38,551 bases of DNA, from assembly GCA_003278705.1 (NCBI GenBank), contig QCDR01000014.1:1-38551 (forward strand), written 5' to 3'. Origin of the DNA: Prochlorococcus sp. AG-355-J23 (GTDB taxonomy: Bacteria; Cyanobacteriota; Cyanobacteriia; PCC-6307; Cyanobiaceae). The notes under the pieces are model-generated. The model saw only the letters and a list, made by a program, of their open reading frames with translations, was not told the DNA's origin and did not search any database. Made by a program: the position numbers and the translations under genes. Shown one piece after another: positions 1 to 38,551 of the stretch. Within the stretch, counting starts at the first letter, position 1, and every line of letters begins with the position of its first letter.

Positions 1-983
1 TAGTTTTCGTTGATTTCAATTGCACTAAGAAACAACTCTTCTGCTTCTTTTAACTTGTCCAGATCGATTTTAGTTGATCCTAAATTAACATAAGCTAATT
101 CAAATTTGGGATTGTATTTAATAGCTTTTTCAGTGAATTTTTCTGCCTCAGGAAGATTGCCCTGCTTTGATAGAAGGGAACCGAGATTACTATAAGCAAG
201 AGAAAAATCTGATTTTATCTCAATAGCTTTTCGGTAACAGAGCTCTGCCTCCTTGTTCTTTTTTTTGTTGGAAAGGATATTTCCTAAGTTATTTAGTGCG
301 ATTGGTGAAGATGCATTTATATTAAGAGCCTTTCTTAAGCATTGCTCTCCTTCATCAAATTTCTCTAATTCATTTAATACTGCTCCAAGATTAGTAAGGG
401 CAAAATCATAACTAGGGTTAATTTCAAGAGCATCTTTTAAGAATCTTTCAGCTTGCTTAGAGTTTCCTGAATCTTTCAGAACACATGCTAAATTGACTAA
501 AGAATTAATATCTTTTGGGTTTATTTCTAAACTCTTTCTCAAAATAATTTCTGCTTTTTCAAGATTACCTTCTCCTACTAGTATTCTGGCCAAGATTGAA
601 TAGGACTTTAAATATTTGGGATTTAATTCAATAGCTTTATTTAAAATTCCTATGGCAATATCACTTTTCCCCTTAATAACAAGCACATTCGCTAAATTAG
701 TGTATGCTTCTAGACTATTTGGAAATCTTTTTATTGATTCATCAAATAATGATATTGCTTTATCAAAATGTTTACTTTGACAATATATGCTACCTAGATT
801 AATGAATATCCTAGGGTCATAAATTTTATTTTGAATTAAAAAATTGTAAATTTCTGAAGCCTCTTTAATTTTGCCATTTGTATGTAATGAAAATGCATTG
901 GATATTAATTGATCTCTTTGTAGTGTATTAGCTGTTTTTATTGACTTCTTAGTCTTTACTTTATTACTTCCGAACCCTTTCAT
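1..983 (-). CDS. TPR-repeat protein (partial, 3' end outside window)
   Basis: The reading frame opens at the ATG (complement of 981-983) and runs off the left edge with no stop: 327 codons are visible. After about 30 polar residues it is built of 34-residue tetratricopeptide repeats. At least six consecutive full repeats are visible, with the pattern NP....A..NLG..L...G....AE...RKALEI. TPR arrays are protein-interaction scaffolds. In marine picocyanobacteria such arrays often precede a sulfotransferase or glycosyltransferase domain, and the gene at 2522 has exactly that layout, so a catalytic C-terminus beyond the window is possible but not seen. The gene is divergent from the first porin. 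Function is unknown. Confidence 0.85.
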   Translation of the reverse strand, partial: MKGFGSNKVKTKKSIKTANTLQRDQLISNAFSLHTNGKIKEASEIYNFLIQNKIYDPRIFINLGSIYCQSKHFDKAISLFDESIKRFPNSLEAYTNLANVLVIKGKSDIAIGILNKAIELNPKYLKSYSILARILVGEGNLEKAEIILRKSLEINPKDINSLVNLACVLKDSGNSKQAERFLKDALEINPSYDFALTNLGAVLNELEKFDEGEQCLRKALNINASSPIALNNLGNILSNKKKNKEAELCYRKAIEIKSDFSLAYSNLGSLLSKQGNLPEAEKFTEKAIKYNPKFELAYVNLGSTKIDLDKLKEAEELFLSAIEINEN

Positions 984-1337
984 TTCTTCGAATTCTAAAA
1001 ATTAAGATCTTTTATAAAATAAACTTAACTTTGAATTATCAAAAATGTTGCCTAGAAGTTAATAATTCTTATGAATCTCAACATTAAAATCAATAAAGTT
1101 ATTTGCAAAAGGACACAAATACTATCGTCACATCTTAATTTATTTTATTTAAACGTTTTCTAATTTTTCTTCTAAACCCCTTTTATGCCAGTCGTTCTTA
1201 TATTCTCAATAAGTTTTTTTTAAAAGAATTAAAAAAAATAATTATGATTCCAAACAAAATGTAGCTGTTTATACTTGAAATTACAATAATTTTTACAGTA
1301 ATATAAAGTGTCCTTTAAATTTCGTGTGAGGAAATTT
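984..1337. other. 354-bp divergent intergenic region
   Basis: This non-coding stretch lies between the leftward TPR gene and the rightward porin. It is very AT-rich. Its right end holds the candidate porin promoter (1275-1304) and the ribosome binding site GAGGAA (1328-1333). A 7-bp inverted repeat (AATGTTG near 1043, CAACATT near 1079) lies close to the TPR gene start and is weak. I found no convincing small gene or RNA here. The porin frame can be read back to a GTG at 1308, but the start at 1338 is far better supported. Confidence 0.6.
1275..1304 (+). promoter_or_regulatory. Candidate sigma-70 promoter of porin copy 1
   Basis: TTGAAA at 1275-1280 and TAATAT at 1299-1304 are separated by 18 bp. 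This would place transcription start near 1311, giving a leader of about 27 bases before the ATG at 1338. Two TTACA motifs lie in the spacer (1281 and 1293), 12 bp apart. They resemble RpaB HLR1 half-sites, but the spacing is not canonical (10 bp expected). The call rests on pattern matching in AT-rich DNA. Confidence 0.4.
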
Positions 1338-2381
1338 ATGAAGCTTTTTAAGAGCTTACTAGTAGCTCCTGCAACATTAGGCTTACTTGCCCCTGTTGCT
1401 GCGACTGCTAACGAAGTCACTATTAATGATTTCAATGCTGCAGAAGAAATTGCAGTTACAAATAGTCGTATAGACGGTTTAGAAGCTAGATTCAACAATC
1501 TTGAGGCTGGCTCATTCTCCGAGACAACTACAGCATCTTTCGGTGTTGATTTTCTTGTTGGTGCTGAAGACGGTGCTGCTTCAGAGGCAGCAGCATTTGG
1601 CTACCAAATGGGTATCGGCTTAGAAACTAGTTTTACTGGTGAAGATGCACTTAGTGCAACTATTGATATAGGTGATGGTACTTCAGGCGCTTTAGCTTTT
1701 GATGATACTGCTGATGTACTAACACTTGACGGACTTACATATACATTCCCAGTAGGTGGTGCAACAGTAATGGTTGGTGATTCAACTGACATTAGTGCTT
1801 TATATACTGGAGCTTGTGCTTATAGTTCTTTCACTGATTACATGGGTAACTGTGGAACAGGAAGTACTGTTGGTGTAGGCGGTAATGGTGTTACTGCAGC
1901 AATGTCATACGGTTTTGATAGCGGATTCTCATTAGCTGGTGGTGTATCTTCTGAGACTGAATCAATTTTGACAGAAGAAGGTTCTGATCTTTTCGGTATT
2001 GAAGCTGCATACACTGCAGATTCTTACGGAGTAGCAGTTGCTTATTCTGATTCAGAAGGAACAACTGGATGGGGAATTAACGGTATGTATGCCTTTGATT
2101 TCGCTACTTTAAGTGCTGGTATTGAATCTGTTGATGATGGTACAACAGCTGAAGGATTCTTTGTTGGTTTAAGTTTCCCTGAAGTTGGACCTGGTAGTTT
2201 GGACATAGGTATGGGAACTACAGGTAACTTCGCAGATGGTGATGAAGAGTACTACACCTATGAAGCTTCATACGCTTATCCAATAAACGATGGAGTAACA
2301 ATCACTCCTGGTGTTTACATCATTGAGCAAGATGGCGATGACGTTACTGGTGTCGCTTTAAAAACTTCATTTAGTTTCTAA
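1338..2381 (+). CDS. Outer-membrane porin, copy 1 (SLH-less)
   Basis: The product is a 347-residue beta-barrel of the type annotated as porin (Som/OprB-like) in marine picocyanobacteria. It would allow passive entry of small solutes across the outer membrane. I chose the ATG at 1338 because GAGGAA sits 4 bases upstream and a normal signal peptide follows (MKLF, then a hydrophobic stretch ending near residue 24). Residues about 44-58 carry the short helical DGLEAR...LEAG linker that in larger porins follows the SLH domain; no SLH domain is present. The barrel begins near residue 60 (FSETTTASF), has two Cys (160 and 172) suited to a loop disulfide, and ends in Phe, as outer-membrane barrels do. 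Residues 60-347 are identical to residues 70-357 of the copy at 4420. Confidence 0.9.
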   Translation: MKLFKSLLVAPATLGLLAPVAATANEVTINDFNAAEEIAVTNSRIDGLEARFNNLEAGSFSETTTASFGVDFLVGAEDGAASEAAAFGYQMGIGLETSFTGEDALSATIDIGDGTSGALAFDDTADVLTLDGLTYTFPVGGATVMVGDSTDISALYTGACAYSSFTDYMGNCGTGSTVGVGGNGVTAAMSYGFDSGFSLAGGVSSETESILTEEGSDLFGIEAAYTADSYGVAVAYSDSEGTTGWGINGMYAFDFATLSAGIESVDDGTTAEGFFVGLSFPEVGPGSLDIGMGTTGNFADGDEEYYTYEASYAYPINDGVTITPGVYIIEQDGDDVTGVALKTSFSF

Positions 2382-2450
2382 TTAAATTAGTTTAATTATT
2401 AATTAAAACTACACACACAAAAGACCTACCTTTAAGGTGGGTCTTTTTTT
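1514..2450 (+). repeat. 937-bp direct repeat, copy A (porin barrel plus terminator)
   Basis: Reading the two loci side by side with an offset of 3112 bases, I see no mismatch from 1514 to 2450. The identity starts abruptly at the codons for FSETTTASF, covers the rest of the porin, the stop, the 3' untranslated region and the terminator, and stops inside the terminal T-run. The flanks are unrelated beyond general family similarity. Identity at silent sites points to recent gene conversion or duplication. Confidence 0.9.
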
Positions 2451-2451
2451 T
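2419..2451 (+). terminator. Rho-independent terminator of porin copy 1
   Basis: A 12-bp stem (2419-2430 with 2436-2447, one G-U pair) has a TTTAA loop and runs into eight Ts. It lies about 40 bases after the porin stop and separates that gene from the sulfotransferase gene. The same hairpin occurs at 5531. Confidence 0.9.
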
Positions 2452-2521
2452 GTCGTAAGCCATGTGAACTGAAAAAAATGTATCATTCATTTAGATGGCA
2501 TTATTTCTTCTAAAATAAATA

Positions 2522-4339
2522 ATGAAATACGATATAGCAGAAATATCAAAATATATTCAAATTGCAAAAAAGAATCATAATGAAGGAAAAATATATCAAG
2601 CTAATGAAATCTATAGGAAATTAATCGATCAAAAAATCTACACACATGAGTTACTTATTTCATACGGAAAATTTTGCAAAGAAATTAATAATCTAAAGAT
2701 TGCAAAAAATTTATTTTTTTTATCTATCAAGAAATATCCCTTAAAAATTAATTCATATATATTACTTGCTGAAATTTTAAGAAAAGAGAACAATATTAAC
2801 GATGCTTTAAAAACATTGTATGCAGCAAAGAAAATAGAAAAATTAAATTCTGAAATTGACTATAATCTATCTATCACATATAAAACTATTAATTCATTTA
2901 AAGAAGCAATACTTTCTATTGACTCTGCCATTAATCAGAAGCCTGATAATCAAATATATATAATTTTAAAAGCCGATATACTCATTGATTCTTTAAAAAA
3001 TGATGATGCCAAAGAATTATTGCTTAATTTGAAATTACCAAAAGATAGCATTTTGTTTTTTCAAAGGGAAATTTTAATTTCGAAAATATTTGTTAATCAA
3101 ATGAAATTTAGATTAGCTGAAAAGGTTCTTTTAGACTTAAGAAAGTCATTTAGTAAAGAAAGAATTTTATATCTTAATCTGAGTGATCTTTATTTCAAAA
3201 ATAAAGAATTAGAAAAAGGAGTTTTAATTTTGAAGGAAGGTATTAAAAATTTTCCAAAATTTATTCCGTTGAGGTTTAATTTGGGAATTATGTACAGAAA
3301 TTTAGGTTTAATAGAGTTATCTATTAAGACACATTTGGAAATCTTGTCAGATGATCAATTTAATTCAAATAGTTATTATGAATTATCAACTATGTACAAT
3401 TTTTCAAATCATAATGAGCAATTAAAAACTCTTTTAAATATTGAAATAGGAAATCTCTCTCAAAAGGAAAAAATATACTTTAGTTATTCAAAAGCAAATG
3501 TTTACCATAACAACAAAGACTATAAAAAAAGTGCATATTTTCTCAAAATAGCTAATGAAGAAAAACTAAAGATTCAACCATCTGATATAAAGAAAAAGTT
3601 GAATACTGGTGAATACTTTAGGAATATAAAGATAGATCAGAATTTAAACTTTAAGAAAGTAAAGGATAGTAATCGATATTTATTTATTGTTGGAATGCCT
3701 AGGTGTGGAAGTACATTGCTAGAAAGTATTTTAAGTCTTAATCCTGAAGTAAAAGATCTTGGAGAGGTTTCCTTTTTAGAAGAATCTCTCCAAAAATCTG
3801 ATGATTTGCTTGAAGTTAAAAAACTATATAAAGAAAAAGTCATGCTGATTAACTCAAAACAGAAAATTTTTACAGATAAAAATTTGTTTAACTTTTTATA
3901 TTGTCCAATTATCTATGAATTGTTCCCTAATGCAAGGATTATTCACTGTATTAGAAATCCACTTGATAATATTTTGTCTATCTATAGAACTAATTTTATA
4001 AATCAAAGTTTTTCAAGTTCATTAAATGATATTTCTGATTTATATTTGTATCATCTAAAGCTTATGAAAGAATATAAAAGCAAATTTGGATCAATAATTT
4101 ACAGTTATGAACATGAAAAGGTAGTTCGAAATTCTAAAGAAACTATTCAAGATTTAATAAATTGGCTTGATTGGGAATGGAGTGAAAAATACCTCTCACC
4201 TCAAAAAAGTAAAAGAAGTGTATTCACAGCAAGTAGTGCTCAAGTTAGAAAAAAAATAAATACCAATTCCTCTGGCTGTTGGAAAAATTATGAGGATTTA
4301 TTAGAACCGATTAGTAAGCTATATCCCAAGTACAATTAA
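2522..4339 (+). CDS. TPR-sulfotransferase
   Basis: The 605-residue protein has about 360 residues of degenerate TPR-like helical repeats followed by a sulfotransferase domain. The 5'-phosphosulfate loop is GMPRCGSTLLES near residues 391-402. The 3'-phosphate-binding segment is RNPLDNILSIYR near 478-489. These are the two PAPS-contacting signatures of the Sulfotransfer family, so transfer of sulfate from PAPS to a hydroxyl group is the likely reaction. The acceptor is unknown; relatives act on tyrosines or glycans. No signal peptide or membrane segment is evident. Location between two near-identical porins, with terminators on both sides, suggests a separate transcription unit. It starts at the ATG at 2522, with only a poor ribosome binding site. 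It is strongly AT-rich, like other island-type genes. Confidence 0.85.
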   Translation: MKYDIAEISKYIQIAKKNHNEGKIYQANEIYRKLIDQKIYTHELLISYGKFCKEINNLKIAKNLFFLSIKKYPLKINSYILLAEILRKENNINDALKTLYAAKKIEKLNSEIDYNLSITYKTINSFKEAILSIDSAINQKPDNQIYIILKADILIDSLKNDDAKELLLNLKLPKDSILFFQREILISKIFVNQMKFRLAEKVLLDLRKSFSKERILYLNLSDLYFKNKELEKGVLILKEGIKNFPKFIPLRFNLGIMYRNLGLIELSIKTHLEILSDDQFNSNSYYELSTMYNFSNHNEQLKTLLNIEIGNLSQKEKIYFSYSKANVYHNNKDYKKSAYFLKIANEEKLKIQPSDIKKKLNTGEYFRNIKIDQNLNFKKVKDSNRYLFIVGMPRCGSTLLESILSLNPEVKDLGEVSFLEESLQKSDDLLEVKKLYKEKVMLINSKQKIFTDKNLFNFLYCPIIYELFPNARIIHCIRNPLDNILSIYRTNFINQSFSSSLNDISDLYLYHLKLMKEYKSKFGSIIYSYEHEKVVRNSKETIQDLINWLDWEWSEKYLSPQKSKRSVFTASSAQVRKKINTNSSGCWKNYEDLLEPISKLYPKYN

Positions 4340-4358
4340 TTAGATGGCTTATCATGTT

Positions 4359-4386
4359 TTGCAATTAATTTATTTTGCACTAAAAT
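4359..4386 (+). promoter_or_regulatory. Candidate promoter of porin copy 2
   Basis: TTGCAA at 4359-4364 and TAAAAT at 4381-4386 are 16 bp apart, just after the sulfotransferase stop. The ribosome binding site GAGGAA (4409-4414) is shared with copy 1 as part of a common TGTGAGGAA leader motif. Confidence 0.35.
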
Positions 4387-4419
4387 AAGATGACAAATAA
4401 TTCTGTGTGAGGAATTTTT

Positions 4420-5493
4420 ATGAAGCTATTCCAGCAATTATTGGTAGCTCCAGCAGCACTTGGTCTTTTAATACCTTTATCTGCTAGTGCTTCCGAAGTT
4501 AATCTTGATGCTATTTCTAAATACTCTGAAGATGATTTAGAGATAAATGGTAATTTATTTAAACAAAATAATACCCTTCTTTCAGGTGGAGAAGGATTAG
4601 TTGAAAGTGAAGATTTCACTGGTGGATTCTCCGAGACAACTACAGCATCTTTCGGTGTTGATTTTCTTGTTGGTGCTGAAGACGGTGCTGCTTCAGAGGC
4701 AGCAGCATTTGGCTACCAAATGGGTATCGGCTTAGAAACTAGTTTTACTGGTGAAGATGCACTTAGTGCAACTATTGATATAGGTGATGGTACTTCAGGC
4801 GCTTTAGCTTTTGATGATACTGCTGATGTACTAACACTTGACGGACTTACATATACATTCCCAGTAGGTGGTGCAACAGTAATGGTTGGTGATTCAACTG
4901 ACATTAGTGCTTTATATACTGGAGCTTGTGCTTATAGTTCTTTCACTGATTACATGGGTAACTGTGGAACAGGAAGTACTGTTGGTGTAGGCGGTAATGG
5001 TGTTACTGCAGCAATGTCATACGGTTTTGATAGCGGATTCTCATTAGCTGGTGGTGTATCTTCTGAGACTGAATCAATTTTGACAGAAGAAGGTTCTGAT
5101 CTTTTCGGTATTGAAGCTGCATACACTGCAGATTCTTACGGAGTAGCAGTTGCTTATTCTGATTCAGAAGGAACAACTGGATGGGGAATTAACGGTATGT
5201 ATGCCTTTGATTTCGCTACTTTAAGTGCTGGTATTGAATCTGTTGATGATGGTACAACAGCTGAAGGATTCTTTGTTGGTTTAAGTTTCCCTGAAGTTGG
5301 ACCTGGTAGTTTGGACATAGGTATGGGAACTACAGGTAACTTCGCAGATGGTGATGAAGAGTACTACACCTATGAAGCTTCATACGCTTATCCAATAAAC
5401 GATGGAGTAACAATCACTCCTGGTGTTTACATCATTGAGCAAGATGGCGATGACGTTACTGGTGTCGCTTTAAAAACTTCATTTAGTTTCTAA
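4420..5493 (+). CDS. Outer-membrane porin, copy 2 (SLH-less)
   Basis: The 357-residue porin has a barrel (residues 70-357) identical to that of the copy at 1338, including the Cys pair and terminal Phe. Only the first 69 residues differ. It begins MKLFQQLLVAPAALG and has a signal peptide ending near residue 24. It then carries the LDAISKYS...LEING segment that in full-length picocyanobacterial porins precedes the SLH domain, followed by a short Gly/Glu-rich linker. The SLH domain and the DGLEAR linker are both missing. The two copies therefore look like different shortened versions of the same ancestral N-terminus. Start is the ATG at 4420 with GAGGAA 5 bases upstream. The gene has its own terminator. 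Confidence 0.9.
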   Translation: MKLFQQLLVAPAALGLLIPLSASASEVNLDAISKYSEDDLEINGNLFKQNNTLLSGGEGLVESEDFTGGFSETTTASFGVDFLVGAEDGAASEAAAFGYQMGIGLETSFTGEDALSATIDIGDGTSGALAFDDTADVLTLDGLTYTFPVGGATVMVGDSTDISALYTGACAYSSFTDYMGNCGTGSTVGVGGNGVTAAMSYGFDSGFSLAGGVSSETESILTEEGSDLFGIEAAYTADSYGVAVAYSDSEGTTGWGINGMYAFDFATLSAGIESVDDGTTAEGFFVGLSFPEVGPGSLDIGMGTTGNFADGDEEYYTYEASYAYPINDGVTITPGVYIIEQDGDDVTGVALKTSFSF

Positions 5494-5562
5494 TTAAATT
5501 AGTTTAATTATTAATTAAAACTACACACACAAAAGACCTACCTTTAAGGTGGGTCTTTTTTT
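4626..5562 (+). repeat. 937-bp direct repeat, copy B
   Basis: This is the partner of 1514-2450, in the same orientation, with no difference seen on reading. Recombination between the copies would excise the sulfotransferase gene and leave one hybrid porin. Confidence 0.9.
5531..5562 (+). terminator. Rho-independent terminator of porin copy 2
   Basis: The stem, TTTAA loop and T-run match those at 2419, here with seven Ts before the sequence diverges at 5563. Confidence 0.9.
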
Positions 5563-5623
5563 ATAATTATTAATAAAGAATTAAAATCTTTTATTATTCT
5601 TTATTAATAGAAAATAATTATAA
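5561..5623. repeat. Long AT-rich inverted repeat
   Basis: A perfect 13-bp inverted repeat (5569-5581 with 5596-5608) has a 14-base loop. An outer 10-bp pairing (TTATAATTAT at 5561 with ATAATTATAA at 5614) extends it across a 5-base bulge. It begins exactly where the porin repeat ends and has no counterpart after copy 1. It could be an accessory terminator, a transcript-stabilising hairpin or a recombination boundary. Confidence 0.7.
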
Positions 5624-5663
5624 ATTCTAAATTTGATAAAATCAAACGAGTAATTTTTTATTA

Positions 5664-5792
5664 ATGACCCCGATATTTAAATGTTTAATTTGTAGAAAAG
5701 ATATCGAAAGATCTACTAAGACATTTTGGAGTAAAAAAGGTCATCTATTATGTTCTACATGTTTGGATAATATAGATAAAAAGCAAATTTGA
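5664..5792 (+). CDS. 42-residue zinc-ribbon-like micro-protein
   Basis: A short frame from ATG to TGA encodes a 42-residue protein with two CxxC knuckles, CLIC at residues 7-10 and CSTC at 30-33, separated by 19 mostly basic and polar residues. That arrangement is typical of a single small zinc ribbon, so metal and possibly nucleic-acid binding is likely. No clear Shine-Dalgarno is seen; GAG at 5648 is the best candidate. I do not recognise the family with certainty. The Cys spacing and the intact frame argue that it is real. Confidence 0.6.
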   Translation: MTPIFKCLICRKDIERSTKTFWSKKGHLLCSTCLDNIDKKQI

Positions 5793-5813
5793 GTCATTAA
5801 ATTTAGAAAAGAA

Positions 5814-5921
5814 TTAGGTTAATAGTAGTTTTCTAAGCAAGATTGTAGCTATTGATCCAAATAAACCTAAGTTTAAAATCACTGACATAAAACCCATGAC
5901 GGCAAACTTCTTGCGCTCCAT
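5814..5921 (-). CDS. 35-residue single-membrane-span micro-protein
   Basis: The complement of 5919-5921 is ATG. It opens a 35-residue protein with a basic start (MERKK), one hydrophobic stretch of about 20 residues (about residues 6-28) and a basic end (LLRKLLLT). This is the layout of the small one-helix subunits of thylakoid complexes, but it matches no PSI, PSII or cytochrome b6f subunit I can recall. A TTG five codons upstream is an alternative start. The gene converges on the zinc-ribbon gene. Identity as a gene is inferred from the clean hydrophobic profile only. Confidence 0.45.
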   Translation of the reverse strand: MERKKFAVMGFMSVILNLGLFGSIATILLRKLLLT

Positions 5922-5992
5922 TCGGATTTTTGCCAATAAATTTTTGGGTGTGTGAATTAATCTTATTTAATTTTTGCAAAAAAAAATCAAAT

Positions 5993-6029
5993 AAAACTAA
6001 ATTAAAGTTTGAAACTTTGGTTTAGTTTT
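5993..6029. terminator. 17-bp hairpin, probable terminator
   Basis: 5993-6009 pairs with 6013-6029 around a 3-base loop. In plus-strand RNA the helix is unbroken, with two G-U pairs. In minus-strand RNA there is a 2-base mismatch, but the helix is followed within a few bases by a T-rich tract (about 5980-5988 on the complement), which suits termination of hli. It may serve both directions. Confidence 0.55.
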
Positions 6030-6122
6030 ACTTGAATATGGTCTGGATATTGTAAATTGCCAGTTATTTTGCATCAATAATTCGATGCTTATAATTTAAA
6101 TTAAATTCTGGATGAGTAGAAT

Positions 6123-6230
6123 TTAGAACCAGCCAGGAATGATTTGTCCAGTAGTTACGTATGCTCCAACAGCTGCAACGAAACCTAACATTGCTGCCCA
6201 ACCATTAAAACGTTCTGCTTCAGGTGTCAT
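6123..6230 (-). CDS. hli: High-light-inducible protein (Hli/Scp)
   Basis: The 35-residue single-helix protein contains the chlorophyll-binding motif ERFNGWAAM at residues 6-14 (ExxNGxxA), followed by a hydrophobic helix and an aromatic C-terminus (GWF). Hli proteins bind chlorophyll and carotenoid in thylakoids and protect photosystems or assembly intermediates under excess light, nutrient or phage stress. It is at the very short end of the family, as is usual for Prochlorococcus, where hli copies cluster in islands. Start is the ATG at 6230. A candidate promoter lies about 30 bases upstream and a hairpin terminator about 95 bases downstream, so it is probably monocistronic. Confidence 0.9.
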   Translation of the reverse strand: MTPEAERFNGWAAMLGFVAAVGAYVTTGQIIPGWF

Positions 6231-6660
6231 GATAAAAAATTTGTAGTATATGAATTATTGTAACAGAGATTATGAAGCTTTGTAAAGTAGTTTTTAGTTT
6301 TTTTGCGAAATTTCATTATTAAATAAAAATTATTCCTTATTTTTACAGTATTGTTACAATAATGTGTTAAAAATTTCTTTTGTCCAGTAAGTATTCAAAA
6401 AAGAGATTTGAGATAATTCATAACAAGGTAATTGAAGTTTAAAGAAAATAAAATAGTATTCTACGCAACTTGATAAGATTTAAAAATGTTTTTGTGTAGA
6501 TAATTCTGATGCTAATTTTTAGATGTATTTAGGGACAAATTTGCTGGTAATTTAACTCTAAATAGTTGAATAACTAAAAACTAAACTACTTACTAAGATA
6601 TATTCGAAATTTAGAAGCTATTTTTTTTCACTTTTAAGAAGATGCACTCAAAAAAAAATG
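6231..6660. other. 430-bp intergenic region between hli and tRNA-Lys
   Basis: The left part holds the leftward hli promoter. At 6342-6360 a pair of TTACA motifs 11 bp apart on the plus strand resembles an HLR1 site. From about 6370 to 6655 I found no open frame of useful length, no strong hairpin and no known RNA. It ends in A-rich DNA that, on the complement, supplies a T-tract just after the tRNA. Confidence 0.5.
6257..6286 (-). promoter_or_regulatory. Candidate hli promoter with TTACA motifs
   Basis: On the complement, TTTACA (6281-6286) and TACAAT (6257-6262) are 18 bp apart, upstream of the hli ATG. Each box lies within a (G/T)TTACA(A/T)(A/T) motif, the half-site of the RpaB-bound HLR1 element. 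The half-sites are 22 bp apart rather than the canonical 10, so RpaB control is only a suggestion. Confidence 0.4.
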
Positions 6661-6732
6661 TGGGTCGCCTGAGATTCGAACTCAGGACCAGCCGGTTAAA
6701 AGCCGGATGCTCTACCGCTGAGCTAGCGACCC
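6661..6732 (-). tRNA. trnK: tRNA-Lys (anticodon UUU)
   Basis: The complement folds as a standard 72-base tRNA. The acceptor arms are GGGTCGC and GCGACCC. The D arm is GCTC...GAGC, the anticodon stem TCCGG/CCGGC is preserved, and the loop CTTTTAA carries anticodon TTT. The T arm is CTGAG TTCGAAT CTCAG and the discriminator is A. CCA is not encoded. A run of nine Ts on the complement begins a few bases after the 3' end and may stop transcription. tRNA genes are frequent island boundaries in Prochlorococcus; this one borders the porin/sulfotransferase/hli stretch. Confidence 0.97.
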
Positions 6733-6758
6733 ATTTTGTAAAATTGAGTACATATGGA

Positions 6759-6787
6759 ATTATCCCTTTTTAAGGTAAAAAAAACAA
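6759..6787 (-). promoter_or_regulatory. Candidate promoter of tRNA-Lys
   Basis: On the complement, TTGTTT (6782-6787) and GATAAT (6759-6764) are 17 bp apart. The predicted start is about 20 bases before the tRNA 5' end. The -35 box is weak. Confidence 0.3.
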
Positions 6788-6909
6788 CTTTTTATCTCAA
6801 GTTGAACAATAGAAAAACAATTCTTAACTTATGAAATAAAAAATTAAAATTTCTCTCTAAATTTACAGTTAAAAGTTAAAATAATTTAATTATTAATAGG
6901 ATTTCTAAA

Positions 6910-7026
6910 ATGCTTAGAACAATCGTAGTTTTTGCACCAATTATTGCCGCTTTAGCTTGGGTTATATTCAATATACAAAAACCAGCAAGAGAGCAATTCA
7001 ATAGGGACTTTTTAGGCAAGGATTAA
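6910..7026 (+). CDS. psbY: Photosystem II protein PsbY
   Basis: A 38-residue protein with one N-terminal transmembrane helix (about residues 4-20) and a charged C-terminus ([15 protein letters not shown]) matches the Prochlorococcus PsbY pattern as I recall it. PsbY is a small peripheral subunit near cytochrome b559 in photosystem II of the thylakoid. Start is the ATG at 6910, with AGGA about 8 bases upstream. It lies 6 bases before trmFO and may share its transcript. Confidence 0.8.
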
Positions 7027-7032
7027 TCCAAT

Positions 7033-8445
7033 TTGTTGGATAAAGAAGTAATAGTTATTGGTGCTGGTCTTGCAGGATCAGAAGCTGCATGGCAATTGGC
7101 AAATTCTGGTATACCAGTCAAACTGGTTGAAATGAGACCTATCAAATCAACTCCAGCTCATCATACGGGTGAATTTGGAGAATTGGTTTGTAGTAATAGT
7201 TTTGGAGCTTTAAGTCCTGATAGAGCCGCAGGTTTATTGCAAAAAGAACTTAGAATTTTTAAATCATTAATAGTTCAAACAGCAGACAAATTTTCTGTAC
7301 CAGCAGGGGGCGCTTTAGCGGTTGATAGATCTAAATTTAGTATCGCTTTAACTGATGCTTTATCTAGTCATCCTTTAATTGAAATTAAGAGATTTGAACA
7401 ATTGGATCTCCCAAACAAAGAAAATATAACAATCCTCGCGACTGGTCCTTTAACTGCTGATAAATTGTCTTATAAAATTCAAGCTTTTACAGGTATCGAT
7501 GCGTGTCATTTTTTTGATGCCGCTAGTCCTATTATATATGGAGATACTATTGATCAAGATATTGTATTTAAAGCTAGTAGGTACGACAAAGGAGATCCTG
7601 CATATCTAAATTGCCCTATGGATAAAAATGATTACATCCATTTCAGAAATGAACTAATAGAAGGAGAACAAGCTAATTTAAAAGACTTTGAGAAAGAGTC
7701 AGCTAATTTCTTTGAAGCTTGCTTACCAATTGAAGAAATTGCTAGAAGAGGAGTTGATACAATGAGATATGGACCATTGAAATCTATTGGTTTGTGGAAT
7801 CCAAAATGGGGAGATTTATTTGATAGGGAAAATAGATTGAAAAAGCGACCTCATGCAGTTGTTCAATTAAGGAAAGAAGATTTAGAAGGAAAATTGTTAA
7901 ATATGGTAGGTTTTCAAACTAACCTCAAATGGTCTGAGCAAAAAAGAATATTTAGGATGATTCCTGGTTTAGAAAAGGCTGAGTTTGTACGTTTTGGAGT
8001 AATGCATAGAAATACTTTTTTAGAATCTCCAAAATTACTGTTACCGACATTGCAATTTATGAAAAGAGAAAATCTTTTTGCTGCGGGTCAAATAACGGGG
8101 ACAGAAGGTTATGCAGCAGCAGCAGCAGGTGGCTTGCTTGCAGGAATAAATGCATCTTTATTAGCTAAGGGTAAAAAACCAGTAAGTTTTCCTGATGAAT
8201 CAATGATTGGTTCTCTAATGAATTTCATTAGTAACAAAAATCAAATTTTATCTAATCAGAAAAAGAATAAATTCCAACCAATGCCTGCTTCATTTGGTTT
8301 AGTTCCAGAACTAACTAAAAGAATAAAAGATAAAAGATTAAGGTACAAAGCTTATCAAGAAAGATCTACAGAAGTTTTGAAAGACTTTAAAAATAAACTA
8401 GACTCTTGTTTTGATAAAGACCACTTACTTAGCAAAATTTACTAA
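7033..8445 (+). CDS. trmFO: Methylenetetrahydrofolate-tRNA-(uracil-5-)-methyltransferase TrmFO
   Basis: The 470-residue flavoprotein makes 5-methyluridine at position 54 of tRNA, using methylenetetrahydrofolate as carbon donor and FAD/NAD(P)H for reduction. It has the N-terminal dinucleotide-binding motif [15 protein letters not shown] (residues 6-20), the [17 protein letters not shown] segment from Cys53, and a C-terminal FAD-contacting [18 protein letters not shown] segment. Length suits the family. The start is TTG at 7033 (a second TTG follows directly); no ATG fits, and the GxGxxG motif begins within ten residues. It follows psbY by 6 bases and precedes crtH by 24. The gene is divergent from tRNA-Lys, which is nearby but probably only by chance. 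Confidence 0.95.
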
Positions 8446-8469
8446 GATTAATTATCAAAGATCCAAAAA

Positions 8470-10014
8470 ATGGAATTAAATAAGGAAAATTTCGATGCAA
8501 TTATTATTGGCTCAGGAATAGGAGGGTTAGTAACTGCTTCACAATTGGCGGCGAAAGGAGCTCAAGTATTAGTTCTTGAAAAATATATTATTCCTGGGGG
8601 AAGTGGAGGCTCTTTTAAGAGAAAAGGCTATACCTTTGATGTAGGGGCCTCAATGATTTTTGGATTTGGAGAGAAAGGTTATACTAATTTATTAACTCGT
8701 GCTTTGAAAGATGTAAATGAAAAATGCGACACTATTCCCGATCCTGTTCAACTGGAATATCACTTACCACATAACTTTAATATCTCTGTAGATAAAAATT
8801 ATGAGCAATTTATAAGCAAATTATCAGCTAGATTCCCCAAGGAAGAAAAAGGTATCAAGAAATTCTATGATACTTGCGCAAGTGTATTTAAATGTTTAGA
8901 TTCAATGCCTCTTTTATCAATAGAGGATCCAAGTTATCTTTTTAAAGTTTTCTTTAAATCTCCATTATCCTGTTTAGGGTTAGCTAGATGGTTGCCAGTA
9001 AATGCGGGAGACGTTGCGAGAAAGTTTATAAAAGATCCTAAACTTTTAAAATTCATCGATATCGAATGTTTTTGTTGGTCTGTAATGCCAGCTCTAAAAA
9101 CCCCTATGATTAATGCGGGAATGGTATTTACAGATAGGCATGCTGGTGGGATAAACTATCCAAAAGGGGGAGTTGGAACGATAGCAGAGAAGTTTGTTTC
9201 TGGTATTGAAAAATTAGGAGGAAAAGTTAGATATAAAGCCAATGTGACTGAAATCCTCTTAAAGGATGAGAAAGCGGTAGGAGTTAAACTTTCAAATGGA
9301 GAAGAATTATATTCAAACATTATTGTGTCAAACTCCACTAGATGGGATACATTTGGATTAAAAGATAATACTAAAGGATTAATTTCTAGTAAAAACGTTC
9401 CAAAAAGTGAATATAAGTGGTCAGAAACTTATAAACCCTCACCTTCTTTTGTTTCGATTCACCTTGGAGTAGAAAAAAATCTAATATCCGATAATTTTAA
9501 TTGTCATCATATAATCGTTGAAAATTGGGATGAATTAGAAAGCGAAAAGGGAGTTATTTTTGTTTCTATACCTACTTTGCTTGACTCGTCTTTGGCTCCA
9601 GAAGGTAAACATATCGTTCATGCATTTACTCCTTCATCGATGAGTGAGTGGGAAGGCCTATCACGGAAAGAATATTTGCAAAAAAAAGAAAAATATTTTT
9701 CATTTCTTATTGAAAAAATATCAACTATTCTTCCTAATCTTGAACAAAATATTGATCACAAAGAAATTGGTACTCCCAAAACTCATAAAAAGTTTCTTGG
9801 AAGATATCAAGGTAGTTATGGGCCAATTCCTAGTAAAAAGTTGCTTGGACTTTTGCCAATGCCTTTCAATACTACAAAAATTCAAAACCTTTATTGTGTA
9901 GGGGATTCATGCTTCCCCGGCCAAGGCCTAAATGCAGTTGCTTTTAGTGGATACGCATGCGCTCACAAAATAGGTGCAAAGTTAAATATAAACAGTTTTA
10001 AATTGCCAGACTAA
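8470..10014 (+). CDS. crtH: Carotene isomerase CrtH (prolycopene isomerase)
   Basis: The 514-residue FAD-dependent isomerase converts poly-cis lycopene (prolycopene) to all-trans lycopene in carotenoid synthesis. The N-terminal dinucleotide-binding fold is IIIGSGIGGLVTASQLA (about 11-27), followed by the GGSGGSFKRKGYTFDVGASM stretch (about 43-62) characteristic of the CRTISO/CrtH group. A C-terminal FAD-binding GDSCFPGQGLNAVAFSG motif is present. Length is normal (about 500). Start is the ATG at 8470. In the cell it acts at thylakoid membranes downstream of zeta-carotene desaturase. It is 15 bases ahead of a small membrane protein and likely in the same transcript as trmFO. Confidence 0.93.
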   Translation: MELNKENFDAIIIGSGIGGLVTASQLAAKGAQVLVLEKYIIPGGSGGSFKRKGYTFDVGASMIFGFGEKGYTNLLTRALKDVNEKCDTIPDPVQLEYHLPHNFNISVDKNYEQFISKLSARFPKEEKGIKKFYDTCASVFKCLDSMPLLSIEDPSYLFKVFFKSPLSCLGLARWLPVNAGDVARKFIKDPKLLKFIDIECFCWSVMPALKTPMINAGMVFTDRHAGGINYPKGGVGTIAEKFVSGIEKLGGKVRYKANVTEILLKDEKAVGVKLSNGEELYSNIIVSNSTRWDTFGLKDNTKGLISSKNVPKSEYKWSETYKPSPSFVSIHLGVEKNLISDNFNCHHIIVENWDELESEKGVIFVSIPTLLDSSLAPEGKHIVHAFTPSSMSEWEGLSRKEYLQKKEKYFSFLIEKISTILPNLEQNIDHKEIGTPKTHKKFLGRYQGSYGPIPSKKLLGLLPMPFNTTKIQNLYCVGDSCFPGQGLNAVAFSGYACAHKIGAKLNINSFKLPD

Positions 10015-10029
10015 AAGGATAAATCTGAA

Positions 10030-10536
10030 ATGATTGAAAAATTTAAAACTCTTTTTTTTGTGAAATGTTCGTTAATTTCTCTTTATTTAGCGCTTACAAT
10101 TCCTTTACCATTTATTTCAATCGAAAAATTTAAAATTCCCTCTATTATAATTTTTGCCTTAGGACTTTATTTGATAATCAATATAACTAGTGATTATGTA
10201 GAAACTTGTAATAATAAAATTTCATATAAAAGTAGCTTTATTTCTAGATTCTTAGGAAAAAAAAATTGGGAGATTTCTTGGAAAGATATTAAATTAATCA
10301 AATCTTTGCCAACCAGTCAGGGTAGTAAAGTTTATTACTTTAATACTTTCCAAGGTGATAATTTTCTTGTCCCACAAAGAGTGGAAAATTTTGAAAAATT
10401 CTTATTAATTGTTTCCAGTAATACTGGGATTTCTATTGATGAAATATCTTATATTTCACCTCTATGGACATATAAATTACTGACATTACTATCAGTTTTG
10501 ATGATTATTGGTGAACTTTTTGCTTTTCTAAATTAA
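10030..10536 (+). CDS. Conserved small membrane protein, unknown function
   Basis: The 168-residue protein has two hydrophobic helices near the N-terminus (about 12-28 and 36-52), a soluble middle of about 85 residues with alternating beta-like segments (KNWEISWKDIKLIKSL, then a YYF...FLVPQRVENF strand pair), and a final membrane helix (about 148-166). The overall layout of paired N-terminal helices followed by a beta-rich module recalls PH-like bacterial membrane proteins. I cannot assign a function. It sits at the end of the trmFO-crtH run. Its stop overlaps that of the convergent response regulator by the shared palindrome TTAA (10533-10536). Confidence 0.8.
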   Translation: MIEKFKTLFFVKCSLISLYLALTIPLPFISIEKFKIPSIIIFALGLYLIINITSDYVETCNNKISYKSSFISRFLGKKNWEISWKDIKLIKSLPTSQGSKVYYFNTFQGDNFLVPQRVENFEKFLLIVSSNTGISIDEISYISPLWTYKLLTLLSVLMIIGELFAFLN

Positions 10537-11270
10537 ATATTATCAATACTGAATCTATAACCTTGTTGTCTAACGGTGGTTATTCCCCCACCTTCTCCCA
10601 ATCCAGCCTGTTCTAATTTTCTCCGCAAAGTTAATACTTGAGTATCAACAGACCTAGGGCCACCACTGAAGGGAGGCCAGGCCATCCTTAATAGCTCTTG
10701 ACGACTTCTTACCATTCCAGGTGGCATTAAAAGGGCGCAAAGCAGTGCAAACTCCCTAGGGCTTAATTCTACGGGCTTCTCGCTTAGAGTAACTTGCCTT
10801 AAAAGAAGATGAACTTCTAAAGGTCCAACAGCAACTTTTTCTTGTAATCCTATCCTTCCCCTTTTTAAAAGTGTTCTGCAACGTGCTGCAAGCTCTTCAA
10901 GTCCAAAAGGTTTTCTGAGAACATCATCTGCCCCTTCATCTAATAAATTTACTAATGCTTCAACACCTGATCTTGCCGTTAAAACTATGACTGAAGACCC
11001 AAGTTGTTGGGCTAACCTCATTGCAGTATTCTGATCGAGGATTTCCGCGCTAACTAATAAGTCAGGTGATTGTTCTCTGCATAAGTCAATAGCTTCTGCA
11101 GCTGTACCTACTGCTGCAGCTAAATGGCCATCTTGGCGAAGCCTTTGCACAAGGACTGTTCTAAGTGTGGGGTGAGGTTCAACAACTAGAACTCTTGAGG
11201 GGGTTTGAGAGCTCGTAGGCAATTGTGAACTGCCAGGAGTTGAAGCTAAGATTTGCTCAGTTGATTGCAT
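10533..11270 (-). CDS. Atypical OmpR-family response regulator
   Basis: The 245-residue protein has a receiver-like domain (about 26-137) and a winged-helix DNA-binding domain (about 145-242; LSPREFALLCALL recognition scaffold, RSVDTQVLTLRRKLE). The receiver keeps Thr98 and Lys120 (LRKPF), but its acidic pocket is reduced to Glu31-Pro32 and the phospho-acceptor position holds Ala75 (PDLLVSAEIL) instead of Asp. Phosphorylation in the classical way therefore seems impossible. It would be a pseudo-receiver regulator, perhaps controlled by ligand, redox state or a partner. Base composition is clearly richer in GC than neighbouring genes (about 45% in a sampled stretch), with Ala, Leu, Arg and Gly favoured. 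No histidine kinase is adjacent. A link to NblR-type regulators is possible but unproven. Confidence 0.88.
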   Translation of the reverse strand: MQSTEQILASTPGSSQLPTSSQTPSRVLVVEPHPTLRTVLVQRLRQDGHLAAAVGTAAEAIDLCREQSPDLLVSAEILDQNTAMRLAQQLGSSVIVLTARSGVEALVNLLDEGADDVLRKPFGLEELAARCRTLLKRGRIGLQEKVAVGPLEVHLLLRQVTLSEKPVELSPREFALLCALLMPPGMVRSRQELLRMAWPPFSGGPRSVDTQVLTLRRKLEQAGLGEGGGITTVRQQGYRFSIDNI

Positions 11271-11356
11271 TCTTAATTACTGTTTGGCCAGGCAATTTAT
11301 GATCGTTCTTAATAAGGTATAACAAATGCAAAATAAAAATCAGAATTTATCGAATT

Positions 11357-11626
11357 ATGACATCATTTGAAAACCCCAAAGCAATTCGTCATTTTCAGTC
11401 CATTTGTGATAGTTGCCAAGACTTAGTTACTCGTTTTCATACTCCATCTGATCTTAAATTATATAGTGATGGTTATCTCCAAGCATTGAGGAATTGCAGT
11501 AGTTTAGAGCAAAAGGATCAAGAGAAATTAGAAAGATTAATTGAAAGATGGATTTTAGATCCGTCAAGTTTTATTGATCCAGATGGAGATGGAAATAAAG
11601 GTTTTTTTGATAAAAAAAGGATTTAA
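11357..11626 (+). CDS. Conserved hypothetical protein, 89 residues
   Basis: A small soluble, largely helical protein. It has CDSCQDLVTRF near residues 17-27 (a CxxC at 17-20), a charged helix around residues 52-65, and an acidic, Gly-rich tail (DPDGDGNKGFF, residues 74-84) that resembles a calcium-binding loop. No signal peptide or membrane helix is seen. It is divergent from the atypical response regulator across an 86-base gap holding possible promoter elements (TATAAC near 11318), so shared control is possible. I do not recognise the family. Confidence 0.75.
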   Translation: MTSFENPKAIRHFQSICDSCQDLVTRFHTPSDLKLYSDGYLQALRNCSSLEQKDQEKLERLIERWILDPSSFIDPDGDGNKGFFDKKRI

Positions 11627-11674
11627 AATATTAATTTTTATTAATCAATACAGTATTTATACTCACTAATTGTC

Positions 11675-11998
11675 TTAAGACGCTAATTCAATTTCTATTT
11701 TTTCTTTAAGGGATCCAGAGTTGTACATCTCTATAAGAATGTCTGATCCACCAAGAAATTCTCCTTTTAAGTAAACTTGAGGAATTGTTGGCCAATCTGA
11801 ATATTCTTTGATACCTTCTCTTATAGCGAAATCACTTAAAACATCAAAAGTACCAAATTCTACCCCTAAGGAATTTAGTATTTGAACGACATTGTTGGAA
11901 AAGCCGCATTGAGGCATTAATTTTGTCCCTTTCATGAAAACCATCACTGGATTAGAATCAATCAGTTTTTGTATCTTATCTTTTGTTAGGTTGTCCAT
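11675..11998 (-). CDS. grxD: Monothiol glutaredoxin (Grx4/GrxD type)
   Basis: A 107-residue thioredoxin-fold protein with the signature CGFS active site at residues 31-34, preceded by [10 protein letters not shown] and followed by the [19 protein letters not shown] glutathione-binding segment. CGFS glutaredoxins bind a glutathione-ligated [2Fe-2S] cluster at dimer or BolA-complex interfaces and act in Fe-S delivery and iron sensing, not disulfide reduction. It starts 3 bases after the bolA stop, so the two are almost certainly cotranscribed. Length matches the family. Confidence 0.95.
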
Positions 11999-12001
11999 AA
12001 T

Positions 12002-12232
12002 TCAATTTGGAGTTTCTGTTTTTAATGCCAGCGCATGTATAGCCTCTGAAGCTAATTCTTCCTTCAAAGCAGAATATACTAGCTGGTGTTGTTTCACTAA
12101 TGATAATCCATTGAATTCAGATGCAATTACAGTTACTTGCAAATGATCATTTCCCTTGAGGTTTTCAACAAAAACTTGGGAACTTGGGATTTTTTTAGTG
12201 ATTAATTTAATAACCTCTGTTTTCGTAGTCAT
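12002..12232 (-). CDS. bolA: BolA-family protein
   Basis: The 76-residue protein has the BolA/IbaG fold signature: the DHLQVTVIASEFNGLSLVKQ core and a C-terminal helix with AIHALALKT, whose His is a likely Fe-S ligand in BolA-Grx complexes. It directly precedes a CGFS glutaredoxin gene, the known partner. The pair probably handles Fe-S cluster or iron status in the cytoplasm. It lies 12 bases after a secreted-protein gene in the same leftward run. Confidence 0.92.
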   Translation of the reverse strand: MTTKTEVIKLITKKIPSSQVFVENLKGNDHLQVTVIASEFNGLSLVKQHQLVYSALKEELASEAIHALALKTETPN

Positions 12233-12244
12233 AGTAAATTTTAA

Positions 12245-12772
12245 TTAACCTTTGTATTTTGTCTCAACAAATCCTAGTTGGATCAATCTTTCATAAGCTT
12301 CTTTACCTTCAGGGCTATTAGGTGACATTATTCTAATTGTTTCTACAAGTAAGGGTACTGCAACCTCAGGCTTTTCAGTTTTTATATACAAAGAGGCTAA
12401 TCTCTCATTTGATTCTGCCAAAATTTGTAATGTTTGCTTACCTTTTCTTTGCATTTCATTTGGTATTCTCGCATCAATTCCTTTGAACGATGAATTTAGG
12501 TCAGAATAAAAAGACGCAAGTTGCTTTGCTAATTTTCTAGCGTCTAAGTAAAAATCCTTGGCTTTTTTAAAATCCCCGTTTTTAATATATTTATCACCTT
12601 CTTTTATAAAATATTCAACGTTTGATATGGAAAGCTTTTTACTCTCATTTGAGAGTACTCTAAAGTCTTCTGGATTCTTTATTTCTGCATGAACTTCATT
12701 TTTGTAAGGAACATTTCCAAAAAATATAAATAAAATTGGGATTAATTTTAAGAGTTTCATTTTCTTTTTCAA
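12245..12772 (-). CDS. Secreted helical (TPR-like) protein, unknown function
   Basis: The 175-residue protein has a basic start (MKKKMK), a hydrophobic stretch (about 7-18) and a likely signal-peptidase site near VHAE (residues 27-30). The mature part is helical: residues 50-80 and 120-165 contain TPR-like helix pairs (YIKNGDFKKAKDFYLDARKLA; EKPEVAVPLLVETIRIMSP). It is probably exported to periplasm or thylakoid lumen and may bind another protein. It lies between plsC and bolA with gaps of 31 and 12 bases. Function is unknown. Confidence 0.8.
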   Translation of the reverse strand: MKKKMKLLKLIPILFIFFGNVPYKNEVHAEIKNPEDFRVLSNESKKLSISNVEYFIKEGDKYIKNGDFKKAKDFYLDARKLAKQLASFYSDLNSSFKGIDARIPNEMQRKGKQTLQILAESNERLASLYIKTEKPEVAVPLLVETIRIMSPNSPEGKEAYERLIQLGFVETKYKG

Positions 12773-12803
12773 TTATTAAAATTCATAGTAACTTATTGCA
12801 GAT

Positions 12804-13478
12804 TCATCTACCTACTTTTTTTAATGCTTTTTCTTCCTCTTGAGCCATTTTTTCATTTAGAAATTTATTAAAGTCCTTGATCGTAAAGTTTGAGTAATCG
12901 TTAATTGGTATTGGTTTTCCAAAGGATAAACAAAATTCGCCCCTAAAGTTCGGAGGTATTTTGCTGTAAGCAATTCCAATTGGAATAATAGTTATAGAGG
13001 TTGTTTTTTTGGTAGCTAATCTAGCTAATCTATATAGCCCTTCTTTGAGAACTAATTTTTTTCCATATCTATTAATCTTTCCTTCCGGAAAAACAACTAA
13101 TTGTTCTCCTTTTTCTATAAGATCAATTGCATATCTTAAAGCTGAGAGAGATGGCGATAATTGATTTATTGAAAAACATCCAAGTCTTTTTAAAAACCAA
13201 CCTTGTATTCCTCTCATTTCGGATTTAGTAACCATAAATCTACAATCCTTTTTTGTTACCCTTCTACCCATTGCCATTGTGAGTATTAGGCCGTCCCATC
13301 TTGATCTATGGGTTGGAGCTAAAATGATAGATGAGTTTATGGGAATCGAAAAACCATTTTTTAATATTTTCTTTTTTCTAAAAAAGAATCTCAAAACAAC
13401 GTCCTGAGTAACGAACATTGCAATAAATCCCAATACAGGATTGATTTTATGCCAGATATTTAAGGAATTCTTCTTCAA
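12804..13478 (-). CDS. plsC: 1-acyl-sn-glycerol-3-phosphate acyltransferase PlsC
   Basis: A 224-residue membrane-associated acyltransferase that adds the second acyl chain in phosphatidic acid synthesis, the precursor of thylakoid and plasma-membrane lipids. The catalytic HX4D motif is HRSRWD (His57 to Asp62). The substrate-binding FPEGKINR motif begins at Phe130. A hydrophobic segment near residues 15-30 suits membrane association. Length is normal. It is the first gene of a leftward run with the secreted protein, bolA and grxD, and is divergent from pdxJ, with about 100 bases between the two starts. Confidence 0.92.
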   Translation of the reverse strand: MKKNSLNIWHKINPVLGFIAMFVTQDVVLRFFFRKKKILKNGFSIPINSSIILAPTHRSRWDGLILTMAMGRRVTKKDCRFMVTKSEMRGIQGWFLKRLGCFSINQLSPSLSALRYAIDLIEKGEQLVVFPEGKINRYGKKLVLKEGLYRLARLATKKTTSITIIPIGIAYSKIPPNFRGEFCLSFGKPIPINDYSNFTIKDFNKFLNEKMAQEEEKALKKVGR

Positions 13479-13578
13479 GTTCTATTTACTATATATTAAT
13501 AATTTAAGTGTTTGCCTTTTTTTATTAGCTATTATTGGGCGGTTACTAGATTGTCTAGAAACTAAGATTTTCAAAATT

Positions 13579-14295
13579 ATGGCTACTTTAGGAGTAAACA
13601 TTGATCATATTGCAAATGTAAGGCAAGCAAGGAAAACTGTTGAGCCTGACCCTGTGCAATTTGCTTTTTTAGCTGAATTAGGAGGGGCAGATTCCATAAC
13701 AGTGCATCTAAGAGAAGATAGAAGACATATACAAGATAGAGACGTATTCCTTCTGAAAGAGACTATAAAAACAAAACTCAATTTAGAGATGGCTGCTACA
13801 GAAGAAATGTTAGAAATTGCAAAAAAAATTCTTCCCGATTATGTAACCCTTGTACCCGAGAAAAGAGAGGAAGTTACTACTGAAGGCGGTTTGGATTTAA
13901 AAAGTAATGCGCAATACCTTAAGAATTTTGTTGGAAATTTGAAGGATTCAAATATAGAAGTAAGTGCATTTATTGATCCTCTTGGTGAACAGATAAATTA
14001 TTCTAAAGAAATAGGGTTTGACTTTATAGAATTACATACTGGAAAATATGCTGAATTATCGGGATCTGAACAATATAAAGAGCTCCAAAGGATTATAGAG
14101 TCTACTCATTTAGCAAATGACCTTGGATTAGTTGTTAATGCTGGTCATGGCCTGAACTACAATAATGTTAAAAAAATTGCATCAATTAACAATATGAACG
14201 AGTTAAACATAGGTCATAGTATTGTTGCAAGGGCTTTAGCGATAGGATTAGAAAAGTCTGTGCGTGAAATGAAGTCCCTTATTACATCAAATTAA
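13579..14295 (+). CDS. pdxJ: Pyridoxine 5'-phosphate synthase PdxJ
   Basis: The 238-residue TIM-barrel enzyme condenses 1-deoxyxylulose 5-phosphate with 3-amino-2-oxopropyl phosphate to give pyridoxine 5'-phosphate in the DXP-dependent vitamin B6 route. Start is the ATG at 13579, giving MATLGVNIDHIANVRQAR. The frame can be read 46 codons further up, but that part is hydrophobic, unlike the family, and overlaps the divergent plsC start. Conserved features are the ITVHLREDRRHI phosphate and active-site segment (about 40-51), LNLEMAATEEM with the catalytic Glu near 72, and VNAGHGLNYNNV near 190. It is followed 8 bases later by ycf54. Confidence 0.95.
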   Translation: MATLGVNIDHIANVRQARKTVEPDPVQFAFLAELGGADSITVHLREDRRHIQDRDVFLLKETIKTKLNLEMAATEEMLEIAKKILPDYVTLVPEKREEVTTEGGLDLKSNAQYLKNFVGNLKDSNIEVSAFIDPLGEQINYSKEIGFDFIELHTGKYAELSGSEQYKELQRIIESTHLANDLGLVVNAGHGLNYNNVKKIASINNMNELNIGHSIVARALAIGLEKSVREMKSLITSN

Positions 14296-14303
14296 ATTTC
14301 AAA

Positions 14304-14621
14304 ATGACAACATACTTTTTCGTCGCGGCAAGTGAAAAGTTTTTAACTGTTGAAGAACCACTTGATGAAATTTTGAAAGAGAGGATGAGGAACTACAAAG
14401 AAAATAATAAAGAAATAGATTTTTGGCTCTTAAAAAATCCATCTTTTTTACAAACTACCCAATTTGCTGATCTAAAAGCAAAAATTCCATCTACCCCAGC
14501 AGTTGTTTTATCGACTGATAAAAAATTTATAACTTTCTTAAAGCTTCGTTTAGAGTTTGTTGCTGTGGGGGAATTCGAATGTCCTAATGCAGAAATAATT
14601 GATCCATTTAAAGTTGAGTAA
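14304..14621 (+). CDS. ycf54: Ycf54, Mg-protoporphyrin monomethyl ester cyclase accessory protein
   Basis: The 105-residue protein matches the Ycf54/DUF2488 family: MTTYFFVAASEKFLTVEEPL at the start, the KEIDFWLLKNPSFL core (about 36-49), and FITFLKLRLEFVAVGEFE near 77-94. Ycf54 binds and stabilises the aerobic cyclase AcsF/CycI that forms the fifth ring of chlorophylls from Mg-protoporphyrin IX monomethyl ester. Its length is the family norm. It sits between pdxJ and recC with gaps of 8 and 17 bases, an unexpected place for a chlorophyll factor. Confidence 0.9.
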   Translation: MTTYFFVAASEKFLTVEEPLDEILKERMRNYKENNKEIDFWLLKNPSFLQTTQFADLKAKIPSTPAVVLSTDKKFITFLKLRLEFVAVGEFECPNAEIIDPFKVE

Positions 14622-14638
14622 TATAACCATCTAGTAAA

Positions 14639-17600
14639 TTGCTCAATCTTTACAAGTCAAATAAAATTGAAGTAATTAGTGAGCTGTTAGCAGAGGAATT
14701 AAAAATATGTCCTCCGCTTATAAATGAGAAATTAGAAATAGTAGTCCCCAATTACTTTTTGGGGAATTGGTTGCGTGAACAAATAACTATAAAAAACAAA
14801 ATAAGTGCTCTTTATGAATTAAAGACAATATCAACGTATACCGAATCTTTATTGACAAATTTTTTCCCTGCAATTGATATGAGCGCATGGAATTTTGAGT
14901 CAATTAAATGGGGCATTATTGATTCCTTAGAAGAATTAAATAGCTTTAAAGAATCATTTCCGCTTAAAAATTGGATTAATAAATATTTGGATAATAAAAA
15001 GACAATTGATGGAGACATATATAACCTGGCAAAAAAGATCACGAATAATTTTATTGATTATCTGATTTTTAGACCTGAAATGATTGCTCAATGGAATAGA
15101 TATGAAATTAATTCATCTAATTTATTTAAGAATTTAAACCCGGATCAATTTTGGCAACCTATTTTATATAAATTATTGGAGGAAAAGATATCTGAAAAGC
15201 CATCATGTTTATACATGATTGAAGTAATAAAGAATTTAAGAGAAATTAAAAACGTACAATTTCAAGTACCAAATCAAATTTATATTTTTTCAGATAATAA
15301 CTTATCTAAACTACATATTAATTTTTATTCAGAACTTTCAAAATTTATTAAAGTAAATTTGTATTTATTATCTCCTGGAGAAGATTTATGGAATAGAATA
15401 AATTTTCTTGAAGGTGAGTTGGAATTCGATGATAATGAAAGTAAATTGAATTTAAATAATACAAATATAGAGAAAATATTTGGTAAATTTGGAGCAAACT
15501 TTCAGAAATTAATTGATGAAAATATTTATACAGAAGGTATAAATTTAAAAAATAATCTTATTTATCTCGATCCAACAACTAATTTTCATAATAAGAAAGA
15601 TATTCCTCTTCTTAATCAAATACAAAAAAGACTAATTGATAATAATAACGTTGATTTTATTGTAAGTGAAAGGGATGATTCAATATTACTTTGTGAGCAT
15701 TTTAATCAGAATAGTCAATTTGAATATTTAAGAAATAAAATTATAGAAATAATAAATTCTTGCGAGAATATTAAATATAGTGATATTGCTGTTTTATCTC
15801 CACAAACTAATTTAATTAAACCTTATCTAAGGTACATCTTTAATAATGAGTTAATTAATGGTGAAATGATACCTTACTTTTTTATTGATGAGGATAATAA
15901 TGACTCTTCAGGCATTTGTGAATTTTTAATTGACATCACTGAAATAGCAAGCGAGAAAATTACACTTGAAAAAATAGATTATATTCTTTCGAAAAAAGTA
16001 ACTCAGCATATTTTTGATTTTAATATTACTGAGAAGGATGAAATTATTTTCTTACTTACCCAAGCGGGGTTTCATTGGGGATTAGATGATATAGAAAGAT
16101 TAGGTGAAGAGAAAAATACTCTTGATTGGTGTATAAATAGAATTACTTTAGGCTTAATTTATGACAAAGAAGTAAATTTAGATACTTTTAATTTAAAACC
16201 ATTTAGCTATAAAAATATAAGTTTGGATTTGAATAAATGGGTTAAAATATTAATTCATTTAAAAAAATATATTAATTTGATAAGGGGATCTTTTTCTTAC
16301 TCGAATTGGGTTGAAAAGATAAAGTTTATATTAAAAAGTACTGCTGATTTTAATGCAAATTTCAATTTAGAAATAAGTGAAATAAATAGAATTCTTGATA
16401 ATCATGCAATACCTTTAATAACTGATGATCTTCTCTTGTTAAAAGTTTTTAGAGAAATATTAATTTCTTGCATAAATAAAGTTAAATATCAAAGCAAATC
16501 ACGAGTCAACAAGATCCTAGTAAGTGATATTGAGAATTCAAGGCATATTCCACATAAGGTTATCTTTCTAATAGATATGAATAGTGTTAATTATCCAAAA
16601 TTACCAAAGAATGAAAACATTAATTTATTAAAAAACAAATATTATTTGGGTGATCCATCTGTTTTTGAAAGAGAGAAATATGCATTTCTGGAGTTGTTAA
16701 TTGCCTGCAGAGAAAAATTTATAGTTACTTGGGTAAAAAATGATAATGAAAATAAAAAATTAGATGTTTCTTTTCCTATAAAAGAGTTAATTTCTTTTTT
16801 TGATAGTTTATTAAACCAAAGCCAAAGAGAACTAATAATTAAAGATTCTGATTTAAATAAAAATGAAATAATTGATCTTGATAAATCTAAGATTGTTAAA
16901 AGTAATTATTCTTTAATAGAAGATATAAATTGGAATGAAAAAAAATCTGATATTAAAAATTACAAATTATCAGAATTGATTTATTGGTTCAAGTCTCCAC
17001 AAAAATATTGGCTTAATAAAAACAATGTATCTCCCAAGGAAATATTTATTCATCATCCAGACGAGGAGTATGTAAGCAATCTGCAAAAATCACAACTAAT
17101 TACAAAAATAATCCAGCAAGTAGAGATTGATAATCATAATATTATTGATGATTTAAATGAATTAAATATTAATGATCAATTGGCTGAAAATGGTATTATT
17201 ATGCCCAAAAATAGTATTTTTACAAAAGAAAAAGAAATCAAAGATTTATTAAGCAGTCTATGTGCAAGTTTGAGTCAACATAATAAGATTAATAAAATCT
17301 ATGTTAAGTTAAATGCGAATAAAGAAGAATATTTAATCGCTGATGACACCGTACTTGAATTGATTCATGCGAAACTAAGTTTAAGTCGTTTGACTGAGGC
17401 TTGGATAAAATTTCTCTTTATTTCTTCTTTAAAGATGAATATAAAAAGGACTAAAGTAATTTTTAGAACAGAAAATAATTATAAATCGCAAATTATTCAA
17501 TCCCCCGGAGTAACTGAATCGAATCTAATTTTGGAGGAGTACATAAATATTTTTAAAAATTATTCTGAAAAATGTTTACCTCTTCCTCCAGAAAGTACTT

Positions 17601-17821
17601 ATAAATATGTAGAAGCAAAAATAAATTCAAAAAATGAAAAAAAAGCTTTTACAGATAAATGGATTGGTAATAAAAATTTTTCTAAAGGAGAAAGAGATAA
17701 TATCGAAATGAAAATGTGTTTTGGTAATGAAAAAGAACCAGATTTCTTTCTTGGAAATAATAATTTTGATCAATTATCATACAGATTATATGGTCCTCTA
17801 ATTAAAGCATTAAAGAAATAA
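14639..17821 (+). CDS. recC: Exodeoxyribonuclease V gamma subunit RecC
   Basis: The 1060-residue protein is RecC, the subunit that splits the DNA strands and scans for Chi in the RecBCD helicase-nuclease acting on double-strand ends. Start is TTG at 14639: MLNLYKSNKIEVISELL aligns with the family N-terminus (MLxxYxSNRxExL), and GNWLREQI and YLIFRPEMIAQW follow as in RecC. It contains no intact Walker A, as expected for the inactive helicase-like fold, and is slightly shorter than the E. coli protein (1122). It is unusually rich in Asn, Lys and Ile. It is followed 3 bases later by a small membrane methyltransferase gene, then recB and recD. Confidence 0.88.
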   Translation: MLNLYKSNKIEVISELLAEELKICPPLINEKLEIVVPNYFLGNWLREQITIKNKISALYELKTISTYTESLLTNFFPAIDMSAWNFESIKWGIIDSLEELNSFKESFPLKNWINKYLDNKKTIDGDIYNLAKKITNNFIDYLIFRPEMIAQWNRYEINSSNLFKNLNPDQFWQPILYKLLEEKISEKPSCLYMIEVIKNLREIKNVQFQVPNQIYIFSDNNLSKLHINFYSELSKFIKVNLYLLSPGEDLWNRINFLEGELEFDDNESKLNLNNTNIEKIFGKFGANFQKLIDENIYTEGINLKNNLIYLDPTTNFHNKKDIPLLNQIQKRLIDNNNVDFIVSERDDSILLCEHFNQNSQFEYLRNKIIEIINSCENIKYSDIAVLSPQTNLIKPYLRYIFNNELINGEMIPYFFIDEDNNDSSGICEFLIDITEIASEKITLEKIDYILSKKVTQHIFDFNITEKDEIIFLLTQAGFHWGLDDIERLGEEKNTLDWCINRITLGLIYDKEVNLDTFNLKPFSYKNISLDLNKWVKILIHLKKYINLIRGSFSYSNWVEKIKFILKSTADFNANFNLEISEINRILDNHAIPLITDDLLLLKVFREILISCINKVKYQSKSRVNKILVSDIENSRHIPHKVIFLIDMNSVNYPKLPKNENINLLKNKYYLGDPSVFEREKYAFLELLIACREKFIVTWVKNDNENKKLDVSFPIKELISFFDSLLNQSQRELIIKDSDLNKNEIIDLDKSKIVKSNYSLIEDINWNEKKSDIKNYKLSELIYWFKSPQKYWLNKNNVSPKEIFIHHPDEEYVSNLQKSQLITKIIQQVEIDNHNIIDDLNELNINDQLAENGIIMPKNSIFTKEKEIKDLLSSLCASLSQHNKINKIYVKLNANKEEYLIADDTVLELIHAKLSLSRLTEAWIKFLFISSLKMNIKRTKVIFRTENNYKSQIIQSPGVTESNLILEEYINIFKNYSEKCLPLPPESTYKYVEAKINSKNEKKAFTDKWIGNKNFSKGERDNIEMKMCFGNEKEPDFFLGNNNFDQLSYRLYGPLIKALKK

Positions 17822-17824
17822 AAA

Positions 17825-18298
17825 ATGTCTAAATTTCAGTTAAAAAATTTTTTTAAATCTGTTTATGATCTAATCCTTGTTTTTTTACAGTTCTTTATTA
17901 TTAGTCTTCATTTTTTTCAATGGGAATTTCTTCCACAAAAACAAATAATTCAAGAAAGTCCATTTTCTTATTTCCTGGGTATTTTAATTATCATAATCGC
18001 TTTCATAATAATGTTAGTTTCAATTAAAGACTTAGGTAGAAATTTATCCCCTTTCCCAAGACCTATAAACAATAGCAATCTAGTTACTACAGGTATTTAT
18101 AGATTTACGCGTCATCCTATGTACTATTCTTTAATATTTATTTCCATTGGAGTTTTTATAATAAAATTATCTATTTATTATTTATTTTTGACAATAAGTT
18201 TAGCTTTAATAATTAAATTTAAGATTGCCTTGGAAGAGAAATATTTAATTAATAAATTTAAAAATTACTTACTTTATAAAAATGAGGTCAAAGTTTAA
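17825..18298 (+). CDS. ICMT/PEMT-like membrane methyltransferase
   Basis: The 157-residue protein has four hydrophobic segments (about 13-32, 48-66, 101-113, 118-131) and the motif RFTRHPMYYSLI (RHP at residues 96-98), followed near the C-terminus by EEKYL (137-141). RHP...EE is the S-adenosylmethionine-binding pattern of isoprenylcysteine carboxyl and phospholipid methyltransferases. Bacterial relatives methylate lipids, isoprenoids or unknown substrates. It lies inside the recC-recB-recD run with gaps of only 3 and 12 bases, so it is presumably cotranscribed with them. No functional tie to DNA repair is known, and the substrate is unknown. Confidence 0.8.
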   Translation: MSKFQLKNFFKSVYDLILVFLQFFIISLHFFQWEFLPQKQIIQESPFSYFLGILIIIIAFIIMLVSIKDLGRNLSPFPRPINNSNLVTTGIYRFTRHPMYYSLIFISIGVFIIKLSIYYLFLTISLALIIKFKIALEEKYLINKFKNYLLYKNEVKV

Positions 18299-18310
18299 TT
18301 TAATAAAGAA

Positions 18311-21300
18311 ATGGATATTAATCAAATTAAATTAGATAATAAGTTTAAATTAGTGGAAGCAAGTGCGGGAACTGGTAAAAGTTTTACCTTGGCTCATATA
18401 GTTTTAAGAAATGTTTTGGAGAAAAAAGTTAAACCAGATGAGATACTCTTGCTAAGTTTTACAAAAAATACTTGTTCAGAATTACGAGAAAAAATACTTT
18501 TGAGATTTCATAATTTAAAATTATATTTGCAAAGTCATAATGAAAGTAATATAGATAATACTCTTAAGGATTGGTATCTAAATTTTAAGGATAAAGATAA
18601 ATCTAAGGAAAAAATAATTCCCGAAATTGATAATTTTATAAACCAATTCTATAAGTTAAAAGTAATTACGTTCCATGCTTTTTGTAATAATATTATTGAT
18701 GAATATAGTATTGAAATAGGTGCAACTCAAGATCCATATATTGAGAATAATATTGATAATTTGTACAAAGATGTAATAGATAATTTATGGATTGATGATT
18801 TTCTGAATCTCAATCATGAGTTTATTTCAGCAGTCAATAAAAAAAAAATAAGTTCTAGATTTGGAAGTAGGATAAATAAGTCATTTTTTGTAGAAATTTT
18901 AAAAAATATAGATCAAGAAAATATCTGTAAATTTCAAATAAATAATAAATATAAGATTATTGATTTAAATAGTTATTTTAATGAATTTTTTTATTTAAAT
19001 TGGAACGAGTTTTGTTTTGAATGGAATGAGAAAGGTAATGAATTATTTTTACAACTCATAGAGTTGGGAAAATTAATTAAGGAGAGTGGTGGAAAAAGTC
19101 AGATATATGCCGCAAAACCAAGAAATGATAAGTTTAATCAAATAAATTGTTGGATTGAAGAGATTAACAAAAGGCTTAATTCTAAAAATGTTATTGATTT
19201 TATATATGATATTTCTAAAGATGATCTTTTATCTAAATATTTTTACATTGAAAATATATCTAAAGAAATTAATAAACATAATCTAAAATTAGATTTTACT
19301 AAATTTAATTTATTACAAGATAAAATTTATAAAATAAAAGAAGGTTTCTTTACTGAATTTGTAAGAATTTTTACCCAATTAGCTTATATAAAATTAATTG
19401 AATTAAAGAAAAGTTTTTCTATTTTCAACTTCAATGATCTTATAAAAACTGTAGAAAATACATTTATAGATTCGGAAATTAGTAATATTAATACTCTATC
19501 TGAAATTCAAAAAAGATTTAAATGTGTCTTAGTTGATGAGTTCCAAGATACAGATATTACTCAGTGGAATTTAATAAAAAAATTCTTTAATACAAAAAAT
19601 CATTTTTTACTTTGCGTAGGTGATCCAAAACAAGCGATTTACAAATTTAGAGGTGGAGATATTGAAACTTACCTAGATGCAAGATCAAATGCAATTGAAG
19701 TTTTTAGTCTTACAGATAACTATAGATCCTCAAAAAAGTTAATCGATGTTCTTAATAAACTTTATAAGAATGGACTTAAAAAATCAAAACTAAATTATAG
19801 TAAATTAAACTCAAGAATTAATGAAAATATTAATCCTGAATATAAATTTAAGGATGTATTTGAAATTGTAGAATTTTCAAAAAAAGAGACTGATATAGAG
19901 GAACTTGTAACTCATTACATAGTTAACTTTATTTTAAATAATAAAGAAATTGATATTAGTAAAATTGCGATTCTTACATTAAATAATTCGCAATGCTTAG
20001 ATTTTAAAAAAAAATTAAACCATTATAATATACCATGCAAAATTCAAAATAAACAAAATATTTTTGATACAGAAGCAAGTTCCCTACTATTTTTATTCAT
20101 TGAATGTTTATTAAATCCGAGGTCTTTGAAAAATATAACTTTGCTTGCTACTTCAAAGTTTATAGAAATAAAATTAGAAGATTTACTTGATCATGGAATT
20201 AGTAATAATTTAGAAATTTTAATTAATAAATGCATTACTTGGTCCAAAGAACTAAGAGAAAAAGGTTTTTTAAACATTGTTAATGAACTACTTATAAATT
20301 ACAAGTCATCCTCGATTATTCAAGATTCAGATTTAAATTCAAATTTATTTCAACTTTCAGAAATTGTTGAAATAGAATTAATAAATAATGATTTTGATCT
20401 CAACATAGTCTTCAACTGGTATAAAAATCAGTTAGATCATATTTTAAGAATTTCTACTGGAGAAGATTTTTTCACTAAAGATTATAATCTTCAAAATGGA
20501 ATAAATCTTTCTACCATTCATAGTAGTAAGGGCCTTGAATTTGAAATAGTCCTATGTCCATATCTGTCAATTATTTCAAATAAGTCAAATAAAATTAAAG
20601 GACCTCTTTGGAAATCAAATATTGATAGAAATATATATGTTAATATTTCTAATAGTTACGCGAAGGTTGAAAAATTTAAATTAATAGAAGAAGAAGATTT
20701 ATTTAAAGAAAGTGAGAGGTTAATTTATGTAGCACTTACAAGGAGCAAATATAAACTTATTATTTTTAATGATTTAGAGGATACAAATAATATTTTAAAT
20801 AATGATTTACTTAATAATTTGGAAAATATCAATACTTATAAATCTACTTTTGAAGTCAGGATAGAACAAGAGAAAATAGAAGAAATTTTTTCTAAGTTCA
20901 AAATCAACCGATTGAATAATAATCTTTGGAAAATCGATAATGTTAATAAAAAAATATCTAATGTATTTAATTCTGATCAATTTATTTCTTATTCAAGTTA
21001 TTCTTCTTGGATACGTAAAGATAAAAATATTGATGCAGTCATTAATCAATATAAGGATTATGAAGATAATATATCAATTATCAAAAATTCTAATTTTAAT
21101 AATTCAAAGAATTATCCTAATTATTTTTCTTATCCAAATCCCTTAAGTGAATTTCCAAAAGGAATTATTGCTGGGACTTGCTTGCACAAAATAATAGAAA
21201 GATTTGAATTTAGAAACGATAATAATCAAGAATTAATTGATTTAATTATTGAGGAATTGAACTTTCATCAAATCGATACTTCTTTGGCTTTTAAAGTAAA

Positions 21301-21937
21301 AGATGCGATTTTAAGAATCATAAATATATCTTTAGGAAAAGAATTACAAAATAAGAAACTAGTTGATATTCCAAATGAATACTTAATTAAGGAACTCAAA
21401 TATGATTTAACCCTATCTTATGAAGGTAGAAATATTAATTCTAATGATATATCAAATTGCTTTTTATTTGATCAGGAATATGAATTTGGTGAAGAATATG
21501 CAAATAAAATAAATGATCTTCAAATTATGAATAAAGGTTTTCATTCAGGATGTATTGATTGTGTTTTCCCTGTAGGAAATAAATTAGAAGATAGTAAATG
21601 GTGGGTAATTGATTGGAAAAGTAATTTGATTTCTGGTAGTGATAATAGTTATTGTTTACCAAGAAACTATAACTATGAAAACATGAGAAATGAAATGATT
21701 AAACATCATTATCCATTGCAATCTCATCTTTATTTATTAGCATTGCATAGATTATTAAAGTGGCGACTTAAAAATTATCAACCACATAAACATCTAGGAG
21801 GATATATTTATTTTTTTTTAAAGGGATTGCCAGATTTCGAATTATTTGAAAAATCTAAGTCTGAAGATATATCTCCAGGTATTTTTATTAGCAAAGCACC
21901 TTTAAAGAGAATTAATTATTTAGATAACCTTTTTTAG
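18311..21937 (+). CDS. recB: Exodeoxyribonuclease V beta subunit RecB
   Basis: The 1208-residue protein is the 3'-5' helicase and nuclease of RecBCD. Walker A is ASAGTGKS at residues 17-24, motif II is VDEFQDTD at 408-415, and motif VI is YVALTRSKYKL. The C-terminal RecB-family nuclease is intact: Asp1083 (GCIDCVF) and DWK with Asp1101 and Lys1103. Both motor and nuclease should therefore be active. Length equals E. coli RecB (1180) within a few percent. It is followed by recD after a single base, which suggests translational coupling. Confidence 0.95.
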   Translation: MDINQIKLDNKFKLVEASAGTGKSFTLAHIVLRNVLEKKVKPDEILLLSFTKNTCSELREKILLRFHNLKLYLQSHNESNIDNTLKDWYLNFKDKDKSKEKIIPEIDNFINQFYKLKVITFHAFCNNIIDEYSIEIGATQDPYIENNIDNLYKDVIDNLWIDDFLNLNHEFISAVNKKKISSRFGSRINKSFFVEILKNIDQENICKFQINNKYKIIDLNSYFNEFFYLNWNEFCFEWNEKGNELFLQLIELGKLIKESGGKSQIYAAKPRNDKFNQINCWIEEINKRLNSKNVIDFIYDISKDDLLSKYFYIENISKEINKHNLKLDFTKFNLLQDKIYKIKEGFFTEFVRIFTQLAYIKLIELKKSFSIFNFNDLIKTVENTFIDSEISNINTLSEIQKRFKCVLVDEFQDTDITQWNLIKKFFNTKNHFLLCVGDPKQAIYKFRGGDIETYLDARSNAIEVFSLTDNYRSSKKLIDVLNKLYKNGLKKSKLNYSKLNSRINENINPEYKFKDVFEIVEFSKKETDIEELVTHYIVNFILNNKEIDISKIAILTLNNSQCLDFKKKLNHYNIPCKIQNKQNIFDTEASSLLFLFIECLLNPRSLKNITLLATSKFIEIKLEDLLDHGISNNLEILINKCITWSKELREKGFLNIVNELLINYKSSSIIQDSDLNSNLFQLSEIVEIELINNDFDLNIVFNWYKNQLDHILRISTGEDFFTKDYNLQNGINLSTIHSSKGLEFEIVLCPYLSIISNKSNKIKGPLWKSNIDRNIYVNISNSYAKVEKFKLIEEEDLFKESERLIYVALTRSKYKLIIFNDLEDTNNILNNDLLNNLENINTYKSTFEVRIEQEKIEEIFSKFKINRLNNNLWKIDNVNKKISNVFNSDQFISYSSYSSWIRKDKNIDAVINQYKDYEDNISIIKNSNFNNSKNYPNYFSYPNPLSEFPKGIIAGTCLHKIIERFEFRNDNNQELIDLIIEELNFHQIDTSLAFKVKDAILRIINISLGKELQNKKLVDIPNEYLIKELKYDLTLSYEGRNINSNDISNCFLFDQEYEFGEEYANKINDLQIMNKGFHSGCIDCVFPVGNKLEDSKWWVIDWKSNLISGSDNSYCLPRNYNYENMRNEMIKHHYPLQSHLYLLALHRLLKWRLKNYQPHKHLGGYIYFFLKGLPDFELFEKSKSEDISPGIFISKAPLKRINYLDNLF

Positions 21938-21938
21938 A

Positions 21939-23642
21939 ATGACTAAAACTAATATAGATATTGAAAAGTTCCAATACGATCATATATTTGATTTAATCTT
22001 AGGTATTTTCAAATTTAGTGAAAAAAAATATGGAAATTTCGTAAAAGATGTAATAAGAATTTTATTAGAATTTGAAAAAAATGGAGAAACTATTATTGAT
22101 GTTGATAATAGTTTAATAATCTTTGAATTATTAGAAGATGGCTGGCCCAATAAACATATAGATGTTCTAAAAAATATAGGTTTGATTGGTTCTCTTCATT
22201 CTCCATTCGTATTAGTAAATAGAAAATTATCTTTATCAAAATGGTCAAAAAAGATAGAGAGAGTTATTAATTCATTTCTAAAAAAAATAGATACCGATAA
22301 TTTAATGAACTCAATAATTCATAAGGATGATAGTAAAATTGATCAAATTAAAAATATATTTAAATATTCAAACTTAGTTTTCCTTCAAGGAGGACCAGGT
22401 ACGGGTAAAACCACTTTAATAATAAACTTAATATTAGAACTCCTTCGAACTGATAACTTTTTAAATATTGGGATGTCTGCTCCAACGGGTAAAGCTACAG
22501 CTCGTTTAAAAGAAGCTCTTAATTATAAAAAAAATATTTCCTTTAGAAAATTTCTAGACCAAATAGAATTTCAAACTTTACATAGATGGATTTTAAATTC
22601 TCAAAATAAATCTCTTAATTTGAAATTTAAACTTAAAGAGCTTGATATTTTTATTATTGATGAAATGTCAATGGTTAATATTGATTTGATTGAATCAGTT
22701 TTAAGTTTACTAGCTAAGGACTGTAAAATTATTTTAGTTGGAGATAAAAATCAATTGTCTCCAGTAAATAACTGTTCTATTTGGAATTATTTGTTTGAGT
22801 ATGGTGAAAATAGTTCAATTAAATCGTGTGTAGTAAATTTAGAAAAAACTTATAGAAATACAGGAGATATAGCATTAATTAGTAGTTTAATATTTAATAA
22901 TGATTGTTCTTTACTTAATCGAAAGATAAAAGCATTAGAAAAAGATAATAATTCAAAAGAAGTTACTATTTCAAAAAGAAGAGAAAAAGATATTCCAAAA
23001 GATCTATTTTTTTCGATTAAAAGTCATTTAAATAAGTTAAATATTTCAACTTCAAACTTAAGTAAAAAAAAATATATATTTGATGAGGGTATTGATAATT
23101 TATTACTTAATGAAAAAGATTTAGTAGATAAGATATTTCTGGATTTGCAAAGTCAATTAATTTTATGTGAAAAAAATTCTGGAATATGGAGTGTTGAATA
23201 TTTAAATGAAATTGTTTTTGGTCAAAAAAAACCTTATGACCTTAAAACTCTTGACGAGGGCGTTCCAATAATGTGTACAAAAAATAATAATGAACTTGGA
23301 TTATCTAATGGGGATATCGGAGTACTTATAGGTTTAAAAAATAAAAGAAAATATCTTTTTAGAAAATTTAATGATAATAACGAAGAAATTGTCGTATTAA
23401 TTGATCCATCTAATTTAGAAAATGTTGTGCCAGCAATAGCTATTACTATTCATAAATCTCAAGGAAGTGAATCTGAAAAAGTAAGTATTTTGTGGTCCCA
23501 AAAATATATAAGACATAAATATACTGTAAAAGAACAAATAGATAGTGAAAATATCTTTTGCAGAGATGATTTCGAAAGAAGGTTATTCTATACTGCTGTT
23601 ACGAGAGCTAAAAAATTATTAAATATATACTATTTAAATTAA
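21939..23642 (+). CDS. recD: Exodeoxyribonuclease V alpha subunit RecD
   Basis: The 567-residue protein is the 5'-3' helicase of RecBCD. Walker A is GGPGTGKTT with Lys157, motif II is FIIDEMSMV, motif III is LVGDKNQLSPV, and the C-terminal 2B/UvrD-type segment has AIAITIHKSQGSE and YTAVTRAKKLL. The N-terminal domain that contacts RecC is present, and length is near E. coli RecD (608). It ends the recBCD run. No T-run terminator follows; a hairpin at 23748 lies 105 bases on but is closer to the next start. Confidence 0.94.
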   Translation: MTKTNIDIEKFQYDHIFDLILGIFKFSEKKYGNFVKDVIRILLEFEKNGETIIDVDNSLIIFELLEDGWPNKHIDVLKNIGLIGSLHSPFVLVNRKLSLSKWSKKIERVINSFLKKIDTDNLMNSIIHKDDSKIDQIKNIFKYSNLVFLQGGPGTGKTTLIINLILELLRTDNFLNIGMSAPTGKATARLKEALNYKKNISFRKFLDQIEFQTLHRWILNSQNKSLNLKFKLKELDIFIIDEMSMVNIDLIESVLSLLAKDCKIILVGDKNQLSPVNNCSIWNYLFEYGENSSIKSCVVNLEKTYRNTGDIALISSLIFNNDCSLLNRKIKALEKDNNSKEVTISKRREKDIPKDLFFSIKSHLNKLNISTSNLSKKKYIFDEGIDNLLLNEKDLVDKIFLDLQSQLILCEKNSGIWSVEYLNEIVFGQKKPYDLKTLDEGVPIMCTKNNNELGLSNGDIGVLIGLKNKRKYLFRKFNDNNEEIVVLIDPSNLENVVPAIAITIHKSQGSESEKVSILWSQKYIRHKYTVKEQIDSENIFCRDDFERRLFYTAVTRAKKLLNIYYLN

Positions 23643-23747
23643 ATTTTATTTTTGAAAAATTAGTAAGATCTTAACCCCAAGATGTTAGATTAATAATGCG
23701 GCTCTGTAAGGCTAGTCAACAATTAAAGTTAATTTAGATATTTGTTG

Positions 23748-23776
23748 AATGCCTAATCAGAAGATTATTAGGCATT
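23748..23776 (+). promoter_or_regulatory. Start-proximal hairpin in the RNA helicase leader
   Basis: A perfect 10-bp inverted repeat, AATGCCTAAT (23748-23757) and ATTAGGCATT (23767-23776), with a 9-base loop ends 4 bases before the helicase ATG at 23781. The only Shine-Dalgarno-like AGG (23770-23772) is inside the 3' arm, so folding would hide it. No T-run follows, which argues against a simple terminator. A role in autoregulation or temperature control of the helicase is inferred. Confidence 0.55.
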
Positions 23777-23780
23777 TAAA

Positions 23781-25562
23781 ATGGATTTTAAAAAAGATAG
23801 TAGATCTCATGATAGTGAGCAGGAAAAATCTCAGATTGAAGATACTTCCATTCTTGAGTTAAAGAACCTAGATAACAAAAAAGAAATTGAATCTCAACCA
23901 TTGGAAGTGTCCTCAGGAAATGATAATGACAGTGGATTTCTCGATTTTGGGTTTAATCAATCGATCTTAAATTCGTTAAGAAATAAAGGATATAAAAATC
24001 CAACGCCCATCCAAAAAGCTGCAATTCCGGAACTGATGATAGGCAGAGATTTACTAGGTCAAGCACAAACAGGAACAGGAAAGACGGCAGCTTTCGCATT
24101 ACCATTAATAGAAAAACTTGCAGATAATAAAGAATTAAATGCCAAGGTTTTAGTTATGACTCCTACAAGAGAATTAGCAACTCAAGTGGCAGAATCCTTT
24201 AAAAGTTATAGTTCTGAATCTAGTAATTTTAAGACGGTTGCAATCTATGGAGGGACCGACTATCGAAATCAAATTTCAGCATTGAAAAGAAAAGTTGACG
24301 TAGTAGTTGGGACCCCTGGCCGAATAATGGATCATATAAGGCAGGGAACTTTTAAAATTAAGGACATAAATTGTCTTGTTTTAGATGAGGCAGATGAAAT
24401 GTTAAATATGGGTTTTCTTGAAGATATTGAATGGATAATAGATCAACTTCCAGAAAACAAGCAGATGGTATTATTTTCGGCAACAATGCCAAGTGAGATA
24501 AGAAACATAGCAAAAAAATATCTTAATGATCCCGCCGAAATATTAATAAAAAGTGTCAAAAAAGAAACTCAATTAATTTCGCAAAAATTTATATATGTAC
24601 AAAGGTATCATAAGCTAGATGCTTTAAAAAGAATATTAGAACTTAATAACGAGGGAGTAATAATTTTTGTGAGGACAAAACTACTTACTACTTCAATAGC
24701 TGAAGCTTTAGAGAATTCGGGTCATACTGTGGCAGTTCTTAATGGAGACATACCTCAAAACCAAAGAGAAAATACTGTAGATCGATTAAAAAAAGGATTT
24801 ATTAATATCCTTGTTGCAACTGATGTCGCAGCTAGAGGATTAGATGTTGAGAGGATAAAACTTGTTGTTAATTACGATTTTCCTTTTGACAAGGAAACAT
24901 ATACTCATAGAATTGGAAGAACTGGAAGGGCAGGTAGATCAGGAGAAGCAATTTTATTTGTTAATCAAAGAGAAAAACATTTTTTAAGAAACTTAGAAAA
25001 CTCAACAAGAACTAAGATTGAAGAAATTAATATACCAAGTAATAAAATAATAAATGAAAAAAGAATGGAGAAACTTATAGAGAATCTTAATGTAAGTTCT
25101 TTAGCTAAAGATGAAAATGAAGAAAAGAAAGCTTTGATTATTGATGTGCTAGATAATTTAAAAGAAAAATACTCTATGGATGACTCAAATATTGCAATGG
25201 CGGCGATTAATTTAGTAATAGGTAATAAATCATTTTTTGTTAATGAAGATGATTCTTGGATTCATAAACAAAATAATACTGATCGAAATAGATCAAATAG
25301 AAATATTAATAATCGTATGAGAAATTCAAATAGAAGAAATAATTATCAAAATGATTCTTTTGAAACCTATAAATTTAACTTTGGTAAATTTGATGGGGTT
25401 AGAGTTGCAAATATTATATCCTCAATCTGTAATTCAACAACTATAAATGGTAGGTCCATAGGTAAGATACAGATTTTTAATGATTACAGTTTGGTAGATT
25501 TACCCAGAGATCTGCATAGAGAAACTAAAAATAAATTAAAAAAAATTAAAGTCAGAAACTAG
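23781..25562 (+). CDS. deaD: DEAD-box ATP-dependent RNA helicase (DeaD/CsdA type)
   Basis: The 593-residue protein has an acidic N-terminal extension of about 50 residues, then helicase core motifs: Q motif (PTPIQKAAIP), motif I AQTGTGKT with Lys101, PTRELA, DEAD at 202-205, SAT (LFSATMP), and motif VI HRIGRTGRAGR. A basic Asn/Arg-rich linker leads to a C-terminal DbpA/CsdA-like RNA-binding module (NFGKFDGVRVANIISSI). Such helicases unwind RNA in ribosome assembly and mRNA decay and are cold- and light-responsive in cyanobacteria (CrhR type). Its start codon is preceded by a hairpin that covers the ribosome binding site. Two further genes follow with gaps of 9 and 10 bases. Confidence 0.95.
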   Translation: MDFKKDSRSHDSEQEKSQIEDTSILELKNLDNKKEIESQPLEVSSGNDNDSGFLDFGFNQSILNSLRNKGYKNPTPIQKAAIPELMIGRDLLGQAQTGTGKTAAFALPLIEKLADNKELNAKVLVMTPTRELATQVAESFKSYSSESSNFKTVAIYGGTDYRNQISALKRKVDVVVGTPGRIMDHIRQGTFKIKDINCLVLDEADEMLNMGFLEDIEWIIDQLPENKQMVLFSATMPSEIRNIAKKYLNDPAEILIKSVKKETQLISQKFIYVQRYHKLDALKRILELNNEGVIIFVRTKLLTTSIAEALENSGHTVAVLNGDIPQNQRENTVDRLKKGFINILVATDVAARGLDVERIKLVVNYDFPFDKETYTHRIGRTGRAGRSGEAILFVNQREKHFLRNLENSTRTKIEEINIPSNKIINEKRMEKLIENLNVSSLAKDENEEKKALIIDVLDNLKEKYSMDDSNIAMAAINLVIGNKSFFVNEDDSWIHKQNNTDRNRSNRNINNRMRNSNRRNNYQNDSFETYKFNFGKFDGVRVANIISSICNSTTINGRSIGKIQIFNDYSLVDLPRDLHRETKNKLKKIKVRN

Positions 25563-25571
25563 GTATAGAGA

Positions 25572-25865
25572 ATGAAAGCTAGCAAATATAAATTCTTTAT
25601 TTTTGTGAATCTGATAATCCTATTCAATTCTTGTAATAGTTATTATTTAGCTCAAACGAAACAAAATTCAATCATAAAATTGTTTTGTCTTCAGAGTGTC
25701 AAAGAGGAGATGATGAAAGCAGAAATAGTATATAGTGAAGAAATTGCGAATGAAACTTGTGATTGTTACTACGAAGAATTTACACAAACTGCAAGTCATC
25801 AAGATGCAAAATCAAAATGTAAATTAGAAACTAAAGAAAATTTAAATCATAATAGAAAAATTTAA
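25572..25865 (+). CDS. Small Cys-containing lipoprotein candidate
   Basis: The 97-residue protein has a basic start (MKASKYK), a hydrophobic stretch (about 8-19) and a Cys in a near-lipobox context (ILFNSC, Cys21; the -3 residue is Phe rather than Leu). The mature part is polar and carries four more Cys, including a CDC pair (ETCDCYYEEF), which could form disulfides in periplasm or lumen. It lies 9 bases after the helicase gene and 10 before the ABC exporter, so cotranscription is likely. No family is recognised. Confidence 0.7.
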   Translation: MKASKYKFFIFVNLIILFNSCNSYYLAQTKQNSIIKLFCLQSVKEEMMKAEIVYSEEIANETCDCYYEEFTQTASHQDAKSKCKLETKENLNHNRKI

Positions 25866-25875
25866 TTGTTATTTT

Positions 25876-27648
25876 ATGAGGTCTAAGAAAAATCAAAATC
25901 CAATAATTAGACTTTATTTAAATCTGATTGAAGAAAGAAGGTTACTATTTTTTGCTTTTCTTAGTTCCATAATTAATAAAATATTAGATTTAGCTCCCCC
26001 TGTAATAATTGGTCTTGCAGTTGATATCGTTGTAAAGGAACAGAATTCATGGATTGCTGGTTTTGGGATAAAAGAAGTTCCAGCTCAATTGATTTTTCTT
26101 GCATTTGCTTCAGGAATGGTTTGGTCTGGGGAATCATCATTTGAATATTTATATTCGATTTTATGGAGAAATTTGGCTCAGCTATCTCAACATAAATTAA
26201 GAATAAAGGCTTATGAGCATATTCAAGAATTAGATATGGATTTTTTTGAAAATGATAATACTGGAAGGCTATTATCTATTTTGAATGATGATATAAATCA
26301 ACTCGAGAGATTTTTAGACCAAGGGGCTAATCAAATTATTCAGTTATTTATAACTGTCTTAATAATTGGGGGCACTATGATTTTTGTCGCTCCAAAAATT
26401 GCTTTATTTGCTTTCTTTCCTATTCCAATTATATTTTTAGGATCAATTAAATTTCAAAGGAAGCTAGCTCCAAAATACAGAGATGTTAGAAATAAAGCTG
26501 GACTTTTGGCATCAAGACTTAATAATAATTTAAGTGGAATCCTGACCATAAAAAGTTTTACTAAAGAAAAATGGGAGCTGAATAGATTAAATAAAGAAAG
26601 TCTAGATTATCAAAGAAGTAATAAAGCTGCAATAAAATTATCTTCTGCTTTTATTCCTCTTATAAGATTTGCAATCTTATTTGCTTTTATAGCGATATTA
26701 TTAATTGGAGGTTTCCAAACTTCGAATAAGACACTTGATGTAGGAACTTATAGTTTTTTAGTGTTTATTACACAAAGACTATTATGGCCTTTAACTACTT
26801 TGGGGCATGTTTTGGATGATTTTCAGAGATCTATGGCTTCAATAGATAGAGTAATTGATCTCATAGATACACCTATAAAAATAAAAGATGGAAAAATAAA
26901 AATTGAACCAAAAGATATCAAAGGAGAAATTATTTTTAATAATGTAAATTTTAATTATCCTGGAAGAGATTTAACTTTAAAAAATATAAATTTCAAAATT
27001 GAAAATAACTCAACATTAGGAATTGTTGGGTTAACAGGTTCTGGGAAAAGTACAATAATAAAATTACTACTTAGGATTTATGATAGTAAAAACGGGTTAA
27101 TAACCTTGGATGGCGTTTCTATTAAAGAAATAAATTTGAGTGATTTAAGAAAGTGTATTTCTTTAGTTAGTCAAGATACTTATTTATTTCATGGCAGTGT
27201 ACAAGAAAATATTGCTTATGGCACAATTAACCCCAGTCTTAAAAATATCATGAAAGCTTCAAAGATTGCGGAAGCGCATAAATTTATTGAACATTTACCA
27301 GATGGTTATAAAACTATAGTGGGGGAAAGGGGCCAAAGGCTCTCAGGCGGGCAACGTCAAAGAATTGCCTTGGCTAGAGCTGTTTTAAAAGATGCTCCAA
27401 TATTAATATTAGATGAAGCTACAGCCTCAGTTGATAATGAAACAGAGGCTTTAATTCAAAAATCATTATCTAAAATCACCAAAGAAAGAACAACAATTGT
27501 AATAGCTCATAGATTAAGCACTATAAAAAATGCGGATAATATTGTTGTTATTGATAAAGGTAAAATAGTTGAAAGTGGAAAACATGAAAAACTATTAGAT
27601 CAGAACAAAATATATGCTGATTTATGGAATGTTCAAGTAGGAATCTAG
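25876..27648 (+). CDS. ABC exporter half-transporter (MsbA/MDR type)
   Basis: The 590-residue protein fuses a six-helix transmembrane domain (about 20-320) to an ATPase domain (about 345-585). Walker A is GLTGSGKST with Lys391, the signature is LSGGQRQRIALARA from about 489, Walker B is ILILDEATASVD, and the H-loop is IAHRLST. It would work as a homodimer exporting lipid or a hydrophobic compound across the plasma membrane. The substrate cannot be told from sequence. It ends 15 bases before the convergent psbP gene. Confidence 0.93.
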   Translation: MRSKKNQNPIIRLYLNLIEERRLLFFAFLSSIINKILDLAPPVIIGLAVDIVVKEQNSWIAGFGIKEVPAQLIFLAFASGMVWSGESSFEYLYSILWRNLAQLSQHKLRIKAYEHIQELDMDFFENDNTGRLLSILNDDINQLERFLDQGANQIIQLFITVLIIGGTMIFVAPKIALFAFFPIPIIFLGSIKFQRKLAPKYRDVRNKAGLLASRLNNNLSGILTIKSFTKEKWELNRLNKESLDYQRSNKAAIKLSSAFIPLIRFAILFAFIAILLIGGFQTSNKTLDVGTYSFLVFITQRLLWPLTTLGHVLDDFQRSMASIDRVIDLIDTPIKIKDGKIKIEPKDIKGEIIFNNVNFNYPGRDLTLKNINFKIENNSTLGIVGLTGSGKSTIIKLLLRIYDSKNGLITLDGVSIKEINLSDLRKCISLVSQDTYLFHGSVQENIAYGTINPSLKNIMKASKIAEAHKFIEHLPDGYKTIVGERGQRLSGGQRQRIALARAVLKDAPILILDEATASVDNETEALIQKSLSKITKERTTIVIAHRLSTIKNADNIVVIDKGKIVESGKHEKLLDQNKIYADLWNVQVGI

Positions 27649-27663
27649 TATGGAATTTCTAAA

Positions 27664-28221
27664 CTATATTAAAAAGTTAAATGATTCAATTACATTACTA
27701 AACATACCGTCAACTTTATTCCATCTCTCTTCATTTGTTCCCACAGCAAAAGTGTAAAGTGTTCCTCTATCAATTACTACAGTAGCCAATTCGTGCCTAG
27801 CCTGTTCATTTAAATTTAATTCATACTCTAAATCATAGAAAATATGATTGGAGGCCTCCCTCTTATTGGCATTTATAAGTTTTACCTCTCTACCTGAACC
27901 TTCGGGAGCAATGACTTTATCAATTAATGTTTGACCTACTTCACTTGGGCTTCCTAATTGCTCTAATTGAACCTCTTTATTTACATCAGAAATAACTAAA
28001 CTTAGGGTCTCATTACTATTTATTAGATCATGATAAATAATTTCAGGACCTCCATCGACTTTTACTCTAGTCCATCCTGTTGGATACAAAAAGGCATACC
28101 TTCCATCTGGACTTTGATAAGCTTCTAATCCCGCATTTAGTCCGCCACTACAAGCACTCAGTGTTAAACACAATAAAATCAAAAATAAATATTTGAAAGG
28201 GTTAAATTTAATATTTTTCAT
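27664..28221 (-). CDS. psbP: PsbP-like lipoprotein (CyanoP)
   Basis: The 185-residue protein has a lipoprotein signal ending in LTLSAC (Cys24) and the PsbP fold start YQSPDGRYAFLYPTGW (about 35-50). IIYHDLI, TLSLVISDV and TLYTFAVGTNEERW follow in family order. CyanoP is a lumenal, membrane-tethered assembly factor of photosystem II. Length is typical. The gene is divergent from recR across 97 bases and convergent with the ABC exporter. Confidence 0.93.
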   Translation of the reverse strand: MKNIKFNPFKYLFLILLCLTLSACSGGLNAGLEAYQSPDGRYAFLYPTGWTRVKVDGGPEIIYHDLINSNETLSLVISDVNKEVQLEQLGSPSEVGQTLIDKVIAPEGSGREVKLINANKREASNHIFYDLEYELNLNEQARHELATVVIDRGTLYTFAVGTNEERWNKVDGMFSNVIESFNFLI

Positions 28222-28318
28222 TTTGTTTGAAATTACTAACTAAAAACATAATAAGACATTAAAAGCAAACAATTATGGCAATTCAGAATTTTGCGTCTAA
28301 ATTATTCCTAGAAATAGT

Positions 28319-28924
28319 TTGATTTTGATTACTTATACCAAACCGCTTTCAAAATTAATTGGTCATTTTGAGAAATTCCCAGGGATTGGTCCAAGAACAG
28401 CTCAACGATTAGCTCTGTTTATTTTAAAACAACCTGAAAGTACAATAAGAGATTTTTCAAAGGCTCTGTTAGAAGCACATAGTAATGTTGGTCGTTGCAA
28501 AAAATGCTTCAATTTGACTTCAGAAGATGAATGTGAAATTTGTAAAAATACTGAAAGAAATCAAAAACTAATTTGTGTAGTAGCAGAAACTAAAGATTTG
28601 CTTGCTTTGGAGCGCGCCAGAGAATTTAGAGGTGTTTACCATGTTATTGGTGGTTTAATATCTCCAATGGATTCTGTTGGCCCTGAACTCTTAGAAATAA
28701 GAAGCTTGGTAGAAAGAGTTAGTAAGTCTGAAATAGATGAGATCATATTGGCATTGACCCCTAGTGTTGAGGGAGATACAACAAGTCTTTATATTGGAAA
28801 ATTATTAGCCCCTTTTACTAAAGTTACGAGGATTGCATATGGCCTCCCAATGGGCAGTGAACTTGAATATGTGGATGAAGTTACACTTGCAAGGGCGTTA
28901 GAAGGAAGAACAAAACTAAATTAG
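28319..28924 (+). CDS. recR: Recombination protein RecR
   Basis: The 201-residue protein of the RecFOR gap-repair pathway loads RecA onto single-stranded gaps. Features in order: helix-hairpin-helix ([16 protein letters not shown], about 17-32), a four-Cys zinc finger (Cys60, 63, 72, 75), and a Toprim domain ([14 protein letters not shown], then [13 protein letters not shown]). The start is one of two TTG codons, 28319 or 28325; the second gives MITYTKPL, which resembles relatives more closely. The recombination gene set here also includes recBCD. It lies 3 bases before lipA. Confidence 0.95.
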
Positions 28925-28927
28925 ACA

Positions 28928-29827
28928 ATGAAAGACAATAATCTAATCAATAAAGAAAAAATTTTAAGACTCCCCTCTTGGATTAAATTTCCTATTAGTA
29001 AAGCTTCAGAGTTCGAAAAAATACAAACACTCATCAAAAAATCAAATATTCATTCTATTTGTGAAGAAGCAAGATGTCCAAATAGAGCAGAATGTTATGC
29101 CTCAGGAACTGCCACTTTCTTACTAGGTGGATCGATATGTTCTCGTTCTTGTGCTTTTTGTCAGGTAAATAAAGGTAGACCTAGTTCTATCAATACTGAT
29201 GAATGTACTCAAGTTGCTGAAGCAGTGAAAGTACTAAATTTGAAATATGTTGTTTTGACATCTGTAGCTAGAGACGATCTTCCTGATCATGGTGCAAATT
29301 TATTTATATCTACAATTGATGAGATTAGAAAAATTGATTCAACAATTAAAATAGAGGTTTTAACTCCTGATTTATGGGGTGGGGGCAAAAATTTTGATGA
29401 AACTAATAATCTTCAGACTGAGAGATTGAAGACAATTTTAGAAAAAGATCCGATATGCTTTAATCATAATCTTGAAACTGTTGAAAGACTGCAAAAAGAA
29501 GTTAGGAGAGGTGCAAATTACAAAAAATCCCTTAGTTTATTAAAAAAGTCAAAATATATTGCTCCTCATATTCAAACTAAATCAGGAATTATGTTAGGTC
29601 TTGGAGAAACATTGGATGAAATAAAAAATACAATTTATGATCTTAAAAAAATAGATTGTGATCAAATTACAATTGGCCAATATTTAAGGCCATCGTTCAA
29701 TCATTTGGCAGTTAAGAAATATTGGAATCCATCGGAGTTTGAATATTTATATCGCTTCTCTAAGAAATTAGGATTCAAGAAAGTATCTTCTGGTCCCTTA
29801 GTTAGAAGTAGTTATCATGCGGGTTAA
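28928..29827 (+). CDS. lipA: Lipoyl synthase LipA
   Basis: The 299-residue radical-SAM enzyme inserts two sulfur atoms into octanoyl-protein to make lipoyl cofactors of 2-oxoacid dehydrogenases and the glycine cleavage H protein. Auxiliary-cluster Cys are 45, 50 and 56 (CEEARCPNRAEC). Radical-SAM Cys are 71, 75 and 78 (CSRSCAFC). The C-terminal RSSYHA motif supplies the cluster-ligating Ser. Length is normal. Its stop overlaps the stop of the convergent neighbour in the palindrome TTAA (29824-29827). Confidence 0.96.
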   Translation: MKDNNLINKEKILRLPSWIKFPISKASEFEKIQTLIKKSNIHSICEEARCPNRAECYASGTATFLLGGSICSRSCAFCQVNKGRPSSINTDECTQVAEAVKVLNLKYVVLTSVARDDLPDHGANLFISTIDEIRKIDSTIKIEVLTPDLWGGGKNFDETNNLQTERLKTILEKDPICFNHNLETVERLQKEVRRGANYKKSLSLLKKSKYIAPHIQTKSGIMLGLGETLDEIKNTIYDLKKIDCDQITIGQYLRPSFNHLAVKKYWNPSEFEYLYRFSKKLGFKKVSSGPLVRSSYHAG

Positions 29828-30324
29828 CTTTCTTCAATTAAAGAGAGTTTCTTTTCAAGTTTTTTTAATATGGAAATACATTCCCCGTTCATGAGTGTAC
29901 CTGCACCTCCCCAAACTAATCTTAATAAAAGATCTACTGGGCTAGAACCTACTTCTTTTACAATTTTGAATCCTATTAACTTGAAATATCTTACAAGTTT
30001 TTTACTATATCCTTCACTATCAAAAATAGCTAAAAGTCTTGCTTTGTTGCTTGATTTTTTTTCAATTGCCCAAGCCATAGTTGTTGCCCATATTAATTCC
30101 GAAACAAAAGCAGGCGCTTTACTAAGGATTCGTAATGTATCAAGCTGAATACCTTGTTTATTTAAATAAGTCCAACCTTTCATTTCGGCCCAAATCTTAA
30201 TGATGTTTTCTTTCTGTTCTGCTATTACGATTCTAAAGAAACATAATCCGAGAGTTTCTCTAACTTGAATTTTTATTAATAATCCAATGGAACCTGCTAA
30301 TTTTTCTAATTCTTCAACCTTCAT
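29824..30324 (-). CDS. Conserved cyanobacterial hypothetical protein
   Basis: The 166-residue soluble protein has mixed alpha/beta character. The N-terminus has LAGSIGLLIKIQVRETLG, the middle has ELIWATTMAWAIEKKSSNKARLLAIFDSEGYSKKLVRYFKLIGF, and a Gly-rich LVWGGAGTLMNGEC segment follows near 138-151. The middle part, with its A..LAI.D...Y...L..YF...GF pattern, is reminiscent of the acetyl-CoA-binding half of GNAT proteins, but I would not call it an enzyme. It ends the leftward lysA-cdaA-uppS-bioB-trhO run, 18 bases after trhO. Confidence 0.75.
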   Translation of the reverse strand: MKVEELEKLAGSIGLLIKIQVRETLGLCFFRIVIAEQKENIIKIWAEMKGWTYLNKQGIQLDTLRILSKAPAFVSELIWATTMAWAIEKKSSNKARLLAIFDSEGYSKKLVRYFKLIGFKIVKEVGSSPVDLLLRLVWGGAGTLMNGECISILKKLEKKLSLIEES

Positions 30325-30342
30325 GATTTTGAAAATTAGTTC

Positions 30343-31269
30343 TTATAGATTTTTACAATTTTCCACTTTTAATCTATCGATCTGCTTTTGTCTTTCTTCA
30401 AACCTTTTCCTATCTTCATCACTGAATTGATCTACGCAGAAATGACATTGTATACCCTTTCTATATTCTTTTCTTTCTTGATCTTGAATTGAAACTGGCA
30501 TTCCACATGCATGACAAATCGAGTAGGAGCCTTTTTCTAATTCTTGATCTAAAGCAACTCTTTTATCAAAAACATAACATTCACCTTCAAATAAGTTTTT
30601 TTCTTTTGGGATATCATTGAGGTATTGAAGGATGCCCCCTTGTAGGTGATAAATATTTTTATAACCTTTCTTTTTCAGCAAACTAGTAGCTTTTTCACAT
30701 CTTATTCCTCCTGTACAAAACATTGCTATATTTGTAGACTCTTTATTTTCTAAGTGGGTATCTAAATGATCATCTACCCACTTTGGGAATTCGCTAAAAT
30801 TTTTTGTATTTGGGTTTATAGAGTTCTGAAATGTACCTATGGAAACCTCATAATGATTTCTAGTATCAATGACTATTGTATTTTGATTTTTAATTAACTT
30901 GTTCCAATCAGCTGAGTCAATATAGGTCCCATTATTTTCTGAAGGGTTTATTTCAGGGACACCCATTGTAACTATTTCTCTCTTGATTTTTATTTTTAAT
31001 TTTTTGAAGACTTTCTTTTTAGCAAAGTTTACTTTGATATTCAAATTTCTATTATCTGTATATTTGTTAAGTAAATTGATAACAATATCGATTAAATTTT
31101 TATCAGCACAAATGGTTCCATTAATGCCCTCATTAGCAAGAATTAATAAACCTGAAAGATCGTTTTCATTTTCTATTTCTAATAATTTATTTTTTAGATC
31201 AAGAATCAAGTTTTCTTGAAATGGGAAGAAAGAGTAAAGAGAAACTATTTTATAATTTTTGCCTTTCAT
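30343..31269 (-). CDS. trhO: tRNA uridine(34) hydroxylase TrhO (YceA-type rhodanese)
   Basis: The 308-residue protein has an N-terminal acylphosphatase-like domain ([15 protein letters not shown]), a rhodanese domain with the active loop [10 protein letters not shown] (catalytic Cys185), and a C-terminal tail with two CxxC or CxxxC-like pairs (252/255 and 275/278) that may bind zinc. TrhO uses molecular oxygen to hydroxylate wobble uridine, giving 5-hydroxyuridine in tRNA. Its start overlaps the bioB stop by 4 bases (ATGA type), so translation is coupled. Confidence 0.92.
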
Positions 31270-32273
31270 AAAGAAGATAATGTTTTTTCACAAGTTTCAA
31301 AATCTTTGTTAAATGATACTCCAACCTCTTTAAGAAGTTTTCTGTCTGATTGAAAAGATGGATTGGAAGTTGTTAGTAACTCATCTCCATAGAAAATTGA
31401 ATTTGCTCCACATTGAAAACATAAAATTTGGGCTTCTTTTGAAAGTTTTTCTCGACCTGCACTTAATCTTATTTTACTTTTAGGCATAAGAATTCTTGCT
31501 GTAGCTATCATCCTTATCATTTCAATAGAATCAATTTCTTGATTATCTTCTAAACCAGTACCTTCAATAGCCACTAATGAATTTATAGGAACACTTTCAG
31601 GGTGTGGATTCATGTTTGAAAGCACTTCCAAAAGAGAAGCTCTATCGCCATTAGTTTCACCCAAGCCTATTATCCCTCCACAACAAACATTTATTCCTGC
31701 ATTCCTTACTCTTTTTATGGTATCTAGTCTGTCTTGATAAGTTCTTGTCGTAATAATATTTTTATAATGCTCAGGACTCGTATCAAGATTGTGGTTATAC
31801 GCGGTCAAACCTGCATCAGCCAATCTGGAAGCTTGTTCTTCAGTAAGCATCCCAGCAGTAACGCATGCTTCCATCCCTAAATCTCTTACACCGCTAACCA
31901 TCTCTAACATTGCATTAAAAGATTTCCCATCTCTAATTTCTCGCCACGCCCAACCCATACAAAACCTATCTGCACCCTCATTTTTTGCTATTTGAGCTCT
32001 TGCTAAAACCTCCTCAACTTGAAATTGTGGATGACTTTTGATTTCGCTAGCACTATAAATCGATTGGCTACAGTACGAACAATTTTCCTCACATCCACCA
32101 GTTTTTACGCTGAACAATGATGCTAATTGAATGTCGTATTTGTTAAATTTCCTGTGAACAGTTTGTGATTCCCACATTAAATCAATAAGAGGCATATTAA
32201 GTATTTCCAATACCTCCTCTTTATTCCAATCGAACCTAATTTCTTTTAATAACTGATTATTCGAATTAGCCAT
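31266..32273 (-). CDS. bioB: Biotin synthase BioB
   Basis: The 335-residue radical-SAM enzyme converts dethiobiotin to biotin. The [4Fe-4S] motif is CEENCSYC (Cys61, 65, 68), followed by family segments such as [23 protein letters not shown] and [10 protein letters not shown]. Length is normal. It lies 6 bases after uppS and overlaps trhO by 4. Biotin is needed for acetyl-CoA carboxylase; no other bio gene is in the window. Confidence 0.96.
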
Positions 32274-32279
32274 TTTTTA

Positions 32280-33095
32280 TTAGGTAAAATATTGAGAATC
32301 TTTAAAAGATTCATTAAAAGATTCATTTGGTAATGATTCTATACCGCCGAAACGTCTATTTCTTGATTGGTAATCAATTATTGCTTTAAGAAATTCCTGC
32401 TCATTGAACTCTGGCCAAAGTACGTCAGATATATAAATTTCTGAATATGCTAATTGCCATAATAAAAAATTACTTATCCTTTGTTCGCCACTAGTTCTTA
32501 TTAGTAATTCTGGATCCTTAATCCCTCCAGTTAATAGCTCTGAATTAAATAATTCTTCGTTAATCTCACTTGGTTTTATTTTCCCAGCAGAAGATTTTAA
32601 TGCTAGTTCTTTTGCAACTTTTACTATTTCTTGTCTACCTCCGTAATTAACACAAACATTGAATAAAAATTTATTGTTGTTTTTAGTAAGTGATTCTGAA
32701 CTAGAGATTATTTCCTTTAAATTTTTTGGGAAAGGAGTTAAATCTCCAATAAATTTTATTTTTGTTGATTCTTCATGGATCTCTTTAATTTCTTTTTTTA
32801 AAACTTCGCTAAAAAGATTTATAAGAAAATCAACTTCTTTTGTTGGCCTTGTCCAATTCTCAGTTGAAAAAGCATAAACAGTAATTACTTTACAACCTAA
32901 ATTTTTTGCAGCTTTGAGAATTTTTTTTAATACACTAACGCCCTGTTTATGTCCAAATGATCTGGGTAAACCTTTTCTAGTCGCCCATCTCCCATTGCCG
33001 TCCATAATTATTGCTATATGTTTGGGCAATTTTTGCTTATCTATTTTCATTAATAAGCAACTAGTTTTATCGTCTATTACTTTTTCTAAACTCAT
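32280..33095 (-). CDS. uppS: Isoprenyl transferase UppS (undecaprenyl diphosphate synthase)
   Basis: The 271-residue cis-prenyltransferase makes the C55 lipid carrier for peptidoglycan and surface glycans. The pyrophosphate-binding IIMDGNGRWATRKG segment holds the catalytic Asp32. VITVYAFSTENW and the C-terminal RTSGEQRISNFLLWQLAYSE motif are intact. An inner Met (residue 16) is an alternative start. It lies 3 bases after cdaA and 6 before bioB. Confidence 0.95.
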   Translation of the reverse strand: MSLEKVIDDKTSCLLMKIDKQKLPKHIAIIMDGNGRWATRKGLPRSFGHKQGVSVLKKILKAAKNLGCKVITVYAFSTENWTRPTKEVDFLINLFSEVLKKEIKEIHEESTKIKFIGDLTPFPKNLKEIISSSESLTKNNNKFLFNVCVNYGGRQEIVKVAKELALKSSAGKIKPSEINEELFNSELLTGGIKDPELLIRTSGEQRISNFLLWQLAYSEIYISDVLWPEFNEQEFLKAIIDYQSRNRRFGGIESLPNESFNESFKDSQYFT

Positions 33096-33098
33096 TAG

Positions 33099-34004
33099 TT
33101 AATCCTTTTTGTTAATAAAAATTTCTGATTTTTCTGACTCTTTTTTATTAATATCACTGATATTATCACCCGGGTCTGTCTTTTGGGATAAGACATTTTT
33201 ACTTAAAGATGCTTTATTTGCTCCCATAGTGTTTTGATTACCAATCAATTTTGCAAGAAGTTCTTGTAACCTGCTGCTGGTTATTGGCCTTTCGAGTTTG
33301 CCTTGGTTTGCTAATGATAGCGTACCTGTTTCTTCAGAAACAACAATACAAATACATCTGTCAAATCTTTCTGTGATTCCTAATGCTGCTAAATGTCTTG
33401 TACCATATCTACTTATTCCTTGTCTTGAAAGAGGAAGTATTACGCCAGCAGAAATTATTTTATTCCCTTTCACAAGAACTGCTCCATCATGTAAAGGCGT
33501 ATCTGTCGCAAAAAGATTTATTAGAAGGTCAGTTGATAATTGTGCCTCAATATTCGTGCCTGAATATAAAAAATCTTCAGGTCTTAAATCACTCCCCAAA
33601 TCTACAACGATTAAAGCGCCTCTTCTGTTTTGAGAGAGTTTACCTGCAGTATCAACTAACTGAGTAATGGTAGTTGAAGTTGCTCTAAATTCCTTTGGTG
33701 GATTCCCAAGTAATACAGCTAGCCTTCCAGTGCCTAGCAGTTCCATTAATCTTCTTAACTCTCCTTGCCAAAGGATCGCTAATGAAAGAGAGCAAGCTAG
33801 GACTACAGCATCAATTAATTTTGATGTTAGAGGCAAGTAAGCATATCTTTGAATAAACCATGCGGATGATACTAAAAATAAATATCCTCTTAGAAGCCAT
33901 AATGTACGTTGTTCTTTTACTCTAGAGAATAATAAAAGTCCGAAACCAACAGCAAATAATACATCTAATAAAAGCTTTAAATTTATAATTCCCCAGAAAT
34001 TCAC
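33099..34004 (-). CDS. cdaA: Diadenylate cyclase CdaA (DAC domain)
   Basis: The 301-residue protein has N-terminal hydrophobic helices (about 8-25, 36-52, 62-80) and a DAC domain that makes c-di-AMP from two ATP. The DGA motif is at 173-175 (PLHDGAVLV). The second nucleotide motif reads GTRHLAAL (201-208) where the textbook motif is RHR; the third position is Leu. VVSEETGTLSLA follows. The membrane part and DAC order match CdaA. A polar tail of about 45 residues rich in Ser, Lys and Asp ends the protein. It lies between lysA and uppS, and c-di-AMP commonly governs wall and osmotic balance. Confidence 0.92.
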   Translation of the reverse strand: MNFWGIINLKLLLDVLFAVGFGLLLFSRVKEQRTLWLLRGYLFLVSSAWFIQRYAYLPLTSKLIDAVVLACSLSLAILWQGELRRLMELLGTGRLAVLLGNPPKEFRATSTTITQLVDTAGKLSQNRRGALIVVDLGSDLRPEDFLYSGTNIEAQLSTDLLINLFATDTPLHDGAVLVKGNKIISAGVILPLSRQGISRYGTRHLAALGITERFDRCICIVVSEETGTLSLANQGKLERPITSSRLQELLAKLIGNQNTMGANKASLSKNVLSQKTDPGDNISDINKKESEKSEIFINKKD

Positions 34005-34038
34005 ACTAAAAACAAAATTTATTTAAATTTACCTAACT

Positions 34039-35406
34039 TTATTTAATAAAGCGATCAGGCAAAACATCATATTTCAAAAGATCAGATGGACTTTCTCTTT
34101 TTTGAATAATCTCTGCTTCTCCATTACAAACTAAAAGTGCTGCAGGTCTAGGAATTCTGTTGTAATTTGAACTCATTGAATTATTGTAAGCACCAGTACC
34201 AAAAACACATATTAGATCTCCTGTTTCGCAATTTGCTAGTTCTATCTCCTTAAACAATACATCTCCAGATTCGCAGTGTTTGCCAGCAATTGTATATTTA
34301 TTTTTAGAGTTAATATTAAAGGGGTTTTTTACCAAACATGCAGAATAATTTGATTGATATGTTATTGGCCTTGGGTTGTCACTCATCCCGCCATCAACAG
34401 ACAAATAAGTTCTGATGCCAGGAATTTTTTTAAAAGCTCCAATTTTATAAATTGTTATGCCTGCTGTAGACACGATCGATCTTCCAGGCTCACACATCAA
34501 TTTTGGTAGATCTAAATTGTGTTTTTTACAAGCTTTAACAACTGAGTTGGAAATTGTTTCAACCCATGCATCGATAGAAGGTGGATCGTCATTTTTTGTA
34601 TATTTAATGCCTAAACCTCCACCAACATTAAGTTCTTTAATATTATGGCCAAATTTTTTGGCTTCTAAAATAACTTTTACCATTATTTCACCTAGATCCT
34701 TATGAGGTTCTAGTTCAAAGATCTGGGAACCAATATGAGCATGAAGTCCAATTAATTTTAAATGTTTAGTTTCGCTTATGCTTGCAAATAAATTATTCAA
34801 ATATTCGATTCCAAAACCAAATTTGCTATCAAATGAACCTGTTCTTATATATTCATGTGTATGGCATTCGATTCCTGGAGTAAAGCGAATCATTATTTCT
34901 AAGTCATGATTTAATGAATTTGATACTTCTTCTAATCTTCTTAAGTCGTAGTCGTTATCTACAATTATTTTGATGTTATTTCTAATTGCGAAATCAATTT
35001 CTTTGTCAGATTTGTTATTTCCATGAAAAACAATTTTTTCATTTGGTACCCCACCCTTTAGAGCAGTTAATAATTCCCCCTCTGAAACTGCATCAAGTCC
35101 CAAACCTTCTGAGGAAACAAGACTACTCATGAATACAGAGCTATTTGCCTTGGAAGCATATATAGGGAGAGATTCCCCGGGGTAAAACTTTTCTAATGCA
35201 TTTTTATAAGCTCTACAAGACTTTCTTAAGGTGATTTCATCCAAAATATATAAAGGAGAATCATATTTTTTAACTAACTCTTCAATAGAACAGCCTCCAA
35301 CTGACAATTTCCCATCTCCTCCAATGGATGTAGTAATAGGTACGATATTTTTATTAGGACTTTCAAAGTCGATTTTCTGTTTTAAAAAAGATTGTTTTTC
35401 TTCCAT
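34039..35406 (-). CDS. lysA: Diaminopimelate decarboxylase LysA
   Basis: The 455-residue PLP enzyme makes lysine from meso-diaminopimelate. The PLP lysine is in YASKANSS (Lys86). The HIGSQI and ELNVGGGLGIKY segments contact cofactor phosphate, and CESGD near 385 carries the catalytic Cys from the partner subunit. Length is typical of the cyanobacterial form. It is the first gene of a leftward run (lysA, cdaA, uppS, bioB, trhO, unknown) and is divergent from the acetyltransferase gene, with 87 bases between the chosen starts. Confidence 0.95.
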   Translation of the reverse strand: MEEKQSFLKQKIDFESPNKNIVPITTSIGGDGKLSVGGCSIEELVKKYDSPLYILDEITLRKSCRAYKNALEKFYPGESLPIYASKANSSVFMSSLVSSEGLGLDAVSEGELLTALKGGVPNEKIVFHGNNKSDKEIDFAIRNNIKIIVDNDYDLRRLEEVSNSLNHDLEIMIRFTPGIECHTHEYIRTGSFDSKFGFGIEYLNNLFASISETKHLKLIGLHAHIGSQIFELEPHKDLGEIMVKVILEAKKFGHNIKELNVGGGLGIKYTKNDDPPSIDAWVETISNSVVKACKKHNLDLPKLMCEPGRSIVSTAGITIYKIGAFKKIPGIRTYLSVDGGMSDNPRPITYQSNYSACLVKNPFNINSKNKYTIAGKHCESGDVLFKEIELANCETGDLICVFGTGAYNNSMSSNYNRIPRPAALLVCNGEAEIIQKRESPSDLLKYDVLPDRFIK

Positions 35407-35493
35407 GGGAGAACTTCAAATAAAGTTTTGCCAAAACTGTCATATTTTATAATGACTATAGATTTGAACTTTAGAGTATACCTGCATAATAAA

Positions 35494-35934
35494 ATGATAT
35501 CTATCAAACAAATAAATGAGAAAGATATTGATTTATGTTATGAATTAGATTTAAATACGATTTCATTATGGAGCAAGAAACAATGGTCTAACGAATTCAA
35601 AAAAGAAGGTACAAAAATCTTTGGAATATTAATTACAAATTTAGTCATTGGAATATGTGTTTTACATGTTGTTCTTGATGAAGCTCAAATAAATTATTTT
35701 GTTGTAAATAAGAATTTTAGGAAAAAGGGTTTTGGATCATATCTCATGAGCTATTTAATAAGAAAATGTGAAAAATTAAATCTTAAAAAAATACTATTGG
35801 AGGTTTCTCAGGGCAATGTTACTGCTGAAAGATTTTATAGTCGCTTTGATTTTTCTACTGTAGGAATAAGAAAAAATTATTATAAAGATGGTTCACATGC
35901 TCTTTTAAAAGAAAAAAAAATAACAACAAAATAA
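35494..35934 (+). CDS. rimI: RimI-like GNAT N-acetyltransferase
   Basis: A 146-residue GNAT protein. I start it at the ATG at 35494 (MISIKQINEKD), because a longer frame reaching back to 35392 would overlap the lysA start and adds residues unlike the family. The acetyl-CoA loop is NFRKKGFGSYLM (R/QxxGxG/A pattern), and NVTAERFYSRFDFSTVG follows as in RimI. It probably acetylates protein N-termini, for example of ribosomal proteins, but substrates of such proteins are hard to predict. It precedes clpC by 180 bases. Confidence 0.85.
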   Translation: MISIKQINEKDIDLCYELDLNTISLWSKKQWSNEFKKEGTKIFGILITNLVIGICVLHVVLDEAQINYFVVNKNFRKKGFGSYLMSYLIRKCEKLNLKKILLEVSQGNVTAERFYSRFDFSTVGIRKNYYKDGSHALLKEKKITTK

Positions 35935-35968
35935 TGTAAAAATTTAATTGTTCGGATAACCAGAATGG

Positions 35969-35997
35969 TTGAAATTACTATATTTTCCTGCTATATC
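35969..35997 (+). promoter_or_regulatory. Possible clpC promoter
   Basis: TTGAAA (35969-35974) and TATATC (35992-35997) are 17 bp apart, which would give a leader of about 110 bases. A TTGACA at 36070-36075 lacks a good -10 box at the right distance. Both are tentative. Confidence 0.25.
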
Positions 35998-36113
35998 ACT
36001 AAAAAAGTTCAATTTAATTAAACAAAATATACTTTTGGGTATTCACAAAAGCTCATTCTGAACACAAAATTGACATATTACTGGTAGGTTATTAGTAGGA
36101 ATTTAATCTTCTA

Positions 36114-38551
36114 ATGTTTGAAAGATTTACAGAAAAAGCTATAAAAGTCATTATGCTTGCTCAAGAGGAAGCTAGAAGACTTGGTCATAATTTCGTTGGA
36201 ACTGAACAAATTCTTTTGGGGTTAATTGGAGAAGGAACTGGAGTTGCAGCGAAAGTACTCAAATCCCTTGGAGTTAATCTAAAAGATTCAAGGATAGAGG
36301 TAGAAAAGATAATAGGTAGAGGTTCAGGGTTCGTAGCCGTAGAAATACCTTTTACCCCTAGGGCAAAAAGGGTTTTAGAATTATCTCTAGAAGAAGCTCG
36401 TCAATTAGGTCACAATTACATAGGTACAGAACATCTTTTATTAGGTTTAATAAGAGAAGGCGAAGGCGTTGCAGCAAGAGTACTAGAAAATCTTAATATT
36501 GACCTTACCAAAGTAAGAACTCAAGTTATTAGGATGCTAGGAGAAACAGCGGAAGTTGGTTCAGGAGCTAGTACAACTAAAGGCAACTTAAAAACTGCTA
36601 CCCTTGATGAATTTGGAACAAATTTAACGAAATTAGCAAGTGAGTCAAAATTAGATCCAGTAGTTGGCCGCCATTCAGAAATAGATCGGGTAGTGCAAAT
36701 ATTAGGCAGGAGAACAAAAAATAATCCTGTTCTCATTGGGGAGCCAGGTGTAGGCAAAACAGCCATTGCAGAAGGTTTGGCTCAAAGAATACAAACTGGG
36801 GATATTCCAGACATATTGGAAGATAAAAGAGTTTTGACACTTGATATAGGACTGTTGGTCGCAGGAACAAAATATAGAGGTGAATTTGAAGAAAGGTTAA
36901 AAAAAATAATGGAAGAAATCAAATCAGCAGGTAACGTTATACTTGTCATAGATGAAGTACATACTTTAATTGGTGCTGGAGCTGCTGAGGGAGCTATAGA
37001 TGCTGCAAATATTCTGAAGCCAGCATTAGCTAGAGGAGAACTTCAATGTATTGGTGCAACAACACTTGATGAGTATAGAAAACATATTGAGAGAGATGCT
37101 GCTCTAGAAAGAAGATTCCAACCTGTAATGGTTGGGGAACCATCTATTGAAGATACCATCGAAATTCTAAAGGGTCTCAGAGAACGTTACGAACAACATC
37201 ATCGGTTAAAAATTACTGATGATGCGCTTGAAGCGGCAGCACATTTAGGTGATCGTTATATATCTGATAGGTTTTTACCTGATAAGGCTATAGACCTCAT
37301 CGATGAGGCTGGAAGCAGGGTACGTTTAATAAATTCTAAACTACCGCCTGAAGCCAAACAAATAGATAAGGAACTTAGACAAGTCCAAAAGCAGAAGGAA
37401 GAATCCGTAAGGGACCAAAATTTTGACCAAGCAGGCCAATTACGCGAAAAAGAGATGGAATTGTCTGCAAAGATTAAAGAAGTATTGGAAAATAAAAAAG
37501 AATCTACAGCAGGAGATTCATCTGAAACTGATAATTCTATCAAAAGTGATTCAAAACTCTTACAAAGCCCCCTTGTTAGTGAAGAGGATGTTGCTCATAT
37601 TGTAGCTTCGTGGACAGGAGTTCCTGTTCAAAAATTAACAGAAACTGAATCAGTCAAGCTTCTCAATATGGAAGAAACGCTTCATCAAAGGCTAATTGGA
37701 CAAGATGAAGCTGTAAAAGCTGTTTCTAGAGCTATAAGAAGAGCAAGAGTTGGATTGAAAAATCCTAATAGACCCATAGCTAGTTTTATCTTTTCTGGCC
37801 CTACTGGTGTTGGTAAAACTGAATTGACTAAATCTTTGGCTTCATATTTCTTCGGTAGTGAAGAGGCAATGATCAGATTAGATATGTCAGAATTTATGGA
37901 AAGACATACAGTTAGCAAACTTATAGGCTCGCCTCCTGGGTATGTTGGTTTTAATGAAGGTGGTCAGCTTACTGAAGCTGTTAGAAGACGTCCTTACACG
38001 GTTGTTTTATTTGATGAAGTTGAAAAAGCCCATCCAGATGTGTTCAATTTACTTTTGCAACTACTTGAAGATGGAAGATTAACCGACTCTAAGGGTAGAA
38101 CTGTAGATTTTAAAAATACTTTGTTAATAATGACTTCGAATATCGGTTCTAAAGTAATCGAAAAAGGCGGAGGTGGACTAGGATTTGAATTCTCAGGTGA
38201 TTCAGTTGAAGATAGCCAGTATAATAGAATTAAATCTTTAGTTAATGAAGAGCTTAAGCAATACTTTAGGCCTGAATTTTTAAATAGACTTGATGAAATC
38301 ATTGTATTCAGACAACTAACTAAAAATGAGGTTAAAGAAATTGCTGAAATAATGTTGCAAGAAGTTTTTACACGATTACAAGATAAAGGTATTAATTTAA
38401 ATGTAACTGATGCTTTTAAAGAAAGACTTGTTGAAGAAGGTTATAACCCTTCCTACGGAGCAAGACCTTTGAGAAGGGCAGTTATGCGCTTACTAGAAGA
38501 TAGCTTAGCTGAAGAAGTTCTTTCAGGGAGGATAAAAGATGGAGATAAAGC
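36114..38551 (+). CDS. clpC: ATP-dependent Clp protease ATPase subunit ClpC (partial)
   Basis: The frame starts at the ATG at 36114 and is cut by the right edge after 812 codons; about 30 residues are missing. ClpC is a Hsp100 unfoldase that feeds proteins to ClpP/ClpR in the cytoplasm. The N domain has two repeats ([20 protein letters not shown] and [20 protein letters not shown]). The first ATPase has GEPGVGKTA with Lys215. A UVR-like segment in the middle domain ([13 protein letters not shown]) separates it from the second ATPase, GPTGVGKTE with Lys568. GYVG pore loops are present. All motifs look intact. Confidence 0.97.

Follow-up and report, generated by a model that had tools for sequence, protein, structure and literature searches.

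In Prochlorococcus, two neighbouring porin genes are paralogs of long standing whose upstream regions, signal peptides and N-termini are specific to each locus, and whose barrels are very probably kept alike by recurrent gene conversion. The first-pass annotation had ascribed the identity of the two copies to gene conversion, and comparison with relatives at the sequence level bears this out, since N-termini sort with their locus and barrels with their genome, also in one-contig genomes. The window (the whole stretch analysed, 38,551 nucleotides) is one entire contig of genome G000, an assembly of 1,452,025 bp in 59 contigs (84.81% complete). Loci and genomes are numbered below with L and G, respectively.

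Window locus

Porin copy A (1338 to 2381, plus strand; 347 amino acids) has a signal peptide and a type-A N-terminus, coiled-coil-like by eye, followed by a barrel common to copy B. Copy B (4420 to 5493, plus strand; 357 amino acids) has a type-B N-terminus with LLSGGEGL and the same barrel. Between them lies a 605-amino-acid gene (2522 to 4339, plus strand) with a Sulfotransfer_3 domain (E, 7.9e-25) preceded by TPR repeats. The block had been described as perfect down to its silent sites, 3' untranslated region (UTR) and terminator, and base-by-base matching agreed: positions 1514 to 2450 and 4626 to 5562 (both plus strand) form a maximal exact match of 937 bp with 0 mismatches (barrel pair pS = pN = 0), taking in the barrel, the stop codon, the 3' UTR and an intrinsic terminator (2419 to 2450 in A, stem 2419 to 2447; 5531 to 5562 in B, stem 5531 to 5559; both plus strand). 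Counted from ATGs at 1338 and 4420, the third base of codon 59 (A) or 69 (B) is the first base of the block, one base 5' of the FSETTTASF codons; the other end lies 72 nt past the final sense codon, within the T-run that follows the identical terminator. The edge at FSETTTASF is as abrupt as first noted, and the first 59 or 69 codons do differ: the N-terminal coding segments upstream of it share only 54.8% alignment identity, and the bases flanking the block differ between the copies at both edges. A chance origin of the match is excluded because the other four direct-repeat families of at least 25 nt in the window are short, imperfect pairs (28 to 46 nt, 72 to 86% identity). Promoter-like sites were no commoner than in shuffles (23 versus 23.4), so promoters were left unplaced.

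Upstream of porin A, a TPR gene (3 to 983, minus strand) runs off the end of the contig, and the gene at the equivalent position in several relatives also matches the sulfotransferase weakly.

Barrels across genomes

Of 151 genomes searched, the window's own among them, at least 114 gave matches at an E value of 1e-30 or below. A named genome collection supplied 23 loci, and loci were also taken from high-completeness genomes. Genomes in which a single contig held both matches were preferred in sampling, so the counts, made among the matches listed, describe pairs and not the whole genus. After removal of 12 duplicate loci and of L131 (same genome as L012), 55 pairs remained, the window's included, with barrels of no two genomes more than 97% alike; the identity comparison includes pairs L023, L079 to L082 and L087 to L089.

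The nearest relative of a barrel was the other copy in the same genome in 52 of the 55 pairs. Within-genome barrel identity was 100% in 32 of 55 and at least 99% in 48, between 95 and 99% in 2, and below 95% in 5 (L015, 92.3%; L090, 88.7%; L129, 70.8%; L096, 70.3%; L097, 66.3%). Between genomes, median barrel identity was 60% at the nucleotide level and median pS was 0.597, i.e., about 60% of silent sites differ. Trees of the window's 13-genome clade paired the barrels by genome in 13 of 13. Homogenisation is not universal, because L096 and L097 (the latter from a 5-contig genome) and L129 (from a one-contig genome), 3 of 55 pairs at 66 to 71%, have diverged; L015 (92%) and L090 (89%) are homogenised in part only. 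Nor does closeness alone force it, as these three diverged neighbours and those at L113, L114 and L116 (below) indicate.

N-termini, flanks and the intervening gene

For the N-terminal segment, the nearest relative lay within the same genome in merely 2 of 52 pairs, the count being made without L007, L023 and L102, which have no full front. Median N-terminal identity between genomes was 79% for A-A and 61% for B-B comparisons, against 58% for the A-B comparison inside one genome. Trees of the window's 13-genome clade separate the N-termini into an A clade and a B clade with 100/100 support. The 5' and 3' flanks likewise match by locus across genomes, with few weak cross-matches. Three pairs have N-termini nearly common to both copies (L074, 95.5%; L094, 99.5%; L100, 98.3%), and fronts can therefore be overwritten, but seldom are. 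Of 49 pairs, 28 have the sulfotransferase gene between the two porins (order porin, sulfotransferase, porin in L073 of G015), and the remaining 21 are plain tandems; repeat starts are 2.9 to 3.3 kb apart with the gene and 1.2 to 1.4 kb apart without it.

The annotation had also proposed a barrel kept uniform behind an N-terminus free to differ. Uniformity within genomes was confirmed by the 48 pairs at or above 99%; freedom of the N-terminus was not, since that of copy A is the part most conserved between genomes, with a median pN/pS of 0.17 against 0.54 for the variable barrel (rough ratios, because silent sites are near saturation).

Several single loci are recorded here. The window's B N-terminus (4420 to 4625) is unusually distant from those of relatives (76% at best; tree branch, 0.26). 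At L007:7001-7220 (AG-670-M15), an in-frame stop codon just before the FSETTT edge may truncate the B porin, or may be a sequencing error. L102 (G067:C18:7600-12900) has a mixed B front, EVTINDFNPA followed by ETLLAGGEGLVD, in which A-type pieces are joined to B-type pieces; its copy A has no full front in frame. L101 (G028:C3:107800-114700) is a triple tandem in which barrels 1 and 2 are 100% identical and the third is at 75.8%.

These data bear on whether the second copy was simply born anew in each lineage, its identity marking recent duplication and not conversion. The nearness of the copies and the existence of one-copy loci would suit such births; a fresh duplication would also copy the N-terminus, which is nearly common in just the three pairs named above, and it would have to account for separate A and B clades, for upstream and downstream flanks that stay distinct across genomes and for a sulfotransferase gene intervening in more than half of the pairs. 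We consider it very improbable.

Assemblies

A collapsed barrel written twice by the assembler could likewise give identical copies. Assemblies are fragmented for many pairs, the window's own 59-contig genome among them, and repeats of 0.9 kb are difficult to resolve in such data; contigs of some relatives break at or in the barrel (L028, L029, G152, G164 and G091). Nine one-contig genomes of the genus were among the matches listed, and seven of them have the pair. Six of these seven agree with the general pattern, with barrels at 100% in L127 (G160), L130 (G153) and L075 (G108), 99.9% in L128 (G155), 99.8% in L080 (G041) and 99.3% in L073 (G015), so assembly does not explain it; the seventh is the diverged L129 (G159). 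The remaining two have one copy (G050) and one copy next to a diverged one (G022). As the flanks of each copy also differ and match the same locus elsewhere, there is little chance that the identity is an artefact.

That protein-level selection alone holds the copies identical, as a trimeric-porin fold and the high expression of the MED4 homologs PMM1119/PMM1121 (PMC3898218) might lead one to expect, is scarcely credible, since the window's silent sites, 3' UTR and terminator are identical too, silent sites diverge as far between genomes as given above, and the identical proteins with many silent differences that it predicts occurred in 0 of 55 pairs (five pairs had identical barrel proteins with any nucleotide difference, their DNA being 99.8 to 99.9% identical).

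Tract edges

Recurrent conversion, the reading that we favour, has edges at a consistent place. The block starts at A codon 56 to 62 in 34 of 49 pairs, and at B codon 68 to 80 in all 33 of those 34 with a full B front; its end lies 47 to 132 nt beyond the final sense codon in all of the 34 but L089, where it lies within the gene. Among the other 15 pairs, five (L026, L073, L087, L088 and L103) have a longer front and start at A codon 72 to 77; in the remainder, homogenisation reaches further, is partial or is absent, or the pair is cut. Block-edge rows for the tandem loci L090, L096 and L097 were artefacts of overlapping search ranges, and identities for these loci are from the barrel comparison.

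In a permutation test, which assumes no rate differences along the gene, differences between copies were clustered in L015, L089, L079, L090 and L012 (P = 0.0005 each) and in L016 and L073 (P about 0.03); L080, L088 and L100, with 2 to 4 differences each, were not significant. Clustered differences stand next to identical runs of 156 to 620 columns in L015, L089, L079 and L090. The diverged pairs L096, L097 and L129 were also clustered (P = 0.0005 to 0.017), with longest identical runs of just 21 to 48 columns.

Protein structure and family

A model of copy B has 16 strands from residue 74 (pLDDT, 61.9; pTM, 0.57; moderate confidence), with residues 1 to 71 and 163 to 188 as low-confidence parts. 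The model matches the general porins OmpT/OmpU, OprB, Omp32 and OmpF (best Foldseek E value, 6.5e-11), and VIA-align gave Z scores of 20 to 21.5, mostly aligned from about residue 70 to 357. On this model, the barrel is predicted to have the general fold of trimeric porins (OmpF/OmpU/Omp32-like), and the block would be the whole 16-strand barrel plus the terminator; the conversion edge falls at a domain border, with porin folds aligning from model residue 70, B's block edge. Sequence entropy across 78 loci was 1.35 to 2.40 bits in connections after odd strands and mostly lower, 0.13 to 1.41 bits, after even strands; by porin topology, the former are probably extracellular loops. The structure alignment held 33 of 35 listed genes (without L007's B copy, L019 and L027), and a profile search of solved structures with this 33-row alignment gave nothing at an E value of 1 or below.

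Against NCBIfam NF033921 (por_somb, iron uptake porin), A scored 61.2 bits and B 41.6 bits, below the curated cut-off of 100, which places both as SOM-like relatives and not as NF033921 members. Against Pfam OprB (PF04966; gathering cut-off, 22.9 bits), A scored 14 bits and B had no match. A third porin of the same genome (G000:C4:74033-75013, L003) has a longer N-terminus. In pairwise alignment, the A front aligns with the end of that N-terminus (RVDGLEARVNGIEAG) and the B front with an earlier part (LNNLIAGGEGL); the two fronts, which correspond to separate stretches of it, look like truncations of a single ancestral front domain that complement each other. The third porin had no domain by Pfam search, so the label "SLH-like" was rejected for it.

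Yfr1 sites

Each gene is preceded by a putative Yfr1 site, GTGTGAGGA (1324 to 1332, plus strand) before the ATG of A, complementing the conserved Yfr1 sRNA motif, and TGTGTGAGGA (4404 to 4413, plus strand) before the ATG of B. The complement to the Yfr1 of L135 and L137 is perfect over 9 nt before A and 10 nt before B, and of 131 full genes, 129 have GTGTGAGG, complementary to the Yfr1 motif of relatives, no more than 30 nt from the ATG. A Yfr1 gene was not found in G000 (84.8% complete assembly) and was present in 12 of 12 relatives searched. The porins of this locus are related to som-1/som-2 (PMM1119/PMM1121) of MED4, two porins described as arising from gene duplication and as Yfr1 targets (PMC6778093, PMC3898218), with repression by Yfr1 via the PMM1121 5' UTR reported (PMC6778093).

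One-copy loci

Recombination between the direct repeats had been predicted to delete the intervening gene and fuse the porins, and the corresponding form occurs in relatives, where the upstream flank is of A type and the downstream flank of B type at 13 of 23 one-copy loci. One of the 13 is in a one-contig genome (L112, G050) and another on a 596-kb contig of the 5-contig G151 (L134); the assemblies of the other 11 are more fragmented and may have collapsed a repeat. A sulfotransferase search in 9 of the 13 genomes found none at an E value of 1e-30 or below in six, and in G147, G050 and G139 found matches of only 34 to 40%, at other places. The A-front/B-flank form is what repeat recombination would leave, and one copy may be derived or ancestral. 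Of the other one-copy loci, 5 are cut by a contig end, L115 and L118 match neither flank type, and L113, L114 and L116 have an A-type downstream flank followed by a diverged porin.

Replaced barrels

In the clade of 13 genomes to which the window belongs, the sulfotransferase gene places L010 beside L022, and L013 beside L008 and L009. Both barrels of L010 group instead with L011 (96.5% versus 83.7% to L022), and both barrels of L013 with L014 (91.4% versus 83.7% to L008). For these groups, which were picked after inspection of barrel and sulfotransferase identities, forcing the barrels to the sulfotransferase grouping was rejected (AU P = 3.7e-58 and 4.3e-11), as was forcing the sulfotransferase to the barrel grouping (AU P = 3.6e-34 and 1.8e-68). 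In these two lineages, both barrels have been replaced and the sulfotransferase gene between them has not. In L013, the A N-terminus goes with L014 (91.5%) and the B N-terminus with L008 and L009 (93.6% to L008), which suggests that the new barrel entered at A and was then copied to B; one donor could also have replaced the two separately, a less simple account.

Discussion

We propose that RecA-type homologous exchange copies the barrel between the close direct repeats, and that conversion would halt at the N-terminus mainly since homology ends there. A foreign barrel would arrive at one copy by homologous recombination and then spread to the other, and one-copy loci with an A front and a B flank would result when these repeats recombine with each other. 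The short locus-specific N-termini are presumably periplasmic.

The outcome is one pore type per cell behind two different front ends, with pores that differ widely between species. Candidate reasons for keeping the copies alike are dosage, mixed trimers, neutral recombination and coordinated escape from phages or grazers. The last is a tentative idea, which we think somewhat unlikely: a foreign barrel that enters one porin might be spread by conversion to both, so that the whole porin coat changes. If true, such switching would matter where the variable loops are bound by phages or grazers, since a cell with the old barrel in even one copy would stay sensitive; the two upstream regions and two N-termini would meanwhile keep separate expression and anchoring options. 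Since 48 of 55 pairs share a barrel at 99% or more, loops on one face vary between species and the edge falls at a domain border, the pairs form a natural many-species set for asking why duplicate surface genes stay identical.

A literature search of titles and the starts of abstracts, with most subscription journals outside it, returned no report of porin homogenisation in Prochlorococcus, and the available portions of the papers on MED4 PMM1119/PMM1121 (PMC6778093, PMC3898218) do not mention domain-wise homogenisation. Long-lasting concerted evolution with conserved synteny has been described for psbA/psbD and other genes in prokaryotes, including cyanobacteria (PMC6053082), where, as here, paralogs of one species group together at both silent and coding sites. 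That set belongs mostly to important complexes and pathways (PMC6053082), whereas in the porins one domain is converted and varies between species; neither porin nor Prochlorococcus is mentioned in the available main text of that paper.

The Helicobacter pylori pairs babA/babB and homA/homB are a further parallel. Within a strain, concerted evolution keeps their 3' segments similar but not their 5' segments (PMC3960876, citing Pride and Blaser 2002); RecA-dependent recombination within the genome is considered likely for bab, and the copy number of these paralogs varies (PMC3960876). Both systems thus consist of outer-membrane paralogs of variable copy number, with the 3' part homogenised within a strain or genome and the 5' part not. 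In bab, the 5' and middle regions are reported to be alike between strains (PMC3960876), whereas in Prochlorococcus the whole barrel with its loops is converted, and this is the part that varies between genomes, only a short front being locus specific. The difference from the known parallel is that, in Prochlorococcus, the cell keeps uniform the very part that is exposed and that varies from genome to genome.
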